DNA of 64,000 nt, from assembly GCF_003002955.1 (NCBI RefSeq), contig NZ_PVTJ01000001.1, forward strand, positions 62,001-126,000, read 5' to 3'. The notes under the pieces are model-generated. The model was given only the letters and a program-made list of their open reading frames with translations. It was not told where the DNA came from and did not search any database. Below are positions 1 through 64,000 of this stretch, piece by piece (the first letter of the stretch is position 1; each line of letters starts with the position of its first letter). This stretch comes from Glycomyces artemisiae. GTDB lineage: Bacteria > Actinomycetota > Actinomycetes > Mycobacteriales > Micromonosporaceae. The translations under genes and the position numbers were made by a program.

Positions 1-173
1 AGCTTGCAGTCCACGCCGTGCAGGAGCACCGGCGACGCCGTGTGCGGGACGGGCCGCGCCCACTGGACGACGGTCTCGCCGACGGCGAGCGACAGGGCCG
101 CGCGGGCCTCCTCGGGCGTCAGCGGCCGCGAGTGCGGCAGCAGCGCGGTGTGGATCTCGCCGACGATGAGCAT
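1..173 (-). CDS. hypothetical protein, 3' end outside window
   Basis: Only the first 57 codons are present, from an ATG at 173 to the window edge. The reading begins MLIVGEIHTALLPHSR and continues with a helical Ala/Glu-rich stretch and then a segment rich in Val, Pro and His. No signal peptide or membrane segment is visible and I do not recognise the family. It lies just downstream, on the same strand, of the VOC protein gene, with a 46-base gap, so the two may be co-transcribed. The start is the only in-frame ATG in this piece and has no strong ribosome binding site, so the true start could differ. Confidence 0.5.
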   Translation of the reverse strand, partial: MLIVGEIHTALLPHSRPLTPEEARAALSLAVGETVVQWARPVPHTASPVLLHGVDCK

Positions 174-219
174 GGGCACACTCCGGTTCGCAAGGGCGGG
201 AACGGTATCGGTCAGGGGA

Positions 220-2127
220 CTAGTCGCGCTCCCGGTGCTCGGTGATCGCCAGGCCGTGCCCGTCCGGGTCCCGGAACGCGGCCGCCCGCATCTCGTAGTT
301 CTGCCCCAGCAGCGCGGTCCGCGGCAGGTGCAGGAACTGGACGCCGGCCTCGTTCATCTGCGTGAACGCGGCGTCGATGTCGCCGACCTCGAACGTGAGG
401 TGCATGATCCCGGTCTCGCCGGGCGGCGCGTCGGGGCGCTCCCACAGCAGGATCTTCCCGAAGCCCGCGTCGAGGACGGCCGCTTCGGCGGTCCGGTCGG
501 AGATCGCCAGGCCCAGAGCGTCCGTGTAGAACTCGACGGACCGCTGGAGGTCGGCGACCACGAGCGTCGCCGCCACGTCGGTGACGTCGGTGCCCCCGAG
601 GCGCTCCTCGGAAAGGAGCAGTTCGGCGAGGTCGCGCGCGAGGCTGCTGCCCTCCTCGGAGGTCCGGGGCTTCGGCGGGGACGGCGAGCGCAGCTTCGTG
701 GCGGCTTCCGCGATGGGGCCCTTGGGCGGCGCCTCCGAAGGCGCCTGGGCCTGGTCGGTCTCGACTTGCGCCGCAACCGATCCGGTGGCGTCCTCGATGA
801 CGGGGCCGCCGCCGATCTGCTCGCTCGGCAGCGTGAACGCCGCGGGCGGGTCGGCGGGCAGCGGGGCCGACTCCGAGGACGCCGAGTCCACGGGCGCCTC
901 ACTGGCCGGGGGCGCTTCGGCCTCCGCCGCAGCGGATTCGGGCTCGGCCGCCGGTTCCTCGTCGGCCGGCGGGGCCTCGATCGGTTCGGCCTGCTGCTCC
1001 CGGGACGGCTCGGACGCGGCCTTCAGCGCTTCGGACACCACGTACAACGGCGGGCCGGGCGCTGCCGCGTCCCCGGCGGGCATCGTCGGCTCGCGCTGCG
1101 GAAGTCCGTCGGCCGCAGCGGGTTCCGGCTCCTCGCGCGCCTTCGTCTCGTCGATGACCTCCTGGACGGAGGCCAGCACCGTGTCGAGCGCGTCGGGCTC
1201 CTGCGGCTCGACCGGGACGACGAGTGTCACCGGGCGGGCCTCGGCCGCCGCGACCGCGGGCTTCGGCGGTTCCGGTTCGGCCGCAGGCGGTTCGGGCTCC
1301 GCGGCCGGAGGTTCAGCGAGCTTGTTCGCGGGCGCGGCGGGAGGCGCAGGGGCCGCGGCGGGTTCGGGCGCAGGAGCGGTCGCAGCCGCCGCCGCAGGTG
1401 CGGCGGGAGCCTCGGTCGCCCTGGGCGGCTCCGGGATAGGCGCCGTCTCGGGCCGGTCCGGCTCGAACAGGTCGTCGAGCGATCCGCGCTCGGGCTGCTG
1501 CTTCACCGGGGCGCCGCGCGGCGGGTCGTCCTCGACGATGAGGTCTTCGAGCCGGTGCTGGCCGATGAGCGGCGGCGCCGGGACCGGCTGCGGGAAGCGC
1601 CGGGCCGAGTGCTCGACCGTGAAGAACGCGATGCACCCTGCGAGGCAGAGGAACGCGAGCACGGCGATGCCGACGCTCTGCGCGCCGATCGCCATGGACG
1701 TGAAGAAGAACGCCAGGATCAGTAAAGTGATGGCGCCGATCGCCCGCGAGGTGCGCCACCGCATCCGCCTGTCCGCGTTGAGGACCGTGCCGATCGCCTC
1801 GCCGCCCGCCGCATGGTGCTGGCGCGAGTGCAGGTCCTTCATCGCGTGCTGGTTGATCGCCCACCAGCGCGCCTGGTTCTGGCGCCGCTGCTGGTCCTGC
1901 AGGAGCCGCTGCTGCCGCAGCTGCTCCGCGGTCATGCCCCGGGCCTGCTGCTGGCGCGTCCCGCGCGGCTGGGCCTTCGCGGGCGCGACCTTGCGGGCCC
2001 CGGCCTTGGCGGCGCCGCCTTTGGCCGCGCCTTTCGCCCCGCCGCGGGCGGTCCCGCCCTTCGCGCCGCCCCGGCTGGGGGCCTTGGAAGGCCGCGGGGC
2101 GGGACGGGGTGGCTGTCTTGGGGGCAT
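220..2127 (-). CDS. membrane-anchored protein with C-terminal VOC (glyoxalase-fold) domain
   Basis: A 635-residue protein with an unusual architecture. Residues 1-65 are basic and rich in Pro, Lys, Gly and Ala. Two hydrophobic segments follow at about 128-148 and 150-172. A long Pro/Ala/Glu linker spans about 180-510. The last 120 residues form a VOC domain that begins near TLVVADLQRSVEFYTDALGL and ends near FRDPDGHGLAITEH, the normal ends of a glyoxalase/dioxygenase module. A cytoplasmic tail is likely because the N-terminus is basic and the two membrane segments form a hairpin. Substrate is unknown. The start at 2127 was chosen because GAGGTG precedes it and the upstream in-frame extension runs through the ndk gene on the other strand. 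Confidence 0.75.
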   Translation of the reverse strand: MPPRQPPRPAPRPSKAPSRGGAKGGTARGGAKGAAKGGAAKAGARKVAPAKAQPRGTRQQQARGMTAEQLRQQRLLQDQQRRQNQARWWAINQHAMKDLHSRQHHAAGGEAIGTVLNADRRMRWRTSRAIGAITLLILAFFFTSMAIGAQSVGIAVLAFLCLAGCIAFFTVEHSARRFPQPVPAPPLIGQHRLEDLIVEDDPPRGAPVKQQPERGSLDDLFEPDRPETAPIPEPPRATEAPAAPAAAAATAPAPEPAAAPAPPAAPANKLAEPPAAEPEPPAAEPEPPKPAVAAAEARPVTLVVPVEPQEPDALDTVLASVQEVIDETKAREEPEPAAADGLPQREPTMPAGDAAAPGPPLYVVSEALKAASEPSREQQAEPIEAPPADEEPAAEPESAAAEAEAPPASEAPVDSASSESAPLPADPPAAFTLPSEQIGGGPVIEDATGSVAAQVETDQAQAPSEAPPKGPIAEAATKLRSPSPPKPRTSEEGSSLARDLAELLLSEERLGGTDVTDVAATLVVADLQRSVEFYTDALGLAISDRTAEAAVLDAGFGKILLWERPDAPPGETGIMHLTFEVGDIDAAFTQMNEAGVQFLHLPRTALLGQNYEMRAAAFRDPDGHGLAITEHRERD

Positions 2128-2253
2128 CTGGGACACCTCATCCGCAACTGGGAAACCGGGTTTCAACGTGAATCGTACGTGGGTGAGGCAACCGGCACAA
2201 CATCGCTTACGATGGCAGCCACCGATCCGACAGACGCTTCCAAGGAGTTCCAC

Positions 2254-2661
2254 GTGGCCGAGCAGCGCACGCTCGTGTTGATCAAACCCGACGCCGTCCG
2301 GCGCGGGCTCGTCGGCGAAGTCCTGTCCCGCTTGGAGCGCAAGGGCCTGCGCATCGAGGAGCTGCGGCTGCGGACCATGGACGCGGCGCTGTCGGACGCG
2401 CACTACGCCGAGCACGTGGGGCGGCCGTACTACGAGGGCCTGAAGTCGTTCATGACGTCGGGTCCGCTGGTGAGCCTGGTCGTCGCCGGGGACGAGGCGA
2501 TCCCGGTGGTGCGGCTGCTCGCCGGCGCCACCGACGGCCGCAAGGCCGAGCCGGGGACGATCCGCGGGGACTTCTCGCTGTCGAACCAGCAGAACCTCAT
2601 CCATGCCTCGGACTCGGAGGAGTCCGCGAAGCGCGAGATCGACCTCTGGTTCGCCGCTTAG
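2254..2661 (+). CDS. ndk: nucleoside diphosphate kinase
   Basis: Transfers the gamma phosphate from NTPs to NDPs through a phosphohistidine, balancing cytosolic nucleotide pools. The 135-residue length matches the family. It opens with AEQRTLVLIKPDAV, the usual first strand and nucleotide-contact region, and carries NLIHASDSEESA, which holds the catalytic histidine and the conserved Ser-Asp. The GTG start at 2254 follows AAGGAG at 2242-2247. The gene is divergent from the VOC membrane protein and convergent with the MobA-like gene, so it looks monocistronic. Confidence 0.95.
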   Translation: MAEQRTLVLIKPDAVRRGLVGEVLSRLERKGLRIEELRLRTMDAALSDAHYAEHVGRPYYEGLKSFMTSGPLVSLVVAGDEAIPVVRLLAGATDGRKAEPGTIRGDFSLSNQQNLIHASDSEESAKREIDLWFAA

Positions 2662-2705
2662 GGTGCACCGCTGACGACGCTGGCAGCAGTGCGCCCGGTG
2701 CCCCG

Positions 2706-3293
2706 CTAGGCGGGGCTCGGGTGCTGGAGCGCCTCCAGGTCGGCCGGGGTGTCGACGTCGAGCGGGTCGCCCGGGCACGCGACCTCGCGCACCAGGTCCC
2801 CGTTCGCGGCGATGAAGTCGCGGGCCCCCCGGTCCCCGACGGCCCCGGCGGCGATGCCGTCGAGGTGCTCGCGCGCGAAGTACATCGGGTGGCCGCGGCG
2901 GCCCGCGTACGTCGCGACCGCGACCGTGGCCCCCTCGGCGGCGGCCGCGATGATCCGCCGCACCGCTTCCGCTTCGATGCGCGGCTGGTCGACGAGGGTC
3001 ACGACGACCCCGTCGTACCGCGACGGCACGGCCGCGAGCCCGGCCTTCAGCGACGTCGACAATCCCTGCCCCCAGCGCCGGTTCATGACCGGCGTGAACG
3101 CCTCGGTGGCCGCGGCGAGCGCCTGCTCGGCCCCGGCGCCGAGCACGGCCAGGACCTGGCGGCAGCCGCCGTCGCGCAATGTGGCGACGGCTCGGTCGAG
3201 CAGGCTCCGGCCGTCGTATTCGACGAGGGCCTTCGGCTGGCCGAAGCGCCTTCCGGCGCCTGCGGCGAGCACGAGCCCCGCGGTGTTCCCCAT
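2706..3293 (-). CDS. MobA/MocA-like molybdopterin nucleotidyltransferase
   Basis: A 195-residue NTP transferase of the MobA-like family. The N-terminal LVLAAGAGRRFGQPKAL is the nucleotide-binding signature with its Pro-Lys, and LVDQP lies at the metal-binding strand. MocA-type enzymes of this size add CMP to molybdopterin to make the cytosine dinucleotide cofactor used by xanthine dehydrogenase-family enzymes. The gene sits next to the PucR regulator and close to a xanthine dehydrogenase cluster, which supports a role in maturing that enzyme. Whether it makes the cytosine or the guanine cofactor cannot be told from motifs alone. Confidence 0.8.
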   Translation of the reverse strand: MGNTAGLVLAAGAGRRFGQPKALVEYDGRSLLDRAVATLRDGGCRQVLAVLGAGAEQALAAATEAFTPVMNRRWGQGLSTSLKAGLAAVPSRYDGVVVTLVDQPRIEAEAVRRIIAAAAEGATVAVATYAGRRGHPMYFAREHLDGIAAGAVGDRGARDFIAANGDLVREVACPGDPLDVDTPADLEALQHPSPA

Positions 3294-3372
3294 GGTCGAT
3301 CCCCCTTGTGATGGTCCCGCCTCCCGGCGGAATATGCGGCGGCGCCCCCTGCGCCGCCCGTCTGCGGGGCGG

Positions 3373-4914
3373 TCAGTCCAGGCTGACCGCCAGTGCGAGG
3401 TCCATCCGGTCGAGGGGGTTGCGCAGGTCGCGGCCGGTGAGCTCCTCCACGCGGCGCATGCGGTACCGGACGGTGTTCACGTGGACGTGGAGGCTCACGG
3501 CGCACTGGCGCCACGAGCCGTCGCATTCGAGGAACCGCCGCAGGGTCGGCAGCAGGTCGGAGCGGTGGCGCGCGTCGTATTCGAGGAGCGGGTCGAGGAC
3601 GCGGGTGCGGAACGCGCGGGAGACGTCAGGGGGGACGGCCGCCAGGAGCATCCGGTGCGACACGAGGTGGTCGGGTTCGGCGACCTCGATGCGGCCGGGC
3701 CGCGGCTGCGCGAGGGCGGCGGTGTGGCGGGCCTGTTCGAGCGCGCCGCGGAGCCCGCCGGGGGAGGCGACGGGGTCGGCGATGCCGACGCCGATGGCGC
3801 CGGTCCCGCCCGGATGGGCCGCTTGCAGGACCTTGGCGCTGCGCCTCGCCCATGCGACGAGGCGGGCGCGCTCCTCGGGGAGCGCGGCCTTGCCGGCGAG
3901 GACGGCGACGGTCTCGCCGCCGCGGCTCGCCCACGCCGCCGCGGGCGGATCGAGCGGGTCCTCCATCGTCGCCGCCGTGGCGTAGTGGAGGACCTCGGCG
4001 ATGACGGTCTCGCGCAGGGCCTCGGACTCGCCGGTCGCGGCGATGACCGTGGCGGGGCCGTCGGCGGGCAGGCCCGCGGAGCGCAGCAGGTGCTCGTCGG
4101 CGCGGCCCTCGCGCAGGGCGGTGACGAGCTCGACGTGCGGGGCGGGGCGCTGCGACGGGTCGTCGAGTTCGAGCATGAGCAGGGCCGACAGCTGCTCGGC
4201 GACGAGGCGGCGCTCCGGGGACCAGCGGGTGTGGTCGTCGCCGACGACCAGGAACCGTCCGGTGTGGATCGTGGAGCCGATCCCGAAGACCGAGTAGCAG
4301 CGGTGCCGGTCCAGGGTCACCTTCTGCGGCAGCCGGTCCGCGGCGTGCGCGCGGGCGACGACCGCGGCCCGCTCCGACTCGCCGAGCTCCAGGCTCCCGC
4401 GCAGCGCCCGTCCCGCGGGGGACAGGACCAGGCACTCCATGCCCAGCTCGCGGTCGATGAGTTCGAGGATCTGCCCGATGCCGTCGGCGGCGATGAGCCG
4501 CCGGTGCCGGTCGAGCAGCGACGCGAGGTCCCCGGAGCGGCCCGCGGAGAGGCGCTGCACGATCCGCTCGGTGATCTCGGCGAACGCGACCTCGGCGTCC
4601 ACGGTGAACAGCGGCAGGTCGTGCTCGGCGCACGCGTCGACCAGGTCGGAGGGCACCGAGTGGAAGTCCGGGTGGTCGCCCGCGCCGAGCGCGGTAACCC
4701 CGGCGGCGATCAGGTTGCGCACGAACGCGTCCGAGTCCCGCTCGGCCCGGCGCCACATCATCCCGGTGAGCACCAGCTCGCCGCCGGACAGGTACCGGCG
4801 CGGGTCGCGCAGGTCGGTCGGCACGACCCACCGGACCTCGCGGTCCAGGTGGTGGCGGCCCGACACGAGGGTCAGGCCCAGTTCCGGCATCTGAAGCAGG
4901 GTACGCAGTCGCAT
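3373..4914 (-). CDS. pucR: PucR-family transcriptional regulator of purine catabolism
   Basis: A 513-residue regulator. The N-terminal 120 residues (MRLRTLLQMPELGLTLVSG onward) are the PucR ligand-sensing domain, the middle is a GGDEF-like/linker region, and the C-terminus from about residue 455 is the PucR-type helix-turn-helix (VSLHVHVNTVRYRMRRVEE). Members of this family control urate and allantoin genes in response to purine metabolites. The gene diverges from the OHCU decarboxylase gene that opens the purine degradation block, a standard regulator-target layout. The ATG at 4914 was preferred to the upstream in-frame alternative at 4977 because the PucR domain begins there and a G-rich stretch precedes it. 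Confidence 0.88.
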   Translation of the reverse strand: MRLRTLLQMPELGLTLVSGRHHLDREVRWVVPTDLRDPRRYLSGGELVLTGMMWRRAERDSDAFVRNLIAAGVTALGAGDHPDFHSVPSDLVDACAEHDLPLFTVDAEVAFAEITERIVQRLSAGRSGDLASLLDRHRRLIAADGIGQILELIDRELGMECLVLSPAGRALRGSLELGESERAAVVARAHAADRLPQKVTLDRHRCYSVFGIGSTIHTGRFLVVGDDHTRWSPERRLVAEQLSALLMLELDDPSQRPAPHVELVTALREGRADEHLLRSAGLPADGPATVIAATGESEALRETVIAEVLHYATAATMEDPLDPPAAAWASRGGETVAVLAGKAALPEERARLVAWARRSAKVLQAAHPGGTGAIGVGIADPVASPGGLRGALEQARHTAALAQPRPGRIEVAEPDHLVSHRMLLAAVPPDVSRAFRTRVLDPLLEYDARHRSDLLPTLRRFLECDGSWRQCAVSLHVHVNTVRYRMRRVEELTGRDLRNPLDRMDLALAVSLD

Positions 4915-5028
4915 GGTGGCCCCCAGGGGGTCCGGCCTTCTCAGGCGGGTTCGGGACGCGGTGGATACAGCCACCATAGCCCCGCCGACGGACCGACTTT
5001 GGACGATCCTCCAGCATTTAACGGCCGG

Positions 5029-5055
5029 GAAACCAAGGTTTCATAGGCGTTGACA
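5029..5055. promoter_or_regulatory. candidate PucR operator and purine-operon promoter
   Basis: The 243-base gap between divergent pucR and the purine operon contains a perfect dyad GAAACC-AA-GGTTTC at 5029-5042. Eight bases further on is TTGACA at 5050-5055, a good -35 match on the plus strand. No convincing -10 lies 17 bases downstream, which is common for activator-dependent promoters. The dyad is placed where an activator would sit for the plus-strand promoter. Its assignment to PucR is inference from position. Confidence 0.4.
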
Positions 5056-5157
5056 ATGCCTTCTGCCTCGCGTTTCGGCTTCAATTGCCCGACGCGGCGG
5101 CAAACCTGCCACGCTGAGGGGACACCTCGGGAGACCGGACGCGAACGGGAGGCGCCG

Positions 5158-5865
5158 ATGTGGACGATCGCCGGGTTCAACGCGGCCGACGCCGAGTCCG
5201 CGACCCGCGTGCTCGCGGCGTGCTGCGCCTCGCCGGTCTGGGCAGAGGGACTCGCCACAGGCCGCCCCTACGACTCGCTGGCCGCCCTCGCCGACGCGGC
5301 CCTCGCGGCCTTCGACGCGCTGGACGACGCTGAGATCGAGCGGGCGGTGGACGCCCACCCGAGGATCGGCGGCGCGGCTCGACCTGCGCGGCCGATCGCG
5401 GTCCCGGCCGGGTTCGGCGCGACGGCGGACGGCACCGACGGATCCGCTGAGCGTGTGCAGCCCGCCACCGCTCCAGCCGGTTCCGGCACTGCGGCGGAAC
5501 GCGTGGGCGGTTCGGCCGGAAGCGCGATCGCCGCCGAGGCCGGACCGGCGCCGGGAGCCGCCGCCGATCGCCGAACGGCCCCGCTCTCGGGCCCCGAGGC
5601 CGAGTGGTCCCGCGGCGAGCAGGCCCGCGCGATGACCGCCGACGCCGCCGTCAAGGCCGACCTCGCCGACGCCAACGCCGCCTACGAGCGCCGCTTCGAC
5701 CGCGTGTTCCTCATCTGCGCCACCGGCCTCGCCGCGGAGGACATCCTCGCCGCGGCCCGCCGCCGCCTCGGCAACGACGACGCGACCGAACGCGCCGAGA
5801 CCCGCGCCGAACTCCGCAAGATCGTCGCGCTCCGGCTCGGCAAGGCCTTCGGGGAGGACCGATGA
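5158..5865 (+). CDS. uraD: OHCU decarboxylase with internal insertion
   Basis: Decarboxylates 2-oxo-4-hydroxy-4-carboxy-5-ureidoimidazoline to S-allantoin, the last step of urate oxidation. HPRIG at residues 67-71 and EWSRGEQA at about 149-156 are family motifs, with the catalytic His at 67. The protein is 235 residues, against about 160-170 for the family. The excess is an Ala/Pro/Gly-rich segment at about residues 73-146, exactly between the two motifs. ATG 5158 follows GGGAGG at 5147-5152; upstream in-frame codons are not family-like. The stop overlaps the next start (ATGA), so translation with hydroxyisourate hydrolase is coupled. Confidence 0.88.
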   Translation: MWTIAGFNAADAESATRVLAACCASPVWAEGLATGRPYDSLAALADAALAAFDALDDAEIERAVDAHPRIGGAARPARPIAVPAGFGATADGTDGSAERVQPATAPAGSGTAAERVGGSAGSAIAAEAGPAPGAAADRRTAPLSGPEAEWSRGEQARAMTADAAVKADLADANAAYERRFDRVFLICATGLAAEDILAAARRRLGNDDATERAETRAELRKIVALRLGKAFGEDR

Positions 5866-6290
5866 GCGCGACACCGGCGAACGCCGACCGCACCGGCGCG
5901 GCGTCCGCGAGCCCCGAGTTCGTCGGCGCCGATGCCGCGGGCGCGGCCCCCGAGGTCGAACCGCCGACCGCGACCGTCTCCTCCCACGTGCTCGACGCCG
6001 CCACCGGCCGCCCCGCCGCGGGCGTCCGGCTCACCCTCCTGCGCCGCGACGGGGACGGCGCCTACACCGAGGTCCGCACCGGCAGCACCGACGACGACGG
6101 CCGCGTCGCCGCCTGGCGCACCGAGCCCGGCGCGCACCGGCTCCGCTTCGAGACCGGCGCCTGGTTCGCCGCCCGCGGGACCGACACGTTCTACCCCGAA
6201 GTCGAGGTCGCCTTCACCGTCGGCGACGGCCACCACCACGTCCCGCTCCTGCTGAGCCCATTCGCCTACTCCACGTACCGAGGCAGTTAG
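5862..6290 (+). CDS. uraH: 5-hydroxyisourate hydrolase (transthyretin-like)
   Basis: Hydrolyses 5-hydroxyisourate to OHCU. The core from residue 38 (VSSHVLDAATGRPAAGV) holds the family's N-terminal histidine motif, and the protein ends in YRGS, the diagnostic C-terminal tetrapeptide of HIU hydrolases. The first 37 residues are an Ala/Pro-rich extension not normally present. The gene overlaps uraD by four bases (ATGA) and is followed with no gap by urate oxidase, so all three enzymes that turn urate into allantoin are made from one message. Confidence 0.92.
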   Translation: MSATPANADRTGAASASPEFVGADAAGAAPEVEPPTATVSSHVLDAATGRPAAGVRLTLLRRDGDGAYTEVRTGSTDDDGRVAAWRTEPGAHRLRFETGAWFAARGTDTFYPEVEVAFTVGDGHHHVPLLLSPFAYSTYRGS

Positions 6291-7139
6291 ATGAACGCAC
6301 CCGAACCAGGCTTCACCTTGGGCCCCAACAGCTACGGCAAGTCCGGCATCCGGCTCGTCCACGTCGACCGCGCCACCGCGCGCCACGCGATCCGCGACCT
6401 CACCGTGCACACCGCGCTCGCCGGGGACCTCGACGCGACCCACTACACCGGCGACAACGCCGGCGTCCTCCCCACCGACACGCAGAAGAACACCGTGTAC
6501 GCCTTCGCGCGGGACGGCGTCGGAGCCCCCGAGGCGTTCGCCGAGCGCCTGGCCCGGCACTTCGTCGACACCACCCCCTCCATCACGCACGCCCGCGTCC
6601 GCGTCGAGGAGCACCCGTGGACCCGCATCGGCGACCACTCCTTCGCGCGCGGCGACGGCGGCGAGATCCGCACCGCCGAGGCCGCCTACGACGGCGGAAC
6701 CGCCGCGGTCACCGCCGGCGTCAGGGACCTCCTGCTCCTCAACACCACCGACTCCGAATTCAGCGGCTTCCTGGCCGACGAGTACACGACCCTCCCCGAG
6801 ACCGACGACCGCATCCTCGCGACCGCGGTCACCGCGACCTGGGCTTACGCGACCGTACCCGCGGCGTACGACACCGCCTTCGACGCCGCCCGGACCGCCC
6901 TCGCCGCGGCGTTCGCCGACACCTACTCGCTCTCGCTGCAACAGACCCTCTACGCCGTCGGCGAGCGCATACTGAAGGCGGTCCCCGAGGCCCGCGACGT
7001 GCGGTTGTCCCTGCCGAACCGGCACCACTACCTCGTCGACCTCGCGCCGTTCGGCCTCGACAACCCCGGCGCGGTCTTCCAAGCGGGCGACCTGCCCTAC
7101 GGGCTCATCGAGGGCACGGTCCGAAGGGAGGCGGCATGA
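6291..7139 (+). CDS. uox: urate oxidase (uricase)
   Basis: Oxidises urate to 5-hydroxyisourate with oxygen, without cofactor. At 282 residues it has the usual tandem T-fold length. Visible motifs are SYGKSGIRLV near the N-terminus (the catalytic Lys), TDTQKNTVYA in the first T-fold, and NRHHYLVDL in the second. The ATG directly abuts the uraH stop codon; GAGGCAGTTAG just before it offers only a moderate ribosome binding site, consistent with coupling. The 3' end overlaps the xanthine dehydrogenase FAD-subunit start. Confidence 0.95.
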   Translation: MNAPEPGFTLGPNSYGKSGIRLVHVDRATARHAIRDLTVHTALAGDLDATHYTGDNAGVLPTDTQKNTVYAFARDGVGAPEAFAERLARHFVDTTPSITHARVRVEEHPWTRIGDHSFARGDGGEIRTAEAAYDGGTAAVTAGVRDLLLLNTTDSEFSGFLADEYTTLPETDDRILATAVTATWAYATVPAAYDTAFDAARTALAAAFADTYSLSLQQTLYAVGERILKAVPEARDVRLSLPNRHHYLVDLAPFGLDNPGAVFQAGDLPYGLIEGTVRREAA

Positions 7140-8008
7140 GCGTCGCGACCCGCGCCGACTTCCACCGCCCGGCGGCGGTGGGCGAGGCCGTGCGCCTCCT
7201 CGCCGAGCACCCCGAGGCCGTCCCGGTCGCCGGGGGCACCGACCTCATGGTCGCCGTCAACTACCGGCACGCCCGGCCCGAGGCGATGCTCGACCTCACC
7301 GGCCTCGCGGAACTGCGCGACTGGACCGACGAAGGGGACGCCGTGCGCATCGGCTCGGGCGTCCCGTACGCGCGCATCACCGCCGAGCTCGCGACGGTCC
7401 TCCCGGCCCTGGCCGCCGCCGCCCGCACCGTCGGCTCCCCGCAGATCCGCAACCGCGGCACCCTCGGCGGGAACCTCGCCACCGCCTCGCCCGCGGGCGA
7501 CGGCCACCCGCCGCTCCTCGCCACGGGCGCGACCGTGGAGATCGCCTCCACCAGCGGCACCCGGACCGTCCCGATCGGCGAGTTCTACCTGGGCCCCAAG
7601 CGCTCCGCGCTCGGCCCGGGCGAGCTCATCACCGCGGTCACGGTCCCGAAGGCCGCAGGGCCGCAGCAGTTCCTCAAAGTGGGCACCCGCAACGCCATGG
7701 TCATCGCGGTCTGCTCCTTCGCCCTCGCGCTCGACCCCGACGCGCGCCGCCTCGGCACCGGCATCGGCTCGGCCGGACCCGTCCCGCTCACCGCGCCCGA
7801 CGCCGAGGCCCTCGACCTGCCCTGGAGCAGCCCGGGCCGCTTCGACGACGCCCTCGCCGCCGAGTTCGGCCGCCGCGTCGCCGCGGCCGCCCGCCCCATC
7901 GACGACGTCCGCGGCACCGCCGACTACCGCCGCCACGCCCTCGCCGTCTGCGCCGCCCGCGCCCTCCGCCGCGTATGGACGACCGCCCACGACAGGAGCC
8001 CCCGATGA
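7136..8008 (+). CDS. xdhB: xanthine dehydrogenase FAD-binding subunit
   Basis: The 290-residue CoxM-like flavin subunit of a three-subunit molybdenum hydroxylase. It binds FAD through VAGGTDLMV near residue 30 and IRNRGTLGGNLATASPAGD near residue 105, and passes electrons from the 2Fe-2S subunit to NAD. ATG 7136 overlaps the urate oxidase stop and follows AAGGGAGG at 7124-7131. Placed directly after urate oxidase, it supplies urate from hypoxanthine and xanthine. The substrate could in principle be another purine or aldehyde, but the context argues strongly for purines. Confidence 0.9.
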   Translation: MSVATRADFHRPAAVGEAVRLLAEHPEAVPVAGGTDLMVAVNYRHARPEAMLDLTGLAELRDWTDEGDAVRIGSGVPYARITAELATVLPALAAAARTVGSPQIRNRGTLGGNLATASPAGDGHPPLLATGATVEIASTSGTRTVPIGEFYLGPKRSALGPGELITAVTVPKAAGPQQFLKVGTRNAMVIAVCSFALALDPDARRLGTGIGSAGPVPLTAPDAEALDLPWSSPGRFDDALAAEFGRRVAAAARPIDDVRGTADYRRHALAVCAARALRRVWTTAHDRSPR

Positions 8009-8156
8009 CCATCAGCACGACCACCGCCGACATCGCGCCCGGCCGTGAACGGCCCCGGCACCCGGACCGCCCGTCCCCGACGGCGCCGCCCGTCGGCGGC
8101 GCCCCAAGCGCCGTTCGCCGCGACAGCGTCCGGCTCACCCGTGTGCGGAGGCCTCG

Positions 8157-8621
8157 ATGCGCGTGACCTTGCACGTCGACGGCGCCGAGCTCGCCGCCGA
8201 GATCGACCGGCCCGGCGAGAGCCTGCTGTCCACGCTCCGCGACCGGCTCGGACTCACCGGGTCCAAGAACGCCTGCGAACAGGGCGAGTGCGGATCGTGC
8301 ACCGTGCTGCTCGACGGCGCGCCGGTGTGCGCGTGCCTCGTGGCGACCGCCCAATGCGAAGGGCGCGAAGTGAAGACCGTGGTCGGCGCCGTGCCGCGGC
8401 CGGTGCGCGACGCGTTCGTGCAGTGCGGGGCCGTGCAGTGCGGCTTCTGCACCCCGGGGCTGCTCGTGTCGGTCGCCGACCTCCTCGAACGGGACCCCGA
8501 CCCGGGCGACGCGGCCATCCGCGAAGCCCTCGCCGGGAACCTGTGCCGGTGCACCGGCTACGAGAAGATCATCGACGCCGTCCACACCGCCGCCGCGACG
8601 CTGGCCGGTGAGCGCCCGTGA
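8157..8621 (+). CDS. xdhC: xanthine dehydrogenase 2Fe-2S subunit
   Basis: A 154-residue small subunit that carries two 2Fe-2S clusters between the molybdenum and flavin subunits. The plant-type ferredoxin cysteines are in CEQGECGSC and a later Cys, and the second cluster's in CGFCTPG and CRCTGY. ATG 8157 is preceded by GGAGG at 8147-8151. A 148-base spacer separates it from the FAD subunit, unlike the overlapping junctions elsewhere in the operon. An ATGA-coupled start at 8005 opens a different 53-codon frame that runs over this start. Confidence 0.93.
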   Translation: MRVTLHVDGAELAAEIDRPGESLLSTLRDRLGLTGSKNACEQGECGSCTVLLDGAPVCACLVATAQCEGREVKTVVGAVPRPVRDAFVQCGAVQCGFCTPGLLVSVADLLERDPDPGDAAIREALAGNLCRCTGYEKIIDAVHTAAATLAGERP

Positions 8622-8712
8622 ATCACGCCATCTCCCCACCTCCTTCCGCATCCGCTCGGGGGACCGCAAGCCTCCCCGGCGGGTGTGACAATCCGACCCC
8701 GGAGCGTGTCCG

Positions 8713-10074
8713 ATGAGCGCGATCGTGATCGAGAACTCCTTTGTGGCCGCCGTCGACGCCGCGGGCACCGAGTACCCCGCCGGGCACGTCGTCATCGAAG
8801 ACGGGCGCATCACCGAGGTCGGGCCCGGCCCGGCCCGGCACATCGAAGGCGCGCAGCGCATCGACGGCACCGGCTGCCTCGCCACCCCCGGCCTCGTCAA
8901 CACCCATCACCACCTGTACCAGTGGGCCACCAGGGGATACGCCACCGACCACACGCTCTTCGAATGGCTCGTCGACCTCTACCCGGTGTGGGGGCGGCTG
9001 CGCCCCGACCACGTGGCCGCCGCGAACACCGCCGGACTCGCGTGGCTCGCGCTCTCGGGGTGCACCACCGCCGCCGACCACCACTACGTCTACCCCGGCG
9101 GCCAGGCCGCCGAGCTCGTCGACGTGCAGGTCGCGGCCGCCGCCCGCATCGGCGTCAGACTCCAGCTCGCCCGCGGCTCGATGGACCGCGGCGTCTCCGA
9201 CGGCGGCCTGCCGCCCGACCGCATCGTCGAGGACCTCGACGCCGCGCTCGCGGCCACCGCCGAAGCCGTCGACCGCCACCACGACCCCGCCCCGGAGTCC
9301 ATGCTGCGCATCAGCGTCGCGCCGTGCTCGCCGTTCTCGGTCTCCACCGAGCTGCTCCGCGAATCCGCGGCGCTCGCCCGCGACAAGGGCGTGCGCCTCC
9401 ACACGCACCTGTGCGAGACGGTCGACGAGGCCGAGTTCTGCGCGGAAGTCCACGGCTGCGACCCCGTCGAGTACATGGACCGGGTCGGCTGGATCGCCGG
9501 CGACGCCTGGCTGGCGCACGCCGTGCACCTCGACGACCGCGCCCGCGCCCGCCTCGGCGCGGCCGGGACCGGGGTCGCGCACTGCCCGTCCTCCAACGCC
9601 CGCTTGGGGACCGGCCTCGCCGACGTCCCCGGGATGCTCGCCGCGGGCATCCCCGTCGGCCTCGGCGTCGACGGCGCCGCGAGCCAGGAGGCCGGGCACC
9701 TCGGGGAGGAGCTGCGGCAGGCCGTCTACACCGCGAGGCAGCACCACGGCCCGCACGCGATGGACGCCCGCACCGCCCTGCGCCTCGCCACCATCGGCGG
9801 CGCACAGGTGCTGGGCCGTGAGACCGAGATCGGGTCCCTCGAACCCGGCAAGCAGGGCGACGTCGCCCTGTGGGACCTCACCGGCCTCGGCCACGCCGGG
9901 ATCGCCGACCCCGTCACGGCCCTCGTCCTCGGCCCCGCCGCGCCCCTGCGGCTCCTCGCCGTCGCCGGACGGGCCGTCGTCGCCGACGGCGAACTGCGCA
10001 CCGCCGACACCGAGACGCTCGCGAAGGACCTCGCCGCCGCCAGCGCCGACCTCAGGGAGGCACCCGATGCCTGA
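8713..10074 (+). CDS. 8-oxoguanine deaminase (amidohydrolase)
   Basis: A 453-residue metal-dependent amidohydrolase. LVNTHHHLYQ supplies the HxH metal pair; HTHLCET and the region around GLGVDGAASQE provide later ligands. LVNTHHHLYQ and the GVDGAAS motif are those of 8-oxoguanine deaminases, which make urate from 8-oxoguanine; a related guanine or isoxanthopterin deaminase cannot be excluded. It lies between the small and large subunit genes of xanthine dehydrogenase, so both routes to urate are made together. The end overlaps the next start by eight bases. Confidence 0.82.
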   Translation: MSAIVIENSFVAAVDAAGTEYPAGHVVIEDGRITEVGPGPARHIEGAQRIDGTGCLATPGLVNTHHHLYQWATRGYATDHTLFEWLVDLYPVWGRLRPDHVAAANTAGLAWLALSGCTTAADHHYVYPGGQAAELVDVQVAAAARIGVRLQLARGSMDRGVSDGGLPPDRIVEDLDAALAATAEAVDRHHDPAPESMLRISVAPCSPFSVSTELLRESAALARDKGVRLHTHLCETVDEAEFCAEVHGCDPVEYMDRVGWIAGDAWLAHAVHLDDRARARLGAAGTGVAHCPSSNARLGTGLADVPGMLAAGIPVGLGVDGAASQEAGHLGEELRQAVYTARQHHGPHAMDARTALRLATIGGAQVLGRETEIGSLEPGKQGDVALWDLTGLGHAGIADPVTALVLGPAAPLRLLAVAGRAVVADGELRTADTETLAKDLAAASADLREAPDA

Positions 10075-12400
10075 ACCCGCCAAGACTCCGACCCCGCCGC
10101 CCTGGGCAGCCGGCGGGGTCGGGCGAGCACCCGACGGTGAAGCCGCGGAACGAGTCCCGGTCGCCGCCCCCGGCGGGCAGCCGCCCACCCGCGGCGTCCC
10201 GACCGGGCGCGTGCCCGGCGGAGGCGTCGGGGACTCGCCGATCCGCCCCGAAGCCGAGTCGAAGGTCAACGGGGCCTTCGACTACGCCTCCGACCTCGCG
10301 TTCGAGGGGATGCTGTGGGGCCACACGCTCCGCAGCCCCCACCCGCGGGCGCTGATCCGGTCGATCGACACCGCCGCCGCGCTGGCGCTCCCCGGCGTCG
10401 CCGCGGTGCTCACCGCCGCCGACGTCCCCGGGAAGCTCCACTACGGGCTCATCGAGGCCGACCAGCCCGTGCTCGCGCCAGGCGAGGTCAACTACCAGGG
10501 CGAGCCGGTCGCGGTCGTCGCCGCCGAGACCCTCGACCTCGCCCGCCGCGCCGCCGAGCTCGTCGACGTCGCGTACGAGGTCCTCGAACCGCGCTGCGAC
10601 GCAGGCGAAGCGGTCGAGGCGGGGGAGTACTTCCGGTACCAGCCGGTGCGGCTCGGCGAGCCCGTGACCGCCGACGCGGCCGTCGTCATCGCCCGCGAGT
10701 ACGAGGTCGGCATGCAGGACCAGGCGCCGCTCGGCCCCGAGTCCGGCGTGGCCGTCCCCACCGGCGACGGCGGCCTGGTGCTGCACGTCGCGACCCAGTG
10801 GCTCCACTCCGACCTGGAGCAGATCGCGCCGTGCCTCGGCCTCGCGCCCGAGCGGATCCACCTCGCCATGGCCGGGATCGGCGGCGCGTTCGGCGCCCGC
10901 GAGGACCTGTCCGTGCAGGTGCACATGGCGATGCTCGCCCTGCGCACCGGCAGGCCCGTGAAGATGATGTACGACCGGGCCGAGTCGTTCCTCGGCCACG
11001 TCCACCGCCACCCCGCGCGGATGCGCTACGAGCACGGCGCCGACCAGGACGGGCGCCTCGTCTACGTCAAGGCGCACATCGTCCTCGACGGCGGCGCGTA
11101 CGCCTCCACCACCGAAGCGGTCGTCGGCAACGCCGCGTCGCTCGCGGTGGGCCCCTACAAGGTCGGGCACGTCAGCATCGACGCCTGGGGCGCGCGCACC
11201 AACAACCCGCCGTGCGGGGCGATGCGCGGATTCGGCGGCGTGCAGACCTGCTTCGCCTACGAGTCCCAAATGGACGCCATCGCCGACGCGCTCGGCCTCG
11301 ACCCCCTCGAAGTGCGCCGCCGCAACGCCCTCGCCCAAGGCGACAAGCTCGTCAACGGCCAGGTCGTCGACGCCTACGACCCGACCAGGGCCGTTGACGG
11401 ACAGCCGTTCTCGCCGCTGCGCGACCTCCTCGACCGGTTCGCCGACATCCCCGTGCCGCCGATCCCCGCCGGGCGCGACATCGTCGAGCTCCCCGGCGGC
11501 ACCGGCAACACCACCCACGGCGAAGGCGTGCGCCGCGGCGTCGGCTACGGCGTGGGCCTCAAGAACATCTGCTACTCCGAAGGCTTCGACGACTACTCGA
11601 CCGCGCGCGTCCGCCTCGAACTCGACGGCGCGACCGGGGAGCCCGTCGCCTACATCCACACCGCCGCGGCCGAAGTCGGGCAGGGCCACTGGAACCTCCA
11701 GACCCAGATCGCCCGCACCGAGCTCGGCGTCGAACGGGTCGTCCTGCTGCCCAACGACACCAAGGCCGGATCGGCCGGGTCCTCCTCCGCGTCGCGCCAG
11801 TCGTACATGACCGGCGGCGCCGTCAAGGCCGCGTGCGAGGCCGTGCGCGACCTGTGGCAGGGCCGCGACCTCGACGACGGCCCCATCGAGGCGACCCGCG
11901 TGTTCCGCCACCGCGCCACCAAGCCGATGGACCCCGTCACCGGGCAGGGCGACAGCCACGTGCAGCTCGCCCTCTGCGTCCATCGCGCCACAGTGGACGT
12001 CGACGTGGAGCTGGGGCTCGTCAAGGTCGTCGACCTCACCTGCGTCCAGGACGTCGGCAAGGCCCTCAACCCCGTCGCCCTCGAAGGGCAGATCCACGGC
12101 GGCAGCGCGCAGGGGCTCGGCCTCGCCGTCATGGAGGAGATCGTCACCGACGGCGGCCGCGTCAGGAACGCGTCCTTCACCGACTACCTCATCCCCACGA
12201 TCCTCGACACGCCCCCGATGCGCCTGCGCATCGTCGAGAACGCCGACCCCGAAGCGCCCTACGGGCTCCGCGGCGCCGGAGAGCCCCCGACGCTGTCCTC
12301 CACGCCCGCGATCGTCGCCGCCATCAGGGACGCCACCGGCCTGCCGCTCACCCGCGTCCCCGTCAGACCCGAGCACCTCACCGTCCGGAGGCCGTCATGA
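10067..12400 (+). CDS. xdhA: xanthine dehydrogenase molybdenum-binding subunit
   Basis: The catalytic subunit, 777 residues. Molybdopterin contacts are in GGAFGAREDLS, AMRGFGGVQ and AEVGQGHWN, with GSAGSSSASRQ further on, and LRGAGEPPTLS holds the base-catalytic Glu. The first 55-60 residues are a Pro/Gly-rich extension before the usual domain start near ESKVNGAFDY. ATG 10067 has a good GGGAGG at 10055-10060 and overlaps the deaminase stop, so the extension seems real. A GTG near 10212 is an alternative. Oxidises hypoxanthine and xanthine to urate. Confidence 0.92.
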   Translation: MPEPAKTPTPPPWAAGGVGRAPDGEAAERVPVAAPGGQPPTRGVPTGRVPGGGVGDSPIRPEAESKVNGAFDYASDLAFEGMLWGHTLRSPHPRALIRSIDTAAALALPGVAAVLTAADVPGKLHYGLIEADQPVLAPGEVNYQGEPVAVVAAETLDLARRAAELVDVAYEVLEPRCDAGEAVEAGEYFRYQPVRLGEPVTADAAVVIAREYEVGMQDQAPLGPESGVAVPTGDGGLVLHVATQWLHSDLEQIAPCLGLAPERIHLAMAGIGGAFGAREDLSVQVHMAMLALRTGRPVKMMYDRAESFLGHVHRHPARMRYEHGADQDGRLVYVKAHIVLDGGAYASTTEAVVGNAASLAVGPYKVGHVSIDAWGARTNNPPCGAMRGFGGVQTCFAYESQMDAIADALGLDPLEVRRRNALAQGDKLVNGQVVDAYDPTRAVDGQPFSPLRDLLDRFADIPVPPIPAGRDIVELPGGTGNTTHGEGVRRGVGYGVGLKNICYSEGFDDYSTARVRLELDGATGEPVAYIHTAAAEVGQGHWNLQTQIARTELGVERVVLLPNDTKAGSAGSSSASRQSYMTGGAVKAACEAVRDLWQGRDLDDGPIEATRVFRHRATKPMDPVTGQGDSHVQLALCVHRATVDVDVELGLVKVVDLTCVQDVGKALNPVALEGQIHGGSAQGLGLAVMEEIVTDGGRVRNASFTDYLIPTILDTPPMRLRIVENADPEAPYGLRGAGEPPTLSSTPAIVAAIRDATGLPLTRVPVRPEHLTVRRPS

Positions 12401-13416
12401 ACACCATCGCCGCCGTGCTGCGCGCCTGGATGCGCGAAGGCCGCCCCTTCGCGCTCGCGTCCCTCATCGGGACCACCGGATCCTCGCCGCGCCCGCTCGG
12501 CACCGCGCTCGCCGTCGACGGCCAGGGAGCGGCCGTCGGCGGCGTCTCCGGCGGCTGCGTCGAAGCCGCCGTGTACCTCCGCTGCCAGGAGGTCCTCGAC
12601 ACCGGCACGCCCGCGGTCGAGTCCTTCGGGTACAGCGACGACGACGCCGTCGCCGTGGGCCTCACCTGCGGCGGCACCATGGACGTCCTCATCGTCCGCG
12701 TCGCACCCGACGACACCGCCATCGGCGCCGCGCTCGACGCGATCCTCGGCGGCGAACCGGTCACCCTGGTCCGCGCCGCCGAAGGGCCCCGCCTCGGCCA
12801 GGCCGTCGCCATCACCGCGGACGGCTTCAGCGGACCGCTCGAACTCGGCGGCCCCGACCTGCCCGCCGCCTCCGGGCGCACCGGCGAGTTCGCCGTCGAA
12901 GTCCACACGCCGCCGCCGCGGCTGCTCGTCTACGGCGCCGTCGACTTCGCCGGTCCGCTCGTCAGGATCGCCAAGCTGCTCGGCTACCGCGTCACCGTCT
13001 GCGACGCCCGCCCCGTCTTCGCCACCGCGATCCGCTTCCCCGAAGCCGACGACGTCGTGGTCGACTGGCCGCACCGCCACTTCGACAAGGCGGCCGCCGA
13101 CGCCGACACCGCGGTGTGCGTCCTCACCCACGACGAGAAGTTCGACACCCCCCTCCTCGAACGCGCCCTCGTCTCCGACGCCGGGTACATCGGCGCCATG
13201 GGCTCGCGCGCCACCCACCGCGACCGCCTCGCGCGCCTGCGCGACACCGGCGTCCCCGAGACGGCGCTCGCCCGCCTCAGATCCCCGATCGGCCTCGACC
13301 TCAACGGCCGCACCACCGAGGAGACCGCACTCTCGATCCTCGCCGAGATCACCGCCGTCAGGAACGGCGCCGCCGCGGGCTACCTCACCGAAGCCCAGGG
13401 CCCCATCCACCACTGA
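12397..13416 (+). CDS. XdhC-family molybdenum cofactor maturation factor
   Basis: A 339-residue protein of the XdhC/CoxI family, which binds, sulfurates and inserts the cofactor into xanthine dehydrogenase and is not part of the mature enzyme. It begins with the XdhC/CoxI domain (LIGTTGSSPRPLGTALAV, then GGVSGGCVEAAV with its Cys) and ends with a Rossmann-like domain (LLVYGAVDFAGPLVRIAKLL, then YIGAMGSRATHRDRL). The ATG overlaps the xdhA stop. Together with the MobA-like gene it forms the maturation route for this enzyme. The shared name XdhC should not be confused with the 2Fe-2S subunit. Confidence 0.9.
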   Translation: MNTIAAVLRAWMREGRPFALASLIGTTGSSPRPLGTALAVDGQGAAVGGVSGGCVEAAVYLRCQEVLDTGTPAVESFGYSDDDAVAVGLTCGGTMDVLIVRVAPDDTAIGAALDAILGGEPVTLVRAAEGPRLGQAVAITADGFSGPLELGGPDLPAASGRTGEFAVEVHTPPPRLLVYGAVDFAGPLVRIAKLLGYRVTVCDARPVFATAIRFPEADDVVVDWPHRHFDKAAADADTAVCVLTHDEKFDTPLLERALVSDAGYIGAMGSRATHRDRLARLRDTGVPETALARLRSPIGLDLNGRTTEETALSILAEITAVRNGAAAGYLTEAQGPIHH

Positions 13417-13508
13417 CCCGCTGCACCCGCGAGCCCGCGGCGCCGCGGACCCACCGACAGCCCGAGCGGACCGGCCACCGAGCCCCGCGCGAACCGAAGG
13501 AGCCGACG

Positions 13509-13916
13509 ATGGTCCACATGTTCCTCAACGGAGGCGGCATGAAAGGCGGCAACCTCCACCACCTCATCGGCGGCGCGCCGTTCCTCGGGCCGGCCACGAC
13601 CCTGCCGATCTACCGGCTCCACTCGGTCCCCCTCGACGGCGTCGCCGACGACCACCCCGCCCTCCAGGCGGCACCCCCCGGAACCGGCGCCGCCATCACC
13701 GGCGAGCTCTACGACATCGACCTGCTCGTCCTCCGCACCTCCCTGCTCCCGGCCGAACCGCCGGACCTCGAACTCGGCATCGTGGGCCTCGCCGACGGCG
13801 CCGAAGCCCTCGGCATGCGCCTGCGCGACGACTGCGCCGGCCTCCCCGGCCTGACCGACATCACCGCCCACGGCTCCTGGCGCGCCTACAAGGCGACGAA
13901 AGCCGAATCCCGATGA
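13509..13916 (+). CDS. gamma-glutamylcyclotransferase-fold protein (allophanate hydrolase C-terminal type)
   Basis: A 135-residue protein starting MVHMFLNGGGMKGGNLHHL and containing GAPFLGPATTLPIYRL and GELYDIDLLVLRTSLLPAEP. These features match the stand-alone version of the C-terminal domain of allophanate hydrolase, which has a cyclotransferase fold. Its reaction is not established to my knowledge. Its place between the XDH maturation gene and allantoinase suggests a function in ureide nitrogen release. ATG 13509 follows AAGGAG at 13497-13502. The 92-base gap before it and 88-base gap after it hold no gene. Confidence 0.72.
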   Translation: MVHMFLNGGGMKGGNLHHLIGGAPFLGPATTLPIYRLHSVPLDGVADDHPALQAAPPGTGAAITGELYDIDLLVLRTSLLPAEPPDLELGIVGLADGAEALGMRLRDDCAGLPGLTDITAHGSWRAYKATKAESR

Positions 13917-14004
13917 GCCCCTTCGACACTCCCGAGGGCCCCGACAACCGCGGCCGCCCCCGCCCCACCTCCTCCTCGTCACCACTCCTGCACCTGGAGT
14001 CACC

Positions 14005-15357
14005 ATGATGGCCGACCCCTCCGACATTTCCGGGCCCGTCGTCTACGACCTGGTGCTCCGCTCCCTGCGGACCGTCCTCCCCGACGGCGAGCGGCCCGCC
14101 GCCGTCGCCGTCGCGGGCGAGCGGATCGCCGTCGTCGGCGACTACGCGGAACCGATCCCCGCGCGCCGCACCGAAGACCTCCGCGACCTCGCGCTCCTCC
14201 CCGGGCTCGTCGACACCCACGTCCACGTCAACGAACCCGGCCGCACCGAATGGGAGGGCTTCGCGACCGCCACCCGCGCCGCCGCCGCGGGCGGCGTCAC
14301 CACCCTCGTCGACATGCCGCTCAACAGCCTCCCGCCCGTCGTCGACACCGCCGCGCTCACCGCCAAGCGCGCCGCCGCCAAGGGCCGCACCTGGGTCGAC
14401 GTCGGCTTCTGGGGCGGCGCCGTCCCCGGCAACGAGACCGAGCGCAAAGCGCTCCACGACGCGGGCGTCTTCGGCTTCAAATGCTTCACGGCCCCTTCAG
14501 GAGTCGACGAGTTCCCGCCGCTCGACCGGGAGGGCCTGCGCCGCGCCTGCGCCGCGGTCGCCGCCCTCGGCACCGTCCTCATCGTCCACGCCGAGAACCC
14601 CGCCTGCCTCCACGACACCGCTACTGCCACCGCCTTCGCGGACTTCCTCGCCACCCGCCCGCCCGAAGCCGAGACCGACGCGATCCGCGACGTCATCGAC
14701 GCCGCGAAGGCCACCGGCGCGCGCGTCCACATCCTCCACCTCTCCGCCGCGGAAGCCCTCGAACCCATCCGCCGCGCCCGAAGCGACGGCGTCGACATCA
14801 CCGCCGAGACCTGCCCCCACTACCTGGCCCTCACCGCCGAGCAGATCCCCGACGGCGCCACCGCCTTCAAATGCTGCCCGCCCATCCGCGGCGCCGCCAA
14901 CCGCGACGCCCTCTGGGACGGCCTCGCCCGCGGCGGCATCGACTTCGTCGTCTCCGACCACTCGCCCAGCCCCCAGGCCATGAAGACCGGCGACTTCGCC
15001 ACCTCCTGGGGCGGCATCGCCTCCCTCCAGCTCGGACTCCCCGTCCTCTGGACCGAGGCCCGCACCCGCGGGCACGGCCTCGCCGACCTCGCCGCCTGGA
15101 CCTCCCGCGGCCCCGCCGACTTCGCGCGCCTGCACCGCAAAGGCCGCATCGCCGCTGGAGCGGACGCCGACCTCGTCGCCTTCGACCCCGAGCGCGAATG
15201 GACCGTCCGCGCCGCAGACCTCCACCACCGCCACCCCGTCACCCCCTACGACGGCCGCCGCCTCACCGGCAGCGTCACCGCCACCTGGCTGCGCGGCAAG
15301 CGCATCGACACCGCGGCCGCCCCGCGCGGCCGCCTACTGCGAAGGAGCCCGCGATGA
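14005..15357 (+). CDS. allB: allantoinase
   Basis: Opens the hydantoin ring of allantoin to give allantoate. 450 residues, amidohydrolase superfamily. DTHVHVNEPGRTEWEGF is the allantoinase metal site with the HxH pair; GFKCFTAPSGVDEFP holds the bridging Lys; HILHLSAAEA and VSDHSPSP give later ligands. Two adjacent ATG codons (14005 and 14008) are possible starts, with GGAG at 13995-13998 fitting either. It overlaps allantoicase by four bases (ATGA), so the two ureide enzymes are translationally coupled. Confidence 0.93.
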   Translation: MMADPSDISGPVVYDLVLRSLRTVLPDGERPAAVAVAGERIAVVGDYAEPIPARRTEDLRDLALLPGLVDTHVHVNEPGRTEWEGFATATRAAAAGGVTTLVDMPLNSLPPVVDTAALTAKRAAAKGRTWVDVGFWGGAVPGNETERKALHDAGVFGFKCFTAPSGVDEFPPLDREGLRRACAAVAALGTVLIVHAENPACLHDTATATAFADFLATRPPEAETDAIRDVIDAAKATGARVHILHLSAAEALEPIRRARSDGVDITAETCPHYLALTAEQIPDGATAFKCCPPIRGAANRDALWDGLARGGIDFVVSDHSPSPQAMKTGDFATSWGGIASLQLGLPVLWTEARTRGHGLADLAAWTSRGPADFARLHRKGRIAAGADADLVAFDPEREWTVRAADLHHRHPVTPYDGRRLTGSVTATWLRGKRIDTAAAPRGRLLRRSPR

Positions 15358-16364
15358 CCGACACCGCGCCCGCGCCCGGACCCCGCGCCGCCTGGAGCCT
15401 CCCCGACCTCGCCGCCCGCGCCCTCGGCGGCGCCGTCCTCGCCGCCAACGACGAGTCCTTCGCCGAGAAGGAGAACCTCATCCGCCCCTACCCCGTCGTC
15501 CACGCCGCGCACACCTTCGGCGCCAAGGGCCAGGTCTACGACGGCTGGGAGACGCGCCGCCGCCGCGACGACGGCCACGACTGGGCCCTCATCCGGCTCG
15601 GCGTCCCCGGCGTCATCAGCGCCGTCGCCGTCGACACCGCCTACTTCACCGGCAACTACCCGCCCCGCGTCTCCGTCGACGCCTGCCGCGCCGACGGCCA
15701 CCCCGCCGTCGCCGACCTCCTCAAGGCCGACTGGCGGACCATCGTCCCGGTCTCGGACGCCAAGGGCGACAGCCGGAACGAATACGAGGTCGCCGACCCC
15801 GCCCGCTACACGCACGTGCGCCTCAACCTGCACCCCGACGGCGGCGTCGCGCGCCTGCGCGTCCACGGCACGCCCGTGCCCGACCCCGCCGGCTTCGCCG
15901 ACCTCCCCTTGGACCTCGCCGCGCTCGCCAACGGCGCCGCCGTCACGGGAGCGTCGAACGCCTTCTACTCCAACCCGACCGGCGCGATCATGCCCGGACT
16001 CGCCGCCAGCCAGGCCGACGGCTGGGAGACCGCCCGCCGCCGCACCCCCGGACACGAATGGCTCGACGTGCGCCTCGCCGGGCGCGGTATCGTGCGCATC
16101 GCCGAACTCGACACCACCCACCTCAAGCACAACGCGCCCGGCTGGGCCTCGATCGACGCCCGCGACGGCGCCGACACGTTCCCGCTCCTCGAACGCACCG
16201 CCCTCCAGCCCGACACGCCCCACCGGTTCGTCCTCCCCGGCGACCGGCCCGCGACCGCCGTGCGGCTCAACATCTTCCCCGACGGCGGCATGGCCCGCCT
16301 CCGCCTCTACGGCCGCCTCACCCCTGAAGCCCTCCGCGACCTCGAAACCCGGTTCCGCTCCTGA
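15354..16364 (+). CDS. alc: allantoicase
   Basis: Splits allantoate to ureidoglycolate and urea. 336 residues made of two similar jelly-roll halves: the pattern YDGWETRRRRDDGHDW near residue 62 recurs as DGWETARRRTPGHEW near 222, and TAYFTGNYPP pairs with TTHLKHNAPG. This internal repeat is diagnostic of the family. Coupled to allantoinase through ATGA. No ureidoglycolate lyase, ureidoglycolate dehydrogenase or urease gene follows in the window, so the pathway must be finished by genes elsewhere. Confidence 0.93.
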   Translation: MTDTAPAPGPRAAWSLPDLAARALGGAVLAANDESFAEKENLIRPYPVVHAAHTFGAKGQVYDGWETRRRRDDGHDWALIRLGVPGVISAVAVDTAYFTGNYPPRVSVDACRADGHPAVADLLKADWRTIVPVSDAKGDSRNEYEVADPARYTHVRLNLHPDGGVARLRVHGTPVPDPAGFADLPLDLAALANGAAVTGASNAFYSNPTGAIMPGLAASQADGWETARRRTPGHEWLDVRLAGRGIVRIAELDTTHLKHNAPGWASIDARDGADTFPLLERTALQPDTPHRFVLPGDRPATAVRLNIFPDGGMARLRLYGRLTPEALRDLETRFRS

Positions 16365-16387
16365 ACTCCCGGCGATATCCTCCCCGC

Positions 16388-16747
16388 ATGGCACACCAGT
16401 CACCCGCGGACGGGCACAGCAGCGCCGACGACTTCTTCCGCACCGAGATCCGCACCGGCCGCATCGAACGCGCCGAAGTCTTCGCCAAGGCCCGCAAGCC
16501 CGCCTACAAGCTCTGGATCGACTTCGGCGACCTCGGCGTCAAGCGCTCCAGCGCCCAGATCACCGCCCGCTACACGCCCGAGGAGCTCGTCGGGCGCACC
16601 GTCGTCGCCGTCACCAACTTCCCGCCCCGCCAGATCGCCGACTTCATGTCCGAAGTCCTCGTCCTCGGCGTGCCCGTGGACGGCACCGACGAAGTCGTCC
16701 TCCTCGCCCCCGACGCCGACGTGCCCATCGGCGCCCGCATCTCCTGA
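16388..16747 (+). CDS. csaA: CsaA-like tRNA-binding (OB-fold) protein
   Basis: A 119-residue protein of the CsaA family: a single EMAP/tRNA-binding OB fold, proposed in Bacillus to act as a protein-export chaperone. Features are DDFFRTEIRTGRIERAEVF at the N-terminus, KPAYKLWIDFGDLGVKRSSAQIT, and VVAVTNFPPRQIADFMSEVLVLG. Length matches the family. It follows allantoicase after 23 bases on the same strand and may be read from the same transcript, but its function has no obvious tie to purines. Confidence 0.88.
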   Translation: MAHQSPADGHSSADDFFRTEIRTGRIERAEVFAKARKPAYKLWIDFGDLGVKRSSAQITARYTPEELVGRTVVAVTNFPPRQIADFMSEVLVLGVPVDGTDEVVLLAPDADVPIGARIS

Positions 16748-16868
16748 ACCCGGTTCACCCGCATTTCCCCTTTGGACCCGCAACCCCCAACCCTGCGGCA
16801 GCGTTCTCCCTGTACAGGCATGACGCAACCGGGCCCCGACTGCCCGGCGACCCCTCAGGGAGACCGCG

Positions 16869-18434
16869 ATGACCGCAACCGACCGAACCCGACGCCTCGC
16901 GGCGGCGGTCGCCGCCGCGCTGGCGGCCGCCGCCGCCGCGGGCCTGTCCGCCCCGCCCGCGTTCGCGCAAAGCCCGGCGCCGACCAGCGTCTTCCTGGAC
17001 CTCGACAACCCGCAGGTCCCCGGCAACCCGCCCCGCGCCGCCAACCTCGAAGTCCTCTTCGCGGAGGATCCGACCGGGGTCCTCGCCATGCAGCTCGACG
17101 TGGACACCGCCGACGCCACCATCTACTTCGGCGCGGGGCCGGGCTGCGAGACGCCCGACAACGTCCCTAACATCGAATGCGAGATCGCCGACCCCGGCAC
17201 GTCGAACCTGTTCTCCTTCACGATCGCCGCCGCCACGGGCACCCCGCTCGGCGAGCACGACTACACGCTCACCGTCCTCCTCGACGGCGCCGAGGTCCAC
17301 ACCGAGACCGGCACGGTCGACGTCGTCGAGGACCGCTACGACGGCGTCTTCAGCGACTACGGCGCCGAGGACCTGACCTTCACCGACATCGCGGCCGGAT
17401 CGACCGTCGACGTGCAGCCGCGCTTCACGCAGCACAGCGCCCTCCCCGACGACACGTACGCCGTCGTGGCCGCGTTCGGCGCGGGCATGGCCAACATGGG
17501 CGCCGAAGGCGTCGACCACGACGCGCCGTGGGACAACTGCTCCCCGAACATCTGGGAGCCCATGTTTGCCACGCAGTTCTGCTTCTTCCTCGACTACGAG
17601 GACGCCCCCGGCACGACCTTCCAGCTCGCCGGGCCGATCGAGTACGCGATCGACGCCGACGCGCCCGGCCCCCTCGCCGTCTGCGCCTGCGGCTACAGCC
17701 TGTTCGCCGTGAACCAGGCCGTCTTCGACCGCGATTTCGGCGAACCCTGGTGGGACCCGGACTCGCCGGACCTCATGACCCTCGAAGCCGCCGCCGACCA
17801 GGACGCGATCGACGACGACAACGACGGCGACCTCGTCATCGAGACCTCCGACCGCCCCTACGACCTCGCGGTCGAAGGCGCCGACCTCCGCGGCGGCGAG
17901 GTCGAGCTGACCATCCCGATCGGCAACGACGGCCCCGCACGGGCCCTCAACCGCCCCGCGTTCGAAGGCGAGCCGTCCTACTTCGTGCGCGGACAGCTCC
18001 CCGCGGGCGCGGAGGTCGTCTCGGTCGACAACCCCGACGGCAGCGGCTGGCGCTGCTTCGACGACGCCGAACTCGACGACCGCCGCGAAGCGCTCGAAGT
18101 CGACACCGAACTCGACCGCATCGACTTCGCCTGCGCCTTCTCGGGACTCAGCCCCGGCGAGTCGGTCGACGTGACCATCACCGTCGACGTCTCGGACGCC
18201 ACCGGCGCGCCCGGCCGGGTCGAGGTCGACGCCTTCTTCCGGGGCGTCGACGGCGTGAACCTCGACGGCGACCCGTCGGACAACTCGGCGGCGCTCACGG
18301 TCGACGGCCGCTCGCTGCCGAACACCGGCTCGTCCACGATCGTGTTCGTGGCCGTCGCCGCGGGCGCGCTGGTCCTCGGCATCGTGCTCTTCATCGTCGC
18401 GCGCCGCCGCAAGCCGCCCGCGGACCCCGCCTAA
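16869..18434 (+). CDS. LPXTG-anchored secreted surface protein
   Basis: A 521-residue exported protein. Residues 1-33 form a signal peptide with an Ala-rich core ending AFAQ. The extracellular part is acidic and ends with a domain at about 340-480 resembling CARDB/DUF11-like beta domains (IPIGNDGPARALNRPAF, then SPGESVDVTITVDVSDATG). A sorting signal LPNTG lies at 483-487, then a hydrophobic helix and the tail RRRKPPADPA, the canonical sortase substrate ending. No sortase gene is nearby. ATG 16869 follows AGGGAGA. Ligand or structural role unknown. Confidence 0.8.
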   Translation: MTATDRTRRLAAAVAAALAAAAAAGLSAPPAFAQSPAPTSVFLDLDNPQVPGNPPRAANLEVLFAEDPTGVLAMQLDVDTADATIYFGAGPGCETPDNVPNIECEIADPGTSNLFSFTIAAATGTPLGEHDYTLTVLLDGAEVHTETGTVDVVEDRYDGVFSDYGAEDLTFTDIAAGSTVDVQPRFTQHSALPDDTYAVVAAFGAGMANMGAEGVDHDAPWDNCSPNIWEPMFATQFCFFLDYEDAPGTTFQLAGPIEYAIDADAPGPLAVCACGYSLFAVNQAVFDRDFGEPWWDPDSPDLMTLEAAADQDAIDDDNDGDLVIETSDRPYDLAVEGADLRGGEVELTIPIGNDGPARALNRPAFEGEPSYFVRGQLPAGAEVVSVDNPDGSGWRCFDDAELDDRREALEVDTELDRIDFACAFSGLSPGESVDVTITVDVSDATGAPGRVEVDAFFRGVDGVNLDGDPSDNSAALTVDGRSLPNTGSSTIVFVAVAAGALVLGIVLFIVARRRKPPADPA

Positions 18435-18486
18435 GGACTGTCTGGGAATCGGGCCGGTCGCGGTCGGTCCCTCCGCTGAACGGCCG

Positions 18487-20100
18487 CTAGACGTCCGGTC
18501 CGGTCGCCCCCGCACGCTCGTGCGGGGGCCGCGGGTCGGCCCTGCGCAGCGCGAGTCTGAACATCGCACCTCCCTCCGGGGATTCGAGGACCTGCACCGT
18601 GCCGCGGTGCGCGAGCACCACGTCCTGCACGATCGCCAGGCCCAGTCCGGCGCCGCCGTCGTCGCGGCTGCGCGACTCGTCGAGCCGCACGAACCGGTCG
18701 AAGATCCGCCTGCGCTCCTCCGGCGGGACGCCGTTGCCGTCGTCGCCGACGTCGAGGCGCAGCCACTCGGCGTCCTCCGCGGCGAGGGTCACGGTCACCG
18801 CCGTCGCGGCGTGCCGCTGCGCGTTGTTGAGCAGGTTCCCGACGGCGCGCGCCAGGTGCCCGCGCACGCCGAACACCGACAGGTCCTCCTCGACGTCGAG
18901 CCGCACCGGCACCCGGTCCGTCGCCGCGCGCCGCGCCACCTCTTCGCGCACGAGCTCGGTGAACGGCACCTCGGCGTGCGGCGGCCGCTCCCCGGCGTCG
19001 AGCCGCGCGAGCAGCAGCAGGTCCGCCGACAGGTCCTGAAGCCGGACGACGTCGGCGAGCGTGGCTTCGAGGTCGAGCAGTTCCGGGTGCTCCCTTGCGA
19101 TCTCGATCTGGCTGCGGAGGATCGCGAGCGGGCTGCGCAGCTCGTGCGAGGCGTCGGCGACGAAGCGCCGCTGCTGCGACACCGCGTGGTCGAGCGCGGT
19201 CAGGGTCATGTTCGTGGTGACCGCGAGGCTGTGGATCTCGTCGCGGCTCGCGGGCACCGGCACCCGCCGGGACAGGTCGCCGCCGGTGATCGACATGAGC
19301 TCCTGCTGGATCGCGCCGACCGGGCGCAGCGCCCGCCGGGTCACCAGCCAGGTCACGACCGCGACGACCAGGAGCAGCGCGGGCAGCGTCCACCACATGA
19401 TCGCGGTGACGCTGCCGACGGCCTCCTCCTGCGTCTCCAGCGACGACCCCGAGTAGACGTCGTACACCGTGCCGTCCGGCGCGGTGGCGCTCATGGCCGC
19501 GAACCGGTACGACGCGTCCTCGTCGGGGAGCGCCACCGTGGCGTACTCGATCGACGACCCGACCGCGCCGCCGGAGTCCTCCACCTCGTCGGACGGCGTC
19601 TCGTCGTCATCGCCGCCGCCGTGGTCGTCGTCCTCATCGCGGTCGTCGTCATCGTCGTCCGAGTCGTCGCCGCCGGGCGTGGGGGTCCCGTCCTCGGTCG
19701 GCGACTCCGCCGCGACGGGGTCCGGCGCCGGGGCGAAGCCGCCGATCGGGCCGAGCCCTTCGAGGTCCTCGCTCGCGGCGACGACCGTGCCGTCTGAGGT
19801 GAGGATCTGCGCGGCCTCGTCGTCGTCGGGCAGCTCGATCGCGGCGGGCGCGGTGCCGGAGGCGAGCTGGCCCGCGATCGAGCGGGCGCTCACCTCGGCG
19901 GTGAGCTCGGCGCGGCCGTAGAGGTTGTCGCGCAGGAGCGTCACGACGAGGAACCCCGCGACGACGAGCGCGATGGCGACGACCACCGTGGCGCCCACCG
20001 TGGTGCGGGCGCGCACCGACTCGGGCCGCCACAGCAGCCTCCCGCCGCGGGAGTGCCGCCGGGACTCCTTGAGCGCCTGCCTCCTCACCCGCTCATCCAC
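18487..20100 (-). CDS. sensor histidine kinase with acidic extracytoplasmic loop
   Basis: A 537-residue membrane kinase. One membrane segment at about 34-56 and a second at about 235-258 enclose an extracytoplasmic region with a strikingly acidic run (about residues 140-175, mostly Asp with a few Glu, His and Gly). HAMP follows, then FVADASHELRSPL with the phospho-His, the N box GNLLNNAQRHA, and G boxes DVGDDGNGVPP and GAGLGLAIV. The GTG start at 20100 overlaps the response-regulator stop by eight bases, so the pair is coupled. The acidic loop suggests binding of cations or cationic peptides; this is inference. Confidence 0.88.
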   Translation of the reverse strand: MDERVRRQALKESRRHSRGGRLLWRPESVRARTTVGATVVVAIALVVAGFLVVTLLRDNLYGRAELTAEVSARSIAGQLASGTAPAAIELPDDDEAAQILTSDGTVVAASEDLEGLGPIGGFAPAPDPVAAESPTEDGTPTPGGDDSDDDDDDRDEDDDHGGGDDDETPSDEVEDSGGAVGSSIEYATVALPDEDASYRFAAMSATAPDGTVYDVYSGSSLETQEEAVGSVTAIMWWTLPALLLVVAVVTWLVTRRALRPVGAIQQELMSITGGDLSRRVPVPASRDEIHSLAVTTNMTLTALDHAVSQQRRFVADASHELRSPLAILRSQIEIAREHPELLDLEATLADVVRLQDLSADLLLLARLDAGERPPHAEVPFTELVREEVARRAATDRVPVRLDVEEDLSVFGVRGHLARAVGNLLNNAQRHAATAVTVTLAAEDAEWLRLDVGDDGNGVPPEERRRIFDRFVRLDESRSRDDGGAGLGLAIVQDVVLAHRGTVQVLESPEGGAMFRLALRRADPRPPHERAGATGPDV

Positions 20101-20770
20101 CGTCGGCCGCCAGCCGGTAGCCCGCCCCGCGGACGGTGGTGATGGCCGCCTTGCCGAAGGGCGCGTCGATCTTGCGGCGCAGGTTGGAGATGTAGACCTC
20201 GACGATGTTGACGTCGCCGTCGTAGGCGAAGTCCCACACGTGCTCCAGGATCTCCGACTTGGACACGACCTCCCCGGCGCGGGAGGCGAGGTATTCGAGG
20301 ACGGCGAACTCCTTGGCGGTCAAGTCGAGCGCGGCGTCGCCGCGGCGGCAGGTGCGGGTGGCCGGGTCGACGGCGAGGTCGCCGAAGCGCCACACGGCGG
20401 GCCGCGAAGCCCTGCCGCGGCGCAGCATCGCCCGGATGCGGGCCTGGAGGACCACGAAGGAGAACGGCTTGGTGAGGTAGTCGTCGGCGCCCGTGTCGAG
20501 GCCCTCGGCCTCGTCGTACTCGCCGTCCTTGGCGGTGAGCATGAGGATCGGCGTCTCGACGCCCTCGTCCCGCAGGGCCGCGCACACCTGGTAGCCGTTC
20601 AGTCCGGGCAGCATGATGTCGAGGATGATCGCGTCGTACTCGCCGCCCCTCGCCATCGCCAGGCCGGTGCGGCCGTCATGGGCCAGGTCGACGGCGTACC
20701 CCTCGGCCGCCAGCCCGGCGGCGACCACCTCGGCCAGCCGCTGCTCGTCTTCCACCATCAGCAAACGCAT
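20093..20770 (-). CDS. OmpR/PhoB-family response regulator
   Basis: 225 residues. The receiver domain has the acidic pair VEDEQ at the N-terminus, the phospho-acceptor in DIMLPGLNGYQ, a Thr in LMLTAKD and Lys in LTKPFSF. The C-terminal winged helix includes LTAKEFAVLEYLASRAGEVVS and the recognition region VNIVEVYISNLRRKI. Seven bases before the ATG is CAAGCT, a -10-like hexamer, and there is no ribosome binding site, so the message may be leaderless. The start lies 21 bases from one arm of a large inverted repeat shared with the divergent PepSY gene. Confidence 0.92.
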   Translation of the reverse strand: MRLLMVEDEQRLAEVVAAGLAAEGYAVDLAHDGRTGLAMARGGEYDAIILDIMLPGLNGYQVCAALRDEGVETPILMLTAKDGEYDEAEGLDTGADDYLTKPFSFVVLQARIRAMLRRGRASRPAVWRFGDLAVDPATRTCRRGDAALDLTAKEFAVLEYLASRAGEVVSKSEILEHVWDFAYDGDVNIVEVYISNLRRKIDAPFGKAAITTVRGAGYRLAADGG

Positions 20771-20790
20771 GTCACGAAGCTTGGCACAAG

Positions 20791-20936
20791 GAACCTGAAG
20801 CTGAGCTGAAGTCGCCGCGCGGCCCGCGGTCTCGCGATCTGCCAGCGCAAACGCCGCATGCCTTCTGTCCTACGGCCCCAACCTGAAGCCGTCTTCAGGC
20901 GACTTCAGCTCAGCTTCAGGTTCGGTGGCGCATGGT
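20791..20936. promoter_or_regulatory. divergent control region with 26-bp inverted repeat and TTCAG repeats
   Basis: Positions 20791-20816 and 20898-20923 are perfect inverted copies of each other, 26 bases long, 81 bases apart. Each arm, read towards its own gene, contains TTCAG twice at an 11-base start-to-start spacing. The right arm is preceded by a third TTCAG at 20894-20898. Exactly seven bases beyond each arm is a -10-like hexamer: CATGGT at 20931-20936 on the plus strand and CAAGCT at 20783-20778 on the minus strand. Direct repeats of this spacing are typical OmpR/PhoB sites, so this is very likely where the neighbouring regulator acts on both promoters. Confidence 0.75.
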
Positions 20937-20974
20937 TGCCTGCATCCGATCCGAACGGACCGAAAGGACCCGCC

Positions 20975-21559
20975 ATGAACGACCAGACCCCGACCCAGGA
21001 CCTCTCGAAGTTCGCGAAGGCCCGCCGCTTCACCGGCCGCCACCGCACCCTCGTGATCGCCGGCGCCGCCGGCGCGATCCTCCTCGGCGGCGGCACCGCC
21101 GCCGCATTCGCGGCCGACGACGACACGTTCGACCCGGCGAACTCCGGCGGCGCGCAGACCGGCTCGACCGAGGAGCCGACCCCCGGCGAGGAGCCGACTC
21201 CCGGCGACGACCGGGACGATGACGACGACCGCGGCGGCGACTGGGACGACGCGTGGGACGACCACGGCGACGACGACTTCGTCCTCCCCGACAACGCGAT
21301 CGGCGAGGACGCGGCCGTGGAGGCCGCGCTGGCCGAGGTCGACGGCACGGTCCGCGAGGTCGACCTCGAAGGCAGCGCCGACCTCCCGGTGTGGGTCATC
21401 GACATCACCGACGCCGACGGCATCGAGTGGGACGTCGCGGTCAACGCCCTCGACGGCTCGATCCTCGGCTCCCAGCAGGACGACGACTCCGACGACGATG
21501 ACGACCACGACGACGACCGCTACGACGACGATGACGACGACTGGGGCGACGACGACTAA
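20975..21559 (+). CDS. acidic membrane-anchored PepSY-domain protein
   Basis: A 194-residue protein with a basic N-terminus, one membrane segment or uncleaved signal at about 28-48 (LVIAGAAGAILLGGGTAAAF), an Asp-rich stretch, a PepSY-like domain at about 100-165 (AVEAALAEVDGTVREVDLE, then WVIDITDADGIEWDVAVNA), and a C-terminal tail of nearly pure Asp. PepSY proteins near two-component systems are thought to modulate signalling or bind metals and peptides at the cell surface. ATG 20975 follows GAAAGGA at 20962-20968. Divergent from, and apparently co-regulated with, the response regulator. Confidence 0.82.
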   Translation: MNDQTPTQDLSKFAKARRFTGRHRTLVIAGAAGAILLGGGTAAAFAADDDTFDPANSGGAQTGSTEEPTPGEEPTPGDDRDDDDDRGGDWDDAWDDHGDDDFVLPDNAIGEDAAVEAALAEVDGTVREVDLEGSADLPVWVIDITDADGIEWDVAVNALDGSILGSQQDDDSDDDDDHDDDRYDDDDDDWGDDD

Positions 21560-21576
21560 GCGCTCCGGACACAGGT

Positions 21577-21616
21577 CCGGTCCCGACCTCGCCCCTACGG
21601 GCCGGGTCGGGACCGG
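21577..21616. terminator. hairpin after PepSY gene
   Basis: Perfect 12-base arms at 21577-21588 and 21605-21616 (CCGGTCCCGACC and its complement) with a 16-base loop, starting 18 bases after the PepSY stop. No T-run follows, as is usual in high-GC actinobacteria. Confidence 0.6.
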
Positions 21617-21662
21617 GGCGGCCGGGCGAGTCTCCGGCCGCCGGGACGGCCCGGGTTGTCCG

Positions 21663-21701
21663 GGGGTTCCGGCGGGACGGTAGGCGGCCCGCCGGAACCC
21701 C
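21663..21701. terminator. hairpin between convergent PepSY and DHFR-family genes
   Basis: Perfect 14-base arms at 21663-21676 and 21688-21701 (GGGGTTCCGGCGGG and complement) with an 11-base loop, nine bases from the end of the minus-strand DHFR-family gene. It can serve transcripts from either side. Confidence 0.65.
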
Positions 21702-21710
21702 TTGCAGCCC

Positions 21711-22301
21711 TTAGTTCTTCACCCGGTAAGCGAGGTTGGCGAACTGGCCGATGGGCTTGGCCTCGATGAGTTCGAGGCGGTCCGAGAGGATGCGGCGGGG
21801 GAGGAGCTGCGCGCCCGCGCCGAGGAAGACCGGCGCGAGGCTGACGCGGATCTCGTCGAGGAGGCCCGCGTCGAAGAACTGGCCGACGAGGTCGCCGCCG
21901 CCGACGATCCAGCGGTCCTTGTCGCCCGCGGCCTCCACCATCGCGGCGTGGACCTCCCTGACGTCGCCCGAGGCGAAGGTGATGTCGGCGCCGGGGACGG
22001 CCGGGAGGTCGCGGCTGGTGAGGACCCAGGAGGGCTGCGGGTAGGCCCACTTGTCCGGTTGGTCGAGGAGCCGCTCGTGCCGGACGATCCACTCGTAGGT
22101 GGTGGAGCCCATGCAGACCGCGCCGATGCCCTCGAAGAACTCGGCCATCTCGTCGAGCGGCGTCTCGGCGGCCCCGCCGTCGGGCCCGGGCTCCTCGTCG
22201 GGGTGCCCGCCCGGGACGGTGAAGAGCCACTCCAGGGAGTTGTCGGGATCGGCAATGAACCCGTCGACGGTGGTCGCGGTGTTGTACACGGTTTTCGCCA
22301 T
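21711..22301 (-). CDS. dihydrofolate reductase-family (RibD C-terminal) protein
   Basis: A 196-residue protein of the RibD C-terminal/DHFR-like superfamily. It starts MAKTVYNTATTVDGFIADP, has the nucleotide-binding VCMGSTTYEWI, then WIVGGGDLVGQFFDAGLLDEI and SLAPVFLGAGAQLLPR, which are typical of the small stand-alone members. These probably reduce a pterin- or flavin-like substrate with NADPH, but no substrate is established for this subgroup. Monocistronic, convergent with the PepSY gene and divergent from the secreted protein gene. Confidence 0.82.
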   Translation of the reverse strand: MAKTVYNTATTVDGFIADPDNSLEWLFTVPGGHPDEEPGPDGGAAETPLDEMAEFFEGIGAVCMGSTTYEWIVRHERLLDQPDKWAYPQPSWVLTSRDLPAVPGADITFASGDVREVHAAMVEAAGDKDRWIVGGGDLVGQFFDAGLLDEIRVSLAPVFLGAGAQLLPRRILSDRLELIEAKPIGQFANLAYRVKN

Positions 22302-22525
22302 CCCGCCATCCGATCACGGGCCACCGACATCCCGTCGGCGATCCGCCGACGGCCGTTTTCGAACACCCGAGCCCCGCGCCCCCGTTCGTGCGATCCGACG
22401 CGCCGGATCATTTCTGTCGGGTTCCCGACATTGACCGTTTTGCACCGGATTAGACCCTCGGGCGTACTTAGGTAAGGGGTGCGTCACAAGGCGCAGTCAG
22501 AACAAGTTTCACCAAAGGGGTGATC

Positions 22526-22927
22526 ATGGTAATGAAGAGGATCTTCACTGCCATCGGTGTCGCGGCCGCAGCGCTCGCACTCTCGCTGTCCGCCTCCTCC
22601 CCGGCCGCGGCGGCTCCCGTCGAAGCGCCGACGCCCGTGAAGTCGCGCATCGAGAACGCGGCGGCGCCCGACGCCGCCGTCGAGCAGCGCACCTGCCGGG
22701 CCCGCTTCGCGGAAGGGGTCAACCACCGCCTCCGCGCCGAGGCCGAGTCGGCGATCATCGGGTCCATCCCGGCCGGGACCTGGGTGCAGACGTCCTGCAC
22801 CCGCGTCGCCGGCGGTGAATACACCGCGTGCGGCGTCTCCAGCGACTTCTGGATGGAGGTCTACTGGAACGGCAACTGGGGCCACAGCGCGTGGGGCTGC
22901 GTCAAGGACTGGGAGTTCACCTCTTAG
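22526..22927 (+). CDS. secreted SH3-like small protein
   Basis: A 133-residue exported protein. Residues 1-30 form a signal peptide (basic MVMKR, a hydrophobic Ala/Leu core, cleavage near SPAAAAP). The mature part resembles a bacterial SH3 domain: VNHRLRAEAESAIIGSIPAG, then TWVQTSCT and WMEVYWNGNWGHSAWGCV. Four cysteines probably form two disulfides. The ATG at 22526 follows AAAGGGG at 22514-22520; an ATG two codons later or a GTG at 22520 are alternatives. The 224-base gap before it holds no gene. Likely binds cell wall, as related domains do. Confidence 0.75.
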   Translation: MVMKRIFTAIGVAAAALALSLSASSPAAAAPVEAPTPVKSRIENAAAPDAAVEQRTCRARFAEGVNHRLRAEAESAIIGSIPAGTWVQTSCTRVAGGEYTACGVSSDFWMEVYWNGNWGHSAWGCVKDWEFTS

Positions 22928-22953
22928 ACGGACACTGAAGCGGGACAACGGAA

Positions 22954-22988
22954 GACGGGGCCGGGAAGCATCGCTTCCCGGCCCCGTC
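22954..22988. terminator. bidirectional terminator hairpin
   Basis: Perfect 16-base arms at 22954-22969 and 22973-22988 with a three-base loop, between the convergent secreted-protein gene and trpE(G), ten bases from the trpE(G) stop. The right arm continues into TCCTC; no T-run. Confidence 0.8.
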
Positions 22989-22997
22989 CTCATCCGC

Positions 22998-25124
22998 TCA
23001 TGCCGTCAGGCGCAGCGCGTTCCCGACGATCCGGTGCCCGTGCGCGCCCGCCGCCGTCAGGATCGACTCGGGGTGGAACTGCACCGCGAACCAGCGCTTC
23101 GCGGGAGCCTCGATCGCCATGACCACCCCGCCGATCGCCGCGGTGGGCGCGAAATCGCCCTTGACCTGGTCCGCCGTCGCGTACAGCGAGTGGTAGCGCG
23201 CCGCCGTGACCTCGTCGGGCAGGCCGTCGAACAGGCCGCCGCCGTTGACCTTCACGTTCCCGGGCTTGCCATGGCTCGGCTCGTCCAGGAGCGACAGCCG
23301 CCCGCCCGCGTGCTCGATCATCGCCTGGAGGCCCAGGCACACCCCGAACGCGGGCAGCCCGCGCCGCTCGATCTCGTCGAGCAGCGCCGCGGTCCCGAAG
23401 TCCTCCGGGCGTCCCGGCCCCGGCGAGAGCACCACCAGGTCGGGCGCGAGCTCGTCGAGGACGGCGGGCACGTCGAAGCCGAACCGCAGCGTCGTCACCT
23501 CGCAGCCGTGCTGCCGGAAGTAGTCGCCGAGCGTGTTCACGAACGAGTCCTCGTGGTCGACCAGCAGGACCTTCCGCCCGGTCCCCATTGGTCCGCCCGC
23601 GACCTCGATCGGCTCGGGCACCGGGGCCGCCGCGCCGAGGCCGCCCGCCGCCGTCTCCAGCAGCGCCCGCGCCTTCAGGTGCGTCTCCGCCTCCTCCGCG
23701 GCCGGGTCGGAGTCGTACAGCAGGGTCGCGCCCGCGCGCACCCGCGCCACGCCCTCGCGGATCTGCGCGGTCCGCAGCGTCAGCCCCGTGTTCATCGTCC
23801 CGTCGAAGCCCACGAACCCGACCGCCCCGCCGTACCAGCGCCGCGGCGTCGTCTCCTGCTCCTCGATGAACCGCATCGCCCACGTCTTCGGCGCTCCGGT
23901 CACCGTCACCGACCACATGTGCGTCAGGAACGCGTCCAGCGCGTCCATGCCCTCCCGCAGCCGCCCCTCCACGTGGTCCACGGTGTGGATCAGCCGCGAG
24001 TACATCTCGATCTGCCTGCGCCCCAGCACCTTCACCGAGCCCGGCACGCACACGCGGGCCTTGTCGTTGCGGTCCACGTCGGTGCACATCGTCAGCTCCG
24101 ACTCCTCCTTCGCGGAGCCGATGAGCGCCGCGATCTGCGTCGCGTCGTGCAGCGGGTCGGCGCCGCGCGCGATCGTCCCCGAGATCGGGCACGTCTCCAC
24201 CCGGTCCCCGGTGACCCGCACGAACATCTCCGGCGACGCCCCCACCAGGTACTCGCGCTCGCCCAGGTTGAACAGGAACTCGTACGGCGCCGGGTTCGCC
24301 GTGCGCAGCCGCTCGTAGAACGCCGTCGGCGAATCGCACGCCGCGTACATCTCGTGGCCCGGGACGACCTCGAACAGGTTGCCCGCCTTGAACTCCCGCT
24401 TCGCACGCCGCACCGTGTCGGCGTACACGCCCGGCACCGGCCCGTCCGGCACCGACGCGGCCCGCACGTAGTCGAGCGACTCGGTCTCCCGCGCCAGGCC
24501 CTTCGTCGTGCGGTCCCCGAACGTGAACTCGTACCGGCGCACCTGCGCGGTCTCCCGCTTGCGGTCCACCACGTACAGCTCGTCGGCCAGGTGCAGCACC
24601 AGGTCCCGCTGGTCGGCGGGCCGGTCCTTCGCGTACGGGATCGGCTCGAACTGGTAGGCCAGGTCGTACCCGAACGCCCCCCACAGGCCCAGGTACGGGT
24701 CGTCGCAGCGGAGCGCGTCGAGCACCACCCGCAGCGCCGAGAACGCCGTCGGCAGCTTCGACCGCAGCTCCTCGGGCACCCGCCCGGTGGGGACCGGGAC
24801 CTCCACGCGCACCTCGCCGTCCTCGCGCACCACCTCCCCGACCCCGGCGGCGGCCAGCGCGTCGGCGAGCACGTCCACGAGCAGGTAGCCGCGGGCGTTC
24901 AACCGCCGCACCGTCACCGATCTGCCCTGCGCCACCACCTCCAGGGACGGGTCGACGTACGCGAGGTGGTAGCGCGAATAGCGCCCGGGGTACTCCATGC
25001 CGCTGGAGAGGACGCCGCCGCGGCGGGTCTCGACCTGCGCCACCACCGCGGAGAGGTCGGGGGAGTCGAGCTCGGACACGGTCCGCTCGACCGTCACGCC
25101 CGACGGGGTCTCGAACAAAGTCAT
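22998..25124 (-). CDS. trpEG: anthranilate synthase, fused TrpE-TrpG
   Basis: A 708-residue single-chain anthranilate synthase. The TrpE part (1 to about 500) turns chorismate and ammonia into anthranilate: note FEVVPGHEMYA, CPISGTIARGADPL, ELTMCTDVDRNDKARV and the WYGGAVGFVGFDG segment. The TrpG glutamine amidotransferase follows from about residue 515 (KVLLVDHEDSFVNTLGDYF), with the nucleophile in GVCLGLQAM and the His/Glu dyad in QFHPESI. This fusion type is known in rhizobia and some actinomycetes. No other trp gene is adjacent. Expression is controlled by the upstream Trp leader peptide. Confidence 0.93.
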   Translation of the reverse strand: MTLFETPSGVTVERTVSELDSPDLSAVVAQVETRRGGVLSSGMEYPGRYSRYHLAYVDPSLEVVAQGRSVTVRRLNARGYLLVDVLADALAAAGVGEVVREDGEVRVEVPVPTGRVPEELRSKLPTAFSALRVVLDALRCDDPYLGLWGAFGYDLAYQFEPIPYAKDRPADQRDLVLHLADELYVVDRKRETAQVRRYEFTFGDRTTKGLARETESLDYVRAASVPDGPVPGVYADTVRRAKREFKAGNLFEVVPGHEMYAACDSPTAFYERLRTANPAPYEFLFNLGEREYLVGASPEMFVRVTGDRVETCPISGTIARGADPLHDATQIAALIGSAKEESELTMCTDVDRNDKARVCVPGSVKVLGRRQIEMYSRLIHTVDHVEGRLREGMDALDAFLTHMWSVTVTGAPKTWAMRFIEEQETTPRRWYGGAVGFVGFDGTMNTGLTLRTAQIREGVARVRAGATLLYDSDPAAEEAETHLKARALLETAAGGLGAAAPVPEPIEVAGGPMGTGRKVLLVDHEDSFVNTLGDYFRQHGCEVTTLRFGFDVPAVLDELAPDLVVLSPGPGRPEDFGTAALLDEIERRGLPAFGVCLGLQAMIEHAGGRLSLLDEPSHGKPGNVKVNGGGLFDGLPDEVTAARYHSLYATADQVKGDFAPTAAIGGVVMAIEAPAKRWFAVQFHPESILTAAGAHGHRIVGNALRLTA

Positions 25125-25140
25125 CAGGGCCTCTTCCTCG

Positions 25141-25304
25141 AAAGAAACTGGGTCACTAGTCCCGTCCTGAGGCGGCCGACCCCGGATACGACGAAGCGAC
25201 CGCCTACCAGACGGTCGCTCGCTTCACTCGCACGCGAAAGCAGGACGCCGCCTCAGCGACGCCACCACCAGTTGATCGCGTGGAATCTCACAGGCCGAAT
25301 ACTA
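25141..25304 (-). promoter_or_regulatory. trp attenuator leader
   Basis: Minus-strand leader of trpE(G). A -10-like TAGTAT (25304-25299) is followed after seven bases by the GTG of the leader peptide, pointing to a leaderless transcript. Downstream is a seven-base stem GCGACCG/CGGTCGC (25218-25212 with 25202-25196). TGAGGCGGC at the leader peptide stop (25255-25247) can instead pair with GCCGCCTCA at 25176-25168, just upstream of trpE(G). Ribosome stalling on the Trp codons would change which stem forms. No T-run is present, so control could be on transcription or translation. Confidence 0.7.
25253..25291 (-). CDS. trpL: trp leader peptide
   Basis: A 12-residue open frame, GTG start at 25291 and TGA at 25255-25253, reading MRFHAINWWWRR when GTG is decoded as Met. 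Three consecutive Trp codons lie just before the stop, the mark of tryptophan attenuation. It is 128 bases upstream of trpE(G) on the same strand. No Shine-Dalgarno sequence precedes it; spacing to the -10-like TAGTAT suggests that the transcript begins at the start codon. Confidence 0.85.
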   Translation of the reverse strand: MRFHAINWWWRR

Positions 25305-25387
25305 CATGCCCGCACGGTGGGACGCCGACCGGTGACCGCGCCCGCGCGCCGGGGCGAAACGCGCGCGACCGCCGCGGACGGCAGCGC

Positions 25388-25618
25388 TACACTTGCGTGC
25401 AACAGCGTCGACCCGGCCATCACCGGCGAGCTTCCGGAAGAACCGGCCGGCAACGGCCTCACTAGAACCGGACGGACGCGGCCCGTCACCGCCGCCGAAC
25501 GAGCGGGCGCACCAGTGCGCCAAGCGAGGTGGTACCGCGGGCCGCCCTCACCGACACGAGGGCGCGTCTCGTCCTCGCACACGGAAACCAATGGCGTGTG
25601 TGAGGAGACCCGGGTCCC
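25388..25618 (+). promoter_or_regulatory. ileS T-box riboswitch
   Basis: The T-box sequence AGGTGGTACCGCG is at 25527-25539; its TGGT (25530-25533) matches the tRNA 3' end ACCA. Upstream, GCCATCACCGGCGAG at 25417-25431 carries the specifier ATC (25419-25421), an isoleucine codon. TCCTCGCACAC at about 25572-25582 can pair with GTGTGTGAGGA before ileS, sequestering the GAGGAG ribosome binding site (25602-25607). That makes it a translational T-box, the type known for actinobacterial ileS. TACACT at 25388-25393 is a possible -10, so the leader would begin near 25400. Confidence 0.9.
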
Positions 25619-28600
25619 ATGGCCTATCCACTCGACGACCCCAAGCGGGGCGTCCCCGCGAGCCCGAACCTCCCGGAGGTCGAGCGCCGCGTCCTCGACT
25701 TCTGGACCAAGGACGACACCTTCCAGTCCTCCATCGAGGCCCGCGACGCCGGCGAGAACGGCGCCAACGAGTTCGTCTTCTACGACGGCCCGCCCTTCGC
25801 CAACGGCCTGCCCCACTACGGGCACCTCCTCACCGGCTACGTCAAGGACATCGTCCCCCGCTACCAGACCATGCGCGGGCGCCGCGTCGAGCGTCGCTTC
25901 GGCTGGGACACCCACGGCATGCCCGCCGAGGTCACCACCGAGAAGGAGCTCGGCCTCAAGTCCAAGGCCGACATCGAGGCGTACGGCATCGACCGGTTCA
26001 ACGCCGCCGCGAAGGCCTCCGTCCTCCAGTTCACCGGCGAGTGGCACGACTACGTCACCCGCCAGGCCCGCTGGGTCGACTTCGAGAACGACTACAAGAC
26101 CCTCGACCTCACCTACATGGAGAGCGTCATGTGGGCCTTCAAGACCCTGTACGACAAGGGCCTGGTCTACGAGGGCTACCGCGTGCTCTGGTACTGCTGG
26201 CGCTGCGAGACGCCGCTGGCCGCCACCGAGACGAAGATGGACGACACCTACAAGGACCGCCAGGACCCGGCCGTCACTGTCGGCCTCGACGTCGTCGACG
26301 ACGGCCCCCTGAACGGCGTCAAGCTCCTGGTGTGGACCACCACGCCCTGGACGCTCCCGTCCAACCTCGCCGCCGCCGTCCACCCCGCCGTCGACTACGT
26401 CGTCGTGAGCACCGAGGACGGCCGCTACCTCCTCGCCGAGGCCCGCCTCGCCGCCTACGCCCGCGAACTCGGCGAGGCCCCCGAGGTCGTCTCCCGCCAC
26501 AAGGGCGCCGACCTCGTCGGCCTGCGCTACAACCCGCCGTTCGACTTCTTCACCGGCCGCGAGAACGCCCACCAGGTCCTCGCCGCCGACTACGTCACCA
26601 CCGAGGACGGCACCGGCGTCGTCCACATCGCCCCCGCCTTCGGCGAAGAGGACAAGGTCGTCACCGACGCCGCCGGCATCGAGCCGGTCGTCCCCGTCGA
26701 CGACTCCGGCAAGTTCACCGACGAGGTGCCCCCCTACGCGGGCGTGCACGTCTTCGACGCGAACAAGCTCATCATCAACGACCTCAAGGCCACCCAGCGC
26801 CTCCTGCGCCACGACACCTACAACCACAACTACCCGCACTGCTGGCGCTGCGGCTCCCCGCTGATCCAGCGCGCCCTCTCCGCGTGGTTCGTGGCCGTCT
26901 CGCAGTTCCGCGACCGCATGGTCGAGCTCAACCAGGAGATCGACTGGACCCCCGGCCACATCAAGGACGGCCAGTTCGGGAAGTGGCTCGCCAACGCGCG
27001 CGACTGGAACATCAGCCGCAACCGCTTCTGGGGCTCCCCGATCCCCGTGTGGGTCAGCGACGACCCCGCCTACCCGCGCACCGACGTCTACGGCTCCCTC
27101 GCCGAGCTCGAACGCGACTTCGGCGTGCACGTCACCGACCTGCACCGGCCCCACATCGACGACCTCGTGCGCCCCAACCCGGACGACCCCACGGGCAAGT
27201 CCGTCATGCGCCGCGTCCCCGAGGTCCTCGACTGCTGGTTCGAGTCCGGCTCGATGCCGTTCGCGCAGGTCCACTACCCGTTCGAGAACGCCGACTGGTT
27301 CGAGCACCACTTCCCCGGCGACTTCATCGTCGAGTACACGGCGCAGACCCGCGGCTGGTTCTACCTGCTGCACGTCCTCTCGACGGCCCTGTTCGACCGG
27401 CCCGCCTTCCGCACCGCAGTCGTCCACGGCACCCTCCTGGGCGCCGACGGCCAGAAGATGTCCAAGTCGCTGAAGAACTACCCCGACGTCCGCGAGTCCT
27501 TCGAGCAGTACGGCTCCGACGCCGTCCGCTGGTTCCTCGTCTCGTCCCCGGTCCTGCGCGGCGGCGACATGCCCGTCACCGAGACCGGCTTCCGCGACGC
27601 CGTGCGCCAGATCGTCCTGCCCCTGTGGAACGTGTGGTACTTCTACACGCTCTACGCGGGAGCCGCCGGGTACGAGGCCGAGCCCGCAGAGGCGCGCGCG
27701 ACCGCGCTCGCCTCCGAGCACCGGCTCGACAAGTACCTGCTCGCGAAGACCCGCGAACTCGTCGAGGCCATGACCGAGGCGATGGACGGCTACGACCTCG
27801 TCGCCGCCACCGCCGCGTTCCGCGCCTACCTCGAAAGCCTCACGAACTGGTACGTGCGCCGCTCGCGCGACCGCTTCTGGGAGGGCGACGAGACCGGATT
27901 CGCCACGCTCGCAACCGCACTCAAGACCGCGACCGAAGTCGCCGCGCCGCTGCTGCCGATGGTCGCCGAGGACATCTGGAAGGGCCTCACCGGCGGCCGC
28001 TCCGTCCACCTCGCCGACTGGCCGGACCCCCGCGACCTGCCCGCCGACCACGCCCTCGTGGAGGCCATGGACGCCGTGCGCGACATCGCCTCCGTGGGCC
28101 TGTTCATGCGCAAGGCCCGCAAGCTCCGCGTGCGCCTCCCGCTCGCGAAGGTCACCGTCGCCACCCCGCACGCCGAGCGCCTCGCGCCCTTCGCCGACCT
28201 GCTCAAAGACGAGCTGAACGTCAAGGCCGTCGAGTTCGACGCGAACGTCGAGGCCTACTCCAGGTCCGACCTGAAGCTCGTGCCGCGCGTCCTCGGACCG
28301 CGCCTGGGCAAGGACGTGCAGCGCGTCATCAAGGCCGTCAAGTCCGGCGACTGGACCGCCGAGAACGGCACCGTCACCGCCGGGGGCGTCGTCCTGGAGG
28401 ACGGCGAGTTCGAGCTGACGATGGTCGCCGTCGACGCCGAGCACACCGAGGCCCTCCCGAACGAAGGCGGCGTGCTCGTCCTCGACACGGAGGTCACCCC
28501 GGAGCTCGCCGCCGAGGGCCTCGCCCGCGACCTGGTCCGCGTCATCCAGCAGGCCCGCAAGGACGCCGGCCTCGACGTCACCGACCGCGTCGCCGTCACC

Positions 28601-28765
28601 GTCGACGCCGCGCCCGCGGTCCGCGCCGCCGTCGAAGCCCACCTGGACTTCGTCAAGGCCGAGACCCTCGCGCTGGCCCTGGACTTCGCCCCCCTCCCCG
28701 ACACCGCCACCACCGGCGACGCGGGCGAGGGCGAGTCGGTCAAGGCCGCCGTGGTGAAGCAGTAG
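25619..28765 (+). CDS. ileS: isoleucyl-tRNA synthetase
   Basis: Charges tRNA-Ile. 1048 residues, the long form found in actinobacteria. The HIGH-class signature is HYGH at 66-69 within [17 protein letters not shown], and KMSKS is at 613-617. The editing domain lies between ([12 protein letters not shown] marks its start). CWRC occurs twice, near residues 197 and 407, likely metal-binding positions. The start was set by GAGGAG at 25602-25607, the sequence that the T-box sequesters. A strong palindrome terminates it immediately downstream. Confidence 0.96.
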
Positions 28766-28767
28766 GA

Positions 28768-28818
28768 GACGACGCATGGGGCCCGGCGAGCGAAGCTCGC
28801 CGGGCCCCATGCGTCGTC
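28768..28818. terminator. ileS terminator, 24-bp perfect palindrome
   Basis: Arms of 24 bases at 28768-28791 and 28795-28818 match perfectly around a GAA loop, starting three bases after the ileS stop. The inner 31 bases (28778-28808) are the same, except for one loop base, as the terminator after the toxin gene at 29503-29533. No T-run. Confidence 0.85.
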
Positions 28819-28867
28819 CTGCGCGGACGGGTCAGTCGCGCGACGACACGCTCACGATCAGGGAAAA

Positions 28868-28907
28868 CCTCGTAATACCGTGTGGTATCACGAGGTAGCA
28901 TTACCGT
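28868..28907 (+). promoter_or_regulatory. toxin-antitoxin operator and leaderless promoter
   Basis: A 28-base dyad spans 28868-28895: CCTCGT, one mismatched base, ATACC, GTGT, GGTAT, one base, ACGAGG. A second small dyad GGTA-GCAT-TACC follows at 28894-28905. TAGCAT at 28896-28901 is a -10-like hexamer six bases before the antitoxin ATG, so the transcript is probably leaderless; no ribosome binding site is present. This fits autoregulation by the RHH antitoxin. Confidence 0.7.
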
Positions 28908-29105
28908 ATGGCCATGACCTTGCGACTCTCAGAAGAAGACGACCGGCTGCTCACCGAGCGGGCGGAGAAGGAACGTCGGTCGAAGCACGAACTCGTCGTC
29001 GAAGCCGTGCACAGCTTCCTGACCGAGCGGGACCGCCGGTTCAACCAGGCCCTGGAACGCGGGATGGAGCGGCACAAGGAGCTCCTCGATCGGCTCGCCA
29101 AGTGA
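28908..29105 (+). CDS. ribbon-helix-helix antitoxin
   Basis: A 65-residue protein. MTLRLSEEDDRLLTERAEK is the ribbon strand and first helix of a CopG/Arc-type DNA-binding domain, and the C-terminal part from about residue 45 (RRFNQALERGMERHKELL) is a charged helix that would bind the toxin. ATG 28908 (reading MAM) is chosen by its spacing from the -10; ATG 28914 is an alternative. It overlaps the toxin start by four bases (GTGA). Pairing with a Doc-type toxin in this order is standard for such modules. Confidence 0.82.
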   Translation: MAMTLRLSEEDDRLLTERAEKERRSKHELVVEAVHSFLTERDRRFNQALERGMERHKELLDRLAK

Positions 29106-29488
29106 CCGAGTTCCTGACGATGCAGGACCTGATCCGGATCGCCTGCCGCGTGACCGGCAGCGACGATCCCCCCGTGCGTGACTGGGGCCTGCTCGAATCG
29201 GCCGCTGCGCGGCCGCGGGCGAGCGTGTTCGGCGCCGACGCGTATCCGACCCTCCATGAGAAGGTCGCGGCGCTGGTCCACTCGCTCGCCCGAAACCATG
29301 CGCTGATCGACGGCAACAAGCGGCTGGCGTTCATGGCCGCGTACACGATGTACGCCGTGAACGGCTACGACCTCGAACCGCCGGGCCCGGACGAGGGCGA
29401 TGTGTTCTTCCGCGCCGTGGCCCAGGGCGATCTCGAAGTCGACGAGATCGCGAAGACGTTCGTGCTCTGGACGAGCCCGATCCGCTGA
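29102..29488 (+). CDS. Doc-family (Fic fold) toxin
   Basis: A 128-residue toxin of the death-on-curing type. The signature HALIDGNKRLAFMAAYTMY near residue 65 holds the catalytic His and the nucleotide-binding Asn-Lys-Arg. Phage P1 Doc phosphorylates EF-Tu and stops translation; the same is plausible here. The GTG at 29102 overlaps the antitoxin TGA, so synthesis is coupled to and lower than that of the antitoxin. A reading from an upstream ATG in this frame runs over the antitoxin and was rejected. A strong terminator follows within 15 bases. Confidence 0.86.
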   Translation: MTEFLTMQDLIRIACRVTGSDDPPVRDWGLLESAAARPRASVFGADAYPTLHEKVAALVHSLARNHALIDGNKRLAFMAAYTMYAVNGYDLEPPGPDEGDVFFRAVAQGDLEVDEIAKTFVLWTSPIR

Positions 29489-29500
29489 ACTGGAAACGCG

Positions 29501-29537
29501 AAGGGGCCCGGCGAGCGCAGCTCGCCGGGCCCCTTTT
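29501..29537. terminator. terminator after Doc toxin gene
   Basis: Arms of 16 bases at 29501-29516 and 29520-29535 around a GCA loop, ending in TTTT. Its 31-base core (29503-29533) differs by one base from the ileS terminator on the other side of the toxin-antitoxin pair. Because the arms start with AA, it also works for the convergent lipoprotein gene. Confidence 0.88.
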
Positions 29538-29550
29538 CTGCTTGCGGCCG

Positions 29551-30021
29551 TTAGGCCATGTAGCCGCAGATCTTCCAGGCGTCGTCCTCCTTGACGAGGT
29601 CGAACGTCTCGTCCGTGGTCTCGTCGTTGGCGGTGATCGAGACCTCGACGGTGGCGGTGTCGCCGTCCTCGGTGGTCTCGCCGATCTCGTACGACATGTC
29701 CTCGAACATGGAGAAGGTGTCGCCGGCCATCTCCTCCATCTGCTGCTTCTCTTCGTCGGTCATGCCCTCGAACTGGGCCGCGGCGTCCTTGACGCCCGTG
29801 ACGTCGTCGGCGCAGAAGTAGTCGCCCGCGATGTCGGCGGCCTTGTCGCCGTCGCCGTCGAGCATGGCGTTGACCATGTCCTCGGCGCCGTCCTTGAGGA
29901 AGCCCTCGACCGCGCCCTCGGGCGTGTCGTTCCCGGCGCCGCAGGCGGCCAGGGCGAGGACGAGGGCGAAGGCGCCGCCGGTCAGGGCGGTGGCGCGGCG
30001 GAGCTTGACGTTGATGTCCAT
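29551..30021 (-). CDS. small acidic lipoprotein
   Basis: 156 residues from the ATG at 30021 (a TTG three codons upstream is less likely). The signal peptide ends in the lipobox LALAAC, so the protein is lipid-anchored outside the membrane. The mature part begins GNDTPEGAVEGFLKDGAEDM and contains a beta-rich C-terminal half (TATVEVSITANDETTDETF, then DDAWKICGYMA), the pattern of DUF4878/NTF2-like lipoproteins. Function unknown. Convergent with the toxin gene; a dyad at 30048-30058/30092-30102 lies in its upstream region. Confidence 0.75.
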   Translation of the reverse strand: MDINVKLRRATALTGGAFALVLALAACGAGNDTPEGAVEGFLKDGAEDMVNAMLDGDGDKAADIAGDYFCADDVTGVKDAAAQFEGMTDEEKQQMEEMAGDTFSMFEDMSYEIGETTEDGDTATVEVSITANDETTDETFDLVKEDDAWKICGYMA

Positions 30022-30105
30022 TGGGTCCAATCAGATCGGGGGGTCGGGCACGGCCCCGGGTAGAGCCGTCGTAATCCGCACGTCACGTTAACGGGGCCGT
30101 GCAAA

Positions 30106-30122
30106 CCCGGGGCGATCCCGGG
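30106..30122 (-). terminator. weak hairpin after adnB
   Basis: CCCGGG at 30106-30111 and 30117-30122 can pair around a five-base loop. Read on the minus strand it follows the adnB stop by 12 bases and is followed by TTTG. The stem is short. Confidence 0.45.
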
Positions 30123-30134
30123 CTGAACAGCGCG

Positions 30135-33100
30135 CTAAGCGTCCGGCCACCACGTGTGGTCGGCCGCGATGTAGTGGAACGCCGTGCGCACCTGCGACTC
30201 GTCGATCCCCTTGAGCCGCGCCCACGCCTTGCGGTACACGCGCAGCTGGAGCGCCGCGTGCTCCGCGGCCTCGCCCTGCGGCGGGCGGCCCGTCTTCCAG
30301 TCCACGATGTCGTAGCCGCCGTCCTCGCCGTAGAACACCGCGTCGATCCGGCCGCGCACCACGGTCCCCTCGTACTCGACCACGAACGGCACCTCCTGCG
30401 CGGCGATCCGCCGCCCCGCCCACGCCGAGGCACGGAACGCGGCCTTGAGCCGTTCGAGCTCCCTCTGGTCGACGGCCTCGTCGGCCGCGCCCGGCAGGTC
30501 CGCCGGGTCGAACAGGGCGCCGCCGCCGAAGAACTCCTCGACCCACGCGTGGAACTCGGTGCCCCGCTGCGTCGCCGGCCGCGGCGGCTGCGGCATCGGG
30601 CGGCGCCGCTCGGCCGCGAAGCCCTCCTCGTCGGCGCGCATCGCCATGAGCTGCGAGGTCGACAGCCGCGCGGGCCGCGGCAGCCGCACCACCCCCGACT
30701 CGCGCTCGTCGCGCTCGGCGATCAGCAGCTCCGCCTCCTCGCGCCACTGCCGCGCCAGCGGTCCCTCCCGCTCCGGCTCCGGCGCCGACAGCACCAGCTC
30801 CGCGGCCTCCGCGAACACCGCCTGCCGGGAACCCAAGGGCGCCTTGGCGGGCCACTCGGCCGTCCGCGCCTGGTCCTCCAGCGGATTCGACGGCCCCGGA
30901 TCGGTCCACACCGGTACCTCCGCGCCCGCGTTCCGCGCCTCCTGGAGGAACGGCGCGGGCTTGCGGGCCGTCCGCGCCTCCGCGTCCCACCAGTACCCCG
31001 ACGCCAGGAGCGAGCGCCGCGCCCGCGTGAGCGCCACGTACGCGAGCCGCCGCTCCTCGTCGAGCCGCGCCTCCCGGTCGTCGGTCTTGAAGTCCTGCAC
31101 CGCCTTCTTCACATCGGCAGGGGTGTGCGCCTCGTCGAGGTACAGCACCGGCAGGTTCGCGGCGTCGCCGCGCAGCCCGTACGGCAGGCGCGCGGCGTCC
31201 GACACCCACGTCGAATCGCGCTTCACCGACGTCGGCAGGATGCCCTCGCACAGCCCCGGCACCGACACCACGTCCCACTCCAGGCCCTTCGCGGCGTGCA
31301 CCGTCATCAGCTGCACCACCCCGCCCGCCGGGTTCGCGCCCTCCACGACCAGCCCGCGCTCGCGCTTCGCCGCCGACTCCAGGTACGACAGGAACCCCGG
31401 GACGCTCGCCCCGAGCGTGTCGTTCTCGTAGGACGCCGCGATGTCGGTGAACTCGTCCAGATTGGACAGATCCCCGTGGTGGAGCATGACCTCCACGTCG
31501 AGCCCCGAGTGCGCGATCACGTCGCCGACGACGTCGGGGAGGCTCTGCCCGAGCCGCCCGCGGATCCACGACAGCTCCTCGTGGAGCTGCGCGAACCGCA
31601 GGTACCCGAGCGTCGAGTACCGTTCGGCCGCACCGGGATCGGCGAGCGCGTCGGCGAGCGACGCCTCCGCCTCGACGCCCGCGTCCGGCTCGAACCCGCG
31701 CGAGTCGGGGGCCAGCTCCCGGGCCCGCGCCCACAGCGCCGCGATGTCGCGCGGCCCGATCCGCCACCGGTTCCCCGCGAGCAGCCGCATGAGCGCGGGC
31801 CCGTTCACGGGATCGGCCGCGGCGCGCAGCATCGCCACCGCCTCGGCGACCTCCGGGTAGTACAGCAGCCCGAGCGAGCCCACGACCTGCACGGGGAGCC
31901 CGGCATTGGTGAGCGCCCGGTGCAGGGCCGGGATCTGGCGGCGCTTGCGAATGAGGACCGCGGCGGTCTCGTCGGCGCCCGGCTGCCACACGGCGGCGAG
32001 GCGCGCGGCGATCCACTCGGCCTCGTCGGCGGCCGTCAGGTGCATGGCGGCCTCGACCGAGCCGATGCCGTGCTCGTCGTCGAACTTGGCGCCCACGGTG
32101 AGCGGCGGGACCGCGCCCGCGCGCAGCGGCTCGGACACGGCGTTCGCGGTCTCCAGGACCGCTTCGCGGTTGCGCCACGACTTCGTCAGGTACGCGACCG
32201 CGGCGGGGGTGCCGCCCGCGGCCGGGAAGTCCTGCGGGAACCGCTGGAGCGTGCCCGCCGAGGCGCCGCGCCACGAGTAGATCGACTGGTTCGGGTCGCC
32301 CACGGCCGTCACCGGGTGCCCGCCGCCGAACAGGTCCCGCAGCAGCGACACCTGCGAGAACGACGTGTCCTGGTACTCGTCGAGGAGCACCACCCGCCAC
32401 CGGTCGCGCTCGGTGCGGATGATCTCGGGCGCGCCCGCGACGAGCTGCGCCGCCAGCGACAGCTGGTCGGCGAAGTCCATGACGCCCAGCTCGCGCTTGC
32501 GCCGGTCCCACGCCTCGACCAGCGGCAGCAGCTGGTCCCGCTTGCGCCGCAGAGACATCAGGTTGCGGAACTCGTCGTTCAGGCGCGCCGAGGACCGCTC
32601 TTCGAGGTGCTCGAACAGGTCCCGGTCGAAGCGGCGCAGGTCGGCGCCGTCCCGCAGATGCTCGGCGAGCTGCTCCGCGAGCTGGAGCACCAGCTCGGTG
32701 ACGCGGTCGACGCTGACGTCGAACTCGCTCATCTCGCCGTCCCACGCGCACACCAGGTCCCGCGCGAGCTGCCACCGGCCCGTGTCGGTGACCACGCGCG
32801 TGCCCGGCTCGATGCCGATGCGCAGCCCGTGCTCGCCGACCAGGCCGCCCGCGTACGCGTTGTACGTCGAGACCGTCGGCTCGCCGTGCAGCTCGGCCAG
32901 CTCGGGCAGCGACTCGGTGAGCCGCCGCAGCTTGTCGCGGACGCGCGCGGCCAGCTCCGCGGCGGCCTTGCGCGTGAACGTCAGGCCCAGGATGTGCTCG
33001 GGCCGCACCACCCGGTTCGCGATGAGCCACACCACCCGGTCGGCCATCGTCGTGGTCTTCCCCGAGCCCGCGCCCGCGATGACCAGCAGCGGGTCCCGCC

Positions 33101-33221
33101 CCGCCTCGATGACCGCGCGCTGCTCGTCGGTGGGGGAGGGCTGCCCGAGCCGGTTCGCGAGCCCCACCGCCCCGAAGCTCCGGTGCCCCGCAACACGTTC
33201 ACTCACCCGCGCCTCATTCAT
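30135..33221 (-). CDS. adnB: AdnB subunit of the AdnAB helicase-nuclease
   Basis: 1028 residues. The Walker A motif GAGSGKT is at 50-56, followed by other UvrD-like SF1A motifs (LGLTFTRKAAAELAARV, VVLLDEYQDTS, AVGDPNQSIYSWRGAS). A RecB-family nuclease domain is at the C-terminus, with its active-site strand in DGGYDIVDWKTGRPP. With AdnA it forms the DNA end-resection machine described in mycobacteria; AdnB is the main ATPase motor there. The ATG at 33221 was selected over long upstream extensions because it overlaps the adnA stop (ATGAATGA) and starts just before the helicase domain. Confidence 0.92.
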   Translation of the reverse strand: MNEARVSERVAGHRSFGAVGLANRLGQPSPTDEQRAVIEAGRDPLLVIAGAGSGKTTTMADRVVWLIANRVVRPEHILGLTFTRKAAAELAARVRDKLRRLTESLPELAELHGEPTVSTYNAYAGGLVGEHGLRIGIEPGTRVVTDTGRWQLARDLVCAWDGEMSEFDVSVDRVTELVLQLAEQLAEHLRDGADLRRFDRDLFEHLEERSSARLNDEFRNLMSLRRKRDQLLPLVEAWDRRKRELGVMDFADQLSLAAQLVAGAPEIIRTERDRWRVVLLDEYQDTSFSQVSLLRDLFGGGHPVTAVGDPNQSIYSWRGASAGTLQRFPQDFPAAGGTPAAVAYLTKSWRNREAVLETANAVSEPLRAGAVPPLTVGAKFDDEHGIGSVEAAMHLTAADEAEWIAARLAAVWQPGADETAAVLIRKRRQIPALHRALTNAGLPVQVVGSLGLLYYPEVAEAVAMLRAAADPVNGPALMRLLAGNRWRIGPRDIAALWARARELAPDSRGFEPDAGVEAEASLADALADPGAAERYSTLGYLRFAQLHEELSWIRGRLGQSLPDVVGDVIAHSGLDVEVMLHHGDLSNLDEFTDIAASYENDTLGASVPGFLSYLESAAKRERGLVVEGANPAGGVVQLMTVHAAKGLEWDVVSVPGLCEGILPTSVKRDSTWVSDAARLPYGLRGDAANLPVLYLDEAHTPADVKKAVQDFKTDDREARLDEERRLAYVALTRARRSLLASGYWWDAEARTARKPAPFLQEARNAGAEVPVWTDPGPSNPLEDQARTAEWPAKAPLGSRQAVFAEAAELVLSAPEPEREGPLARQWREEAELLIAERDERESGVVRLPRPARLSTSQLMAMRADEEGFAAERRRPMPQPPRPATQRGTEFHAWVEEFFGGGALFDPADLPGAADEAVDQRELERLKAAFRASAWAGRRIAAQEVPFVVEYEGTVVRGRIDAVFYGEDGGYDIVDWKTGRPPQGEAAEHAALQLRVYRKAWARLKGIDESQVRTAFHYIAADHTWWPDA

Positions 33222-36200
33222 CGGTGACCTGCCGTCCCTCGTCAGCGATCGGGCAGCAGTGCTTGACCGAGCAGGTCTCGCACTTGCTGGTGGAGCGGGC
33301 CTCGAACACCGACCCGGCCATGCGGTTCGCCGTGTCCGCCACCAGGTCCCGCGCCCAGTCCGGGTTCTCGGCCTCCCCGAGCGGGCCCTGCGGCCGCGAG
33401 GCCGCCTTGTCGCCCTTCGCGTTCGGGTAGACCAGCTCCGCGCCGCCCGGCTCGGCGCCCTCCTCGAACGCCCCCTCCGCGACCGCGAGCTGGTACACGC
33501 CCAGCTGTGCATGGGACTTCGCCTCGTCGTACGTCGGCGGCGTCTTCCCGGTCTTCAGGTCCACCACGTACAGGCGCCCGTCGCCGTCGCGTTCGAGCCG
33601 GTCGATCTGCCCGGACATGACGACCTCCACACCGGGCGGCCCGAGTTCGAGCTTCACCCGGAACGACCGCTCCGCGCCGACCAGCTCCCTCCGGTTGGCG
33701 CTCAGCCAGGCCGCGAACCGCTCGACCGCGCCCGAGACGCGGCGGCGCTGCTGCTCGGCGTGCCAGGGCGCCTCGAACGGCAGCCGGTCGAAGTGCTCGC
33801 CCACGACCTGCTCCATGACCGCCCTCGGGTCGGCGGCCGGGTCGACGGTGACCGCCTCCGCGGCGGCGTGCAGGAGCGTCCCGAGATGGCGCGGCAGCAG
33901 GTCGCCGTCGTCGGCGCCGTGCGATTCGAGGACCCACCGCAGCCCGCACTGCTGCGTGGTCTCCACCTGGGACGGCGAGATCCGGATCGTCTCCCCGGCG
34001 AGCGCGAGCGCGCGTTCGTCGGAGATCTGCGCGAGCCCCCACCACTTCGCGGGGTCCGCGCCCGGCACGCCCGTGGCGGCGAGGCGCCGCAGCGCCGCGG
34101 CGGCCGCGTCGCGCTCGGCGTGCCCGGAGTCGACCACGGCCTCCCGCAGCCGCGCGGCGAGCGACGCGAGGCTCAGCGGCCGCCCGCGCCGCGGCGCGGC
34201 CGCGGGCTCGACGCCGAGCTCGGTGCAGAACCGGCTCGGCTGCACGTCGTCCGAGTCGACCGCGGTCACCAGCAGCCGCACCCGCGCCCGGGTGCACGCG
34301 TTGTAGAACAGCCGCCGCTCCTCGTCGAGGAGCTGCGCGACCTGGTCGACGTCGGCGCGCCCGTCGAGGACGTCGACGAGCGCCTCCGCACCCAGGAGCG
34401 ACCCGCGCGGGCGCAGGTTCGGCCACATGCCCTCCTGCGCGCCCGCGACGACCACGAAGTCCCAGCGCCGCCCGTGCGCGGCGTGCGCGGTCGCGAGGGT
34501 CACCGCGTCGCCCAGTTCCGCACGCGCCGAGAGGAAGTCGCCGGGGAGCTGCTGGGTGAGCACGTGCTCGCAGAAGACCTCGGCGCCCGCGCCCGGCTGC
34601 TTCTTCTCGTAGTCGGCGGCCAGGTCGAACATGGCGATGACCGCGTCCAGCTCGGCGTCGGCGCGCTGCGCCCGCCGGTCCGAGGACAGGGCCCGGCGCC
34701 GCAGCCGCTCGCTCAGCTCCGAGGCCTCCCACACCGTCCACAAGGTCCCGGTGATGCCGGTCCCTTCGCGGGCGGCGGTGAACAGCGCGTCGAGGCGCCG
34801 CGCGGGCTCGGCCCACTCCTCGTCGGGGAGCGCCGCGATGCGCGCGGGGTCGGCGAGGGCCTCCACGAGCAGGTCGGCGCCGGGGGAGAAGTCGTCGGCG
34901 GCGACGGCGAGGCGCCGCAGCTCCTGGCGCAGCCGCCGCTCCGCGAACGGGTCGGCGCCGCCGAACTGGGAGTGCAGCAGCCCGGCCGCGACGGCCTCGT
35001 CGAGCCGCTCGGGGTGGCGGCCGACGAGGACGACCCGCAGCAGGTCGCGGACGGTGGGGTGGGCCGGGAGCGGCACGTCGTCGGCGGCCTGGCGGGTCGG
35101 CACCCCGGCGTGCTGCATGGCCCGGCGCAGGTGCGGGATCGCCGAGGCGGACTTGACGACGACCGCCATGTCGCCGTAGGGGATTCCGTCGAGCAGGTGG
35201 GCGCGGCGCGCGGTGTCGGCGATGTACACGGCCTCCCGCGTCGGCGAGGGCAGGTACACGACCTCGGCGCGGCCCGGCTCCTCCGACGTCGTGCCGCGGC
35301 GCCGGTCGCGGTCGGGGCCGCGCAGCCGCCGCGACAGGACCGTCGTCGCCGCGAGCGGCGCGAGCGCCGTGTCGTGGACGTCGTTCAACTGGATCACCGG
35401 GGCCTCTTCGCCGCCGCCCGTGGGGAACCGGTCGGGGAACTCCCGCACCGACTCCGGGTCGCCGCCCTGGTAGCCGAAGACGGCCGCGTCGGGGGAGCCC
35501 GCGGCGACGAGGTTCCCGCCCTCGCCCGCGAGGAGGCGCAGCAGCCCCAGGTGCGCGGGGGTCGCGTCCTGGAGGTCGTCGACGAACACCCACGAGGGCC
35601 GCGGGAGCAGCTCGGGGCGCGCCCGCAGCGCGGACGCGGCGGCCCGCACGATCTCCGCGGAGTCGTACAGGGCGCTCGACATCGACTGGAGCGCAAGGGT
35701 GGTGACGTACCGGTCGTAGAAGCGCGCGGCCGCGGCCCACTCGGGCCGGTCGTGATCGATCGCGAGGCGGGTCAGCTCGGGCGCCGAGAGCCCGCGCTCG
35801 CCGCTGCGCAGCACCAGGTCGCGCAGCTGCTGCGCGAACGCGTAGGTGCGCACGGCCTCGTCGAACCCCTCGGGCCACCCGAAGTCCTCGCCTTCGAGCA
35901 TGGAGCGGATGAGCGCGTCGGCCTCGGGGCCGGTGAGCAGGCGCGGCTCCTCCCGGCCGTCCATCGCGGCGGCGGACCTCAAGAGCGCGAACGCGAACGC
36001 GGGGAACGTGTACACGCCGACCTCGGCGGCGGAGCGGTGGGCGGTGGCGGCGTTCAGCCGGGCCCGCAGGTACGCGGTGTCCTGGCGCCGCAGCCCGAAG
36101 AACAGGATCGACGCCGGGTCGACTCCGGCTTCCACTTTCGCCGCGGCGGCCCGCAGCAGCGCCTCGGTCTTCCCGGTCTGCGGCCCGCCGCGGACCAGGA

Positions 36201-36309
36201 GCGGCCCGGCGGCGTGGTCGACCGCCGCCTGCTGCGCCGGGTCGAGTCGGGACTCCTCCTCGGCGGGCGGATCGGTCAACTCATAGCGGAGGTCCAGCAC
36301 GCTGCCCAT
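33214..36309 (-). CDS. adnA: AdnA subunit of the AdnAB helicase-nuclease
   Basis: 1031 residues. Helicase-like N-terminal half with Walker A GGPQTGKT at 41-48 and WVFVDDLQDATPAHLG as motif II; the latter has DDLQD where active UvrD enzymes have DE, in keeping with the non-leading motor role of AdnA. The C-terminal RecB-like nuclease has YVVDLKTGKTPP, and four cysteines (QQCGLRWVLE, then KCETCSVKHCC) fit an iron-sulfur nuclease as in AddB. ATG 36309 was chosen; a GTG at 36327 is possible. Directly upstream of and overlapping adnB. Confidence 0.92.
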   Translation of the reverse strand: MGSVLDLRYELTDPPAEEESRLDPAQQAAVDHAAGPLLVRGGPQTGKTEALLRAAAAKVEAGVDPASILFFGLRRQDTAYLRARLNAATAHRSAAEVGVYTFPAFAFALLRSAAAMDGREEPRLLTGPEADALIRSMLEGEDFGWPEGFDEAVRTYAFAQQLRDLVLRSGERGLSAPELTRLAIDHDRPEWAAAARFYDRYVTTLALQSMSSALYDSAEIVRAAASALRARPELLPRPSWVFVDDLQDATPAHLGLLRLLAGEGGNLVAAGSPDAAVFGYQGGDPESVREFPDRFPTGGGEEAPVIQLNDVHDTALAPLAATTVLSRRLRGPDRDRRRGTTSEEPGRAEVVYLPSPTREAVYIADTARRAHLLDGIPYGDMAVVVKSASAIPHLRRAMQHAGVPTRQAADDVPLPAHPTVRDLLRVVLVGRHPERLDEAVAAGLLHSQFGGADPFAERRLRQELRRLAVAADDFSPGADLLVEALADPARIAALPDEEWAEPARRLDALFTAAREGTGITGTLWTVWEASELSERLRRRALSSDRRAQRADAELDAVIAMFDLAADYEKKQPGAGAEVFCEHVLTQQLPGDFLSARAELGDAVTLATAHAAHGRRWDFVVVAGAQEGMWPNLRPRGSLLGAEALVDVLDGRADVDQVAQLLDEERRLFYNACTRARVRLLVTAVDSDDVQPSRFCTELGVEPAAAPRRGRPLSLASLAARLREAVVDSGHAERDAAAAALRRLAATGVPGADPAKWWGLAQISDERALALAGETIRISPSQVETTQQCGLRWVLESHGADDGDLLPRHLGTLLHAAAEAVTVDPAADPRAVMEQVVGEHFDRLPFEAPWHAEQQRRRVSGAVERFAAWLSANRRELVGAERSFRVKLELGPPGVEVVMSGQIDRLERDGDGRLYVVDLKTGKTPPTYDEAKSHAQLGVYQLAVAEGAFEEGAEPGGAELVYPNAKGDKAASRPQGPLGEAENPDWARDLVADTANRMAGSVFEARSTSKCETCSVKHCCPIADEGRQVTDE

Positions 36310-36430
36310 GGAACCACAGCGAAGCACGGGGGTACGACAATCCCGGTCCCGGAGGGGCGCGCAAGGCGGCGCCGCCGGTCCGGGGTGTTTCGGACCGGCG
36401 GCGCCTGGTTTCCTTGAACCGGTTCTCGGG

Positions 36431-38062
36431 CTAGTTGAAGCTGAGGTTCCGGCGGCGCAGCCCCAGATGCCCGAAGGCCGCCAGTGCCGCGGCGATCACG
36501 GTGAGCACCACCAGGGCCGCCGCCGAGAAGTCCTCGGCCGGGTAGTTCCCCAGGTGGTCGAAGGGCGAGATCGCCATCGCCCACTCGGGGAGGTCGAGCA
36601 GCGCGCCGAAGTAGACGACCAGGAGCGTCCACGTCCACGCGAGCCACCGCAGCCAGCCCGCGCGGGGCAGCCATGCGAAGGCCGCGAACACGAACGCGAT
36701 GAGCACCCAGATCGCCGGGAGCTGCACGAGCGTGCCGATCGCGATCTTCCCGAACAGGTCGCCGTCGCCGGAGGCGCCGCTCGCGGCGAGCCCGAGGCCG
36801 CCCACGAGGTTCGTGGCCGTCGCGGTGAACAGCGCGGCCGGGAGGTACGAGCCGGGCCAGCCGCCGCGGGTCACCGGTGCGGCGGCGACGAGCTCGCCGC
36901 GGCCGACGGTCTCCTCCTTGCGGCCGCGCCCCACGACGAGCACGCCGAACAGGGCCGCGACGATCGCGTTGATGGAGATGAACGTCGTGGCGAAGCTGGC
37001 CTTGAGGTCCGAGCCGCCCCGGTCGAGGATCTCCTTCTGCGCCGCCGAGAGCCCGTCGGCGAAGTCGTCGGCGCCGCCGAGGACCGAGCCGTACGCCATG
37101 CCGAGCAGCACCAGCGTGATGACGCCGGTCCAGATGAGGCCGCGGGTGAGCCGGAACGTCAGCGCGGTGGCGCTCTTGAGCCCCGGCTTCGCCGTGGCGC
37201 GGCCGCGGCGGGCCGCCATCATGCCCTGCCCGAAGTCGCGGCGCGAGACCATCGCGAACGCCACCAGCACCGAGCCGACCGCGACGGCCAGCGACACCAG
37301 CAGCGGCCACCACCGCTCCTGGGGCGTGTACACGTAGGTGAGCTGCGACCAGCCGACCGGGGAGAGCCAGGTCGCCCAGTTCCCCTCGGCGTTCCCGGCG
37401 CCCGCGAACAGGACCGACGCGCCGAGCGCGGCGAGCCCGTACCCGGTCGACGTGGAGGCGTTCTCGCTGAGCTGCGCCGCGATGGCCGTGAGCCCCGCGA
37501 AGACGATCCCGACCGCGGTGTGCGCGGCGCCGAACAGGAGCGGGCTGGCCCCGTCGCCGCCGTCGAGGCCCGTGGCGGCGAGCGCCAGCAGCCCGCCGAG
37601 GACGACCGCCGCGCCGACGCTGACGAGCAGCGCGGAGGCGAGGTCGGCCCGGCGGCCGATCGGCAGCGACCTGATGACCTCCGACCGGGAGGTCTCCTCG
37701 TCGGCGCGGGTGAGGCGGGTGACGAGGAGGACGAACATGACGGCGGTCATCGCGCAGGTCCACAGGAGCATCCGGTGGGAGAACAGCGCGCCGACGCTCT
37801 CGGCGTACGCGTGGACGTACTCCACGGGCCCGCTCATCGAGAGCATCGCGGGGGAGCTCATCGTGGCCGCGAAGCCCGCCCGCTCGGCCTCGGTCTGGTA
37901 CTGCTCGGTGATGACGGGCACGACCATCCAGGTGAACCCGGCGATGCCCGCGATCCACCAGAACAGGAAGAGGCGGGACCGGCGGAGCTGGAACCGGAGG
38001 ATCTTGCCGGTCCCGGCGAGCGTGCCGAGGCCGTTCTCGATCTCCGCTGCTGCGGCGGTCAT
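36431..38062 (-). CDS. ABC exporter permease (ABC-2 type, TnrB3-like)
   Basis: A 543-residue integral membrane protein with about twelve hydrophobic segments arranged as two similar halves. It starts MTAAAAEIENGLGTLAGTGK and has FQLRRSRLFLFWWIAGIAGF as the first helix region, features of permeases annotated as exporters of polyketide antibiotics. The start overlaps the stop of the ATP-binding gene (ATGA). It probably exports a drug-like or lipid-like compound with that ATPase. The cognate substrate cannot be read from sequence. Confidence 0.85.
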   Translation of the reverse strand: MTAAAAEIENGLGTLAGTGKILRFQLRRSRLFLFWWIAGIAGFTWMVVPVITEQYQTEAERAGFAATMSSPAMLSMSGPVEYVHAYAESVGALFSHRMLLWTCAMTAVMFVLLVTRLTRADEETSRSEVIRSLPIGRRADLASALLVSVGAAVVLGGLLALAATGLDGGDGASPLLFGAAHTAVGIVFAGLTAIAAQLSENASTSTGYGLAALGASVLFAGAGNAEGNWATWLSPVGWSQLTYVYTPQERWWPLLVSLAVAVGSVLVAFAMVSRRDFGQGMMAARRGRATAKPGLKSATALTFRLTRGLIWTGVITLVLLGMAYGSVLGGADDFADGLSAAQKEILDRGGSDLKASFATTFISINAIVAALFGVLVVGRGRKEETVGRGELVAAAPVTRGGWPGSYLPAALFTATATNLVGGLGLAASGASGDGDLFGKIAIGTLVQLPAIWVLIAFVFAAFAWLPRAGWLRWLAWTWTLLVVYFGALLDLPEWAMAISPFDHLGNYPAEDFSAAALVVLTVIAAALAAFGHLGLRRRNLSFN

Positions 38063-38979
38063 TTCCCGTTCCCCTCGTGGACGCCCGACGCGGCGAGCTC
38101 GTCGCCGTAGAAGCGCATGAAGATCTGCTCCAGCGACGGCGGCTCGCAGGTGAGCCCGGCGACGCCCGCGACGGCGAGCTGCGCGAGCACGTCGTCCAGG
38201 GCGGACGCGTCGACGGTGCAGTCGATGTCGAGGCCGTCGGCGACCAGGTCGTGGACGCCCTCGTGGTCCTCCAGGCCCCGCACGGGGTTCTTCAGGGTGG
38301 CGCGCAGCCGCGAGCGCGACAGGTGCCGCATCTCGGCGAGCGAGCCGGTCTCGACGATGACGCCCTTGCGGATGATGCTCACCCGCTCGCACAGCGCCTC
38401 GACCTCGCTCATGATGTGGCTGGAGAGGAGCACGGTGCGGCCCTGGGCGGCGGCCTCCTTGACGCACTCGTTGAAGACCGCGCCCATGAGCGGGTCGAGG
38501 CCGGAGGTGGGCTCGTCGAGCAGGAGCAGGTCGACGTCGGCGGCGAACGCGGCGACGAGGGCGACCTTCTGCCGGTTGCCCTTGGAGTAGGAGCGGCCCT
38601 TCTTGCGCGGGTCGAGGTCGAAGCGCTCCAGCAGCTCGTCGCGCTTGCCCTTGTCGACCCCGCCGCGCAGGCGCCCGAGCAGGTCGATGGTCTCCCCGCC
38701 GGTGAGGCCGGGCCACAGGGCGACGTCGCCGGGCACGTAGGCGAGGCGCCGGTGGAGCTCGGCGGCGTCCTTCCAGGGGTCGGCGCCGAACAGTTCGGCG
38801 CGCCCCTCGTCGGAGCGGAGCATCCCGAGCAGGACGCGGATGGTGGTGGACTTGCCGGCACCGTTGGGGCCCAGGAATCCGTGGGTCTCGCCTTGGGCGA
38901 CTTCGAGGTTGAGATGGTCGAGCGCGGTCACGTGACCGAAGCGCTTGACCAGGTTCTCAGTGCGGATCACTGCGTTCAT
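38059..38979 (-). CDS. ABC exporter ATP-binding protein
   Basis: 306 residues, one ABC domain. Walker A is GPNGAGKSTT near residue 38, the signature is YSKGNRQKVALVAAF (a variant of LSGGQ), Walker B is LLLLDEPTSGLDP and the switch His lies in LLSSHIMSEVEAL. The C-terminal 80 residues are the extension seen in drug-resistance ATPases. It drives the coupled permease. The upstream gap contains a perfect palindrome shared with the divergent regulator gene. Confidence 0.93.
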   Translation of the reverse strand: MNAVIRTENLVKRFGHVTALDHLNLEVAQGETHGFLGPNGAGKSTTIRVLLGMLRSDEGRAELFGADPWKDAAELHRRLAYVPGDVALWPGLTGGETIDLLGRLRGGVDKGKRDELLERFDLDPRKKGRSYSKGNRQKVALVAAFAADVDLLLLDEPTSGLDPLMGAVFNECVKEAAAQGRTVLLSSHIMSEVEALCERVSIIRKGVIVETGSLAEMRHLSRSRLRATLKNPVRGLEDHEGVHDLVADGLDIDCTVDASALDDVLAQLAVAGVAGLTCEPPSLEQIFMRFYGDELAASGVHEGNGK

Positions 38980-38998
38980 GCGCTCAAGCTATCATAGT

Positions 38999-39016
38999 TT
39001 TCACAAATTTGTGAAA
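38999..39016. promoter_or_regulatory. 18-bp palindromic operator
   Basis: TTTCACAAATTTGTGAAA is a perfect palindrome in the 92-base AT-rich gap between the ABC exporter and the GbsR/MarR-type gene. It is flanked by TATGAT on the minus side and TATAGA on the plus side, both -10-like. It is the best candidate site for the neighbouring regulator. Confidence 0.75.
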
Positions 39017-39071
39017 CATATAGAGCGTCAAGATATCATCAACACGCATCAGGACGCGGCGAAGGAGAGTC

Positions 39072-39593
39072 ATGGAAGAGCACAGCGATGAGCGCAAGGC
39101 CATGCTCGACTACGTTGAGCAGTTCTCCGCGATCCTGATCAGCAGCGGGATGCAGCGCATGGCCGCCCGCGTCTTCACGTACATCCTCGTCGACGACGAG
39201 GAGACCTACACCGCCGCCGAGATCGCCGAGGGCCTGAGCATCAGCCTCGCCGCCGTCTCCGGCGCCGTGCGCGAGCTCCTGGCCGCCGGCCTCGTCTTCA
39301 AGACCCGGCGCCCCTCCACCCGCGCCGACGTCTACCGCCTCAACGACGACGACATCTGGGGCGGCATCATGCTCGACCGCTCCGGCTTCCTCGACCGCTA
39401 CCGCGACACCGCGGTCATCGGCATCGAGACCCTCCCCGCGGGGCCCGGCCGTGAACGCCTCGTCCAGACGGCCGCGTTCATGGAGTTCATCAAGGAGGAG
39501 ATGCGGCTCATGCACGAGCACTGGCGCGAGCGCAAGCTGGAGATCAGCGCCGCTTACGAAGCGCGACGCCGCGGCGTAGACCCTTCCAGTTAG
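39072..39593 (+). CDS. GbsR/MarR-type transcriptional regulator
   Basis: 173 residues. The winged helix-turn-helix spans about 30-100: MQRMAARVFTYILVDDEETY, TAAEIAEGLSISLAAVSGAV and then the wing around RRPSTRADVYRL. The C-terminal part is a helical dimerisation region. This pattern is of GbsR-like MarR relatives that are often divergent from TnrB3-type ABC exporters. It probably represses the exporter and itself through the 18-bp palindrome. ATG 39072 follows AAGGAGAG. Confidence 0.87.
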   Translation: MEEHSDERKAMLDYVEQFSAILISSGMQRMAARVFTYILVDDEETYTAAEIAEGLSISLAAVSGAVRELLAAGLVFKTRRPSTRADVYRLNDDDIWGGIMLDRSGFLDRYRDTAVIGIETLPAGPGRERLVQTAAFMEFIKEEMRLMHEHWRERKLEISAAYEARRRGVDPSS

Positions 39594-39651
39594 TCCGGTA
39601 TGCTGCAAGCCTGACCGCCCCGATCAGAGACGAACCCTGGAGGAAGCCGAC

Positions 39652-39933
39652 GTGGCCGACGACACCAGCCGCTCCGATGCGACCGCCGACAAGGGTCGTC
39701 CCACCCGCAAGCAGGGCGAGAAGACCGCCGAGCGCAACCCCTTCAAGAAGCTCGGCCGGTTCCTGCGCGAGGTGGTCGAGCAGCTCCGCAAGGTCGTCTA
39801 CCCGACCCGCCGCCAGCTCATCACCTACTCGATCGTGGTGCTCGTCTTCGTCGGCATCATGATGGCCTACATCGGCGGCCTCGACCTGCTCTTCGGCGAC
39901 CTCGTCCGCCGGGCCTTCGGCGCCGACTCCTAG
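39652..39933 (+). CDS. secE: preprotein translocase subunit SecE
   Basis: 93 residues. SecE clamps SecY in the membrane channel. A charged 45-residue N-terminus precedes the amphipathic helix (FKKLGRFLREVVEQLRKVVY) with the typical PTRRQL, and one membrane segment at about 62-82 (YSIVVLVFVGIMMAYI). GTG 39652 follows TGGAGGAAG. A tRNA-Trp gene often precedes secE in this group, but none is present here. nusG follows after 250 bases. Confidence 0.95.
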   Translation: MADDTSRSDATADKGRPTRKQGEKTAERNPFKKLGRFLREVVEQLRKVVYPTRRQLITYSIVVLVFVGIMMAYIGGLDLLFGDLVRRAFGADS

Positions 39934-40183
39934 CTTCGCCCGCCCCGTCCGGGGCGACCGGTTCGCGTGACCTGCGCCGTTTCGACGGTGCCTGAGTCGC
40001 GCCGCGCCGCGGAGCGGCTACCCTAGTGGGTATGACGCGCGCCGGTTCCGCCGGCGCGCGACTTCACAGGCGGCCCAAACGGCCGGGCCGCAGCATGGCG
40101 CGGCGCCGCCGCATCCGAGAAACCGAAGCACAGTCGCAGTGTCCCGCCGTCCGCGGGGCACCCAGCCGGAATGAGAGTCAAGC

Positions 40184-40918
40184 GTGTCTGAGTTCGACGA
40201 GGCCTTGAAGGAAGAAGCCGCGGCGCAGGCCGCTGCTGCGCAGGTCGCGGACGTCGACGACGAGCCGGAGACCGACCTGGACGAGGGCGCCGAGCCCGCC
40301 GAGCCCGAGGTCGACCCGGCCGAGGCGCTGCGCGCGAAGCTGCGCTTCGCCCCCGGCGAGTGGTACGTGCTGCACTCCTACGCCGGCTTCGAGAACCGCG
40401 TGCGCTCGAACCTGGAGAACCGCATCCAGTCCTTCGACATGGAGGACTACATCTACCAGATCGAGGTCCCCACCCACACCGAGGTGGAGATCAAGAACGG
40501 CAAGCGCTCCAAGGTGGAGGCCAAGGTCTTCCCCTCGTACGTGCTCGTCCGCATGGAGATGACCCCCGAGTCCTACTCCGTCGTGCGCAACACGCCCGGT
40601 GTGACCGGCTTCGTGGGCGTCGTCGACCGCACCGACCGGCCCAGCCCGCTGCCGCTCGACGAGGTCATCCAGTGGCTGCTCCCGCCCGAGCAGAAGCCGA
40701 AGGACGAGTCCGCCGCCGAGTCCGCCTCGACCGACCCGGACATCAAGGTCGACTTCGCCGAGGGCGAGTCCGTCACCGTCGTCGACGGCGCGTTCGCCTC
40801 GATGCCCGCCACGATCGCCGAGATCAACGCCGAGCAGCAGAAGCTCAAGGTCCTCGTGTCGATCTTCGGCCGCGAGACCCCGGTCGAGCTCAACTTCAAC
40901 CAGGTCTCGAAGCTGTAG
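40184..40918 (+). CDS. nusG: transcription termination/antitermination factor NusG
   Basis: 244 residues. An acidic actinobacterial N-terminal extension of about 60 residues comes before the NGN domain ([31 protein letters not shown]), and the KOW domain is near the end ([20 protein letters not shown]). NusG binds RNA polymerase and couples it to Rho or the ribosome. GTG 40184 is preceded by a weak site. The 250-base space before it contains no gene; TACCCT at 40019-40024 is a possible -10. Confidence 0.96.
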
Positions 40919-41065
40919 CACGAGCTACAGCTCACACACCTCCGCTCCGGGGCCCCGCCTTCCGGCAGGTACCCTGGAACGGTTGCGCGGCAGCCGAGCG
41001 CTGCCGTGCGCACGCAAGCGGCGCGGGGGAACGGCCCCGCGTCATCCCAGGAAGAGAAGGACACG

Positions 41066-41497
41066 ATGGCTCCCAACAAGAAGGCCGTTGTGACGTTCAA
41101 GCTGGAGCTCCAGGGTGGTCAGGCCACTCCGGCTCCGCCGGTGGGCCCCGCCCTCGGTCAGCACGGCGTCAACATCATGGAGTTCTGCAAGGCCTACAAC
41201 GCGGCCACCGAATCCCAGCGCGGCGAAGTCCTCCCCGCTGAGATCACGGTGTACGAGGACCGTTCGTTCACGTTCGTCCTCAAGACCCCGCCGGCCGCCA
41301 AGCTCCTGCTCAAGGCCGCAGGCGTCCCCAAGGGCTCGGGCGAGCCGCACCGCGTCAAGGTCGGCAAGGTGACCTCGGCCCAGGTGCGCGAGATCGCGGA
41401 GAAGAAGCTCCCCGACCTCAACGCCAACGACCTCGACGCCGCCTCGCTCATCGTCGCCGGCACCGCCCGCTCCATGGGCATCACCGTCGAGGGCTAG
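41066..41497 (+). CDS. rplK: 50S ribosomal protein L11
   Basis: 143 residues. Begins with the lysine-rich [20 protein letters not shown], has [19 protein letters not shown] of the N-terminal domain that is the thiostrepton target region, and ends [17 protein letters not shown]. It binds 23S rRNA at the GTPase-associated centre. ATG 41066 follows AGAGAAGGA; the longer in-frame reading from 41006 is not family-like. rplA lies 93 bases downstream. Confidence 0.97.
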
Positions 41498-41590
41498 CAC
41501 CGGCTGAACGCCACCCCGCCGGCACCGCCGGCGGCGAACCCAGTGGAAGGGCTCGCGCCAGCCCCCACCACGACATCCGAAGGATGGAAC

Positions 41591-42286
41591 ATGAAGCGCA
41601 GCAAGAAGTACCAAGACCTCCTCAAGAAGGTCGACCGGACGCAGTTCTACGCCCCGGTCGAGGCCACCGGCCTCGCCAAGGAGACCTCGCCGACGAAGTT
41701 CGACGCCACGGTCGAAGTCGCCCTGCGCCTGGGCGTCGACCCGCGCCAGGCCGACCAGCTCGTCCGCGGCACCGTCTCCCTGCCGCACGGCACCGGCAAG
41801 ACCGTCCGCGTCATCGTCTTCGCCGAGGGCGACAAGGCCGAGGCCGCCGTCGCCGCGGGCGCCGACGAGGTCGGCTCCGACGAGCTCGTCAAGCGGATCT
41901 CCGAGGGCTGGCTCGAATTCGACGCCGCCGTCGCCACTCCCGACCAGATGGCCAAGATCGGCCGGATCGCGCGGATCCTGGGCCCGCGCGGCCTCATGCC
42001 GAACCCGAAGACCGGCACCGTCACGCCGGACGTCGCCAAGGCCGTCTCCGAGATCAAGGCCGGCAAGATCGCGTTCCGCGTCGACAAGCACGCGAACCTG
42101 CACCTGCCGATCGGCAAGACCAGCTTCACCGCCGAGCAGCTCGCGGAGAACTACAACGCGGCCCTCGAAGAGGTCCAGCGGCTGAAGCCCGCCAGCTCCA
42201 AGGGCGTCTACATCAAGAAGTCCACGATCTCCACCACCATGGGCCCGGGCATCCCGGTCGACCCGCAGGCGGTCAAGATCAAGTAG
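41591..42286 (+). CDS. rplA: 50S ribosomal protein L1
   Basis: 231 residues of the L1 stalk protein: starts [15 protein letters not shown], holds [16 protein letters not shown], the signature [17 protein letters not shown], and ends [24 protein letters not shown] at 41579-41584 precedes ATG 41591. An ATG seven bases upstream (41584) is in another frame and was rejected. A terminator hairpin follows, separating it from the L10 leader. Confidence 0.97.
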
Positions 42287-42306
42287 CGCCACCCAGTGTG
42301 ACGTAG

Positions 42307-42336
42307 CCCCGGTGCAGGCCTCCTGCGCCGGGGTTT
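42307..42336 (+). terminator. terminator after rplA
   Basis: Arms of 12 bases at 42307-42318 and 42322-42333 (one G-U pair) around CCT, followed by TTT. It starts 21 bases after the rplA stop. Confidence 0.8.
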
Positions 42337-42339
42337 CGC

Positions 42340-42556
42340 ACGTCAGGGGTGTACCGTGGCGGAGAACAACCCATAGACCGTTCGGTCACCGCCTCGTGCG
42401 GTTGTAAACCCTCCGGGGACCGACGCAGGGCGACTACTCGAAGCGACCATGGTGCGGGCTCCGGCCCGAAGGTCCCAGTGATGAGGCGTCCGCGAGGGCG
42501 CCTTTTTTGTCGCCTCCGCACGGTTGTGGATTGACCAGCCGAGAAAGGAGGGAAAC
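42340..42556 (+). promoter_or_regulatory. L10 leader (autoregulatory) with internal attenuator
   Basis: This 220-base untranslated stretch before rplJ has the place and look of an L10 leader, the RNA bound by the L10-L12 complex. Near its end is a terminator-like hairpin: AGGCGTCC at 42484-42491, GCGA tetraloop, GGGCGCCT at 42496-42503, then six T (42503-42508). Such a hairpin ahead of rplJ would allow premature termination. No ribosome binding site occurs before AAGGAGG at 42545-42551. Confidence 0.75.
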
Positions 42557-43093
42557 ATGGCTGACAGGGAATATCCGGCGGGCAAGACGACCGCCATCGC
42601 CGAACTCGCCGACGAGTTCTCCAGCGCGACCGCCACGGTGCTCACCGAGTACCGCGGGCTGACCGTTGCCGAACTGCGCGAGCTCCGGCGTTCCCTCGGC
42701 GAGGGGACGCAGTACCGCGTCGCCAAGAACACCCTCGCCAAGCGCGCCGCCAACCAGGTCGGTGTCACCGGCCTGGACGACCTGTTCGTCGGCCCCACCG
42801 CGATCACCTTCATCCAGGGTGACCCGGTCGAGGCCGCGAAGGGGCTCCGCGCGTTCGCGAAGTCGCACGAGGCCTTGGTGATCAAGGGCGGGTACATGGA
42901 GGGCAAGCCCCTCTCCGTCGACGAGATCAACAAACTCGCCGACCTCGAATCCCGCGAGGTGCTGCTGGCGAAGCTCGCCGGCGCGCTCAAGGCCACCGCG
43001 CAGAAGACCGCCTCCGTGCTCGCCGCCCCCGCAGGGCAGGTGGCGCGACTTGGCGCTGCGCTCCAGGACAAGAAAGCGGCCGCCGGGGAGTAA
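42557..43093 (+). CDS. rplJ: 50S ribosomal protein L10
   Basis: 178 residues. Anchors the L12 stalk to the ribosome and represses its own operon. [18 protein letters not shown] begins the protein; [20 protein letters not shown] and [13 protein letters not shown] are the conserved N-terminal RNA-binding half; the C-terminal Ala/Lys-rich helix binds L12 dimers. ATG 42557 follows AAAGGAGG. rplL starts 39 bases downstream with its own AAAGGA. Confidence 0.97.
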
Positions 43094-43132
43094 TCCCCAG
43101 CAGGTCCGAGACTTTACAGAAAGGAACACACC

Positions 43133-43516
43133 ATGGCTAAGCTGTCCACCGACGAGCTGCTGGAGCAGTTCGAGGGCATGACCCTTCTCGAGGTTTCCGA
43201 CTTCGTGAAGGCGTTCGAGGAGAAGTTCGACGTCACCGCCGCCGCCCCCGTCGCCGTCGCCGCCGTCGCCGGCGCTGCGGGTGGCGAGGAAGCCGCCGTC
43301 GAGAAGGACACCTTCGACGTCGTCCTCGAATCCGCGGGCGAGTCCAAGATCAAGGTCATCAAGGAAGTCCGCGGCCTGACCGGCCTCGGCCTCAAGGAGG
43401 CCAAGGAGCTCGTCGAGAGCGCCCCCAAGGCCGTCCTCGAAGGCGCCAAGAAGGACGACGCGGACAAGGCCAAGGAGGCCCTTGAGGGCGCCGGCGCCAC
43501 CGTGTCGCTCAAGTAA
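43133..43516 (+). CDS. rplL: 50S ribosomal protein L7/L12
   Basis: 127 residues. Forms the flexible stalk that recruits translation factors. N-terminal dimer domain ([20 protein letters not shown]), Ala-rich hinge at about 40-55, and the factor-binding C-terminal domain ([20 protein letters not shown], then [15 protein letters not shown]). Ends VSLK, as expected. A strong terminator lies 48 bases downstream, so the L10-L12 operon ends here. Confidence 0.97.
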
Positions 43517-43564
43517 CACGCACTTCGGCTAGACGCCAGGGGCCTCCCAGCCCTGGGTACGGAG

Positions 43565-43604
43565 ACCGGGGCCGCACTGCATTCCGCAGTGCGGCCCCGG
43601 TTTC
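43565..43604 (+). terminator. terminator of the rplJL operon
   Basis: Perfect 16-base arms at 43565-43580 and 43586-43601 around ATTCC, ending in TTT. It separates rplL from the acidic lipoprotein gene. Confidence 0.88.
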
Positions 43605-43709
43605 GTGCCACCTGAGAGATTTTCAGAAGATTCCCCGAAGGCTTGCAACGAAATCCGGGCACCGCCTCGTCTTGCGGGTAGACACACCTGACATGCGAGG
43701 AGAACGACG

Positions 43710-44999
43710 ATGCCCGGGACAAGAGGGGCCGCGGCCGCAGCAGCGGCGGCCGCCGTACTGGCGCTGACCGCCGGCTGCGGCATGCTCGGCCTCGGCGAGG
43801 ACGCCGAGGAGTCCGATGCGGACCGCCTGGTCGAGATGCTCAACGAGAGCAACCGGGTCGACGCCGAGCTCTCGGCCGCCGAGTTCCGGATCGTCGAGCA
43901 GTGCCTGGAGGCCGAGGGGTACACCGTCCACGAGCCGTGGATGATGCAGTCCTACGAGCCCGAGGAGCAGGAGTCGCTCACCGACTACTACCCCCACGAG
44001 ACCTTCCTCATCGACCCCGAGGAGGCCGCCGAGTACGGCTTCGGCCAGTGGGCGAACAGCCCCGACGGCTGGGAGGACCCGGCCGCCGAGGACTACTACG
44101 CCGCCGAAGAGGAGGAGTACGAGGACGAGGGCACCTGGGAGGAGCCCGACTCCACCGAGTGGGACGCCCTCTCCCCGGAGGACCAGTACGGCTGGTACGT
44201 GGCCTACCAGGGCCAGGAGTACGCCGAGTGGCAGTACGGCACCGCCCAGGACTACGCCGACATGATGAGCGGCGAGGGCGAGTGGGCCGAGGACGCCGTC
44301 GAGGAGCCCAGCTCGGACTCCACTGAGGAGGAGGACACCTCCGACGAGGCCGTCGAGGAGGAGGGCTCGATCGACTTCGAAGAGGACGACATGGGCCCCG
44401 AGCCCAAGCCCGGCGGCTGCCAGCTGGAGATGATCGAGGCCCTCTACGGCGAGCCCGAGCTCGTCGAGGAGACCTACGAGGGCGAGGGCGGCGCCGAGGA
44501 GTCCTACTCCTACTGGACCTACCGCCCCGAGAACCCCGCCTGGGCCGACGAGGCCCTGTGGGAGGACATCGAGGCCGACTACGCCGCGCAGATGGCCGAC
44601 CTCCAGGACGAGCTCATCGACTGCATCACCGGCAAGGGCTACGAGGGCTGGGAGTTCGACCAGTACAACTCGCTCCCGGTCTACGAGTTCTTCAACACCC
44701 TCTACTACCAGAACGCCTCCGAAGAGGAGCAGGACATGATGCTCGGGGACACCGAGGCCGTCGTCCCGCCGCTCCCCGACGAGGCCGGGGACTCCTACGA
44801 GGACTGGAAGGCCTACGAGATCCAGACGGCCGTCGACTTCGCCGCCTGCGGCGAGGAGTCCGGTTACGCCGACGCCTCCGAGAAGGCCTACGAGGACGCC
44901 CACGTCACCGCCTACGCGGCGATCGAGCAGGACGTCTACGCCTGGCAGGAGGACATGAGGGACGCGATCAGCAAGGCCCAGGAGCTCCTGGACGCCTAG
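43710..44999 (+). CDS. acidic lipoprotein with C-x4-GY repeats, inserted between rplL and rpoB
   Basis: 429 residues, not recognised. Lipobox LTAGC with the acylated Cys at 23, after an Ala-only signal core. The mature protein is very rich in Glu, Asp, Tyr and Trp. Three cysteines sit in a repeated pattern Cys-x4-Gly-Tyr: C65 (CLEAEGY), C305 (CITGKGY) and C380 (CGEESGY), each at the end of a helix; a fourth, C237, lacks it. Residues 125-230 are an almost uninterrupted acidic linker. GAGGAG precedes ATG 43710. It is flanked by terminators on both sides, so it seems monocistronic within the ribosomal/RNA polymerase region. Probably a surface protein; function unknown. Confidence 0.8.
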   Translation: MPGTRGAAAAAAAAAVLALTAGCGMLGLGEDAEESDADRLVEMLNESNRVDAELSAAEFRIVEQCLEAEGYTVHEPWMMQSYEPEEQESLTDYYPHETFLIDPEEAAEYGFGQWANSPDGWEDPAAEDYYAAEEEEYEDEGTWEEPDSTEWDALSPEDQYGWYVAYQGQEYAEWQYGTAQDYADMMSGEGEWAEDAVEEPSSDSTEEEDTSDEAVEEEGSIDFEEDDMGPEPKPGGCQLEMIEALYGEPELVEETYEGEGGAEESYSYWTYRPENPAWADEALWEDIEADYAAQMADLQDELIDCITGKGYEGWEFDQYNSLPVYEFFNTLYYQNASEEEQDMMLGDTEAVVPPLPDEAGDSYEDWKAYEIQTAVDFAACGEESGYADASEKAYEDAHVTAYAAIEQDVYAWQEDMRDAISKAQELLDA

Positions 45000-45042
45000 C
45001 GCCCTCTGCAACACAAGACCACTTCTCTATCGGGGAAGAAAA

Positions 45043-45077
45043 GGCCCGGGCTGCGCAGATGGGGCGCGGCCCGGGCC
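45043..45077 (+). terminator. terminator after acidic lipoprotein gene
   Basis: Arms of 14 bases at 45043-45056 and 45064-45077 with one G-U pair, seven-base loop, beginning 44 bases after the stop codon. No T-run. Confidence 0.7.
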
Positions 45078-45259
45078 GCCCCGTCTCCGACTCCTGAACA
45101 GCGGCCGAGCCCGCGTCACCTTGTCGGCGTGGGCTCGTTGTACAAGTGCGGCGGCATCGCCGCAGGTGCCCGGGCGCGAGACGCCGCTTCTCGGCGGGGC
45201 CACGGCCTGTGCCGGACCCGGCCGCGGGCGACGCGCAGGCGCCCCGCGCCCGCACCTTC

Positions 45260-45278
45260 CGCGACACGCCCGGACCGG
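45260..45278 (+). repeat. shared leader element, rpoB copy
   Basis: CGCGACACGCCCG at 45260-45272 is identical to copies upstream of rpsL (54972) and rpsJ (59719). It runs directly into a small hairpin GCCCG-GAC-CGGGC (45268-45280). Unlike the other two copies it lies about 280 bases upstream of the best promoter, so its transcription is uncertain. Confidence 0.55.
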
Positions 45279-45553
45279 GCCCTCCGCGCGGCGCGCCCCG
45301 CCGCCCCGAGGGACGCATCGTGCCTGCTTCCGGCCCGCTCCTCGCGACCGGGCCCAAGCGGCGCATCCGGGCGAATTGGACGCCTGACTTGACGAAGTGT
45401 GACTTGATCCTGCAAACTAGTTCCTCAAGCGCCACTATGCGGCGCAGAGGCAGGACAGCACGACGGTCCCAGCGGGGACCGGCCCGGACCGGGAGGAACT
45501 TCGGCAGCAAGAGAGATGGTCGTCACCACTCACCCCGCCGCACGGTGGGGCAG

Positions 45554-45583
45554 TTGACAGTCTGCCGGAGTGTACGCTAGGGT
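45554..45583 (+). promoter_or_regulatory. rpoBC promoter
   Basis: TTGACA (45554-45559), an 18-base spacer and TAGGGT (45578-45583), a good match to the housekeeping sigma consensus, about 205 bases before the rpoB start. The AT-rich stretch TAATAATTT follows at once. Confidence 0.7.
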
Positions 45584-45795
45584 AATAATTTGCGCTGCCT
45601 CCTTCACGCCTTCTTGACGCGGTGAGGGTCGCGGACGGTGGGGATTCCAGGCTTTCGACTCACGTTTGACGTCATGCCCAGCATGACCGCTCGTTTCGAT
45701 GCCCGTATCCGGCTGTCCTCGTCGATCCCGCATCGATGCGGTGACTGTGGCATGCGCCGGCCGTCGTAACACTCAGGTCCTCGGAAGGACGAATC

Positions 45796-48700
45796 TTGGC
45801 AGCTTCCCGCACTGGCAAGACCAGCTCCAGCAAGAGCAAGCACGCTCCCCGCCGTATCTCGTTCGGCAGGATCGAAGAGAAACTCGAAGTCCCGAACCTT
45901 CTGGCGCTCCAGACCGACTCGTTCGACTGGCTCGTCGGCAACGAGACCTACCGCGCCCGCGTGGGCGAAGACGCAGTCAGCGGCCTCGACGAGATCCTTG
46001 AGGAGATCAGCCCGATCGAGGACTTCTCGGGCACCATGAGCCTGTCCTTCTCCAACCCTCGCTTCGACGAGGTCAAGGCCCCCATCGAGGAGTGCCGCGA
46101 GAAGGACCTCACCTACTGCGCGCCGCTGTTCGTCACGGCGGAGTTCATCAACCACACCACCGGCGAGATCAAGAGCCAGACGGTCTTCATGGGCGACTTC
46201 CCCATGATGACCCCGAAGGGCACGTTCATCGTCAACGGCACCGAGCGCGTGGTCGTCTCGCAGCTCGTCCGCTCGCCCGGCGTGTACTTCGACAAGCAGC
46301 CCGACAAGACCTCGGACCGCGACCTGACCAGCGCGAAGGTCATTCCCGGCCGCGGCGCGTGGCTCGAATTCGACGTCGACAAGCGCGAGACCGTCGGCGT
46401 GCGCGTCGACCGCAAGCGCCGCCAGGCCGTGACCGTGCTGCTCAAGGCGATCGGCTGGGACAACGACCGCATCCGCGAGCGCTTCGGCTGGTCCGAGCTC
46501 ATGATGGCGACCCTGGAGAAGGACACCATCAACTCGCAGGACGAGGCCCTGCTCGACATCTACCGCAAGCTCCGCCCCGGCGAGCCGCCGACGAAGGACA
46601 ACGCGCAGTCGCTGCTGGAGAACCTGTTCTTCAACAAGAAGCGCTACGACCTCGCCAAGGTCGGCCGGTACAAGGTCAACAAGAAGTTCGGCCTCGACCA
46701 CCCGATCTCGACCGGCGTGCTCACCGAGGACGACCTCGCGTCGACGATCGAGTTCATGCTGCGCCTGCACTCGGCCGAGCCGGGCTACGCGCCCGACGAC
46801 ATCGACCACTTCGGCAACCGCCGCCTGCGCACCGTCGGCGAGCTCATCCAGAACCAGATCCGGGTGGGCCTCTCCCGCATGGAGCGCGTCGTGCGCGAGC
46901 GGATGACGACCCAGGACGTCGAGGCGATCACGCCGCAGACCCTGATCAACATCCGCCCCGTCGTGGCCGCGATCAAGGAGTTCTTCGGGACCTCGCAGCT
47001 GTCGCAGTTCATGGACCAGGTCAACCCGATCACGGGCCTGACCCACCGCCGCCGCCTCTCGGCGCTCGGCCCGGGCGGTCTGTCCCGCGACCGCGCCGCC
47101 ATGGACGTGCGCGACGTGCACCCGTCGCACTACGGCCGCATGTGCCCGATCGAGACGCCGGAAGGCCCGAACATCGGCCTCATCGGCGCCATGTCGACGT
47201 TCGCCCGCGTCAACCCGTTCGGCTTCATCGAGACGCCGTACCGGAAGGTCGTGGACGGCAAGGTCACCGACGACATCGACTACCTCACGGCCGATGAGGA
47301 GGACCGCTTCACCATCGCGCAGGCGAACCAGCTCCTGAACGACGACGGCTCGTTCGTCGACACCCAGGTCCTGGCCCGCGGCCGCGGCGGCGAGGCCGAG
47401 CTGCTCACCGCCGACGAGATCGACTACATGGACGTCTCGCCGCGCCAGATGACCTCGGTCGCGACCGCGCTGGTGCCGTTCCTGGAGCACGACGACGCGA
47501 ACCGCGCCCTCATGGGCGCGAACATGCAGCGCCAGGCCGTGCCGCTCATCAAGACCGACTCGCCGCTGGTGGGCACCGGCATGGAGTACCGCGCCGCGGT
47601 CGACGCCGGCGACGTCGTCGTCGCCGAGGCCGACGGCACCGTCGAGGACTCCAGCGCCGACTACATCACCATCGCGCAGGACAACGGCATGCGCCGCACC
47701 TACCTGCTGCACAAGTTCCGCCGCTCCAACGCGGGCTCGTGCATCAACCAGGTGCCCCTCGTCACCGAGGGCGAGCGCGTCGAGGCCGGCCAGCCGATCG
47801 CCGACGGTCCCTCGACCGACAAGGGCGAGATGGCGCTCGGCAAGAACCTGCTGGTCGCGTTCACCACCTGGGAGGGCCAGAACTTCGAGGACGCCATCGT
47901 GCTCTCCTCGCGCCTGGTCGAAGAGGACGTGCTCACCTCGATCCACATCGACGAGCACGAGGTCGACGCCCGCGACACGAAGCTCGGTCCGGAGGAGATC
48001 ACCCGGGACATCCCGAACGTCGGCGAGGAGATGCTCTCCGACCTGGACGACCGCGGCATCATCCGCATCGGCGCCGAGGTCGAGGACGGCGACATCCTGG
48101 TCGGCAAGGTCACGCCCAAGGGCGAGACCGAGCTGACCCCGGAGGAGCGCCTGCTCCGCGCCATCTTCGGCGAGAAGGCCCGCGAGGTCCGCGACACGTC
48201 CCTGAAGGTCCCGCACGGCGAGGCCGGCACGGTCATCGGGGTGCGCACCTTCAGCCGCGAGGACGGCGACGAGCTGTCCCCGGGCGTGAACGAGCTGGTC
48301 CGCGTGTACATCGCGCAGAAGCGCAAGATCGGCGTGGGCGACAAGCTCGCCGGCCGCCACGGCAACAAGGGCGTCATCTCGAAGGTCGTGCCGCAGGAGG
48401 ACATGCCGTTCCTCCCCGACGGGACCCCGATCGACATCCTGCTCAACCCGCTGGGCGTGCCCGGCCGAATGAACATCGGCCAGGTACTCGAAGTCCACCT
48501 GGGCTGGGCGGCCAAGACCGGCTGGAAGCTGGAGGGCTTCGACGAGGCCTGGCAGCAGGCCCTGAAGGCCATCGGCGCCGACGAGGCCCCGGCGGACTCC
48601 AAGGTCGGGACGCCGGTGTTCGACGGCGCCCACCCCGAGGAGGTCCAGGGCGTCCTGGCGAACACGCTGCCCAACCGCGACGGGATGCGCATGGTCGCCC

Positions 48701-49227
48701 CGACCGGCAAGGCGCAGCTGTTCGACGGCCGCTCCGGCGAGCCGTTCCCGGACCCGATCTCGGTCGGCTACATGTACATCCTGAAGCTGAACCACATGGT
48801 CGACGACAAGATCCACGCGCGTTCGACCGGTCCGTACTCGATGATCACCCAGCAGCCGCTCGGCGGCAAGGCCCAGTTCGGCGGCCAGCGCTTCGGTGAG
48901 ATGGAGTGCTGGGCCATGCAGGCCTACGGCGCGGCGTACGCGCTCCAGGAGCTGCTGACGATCAAGTCCGACGACGTCGTGGGCCGCGTGAAGGTCTACG
49001 AGGCGATCGTCAAGGGCGAGAACGTCCCCGAACCGGGCATTCCCGAATCGTTCAAGGTGCTGCTCAAGGAGCTCCAGTCGCTCTGCCTCAACGTGGAGGT
49101 GCTGTCCGCCGACGGGCAGGCCATCCAGATGACCGAGAGCGACGACGAGGTCTTCCGCGCGGCAGAGGAGCTCGGGATCGACCTGTCCCATGAAGAGCCC
49201 TCAAGCGTGGACTTCGAGAGCGCCTGA
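45796..49227 (+). CDS. rpoB: RNA polymerase beta subunit
   Basis: 1143 residues. TTG start at 45796, with GGAAGG seven bases before it; the same codon starts rpoB in mycobacteria. The rifampicin region (residues about 397-425) reads [15 protein letters not shown] and then [14 protein letters not shown]. It has Val at residue 409 (E. coli 518) where most bacteria have Asn, while the positions of E. coli Asp516, His526 and Ser531 are kept. [15 protein letters not shown] near the C-terminal third is the catalytic-centre region. rpoC follows after 91 bases. Confidence 0.97.
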
Positions 49228-49236
49228 CGTCGAGCC

Positions 49237-49264
49237 GGGGGCGGCGCGCAGCCGCACCGCCCCC
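49237..49264 (+). other. rpoB-rpoC intercistronic stem-loop
   Basis: GGGGGCGG at 49237-49244 can pair with CCGCCCCC at 49257-49264 around 12 bases. It lies 10 bases after the rpoB stop and 55 before rpoC, with no T-run. It could tune the rpoB to rpoC ratio or mark a processing site. Confidence 0.45.
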
Positions 49265-49318
49265 GCCTTACGTCTCATCCCATCCTTAACAAAGCAGCAC
49301 AAGGGGAAGAAGAGTTCA

Positions 49319-53209
<3,891 letters not shown>

Positions 53210-53243
53210 CAACACCCGCCGATTCCCGACGGCATGCAAGAAA

Positions 53244-53282
53244 CCGGTGGGCCGGTGGCGCGAAGCGCCACCGGCCCACCGG
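53244..53282 (+). terminator. rpoBC operon terminator
   Basis: Perfect 18-base arms at 53244-53261 and 53265-53282 around a GAA loop, followed by CGTTT. It lies 34 bases after the rpoC stop. Same arrangement (long perfect arms, three-base loop) as the terminators after ileS and the Doc toxin, but different arm sequence. Confidence 0.88.
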
Positions 53283-53298
53283 CGTTTCTCGGGCGGAA

Positions 53299-53340
53299 CG
53301 ATCGTCGCGAGCATGTAGAACATGAGCATGGTGACGATCG
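53299..53340 (+). promoter_or_regulatory. dyads around the orphan antitoxin start
   Basis: CATGT-AGA-ACATG at 53312-53324 is a perfect dyad that overlaps the first possible ATG. CGATCGTC at 53299-53306 and GACGATCG at 53333-53340 are exact inverted copies around it. Such nested symmetry over a start codon suggests an autoregulatory site. Confidence 0.5.
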
Positions 53341-53486
53341 AGATTCGCGATGTCCCTCAGGACACATATGACCTGCTCGTGGCAGGCGCGGCTGCCCGCG
53401 GGCTGACGCTACAGGAATATCTGCTGTCTCTGCTCGAAGAGGCAGCGGCCGACGGCGGCTACGGGGGAGTCGCCGTCACAGGTTGA
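53322..53486 (+). CDS. FitA/VapB-type RHH antitoxin, no partner visible
   Basis: A 54-residue reading (MSMVTIEIRDVPQDTYDLL and on). IEIRDVPQDTYDLLVAGAAARG followed by LTLQEYLLSLLEEAA is the ribbon-helix-helix and dimer helix of FitA-like antitoxins. ATG 53328 (MVTIEI) is an alternative start. No ribosome binding site is visible. A VapC/FitB PIN toxin would be expected directly downstream. Instead, the gene ends tail-to-tail with a MazF gene on the other strand, overlapping it by 11 bases. Confidence 0.65.
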   Translation: MSMVTIEIRDVPQDTYDLLVAGAAARGLTLQEYLLSLLEEAAADGGYGGVAVTG

Positions 53487-53823
53487 GATGGACGCGAAGC
53501 GCGTCGTCTATCTGGGCCATGTATTCGGCGCTGACCGATCCGAGGCGGTTGTAGAACCGTTCGAGATCGACCGCCTTGACCTGTTCCGCTTGGACTTTCG
53601 AGTCGTGCTCAAGACCGGTCGAAGCTGCGGGTACTACTACCTGGAACGGGTAGATCCGCTTGGTGTTCGTGGTCATCGGCACGACCGCCAGGACACCGCG
53701 GCCGATCTGCTCCGCTCGGCGGTTGGCCCCGTCGTTGGTGACAAGCACCGCGGGGCGAGCCTTGTCGACTTCGGAGCCGCGGACAGGCTCGAAATCGACA
53801 AGGTAGATGTCACCTCTCCTCAT
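53476..53823 (-). CDS. MazF/PemK-family endoribonuclease toxin
   Basis: 115 residues. MRRGDIYLVDFEPVRGSEVDKARPAVLVTND is the start of the family (written here in parts: MRRGDIYLVDFEPV, GSEVDKARPAVLV), with the conserved Arg of KxRPA and Ser/Thr of VVPMTTN. The C-terminal part KVQAEQVKAVDLERF is the usual helix with Gln. These toxins cut mRNA at short sequences. Its start overlaps the end of the antitoxin gene by 14 bases. Confidence 0.87.
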   Translation of the reverse strand: MRRGDIYLVDFEPVRGSEVDKARPAVLVTNDGANRRAEQIGRGVLAVVPMTTNTKRIYPFQVVVPAASTGLEHDSKVQAEQVKAVDLERFYNRLGSVSAEYMAQIDDALRVHLNL

Positions 53824-54040
53824 CGGTCATCCCGTCGCCGGTGACCGAGTCCCACAGCTCCGCGTCCTCGCTTGCGTACCACTCATCCCAAGCGGCCTCG
53901 TACTGGTTGCCGAGCTCCGCTTCACGCAGCAGCGCGATGCTGTGCTGCATTGCGGCCGAGCGTGAGGGGATGCCGTGCTCGCGTGCGAAGTTGTCGAGGA
54001 ACCGGATGTCGTCGTCTGGAATGCTCAGACTTACTTTCAT
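53810..54040 (-). CDS. RHH antitoxin of the MazF toxin
   Basis: 76 residues. MKVSLSIPDDDIRFLDNFAR is a ribbon-helix-helix domain of the MazE9/ParD type, and the acidic C-terminal part (YEAAWDEWYASEDAELWDS) is what would occupy the toxin. ATG 54040 was chosen; ATG 54052 (MVIGMKV) is possible. TATGGT lies seven bases before ATG 54040, so the transcript may be leaderless. Coupled to the toxin gene by a 14-base overlap. Confidence 0.78.
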   Translation of the reverse strand: MKVSLSIPDDDIRFLDNFAREHGIPSRSAAMQHSIALLREAELGNQYEAAWDEWYASEDAELWDSVTGDGMTDEER

Positions 54041-54057
54041 ACCTATGACCATACCTA
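54038..54057. promoter_or_regulatory. direct-repeat operator of the MazF module
   Basis: CATACCTA occurs at 54038-54045 and again at 54050-54057, a 12-base repeat that overlaps the antitoxin start and its -10-like hexamer. Direct repeats of this kind are usual operators for RHH proteins. Confidence 0.6.
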
Positions 54058-54154
54058 AGATTCCTACCCCAGGGTGTAACTCACGGGAGGGAACTTCAAG
54101 GGCGTGTCGAGGGTGTGTCGCATCACGCGCGCCGTCGGCCCATAGGATGGGCCG

Positions 54155-54493
54155 ATGGAGCCTGGGGTGCGGCATCCGGATGATCCGGAGCCGGTGGAGT
54201 CGACGAAGGTGGTGGCGGCCAGGATGCTGGCCGGGGTCGGGGCGGCGCTGTCGGTGTTCGTGGGCGGGGCGGTCCCGGCGGTGATCGCGCTCATGCTGGC
54301 CCGGCAGGCCGAGGCGGACATCCGGGCCTCCGAGGGGTTTCTGCTGGGGGCCTCGCGGCTACCCGGGATCAGGCGGACCGCGTGGACCGCACTGGGGATC
54401 GCGGGGGCCGTCGTCGTTGCGGCGCTGCTGGTCTGGGTGGTCGCGATGGCGCGTTCGGCGGGGTCCGACCCGTACGGGGGCGGGGTCGCCTGA
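54155..54493 (+). CDS. small two-helix membrane protein
   Basis: 112 residues, not recognised. Two hydrophobic segments at about 22-46 (MLAGVGAALSVFVGGAVPAV) and 75-98 (ALGIAGAVVVAALLVWVVAM) flank a short charged loop with ARQAEADIRASEGF; the layout recalls DUF4190-like proteins. The first 18 residues are acidic and Pro-rich. ATG 54155 lacks a good ribosome binding site. Divergent from the MazF module and upstream of the str operon leader. Confidence 0.6.
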   Translation: MEPGVRHPDDPEPVESTKVVAARMLAGVGAALSVFVGGAVPAVIALMLARQAEADIRASEGFLLGASRLPGIRRTAWTALGIAGAVVVAALLVWVVAMARSAGSDPYGGGVA

Positions 54494-55101
54494 CCTCCCG
54501 GGGAAGCCCAGGTGAACAAGCACTCCCTGCGGGCTCCCCGCGCGGGGCGCGCGGGTCCCGCGAGATAAGATGGCTTCGGTGTGCTTACCGCGCCGCATGG
54601 ACGAGACGATGCCCTTCTCCCCGGCCCCGTGACACTGGACACGGATGCCGCTCAGGGCGAAATCGGCTTTGACCTTGTTCGTTAGGCTAGGTAGGCTTCT
54701 CCCTTGCGCCTGGACACCGCTTTGAGCGGCATGGTGGCCCTGTCAACTCCGGCAGCTCGGTCCCCGTGAGAGCCAGGCCAGGTTGCGTGTCTGCAAGGCA
54801 CTCGGGACTCCGGTCTCGCGGGCCGGCGCCATCGGCACGCATCCCTCGCACTGGGGGCTTCGTGAACACGGCTCGTTAGCCGGTCTCCGAGGAGATCGCT
54901 TCACGAACGCGTCTGAACTCGCATCGCGGCAGGCTTCGGTCTGCCGGGCGGCGGGTATGGGTCCGGAGAGACGCGACACGCCCGAACGCGGGGGACGGGA
55001 ACCCACGCCGCTGAGCAGCACTTTCGCCTGCTCCGGCACGGGGGACAGATGGCGTCGGAACACGAATACGCAACCGTCAACTGTTGAGAGGGGTCCGCCT
55101 A
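54494..55101 (+). other. str operon promoter region and long leader
   Basis: No gene is visible in these 608 bases. The promoter is at 54669-54697: TTGACC, a 17-base spacer, TAGGCT. It leaves an untranslated leader of about 400 bases before rpsL, which contains the shared leader element at 54972-54990 and GGCAGGCTTCGGTCTGCC (54929-54946), a hairpin. Confidence 0.65.
54972..54990 (+). repeat. shared leader element, str operon copy
   Basis: CGCGACACGCCCGAACGCG differs by one base from the rpsJ leader copy. It is followed by a G-rich stretch that can pair with its CCCG. Located inside the predicted 5' leader, 112 bases before rpsL. Confidence 0.65.
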
Positions 55102-55473
55102 GTGCCGACTATCCAGCAGCTGGTCCGCAAAGGCCGCCAGGCCAAGACCAGCAAGAACAAGACGCCCGCGCTGAAGGGCTCGCCGCAGGCCCGCGGCGTC
55201 TGCACGCGCGTGTACACGACCACGCCCAAGAAGCCGAACTCGGCCATGCGCAAGGTCGCCCGCGTGCGCCTCATGAACGGCACCGAGGTCACCGCCTACA
55301 TCCCGGGCGTCGGCCACAACCTCCAGGAGCACTCCATCGTGCTGGTCCGCGGCGGCCGCGTCCGCGACCTCCCGGGTGTGCGCTACAAGATCATCCGCGG
55401 TGCGCTGGACACCCAGGGCGTCCGCGACCGCAAGCAGGCCCGCAGCCGCTACGGCGCGAAGAAGGAGAAGTAA
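55102..55473 (+). CDS. rpsL: 30S ribosomal protein S12
   Basis: 123 residues, decoding-centre protein. GTG 55102 starts [13 protein letters not shown]; a TTG at 55084 would add six residues and was rejected. Lys43 and Lys44 in [10 protein letters not shown] are as in streptomycin-sensitive strains. Residue 88 is Arg ([10 protein letters not shown], codon 55363-55365), where Lys is nearly universal, and residue 70 is Val ([12 protein letters not shown]) where Mycobacterium has Glu. Lys88Arg is a known streptomycin-resistance change. rpsG follows at once. Confidence 0.97.
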
Positions 55474-55476
55474 GCC

Positions 55477-55947
55477 ATGCCGCGTAAAGGTCCCGCGCCG
55501 CGCCGGCCGCTTACCGCCGACCCGGTCTACAACTCGGTGCTCGTCACCCAGCTCATCAACAAGGTCCTCAAGGACGGCAAGCGCCGCCTCGCCGAGCGCA
55601 TCGTCTACGAGGCCCTGGAGAACTGCCGCCAGAAGGCCGACTCGGACCCCGTGGTCATCCTCAAGCGCGCCCTCGACAACGTGAAGCCGACCCTTGAGGT
55701 CCGCTCCCGCCGCGTCGGCGGCGCGACCTACCAGGTCCCGGTCGACGTCCGTCCGCAGCGCGCCACCACCCTGGGCCTCCGCTGGCTCGTGGGCTACGCC
55801 CGCGACCGCCGCGAGAAGAGCATGGTGGAGCGGCTGACGAACGAGATCCTCGACGCTTCGAACGGCCTCGGCGCCGCGGTCAAGAAGCGCGAGGACACGC
55901 ACAAGATGGCCGATTCCAACAAGGCGTTCGCGCACTACCGCTGGTAG
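55477..55947 (+). CDS. rpsG: 30S ribosomal protein S7
   Basis: 156 residues. Nucleates the 30S head. [19 protein letters not shown] opens, [18 protein letters not shown] and [19 protein letters not shown] are the RNA-binding signatures, and the C-terminus is [11 protein letters not shown]. Starts three bases after the rpsL stop with GAAGGAGAAG overlapping the end of rpsL; fusA follows after 15 bases. Confidence 0.97.
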
Positions 55948-55962
55948 TGAGAAGGAGACATC

Positions 55963-58068
55963 GTGGCTAACAAGGCCAACGCGGAGCTCGCCAAGCTCCG
56001 GAACATCGGCATCATGGCCCACATCGATGCCGGTAAGACCACCACCACCGAGCGGATCCTGTACTACACGGGCGTCTCGCACAAGATCGGTGAGGTCCAC
56101 GACGGCGCCGCCACGATGGACTGGATGGAGCAGGAGCAGGAGCGTGGTATCACCATCACCTCCGCCGCTACCAAGTGCGAGTGGGACGACCACGTCATCC
56201 AGATCATCGACACGCCCGGCCACGTCGACTTCACCGTCGAGGTGGAGCGTTCGCTGCGCGTGCTCGACTCCGCGATCGCCGTCTACGACGGCGTGGCCGG
56301 CGTGGAGCCGCAGACCGAGAACGTGTGGCGCCAGGCGAACAAGTACAACGTCCCGCGCATGTGCTTCGTCAACAAGCTCGACCGCACGGGTGCGAACTTC
56401 TTCCGCTGCGTCGAGATGATGCAGGACCGCCTCAACTCGAACACCGCGGTGATCCAGCTCCCGATCGGGAACGAGGCCGACTTCATCGGCGTCGTCGACC
56501 TGGTCGAGATGCACGCCAAGGTGTGGCGCGGCGAGACCGGCCTCGGTGAGCACTACGAGATCGAGGAGATCCCGGCGGACCTGGCCGACCAGGCCGAGGA
56601 GTACCGCGAGAAGCTCATGGAGACCCTCTCGGACGTCGACGACGAGTTCGCCGAGAAGTTCCTGGAGGGCGAGGAGATCTCGGTCGCCGAGGTCAAGGCC
56701 GCCATCCGCAAGGCCACGATCGCGAACCAGATCAACCCGGTCATCTGCGGCACCGCGTTCAAGAACAAGGGCGTCCAGCCCCTGCTCGACGCGGTCATCG
56801 ACTACCTGCCGAGCCCGCTCGACATCCCGGCGATCCAGGGGACCCTCACCGACAACGAGACCCCGGCCGAGCGCCACGCGGACGTCGAGGAGCCCTTCGC
56901 GGGGCTGGCGTTCAAGATCCAGACCGACAAGCACCTCGGCCGCCTCACCTACGTCCGGATCTACTCCGGCACCGTGGAGTCGGGCACTCAGGTCATCAAC
57001 TCGACCAAGAGCCGCAAGGAGCGCATCGGCAAGATCTACCAGATGCACGCCAACAAGCGCGAGGAGCGCTCGGAGGCGCAGGCCGGCGACATCATCGCGG
57101 TGCAGGGGCTCAAGGGCACCACCACCGGCGACACGCTGTCGGACTCGAACAAGCAGGTCATCCTGGAGTCGATGATCTTCCCGGAGCCGGTGATCGACGT
57201 GGCCATCGAGCCGAAGTCGAAGGCCGACCAGGACAAGCTGGGCACCGCGATCCAGCGCCTGGCCGAGGAGGACCCGACCTTCCGCGTCAAGACCGACGAG
57301 GAGACCGGGCAGACCGTGCTCTCGGGCATGGGCGAGCTGCACCTCGACATCATGGTCGACCGCATCAAGCGGGAGTTCAACGTCGAGGCGAACATCGGCA
57401 AGCCCCAGGTGGCCTACCGCGAGACGATCACGCAGCGGGTCGAGAAGGTCGAGTACCTGCACAAGAAGCAGACCGGCGGTTCCGGCCAGTTCGCGCGCGT
57501 GCTCGTCAACCTCGAACCGCTGGAGATGAAGTCGAACGAGGACACCGTCTTCGAGTTCGACGACCAGATCTCCGGCGGGCGCATCCCGCGCGAGTACATC
57601 CCGTCGGTCAAGGCCGGCGCGGAGGACGCGCTGCCCGACGGCGTGCTGGCGGGCTTCCCGCTGGTGGGCGTCAAGATGGAGCTCATCGACGGGCAGTACC
57701 ACGAGGTCGACTCCTCGGAGATGGCCTTCAAGATCGCCGGCCGCATGGTGCTGAAGGAGGCCGCGAAGCGGGCTCGTCCGGTGCTGCTGGAGCCGGTCAT
57801 GGCCGTCGAGGTCATCTGCCCCGAAGAGAACATGGGCGATGTCATCGGCGACATCAACTCCCGTCGCGGCATGGTCCAGGAGATGGGCGAGCGCGGCAAC
57901 GACCGCACGGTCGTGGCCAAGGTGCCGCTCTCGGAGATGTTCGGCTACGTCGGCGACCTGCGGTCGAAGACGGCCGGGCGTGCGAACTACTCGATGCAGT
58001 TCGACACCTACGCCGAAGTCCCGGCGAACGTCGCCAAGGAGATCATCGCCAAGGCGACAGGCGAGTAA
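55963..58068 (+). CDS. fusA: elongation factor G
   Basis: 701 residues, the translocase GTPase. GTG 55963 follows AGAAGGAG. G motifs: [13 protein letters not shown] (G1), DTPGHVDFT (G3) and [10 protein letters not shown] (G4). Domains II to V are complete, with the tip of domain IV in [18 protein letters not shown]. Third gene of the str operon. A hairpin lies between it and tuf. Confidence 0.97.
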
Positions 58069-58075
58069 GCGGCTC

Positions 58076-58095
58076 CCCGCCCGAGCCTGGGCGGG
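58076..58095 (+). other. fusA-tuf intercistronic stem-loop
   Basis: CCCGCCC at 58076-58082 pairs with GGGCGGG at 58089-58095 around six bases. No T-run. It starts seven bases after fusA and 100 before tuf, and could be an attenuator or processing site that allows tuf to be expressed more highly. Confidence 0.45.
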
Positions 58096-58194
58096 ACCGC
58101 TGACCACCTGTTGCCAGCAGAGGCGCTGACTTCCGAAGCGACGCAATAGGTCAGATAAGTCAAACCAGATTTACCCAGTCCACAGGAGGACGAA

Positions 58195-59388
<1,194 letters not shown>

Positions 59389-59396
59389 GACAAGTT

Positions 59397-59424
59397 CCGG
59401 GGCGGTCCGAGAGGGCCGCCCCGG
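59397..59424 (+). terminator. str operon terminator
   Basis: Arms of 12 bases at 59397-59408 and 59413-59424 (one G-U pair) closed by a GAGA tetraloop, followed by TTCATT. It lies eight bases after the tuf stop. Confidence 0.8.
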
Positions 59425-59778
59425 TTCATTCGCGTCCGGGGCCTGTCGGGTTCTGACGGTCCGGACGCCGATATAGCTGCATCCGCGTAACCTGCCCCAC
59501 TGTTCCCCGACCCCAGCTTGCTGGGCATTCGGGGGAGCAGGCATAATATTCAGGTTGCGTTCGCACCAGCGCGCTTTTGACGTGCGCGGTGCTCACGCCC
59601 GGCCCGCGGGCCCTAGTAGGCGCTGTTGCTGTGCTGAGAGGGACCGTTCACGACGGGCAGGCGGGCGAGCCAGAAAGACCAGCAGAGGGCATTCGCGTGC
59701 CCGAGCCAGTCTCAAACTCGCGACACGCCCGACCGCGTGGAGCGGTCTGAACAGCCAATTTACGTTAGGTTAGGACAC
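59425..59778 (+). other. S10 operon promoter region and leader
   Basis: No gene in these 354 bases. A possible promoter is TTGCTG at 59518-59523, an 18-base spacer and CATAAT at 59542-59547. It gives a leader of about 225 bases that contains the shared leader element at 59719-59737. The last 40 bases are AT-richer and lead to GTTAGGTTAGGACAC before rpsJ. Confidence 0.55.
59719..59737 (+). repeat. shared leader element, S10 operon copy
   Basis: CGCGACACGCCCGACCGCG differs by one base from the str copy. The following bases form a hairpin GACCG-CGTGGAG-CGGTC (59731-59747). Located 42 bases before the rpsJ start. Confidence 0.65.
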
Positions 59779-60087
59779 ATGGCGGGACAGAAGATCCGCA
59801 TCAGGCTGAAGGCCTACGACCACGAGGTCGTGGACTCCTCGGCCCGCAAGATCGTGGAGACGGTCACCCGTACGGGTGCCGCTATCTCCGGGCCGGTGCC
59901 GCTGCCGACCGAGATCAACCGCTTCTGCGTGATCCGGTCGCCGCACAAGTACAAGGACTCGCGCGAGCACTTCGAGATGCGCACGCACAAGCGCCTCATC
60001 GACATCCTCGACCCGACCCCGAAGACGGTCGACTCGTTGATGCGCCTTGACCTCCCGGCCGGCGTCGACATCGAGATCAAGCTGTAG
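59779..60087 (+). CDS. rpsJ: 30S ribosomal protein S10
   Basis: 102 residues. [19 protein letters not shown] opens, [19 protein letters not shown] and [19 protein letters not shown] are the S10 signatures. ATG 59779 follows AGGACAC, a modest ribosome binding site; the longer reading from 59737 covers the leader and was rejected. First gene of the S10 operon, eight genes of which are in the window. NusB-S10 antitermination partner as well as 30S head protein. Confidence 0.97.
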
Positions 60088-60094
60088 GGGACCA

Positions 60095-60742
60095 ATGGAC
60101 AGGCAGATCAAGGGAATCCTGGGCACCAAGCTCGGCATGACCCAGGTTTGGGACGAGAACGGCCGCGCCGTTCCCGTCACTGTGGTGCAGGCCGGCCCGA
60201 ACGTGGTCACCCAGGTCCGCAAGCCCGACGTCGACGGCTACTCGGCCGTCCAGCTGGGCTTCGGCGACATCAAACTCAAGAACGTCACCAAGCCGCTCCA
60301 GGGCCACTTCGAGAAGGCCGGCGTCGCTCCGCGTCGCCACCTCGTCGAGCTGCGCACCTCGGACGCCGCCGACTACGAGCTCGGCCAGACCGTCGAGGCC
60401 ACGGCCTTCGAGGCCGGCCAGATCGTCGACGTCACGGGCACCACCAAGGGCAAGGGCTTCGCCGGCGTCATGAAGCGCCACGGCTTCAAGGGCCTCGGCG
60501 CCTCGCACGGTGCGCACAAGGTCCACCGCGCCCCCGGTTCCATCGGCGGCTGCGCGACCCCGGGCCGCGTGTTCAAGGGCATGCGCATGGCCGGCCGCCA
60601 CGGCGGCTCGCGCCACACCACGCAGAACCTGCGCGTCCAGGCGGTCGACGCCGAGCGCGGGCTCCTGCTCATCGTGGGTGCCGTGCCCGGCCCGAAGAAC
60701 GGCCTGGTGCTCGTCCGCTCCGCAGTGAAGCAGGTGGCATAA
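60095..60742 (+). CDS. rplC: 50S ribosomal protein L3
   Basis: 215 residues. [21 protein letters not shown] (parts: [17 protein letters not shown]) opens; [19 protein letters not shown] and the [18 protein letters not shown] loop that reaches the peptidyl transferase centre are intact. The ribosome binding site GTAGGGG overlaps the rpsJ stop, seven bases upstream, so the two are tightly coupled. rplD starts two bases after its stop. Confidence 0.97.
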
Positions 60743-60744
60743 GC

Positions 60745-61395
60745 ATGAGCCTTGAAATCAACGTCAAGAACGCCTCTGGTGAGGAGACCGGGAAGACCAT
60801 CGCGCTTCCGGCGTCGATCTTCGACGTCGAGCCGAACATCCCGCTCATGCACCAGGTCGTGACGGCCCAGCTCGCGGCCGCCCGCTCGGGCTCGGCGAAG
60901 ACCAAGACCCGCGGCGAGGTCCGCGGCGGCGGCAAGAAGCCGTACCGCCAGAAGGGCACCGGCCGCGCGCGCCAGGGCTCGACCCGCGCCCCGCAGTTCG
61001 CGGGCGGCGGCGTCGTCCACGGCCCGCAGCCGCGCTCGTACGCCGAGCGGACCCCGAAGAAGATGAAGGCGGCCGCTCTGGCGGGCGCCCTCACCGACCG
61101 GGTGCGCGGCGAGAACGTGCACGTCATCGACTCGTTCATCGCGGACGAGACCCCGAAGACCAAGACGGCCAAGGCCGCCCTCGCGGCGATCACCGGCGCG
61201 TCGAAGGTCCTCGTGGTCCTCTCGCGCGACGAGGAGACCGCGGCCCAGAGCCTGCGCAACCTCCCCGAGGTGCACCTGCTCGACGCCGGCCAGGTCAACA
61301 CCTACGACGTGCTCAACAACGAGGACATCGTGTTCAGCGAGGCCGCCATCGAGGCGTTCATCGCGGACCGGACCGACGAGGAGGTCGCGGCGTGA
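60745..61395 (+). CDS. rplD: 50S ribosomal protein L4
   Basis: 216 residues. The extended tunnel loop is [19 protein letters not shown], close to the macrolide-binding region, with no insertion or deletion evident. [16 protein letters not shown] and the C-terminal [19 protein letters not shown] complete the family pattern. It overlaps rplW by four bases (GTGA). Confidence 0.97.
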
Positions 61396-61709
61396 GCAGC
61401 GAAGTGACCGTCGCCGACCCGCGCGACATCATCATCAAGCCGGTCATCTCGGAGAAGACCTACACCCTCCTCGGCGAGGGCAAGTACACCTTCGAGGTCG
61501 ACCCGCGCGCCAACAAGAGCCACATCAAGATCGCCATCAAGGAGATCTTCGACGTGGACGTCAAGAGCGTCAACACCCTGAACCGCTCGGGCAAGCGCAA
61601 GCGCACCCGGACCGGTTGGGGCCAGCGCAAGAGCGTCAAGCACGCGATCGTCACCGTCGAGGGCGACCCCGGTCGCCTGGGTGAGATCTTCGGCGGACAG
61701 ATCGCCTAA
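61392..61709 (+). CDS. rplW: 50S ribosomal protein L23
   Basis: 105 residues. At the tunnel exit, docking site for trigger factor and [23 protein letters not shown] near the start and [20 protein letters not shown] are signatures. The GTG at 61392 overlaps the rplD stop. rplB follows after 22 bases. Confidence 0.97.
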
Positions 61710-61731
61710 GAGACGCAGGGAGTTAACCGAT

Positions 61732-62574
61732 ATGGCTATTCGCAAGTACAAGCCGACGACGCCCGGGCGTCGTGGCTCCAGCGTCTCCGATTTCGCCGAG
61801 ATCACCCGTTCGACCCCCGAGAAGTCGCTGCTGCGCCCGATCTCCAAGACCGGCGGCCGCAACAACTCGGGCAAGATCTCGACGCGTCACCGCGGCGGCG
61901 GGCACAAGCGCCGCTACCGGGTGATCGACTTCCGCCGCCACGACAAGGACGGCATCCCCGCGAAGGTCGCGCACATCGAGTACGACCCGAACCGGACCGC
62001 GAACATCGCGCTGCTGCACTACGCGGACGGCGAGAAGCGCTACATCCTGGCCCCCAAGGGGATCAAGCAGGGTGACACCATCGAGAACGGCCCGGGCGCG
62101 GACATCAAGCCCGGCAACTCGCTGGAGCTGCGCCACATCCCGGTCGGTACGACGGTCCACGCGGTGGAGCTCAAGCCCGGCGGCGGCGCCGCTCTGGGCC
62201 GCTCCGCGGGCGCCTCGATCCAGCTCCTCGCCCGTGAAGGCAAGTACGCGCACCTGCGCATGCCGTCCGGCGAGATCCGCCTGGTCCAGGTCACCTGCCG
62301 CGCCTCCGTCGGCGAGGTCGGCAACGCCGAGCAGGGCAACATCAACTGGGGCAAGGCCGGCCGCATGCGCTGGAAGGGCTGGCGCCCGACCGTCCGCGGT
62401 GTCGTCATGAACCCGGTCGACCACCCGCACGGTGGTGGCGAGGGCCGCACGTCCGGTGGCCGCCACCCGGTGAACCCGCAGGGCAAGCCCGAGGGTCGCA
62501 CCCGGAAGAAGAACCACCCGACCGACCGGCTCATCGTGCGCCGTCGCCACGCCAACCGGAAGCGGGGTAAGTAA
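61732..62574 (+). CDS. rplB: 50S ribosomal protein L2
   Basis: 280 residues. [20 protein letters not shown] opens; the C-terminal signature [19 protein letters not shown] contains the His close to the peptidyl transferase centre. [15 protein letters not shown] ends the chain. ATG 61732 is preceded by CAGGGAG. Three bases separate it from rpsS. Confidence 0.97.
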
Positions 62575-62577
62575 GCC

Positions 62578-62859
62578 ATGGCTCGCAGCCTCAAGAAGGG
62601 CCCGTTCGTCGACGACCACCTGCAGAAGAAGGTGGACGTCGCCGTCGAGACCAAGAGCAAGAACGTCATCAAGACCTGGTCGCGCCGTTCGACGATCACC
62701 CCGGACTTCATCGGGCTGACCTTCGGCGTCCACGACGGTCGCAAGCACGTTCCGGTCTACGTCACGGAGAACATGGTCGGGCACAAGCTCGGCGAGTTCG
62801 CCCCGACCCGCACGTTCCGCGGGCACGAGAAGGACGACCGGAAGAGCCGTCGCCGCTAG
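62578..62859 (+). CDS. rpsS: 30S ribosomal protein S19
   Basis: 93 residues. [19 protein letters not shown] opens and [20 protein letters not shown] then [18 protein letters not shown] are conserved. It sits in the 30S head beside S13. The ribosome binding site GGGGTAAG overlaps the end of rplB. Confidence 0.97.
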
Positions 62860-62895
62860 GCCACGGGTTTGAGAAACGAACGAAGGATTAGAACG

Positions 62896-63369
62896 ATGGC
62901 AACAGTGGAGCAGGAGGCTCCGAAGGCGCGCGCGGTGGCGCGGTACGTCCGCGTAGCACCCCGCAAGGCGCGCCGCGTCGTCGACCTCGTGCGTGGTCTG
63001 CCCGTGGACGAGGCCCTGACGACCCTGGAGTTCGCGCCGTTCAGCGCGGCCGAGGTCGTCTACAAGGTCATCGCTTCGGCTCAGGCGAACGCCGAGAACA
63101 ACCTCGGTCTGGACCCGGAATCGCTCCTGGTGTCCGAGATCAAGGTCGACGAGGGCCCGACCATGCGCCGGTACCGTCCGCGCGCCCACGGTCGCGCCTA
63201 CCGGATCAACAAGCGCACCAGCCACATCACCGTGGTGGTCGAGTCCGTCCAGGCCAAGGGCTCCAGCGCCGCTCCGTCGGTGCGCCGCCCCAAGGCCGCC
63301 GCCGCTCCGAAGCCGGTCGAGGCCGACGCGGAGTCCACCGAGAACGCTGAGAAGGAGGAGACCGCCTAA
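62896..63369 (+). CDS. rplV: 50S ribosomal protein L22
   Basis: 157 residues. The core ([20 protein letters not shown], then [20 protein letters not shown]) includes the tunnel-lining hairpin. The last 40 residues are an Ala/Glu-rich tail ([12 protein letters not shown]), as in other actinobacteria. ATG 62896 follows GAAGGA. Its stop overlaps the rpsC start (TAATG). Confidence 0.96.
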
Positions 63370-64000
63370 TGGGTCAGAAAATCCACCCGCACGGGTACCG
63401 CCTCGGCATCAGCGCCGACTGGACCTCGCGTTGGTACGCCGACAAGGAGTACGCCGAGTACGTCGGCGAGGACGTCAAGATCCGCAAGCTCATGACCCAG
63501 GGTCTGGAGCGCGCCGGGATCAGCAAGGTCGACATCGAGCGCACCCGCGAGCGGGTCCGCGTCGACATCCACACCGCCCGCCCGGGCATCGTCATCGGCC
63601 GCAAGGGCGCCGAGGCCGATCGTCTGCGCGGCAACCTGGAGAAGCTGACCGGCAAGCAGGTGCAGCTGAACATCATCGAGGTCAAGAACCCCGACATCGA
63701 TGCGCAGCTCGTCGCCCAGGGCGTCGCGGAGCAGCTGTCCAGCCGTGTGAACTTCCGTCGCGCGATGCGCAAGGCCATCCAGTCGGCCATGCGCAACCCG
63801 ACCGTGAAGGGCATCAAGGTGCAGTGCTCGGGCCGCCTCGGCGGCGCCGAGATGTCCCGTTCCGAGCAGTACCGCGAGGGCCAGGTCCCGCTGCACACGC
63901 TGCGCGCGAACATCGACTACGGCCTGTTCGAGGCCGCCACGACCTTCGGCCGCATCGGCGTGAAGGTGTGGATCTACAAGGGTGAGGCCACGCTCAAGGA
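63369..64000 (+). CDS. rpsC: 30S ribosomal protein S3, 3' end outside window
   Basis: The first 210 residues are present. [20 protein letters not shown] is the standard start; the KH domain is in [20 protein letters not shown], and the C-terminal domain starts at [20 protein letters not shown]3 lines the mRNA entry channel. It overlaps rplV by one base and continues past the window end. rplP is expected next. Confidence 0.97.

Follow-up and report, generated by a model that had tools for sequence, protein, structure and literature searches.

A probable divergent control region of a two-component/PepSY locus in Glycomyces and a candidate genus-wide set of TTCAG sites

The locus and its probable control region

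The window analysed here, that is, the whole 64,000-nucleotide stretch of Glycomyces artemisiae DNA, carries a divergent locus with a response regulator and a sensor histidine kinase on one side and a PepSY protein on the other (Table 1). By the domains tested, the regulator is a member of the OmpR/PhoB family, with matches to PF00072 (91.5 bits) and PF00486 (92.1 bits) that both exceed the cut-off. Its phosphoacceptor is presumably D51, which we assign by position. The cognate kinase is encoded in the same operon, its HAMP, HisKA and HATPase_c domains lying in the overlapping downstream gene. The regulator comes nearest to the heavy-metal CzcR/SilR/CopR subfamily TIGR01387, with 245 bits against a cut-off of 279.2, and it is likewise under the cut-off for CseB, MtrA, PhoB and the other NCBIfam equivalogs among the best 25 of 94 families. 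A BTAD domain was also sought in the regulator; only Response_reg and Trans_reg_C were found. The closest solved sequence is 1kgs, followed by PhoP (9ji3/3r0j). An LPXTG-anchored surface protein (window positions 16869-18434) is convergent with the kinase gene.

Table 1. Features of the two-component/PepSY locus, in window positions
Feature	Position	Strand	Remarks
Sensor histidine kinase (HAMP, HisKA, HATPase_c)	18487..20100	-	Pfam domains
OmpR/PhoB-family response regulator (Response_reg + Trans_reg_C)	20093..20770	-	overlaps start of kinase gene by 8 bp
-10-like CAAGCT of the regulator operon	20778..20783	-	11 bp from TTCAG, 7 bp before ATG
Left arm of the 26-bp inverted repeat	20791..20816	.	
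TTCAG-n6-TTCAG pair oriented to the regulator operon	20795..20810	-	
72-bp spacer	20811..20882	.	length conserved, sequence not
Mid-spacer motif CTGCCAGCGCRAAC	20839..20852	.	lies between the two arrays; partial conservation in Glycomyces seen by eye in the alignment
Conserved core CTGAA-n6-TTCAG-n5-TTCAG-n6-TTCAG	20883..20919	+	
Right arm of the 26-bp inverted repeat	20898..20923	.	
-10-like CATGGT of the PepSY gene	20931..20936	+	11 bp from last TTCAG
PepSY protein with N-terminal hydrophobic stretch and Asp-rich stretches	20975..21559	+	Pfam; predicted to be exported

Runs rich in Asp and Glu (20 of 30 residues) occur in both the extracytoplasmic loop of the kinase and the PepSY protein, and a comparison of 14 Glycomyces loci shows similar runs (18 to 21 of 30 residues) in their kinases. 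The presence of these runs in both proteins points to a cation or a cationic peptide as the signal.

Between the divergent genes lies a perfect inverted repeat (26/26 bp, arms 100% complementary and 81 nt apart), exactly where the initial annotation had placed it. Within the 64 kb, there is no other perfect inverted repeat with arms of at least 26 nt and a loop of up to 150. The runner-up, at 28768/28795, is a perfect hairpin (28768-28818) with 24-nt arms and a 3-nt loop, and is probably a terminator. Each arm of the 26-bp repeat contains two TTCAG boxes with an 11-bp period: the minus-strand pair appears as CTGAA at 20795-20799 and 20806-20810 on the plus strand, and the plus-strand pair occupies 20904-20908 and 20915-20919. 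The initial annotation had described the region as a mirror image. The arms are indeed identical, but an additional TTCAG (20894-20898) and a CTGAA (20883-20887) on the PepSY side had been missed and break the symmetry. The region is not a pure mirror, since the PepSY side consists of three direct boxes and one inverted box.

A -10-like hexamer follows the boxes on both sides. The seven bases originally counted between TTCAG and hexamer are correct if the count begins at the ends of the arms; from the TTCAG itself, the distance is 11 on both sides. This fixed distance supports the accompanying claim that the sites stand in place of a -35 element before both genes. The hexamer CAAGCT is kept in 13/13 Glycomyces loci measured, and because it ends 7 bp before the ATG of the regulator gene, the transcript of the regulator operon is likely to be leaderless.

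Promoter geometry and age of the arms

In the G. artemisiae genome (G000), there are 19 TTCAG-n6-TTCAG sites, compared with 2 for the reversed pattern. For a broader view of the geometry, loci were fetched without any condition on the -10 and upstream array members were set aside, leaving 107 unique pair sites, many of which are orthologous, so that they do not count independently. The hexamer pattern [TC]AnnnT is found at offset 11 in 90 of these 107 sites and is missing at that offset from the other 17. Among 17 other offsets tested, offsets 6, 10 and 16 gave one site each and the remaining 14 gave none. Even so, offset 11 is extremely strongly preferred. The sites thus have the arrangement of class II (PhoB-like) promoters, in which tandem direct repeats replace the -35 element at a fixed distance from the -10.

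The mechanism that we propose is as follows. The Asp-rich sensor kinase would phosphorylate the response regulator, which, given its OmpR/PhoB-type winged-helix domain, would bind the tandem TTCAG boxes with their 11-bp period as a head-to-tail dimer. Because the boxes occupy the -35 position, the bound dimer may act as a class II activator and recruit RNA polymerase to the -10 hexamers, which follow downstream at a distance of 11 bp. The left pair would drive the regulator's own leaderless operon, and the right pair, together with the extra upstream box, would drive the PepSY gene in mirror image. The PepSY protein, which is probably exported and is Asp-rich like the sensor loop of the kinase, could then feed back on the kinase, and the 72-bp spacer would keep the two arrays on a fixed helical phase. 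That the regulator activates its own operon and the PepSY gene alike had already been claimed in the initial annotation. Of this claim, the presence/absence comparison described below makes the regulator the likely reader of the boxes, and it is from the geometry that we infer activation rather than repression. Overall, we consider it highly probable that this is a divergent autoregulated control region in which the regulator activates both sides and to which a Glycomyces-wide set of sites belongs.

An inverted repeat of this kind might also be a recently duplicated and inverted promoter, or a hairpin serving as an RNA attenuator or a recombination substrate, rather than a pair of protein-binding sites. 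The 26/26 identity of the arms fits this explanation. In addition, the right-arm spacer between the boxes is CTTGGC in 11 of the 12 loci besides the window (G010 differs), and the window has CTCAGC in both arms, that is, the same two substitutions twice. Arms are more alike within than between species (permutation p 0.026), and five relatives carry perfect inverted repeats of 22-24 nt. However, the within-species signal is lost without the window species (p 0.31) and is weaker without G010 (p 0.08). Moreover, two pairs are already present in the compact form of the basal Glycomyces G010, where they lie 16 bp apart, with different n6 spacers and 8 mismatches over 26 nt; in the remaining 11 relatives, the arms differ at 2 to 5 positions over the full 26 nt. 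The orientation of the spacer is constant in the 12 species aligned, and the position of both arms, upstream of the two -10s, means that they would not be part of one transcript hairpin. Taken together, we regard the duplication or hairpin explanation as extremely unlikely.

Two pairs in G010 and nearly symmetric arms in the 11 other loci argue that the sites themselves are old, and the near-symmetry appears to be an old feature shared across Glycomyces; the recent duplication suggested initially is not borne out. The double change in the window would then have arisen either by homogenisation, for which template switching is one possible route, or by parallel selection acting on old sites. We also considered genus-wide concerted evolution of the arms, which is unsupported beyond the window species.

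In 12 Glycomyces loci, including the window, the regulator-side pair is separated from the core by a spacer. Its length is 72 in 8 of the 12 species (window included) and 71, 74, 83 and 83 in the others, and the mean pairwise identity of its sequence is 52%. In these 12 species, a convergent intergenic gap of similar size, taken as a control, ranges between 58 and 213 bp. This combination of a near-constant length, low identity and a variable control gap indicates that length and phase are kept and that the sequence is not. In particular, 83 equals 72+11, and the pairs of G010 are closer by 77 bp, or 7x11. It suggests an interaction between the two complexes, or a DNA geometry common to both, with the spacer holding the arrays at a fixed helical phase. 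The mid-spacer motif might be the site of a second regulator. Phase-variable inversion of the middle was rejected: the 12 aligned species share one spacer orientation, and the spacer includes neither promoter.

A conserved helical phase would also make sense if the regulator bound the arms but repressed the operon and the PepSY gene (negative autoregulation), or if it bent or looped the arms together for repression, and many response regulators are able both to activate and to repress. Against this, boxes in the place of the -35, at a fixed 11 bp from a weak -10 in 90 of the 107 sites, have the geometry of an activator. We consider repression unlikely and prefer activation of both genes. The phased mirror arms make a clean system for the mutual influence of two divergent class II promoters.

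PhoB and M. tuberculosis PhoP act at autoregulated class II promoters in which tandem direct repeats replace the -35. The present locus resembles such OmpR/PhoB systems in its domain make-up, in the repeats with an 11-bp period that replace the -35, and in its apparent divergent autoregulation. It differs from them in its TTCAG box with a three-plus-one core, its mirror symmetry, its phased spacer and its probably leaderless operon, and also in having a genus-specific set of sites that mostly face backwards in the sites examined.

Distribution of the boxes and of the regulator

We compared 22 Glycomyces genomes. The regulator gene is present in 14 of them (E 1.2e-94 or better); the other 8 contain nothing closer than distant members of the family (E about 1e-47 to 1e-49). 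In counts that are not independent, many sites being orthologous and some near-duplicate (contigs C21 and C52 of G006 carry the same pair), the full-geometry pattern CTTCAG-n5-CTTCAG-n11-TAnnnT gives 136 matches in 14/14 regulator-positive genomes, 2 to 23 in each. It gives none in the 8 regulator-negative Glycomyces and none in 39 genomes of other genera, and its reversed control gives none in all 61 genomes. The shorter pattern CTTCAG-n5-CTTCAGG has 226 matches in the 14 genomes (6 to 28 each) and 1 in the 8, with 8 and 1, respectively, for its reversed control. The triple box has 62 matches in the 14 and 0 in the 8 (controls 0). When up to 2 mismatches are allowed, the core is found in 14/14 regulator-positive genomes, in 1/8 negative ones (G003, one site with two mismatches) and, at one or two sites each, in 4/39 genomes of other genera. 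The TTCAG switch motif recurs about a dozen times per regulator-positive Glycomyces genome.

The absence of the regulator requires at least three changes (losses or gains) on the tree of one trpE-like gene, in which the regulator-negative G017 and G018 are nested among regulator-positive species. A tblastn search for the regulator, kinase and PepSY genes in 17-20 kb around trpE found none in 7/7 negative genomes examined (of 8); the same stretches contain one or two of the window's neighbour genes. G005 is a special case. Residues 1-52 are missing from its regulator gene, among them the presumed phosphoacceptor D51, and so is one left box (L017, around 1362-1560). This genome has the fewest sites of the 14 (6 pair sites, 2 full-geometry sites) and no match to the repeated element described below. 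Despite the truncated regulator, it retains its 6 pair matches and 6 triple-box matches.

Because boxes and regulator are present or absent together across the 22 genomes, this response regulator is likely to be the protein that reads the boxes. The co-occurrence, in which this locus alone was compared, fits also another gene gained and lost with the regulator. Related species without the regulator are ready controls.

For a wider comparison, we kept the best 80 of 571 loci from named relatives and sought the core in the 250 bp before the regulator gene. These 80 loci span Glycomyces, Stackebrandtia, Streptomyces, Nocardia, Microbispora, Herbidospora, Actinomadura and others, Stackebrandtia being the next genus after Glycomyces among them. 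Within these best 80 of 571 loci, the core is exact in 49 and present with up to 3 mismatches in 66, and the reversed control gives 0. At this threshold it is absent from 14/80, several of which have related CTCAG/TTCAG boxes (by eye). When the divergent neighbour is chosen with a simple ORF rule, it carries a PepSY domain in at least 41/80 and, with possible overlap between the two sets, PepSY_2 in 19/80. Outside Glycomyces, the layout is mostly compact, with boxes common to both genes (by eye).

These distributions bear on the alternative that a SARP/AfsR-type activator, rather than the two-component regulator, reads the boxes. SARP sites consist of two 11-bp direct repeats, the 3' one of which lies 8 bp from the -10. 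In the afsS promoter of S. coelicolor, on which AfsR acts, TTCAGC serves as the -35 element inside the afs box (PMC10936776). The present boxes are similar, being 11-bp direct repeats beside a -10 and sharing the TTCAG sequence, and the 5.8 Mb G. artemisiae genome has 18 BTAD-domain (SARP-type) matches. On the other hand, the regulator described here differs from SARPs in having a receiver domain and lacking BTAD, and the boxes track the two-component locus (14/14 vs 0/8 genomes) and lie before the regulator gene in Streptomyces, Nocardia and others among the best 80 of 571 loci. A SARP as the reader is thus very unlikely, and we retain the two-component regulator in this role.

We found no description of this two-component/PepSY system in the open-access literature. 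By means of sequence comparison alone, the presence/absence pattern would assign an operator and a regulon to a widespread actinobacterial system.

Backward-facing sites and the repeated unit

A genome search for TTCAG-N6-TTCAG, proposed in the initial annotation as a way to the regulon, does yield a regulon-like set, but of a kind that was not foreseen: promoter-like sites aimed into the 3' ends of genes. In Glycomyces, the regulator would control a set of pair sites that is specific to the genus and numbers about 6-28 per genome. The sites examined for orientation were the G000 matches outside the regulator locus and L041, the loci with a triple box, and 20 stretches of G004, G006 and G009 chosen mostly by the box spacer. 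Gene context was determined with a home-made ORF caller and tallied by hand, array by array. The tally omits L050, L066, L069 and L072 (regulator/PepSY loci), L059 (no downstream gene called) and L076 (inside an opposite-strand gene), and the G. artemisiae pair in L041 is outside it.

Among the 54 arrays tallied, 42 are antisense into the 3' end of the next gene and one more was settled as antisense by Pfam; the remainder are 2 sense arrays, one possibly sense, and 8 without a call or inside a gene. At same-strand gene pairs, 21 arrays face backwards and none forwards. The sites L035 3032 and L089 8110 are oriented to the end of folD (Pfam THF_DHG_CYH), against the ORF caller, and L037, again against the caller and as read by eye, may be oriented in sense to a gene that is probably nuoM.

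The faced genes, identified by Pfam where it was run and in other species matched by protein ends only, include enolase (eno), phosphofructokinase (pfkA), FolD, D-Ala-D-Ala carboxypeptidase (S13; dacB), YaaA, an ABC transporter, an amidohydrolase, a Ser/Thr-kinase-like protein and an FGGY kinase. A faced AIR-synthase-type protein is probably PurL, and a faced molybdopterin oxidoreductase, which lies beside fdhD in G000, is probably formate dehydrogenase. Pup ligase and formiminotransferase-cyclodeaminase were considered as faced genes and rejected, neither being the nearest one. Some genomic places recur across species, namely the 3' ends of pfkA (4 loci) and eno (3 loci) and the formate dehydrogenase-like gene (6 loci). 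In L040, L048, L056, L061, L063 and L071, which come from six Glycomyces genomes, a triple box is found where the molybdopterin (formate dehydrogenase-like) gene ends; the Pfam identification of this gene covers L048 and L063. The gene that follows in G000 is fdhD, and it starts 7 nt away from the outer box.

Many of the sites are arranged as tandem units at distances of mostly about 80-130 bp, and the 45-nt starts of these units are nearly identical. After the -10, a unit begins with GAAACCGGGGGCCCTTTCCCAG, followed by about 15 variable bases and then TTCGGCGTGC. With up to 2 mismatches, the 20-nt unit start is found in 13/14 regulator-positive genomes (not in G005) and also once each in the regulator-negative G003 and G018. 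The G018 copy (C35:180967, L210) has the -10-like hexamer and both conserved parts, and its TTCAG boxes are gone.

To characterise the unit, 46 repeated elements were collected, from which 8 outliers were dropped by eye; the remaining 38 were folded, and 36 of the 38 were aligned. The mean fold z was -0.07 over the 38 elements, and RNAalifold on the 36 aligned elements gave 4 pairs, none changed on both sides. A structured small RNA is thus unsupported by fold z and covariation. An Rfam search of 10 G. artemisiae loci found only two tRNAs above the gathering score. A protein-coding reading of the unit was rejected by eye on account of one-base length changes and the lack of a constant start codon. 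The unit may be a small RNA, an antisense leader or a repeat.

If it is a repeat, most of the other sites in the genus could belong to a mobile or repeat element that captured the box by chance rather than to a regulon. Dispersed tandem units with such uniform starts, a copy number as variable as 2 to 23 full-geometry sites per genome and the lack of an RNA structure signal are all compatible with this possibility. However, the sites occur in the same places in several species (the pfkA, eno and formate dehydrogenase-like loci above) and are absent together with the regulator, and the sole remnant in G018 has lost only the boxes. We consider a mobile or repeat element rather unlikely and favour a set of sites under the regulator.

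A more specific possibility, which we put forward tentatively and rate at somewhat less than an even chance, is that in Glycomyces a system whose box core is present no more than twice per genome in the other genera searched has turned into a genome-wide antisense switch. In this scheme, firing of the Asp-rich kinase/PepSY sensor would turn on backward-facing promoter arrays, whose 45-nt leader is conserved, at the 3' ends of core genes (enolase, phosphofructokinase, FolD, PurL, formate dehydrogenase and D-Ala-D-Ala carboxypeptidase). These genes would be damped either through antisense transcription or through multicopy small RNAs. Should the backward-facing sites be active as promoters, Glycomyces would offer a clear example of how, inside a single genus, a local autoregulator has evolved into a global regulator acting by antisense.

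A parallel exists in Listeria, where the two-component system LisRK drives the LhrC1-5 small RNAs from clustered, multicopy units (PMC12101431). The Glycomyces units are likewise multicopy and clustered, and are here tentatively assigned to a two-component system. Unlike LhrC1-5, these putative transcription units have no RNA structure signal and are mostly antisense against the 3' ends of genes. A second subfamily of tandem units, with a different start, lies behind yaaA (L086 4205-4549, L038 3029/3111).
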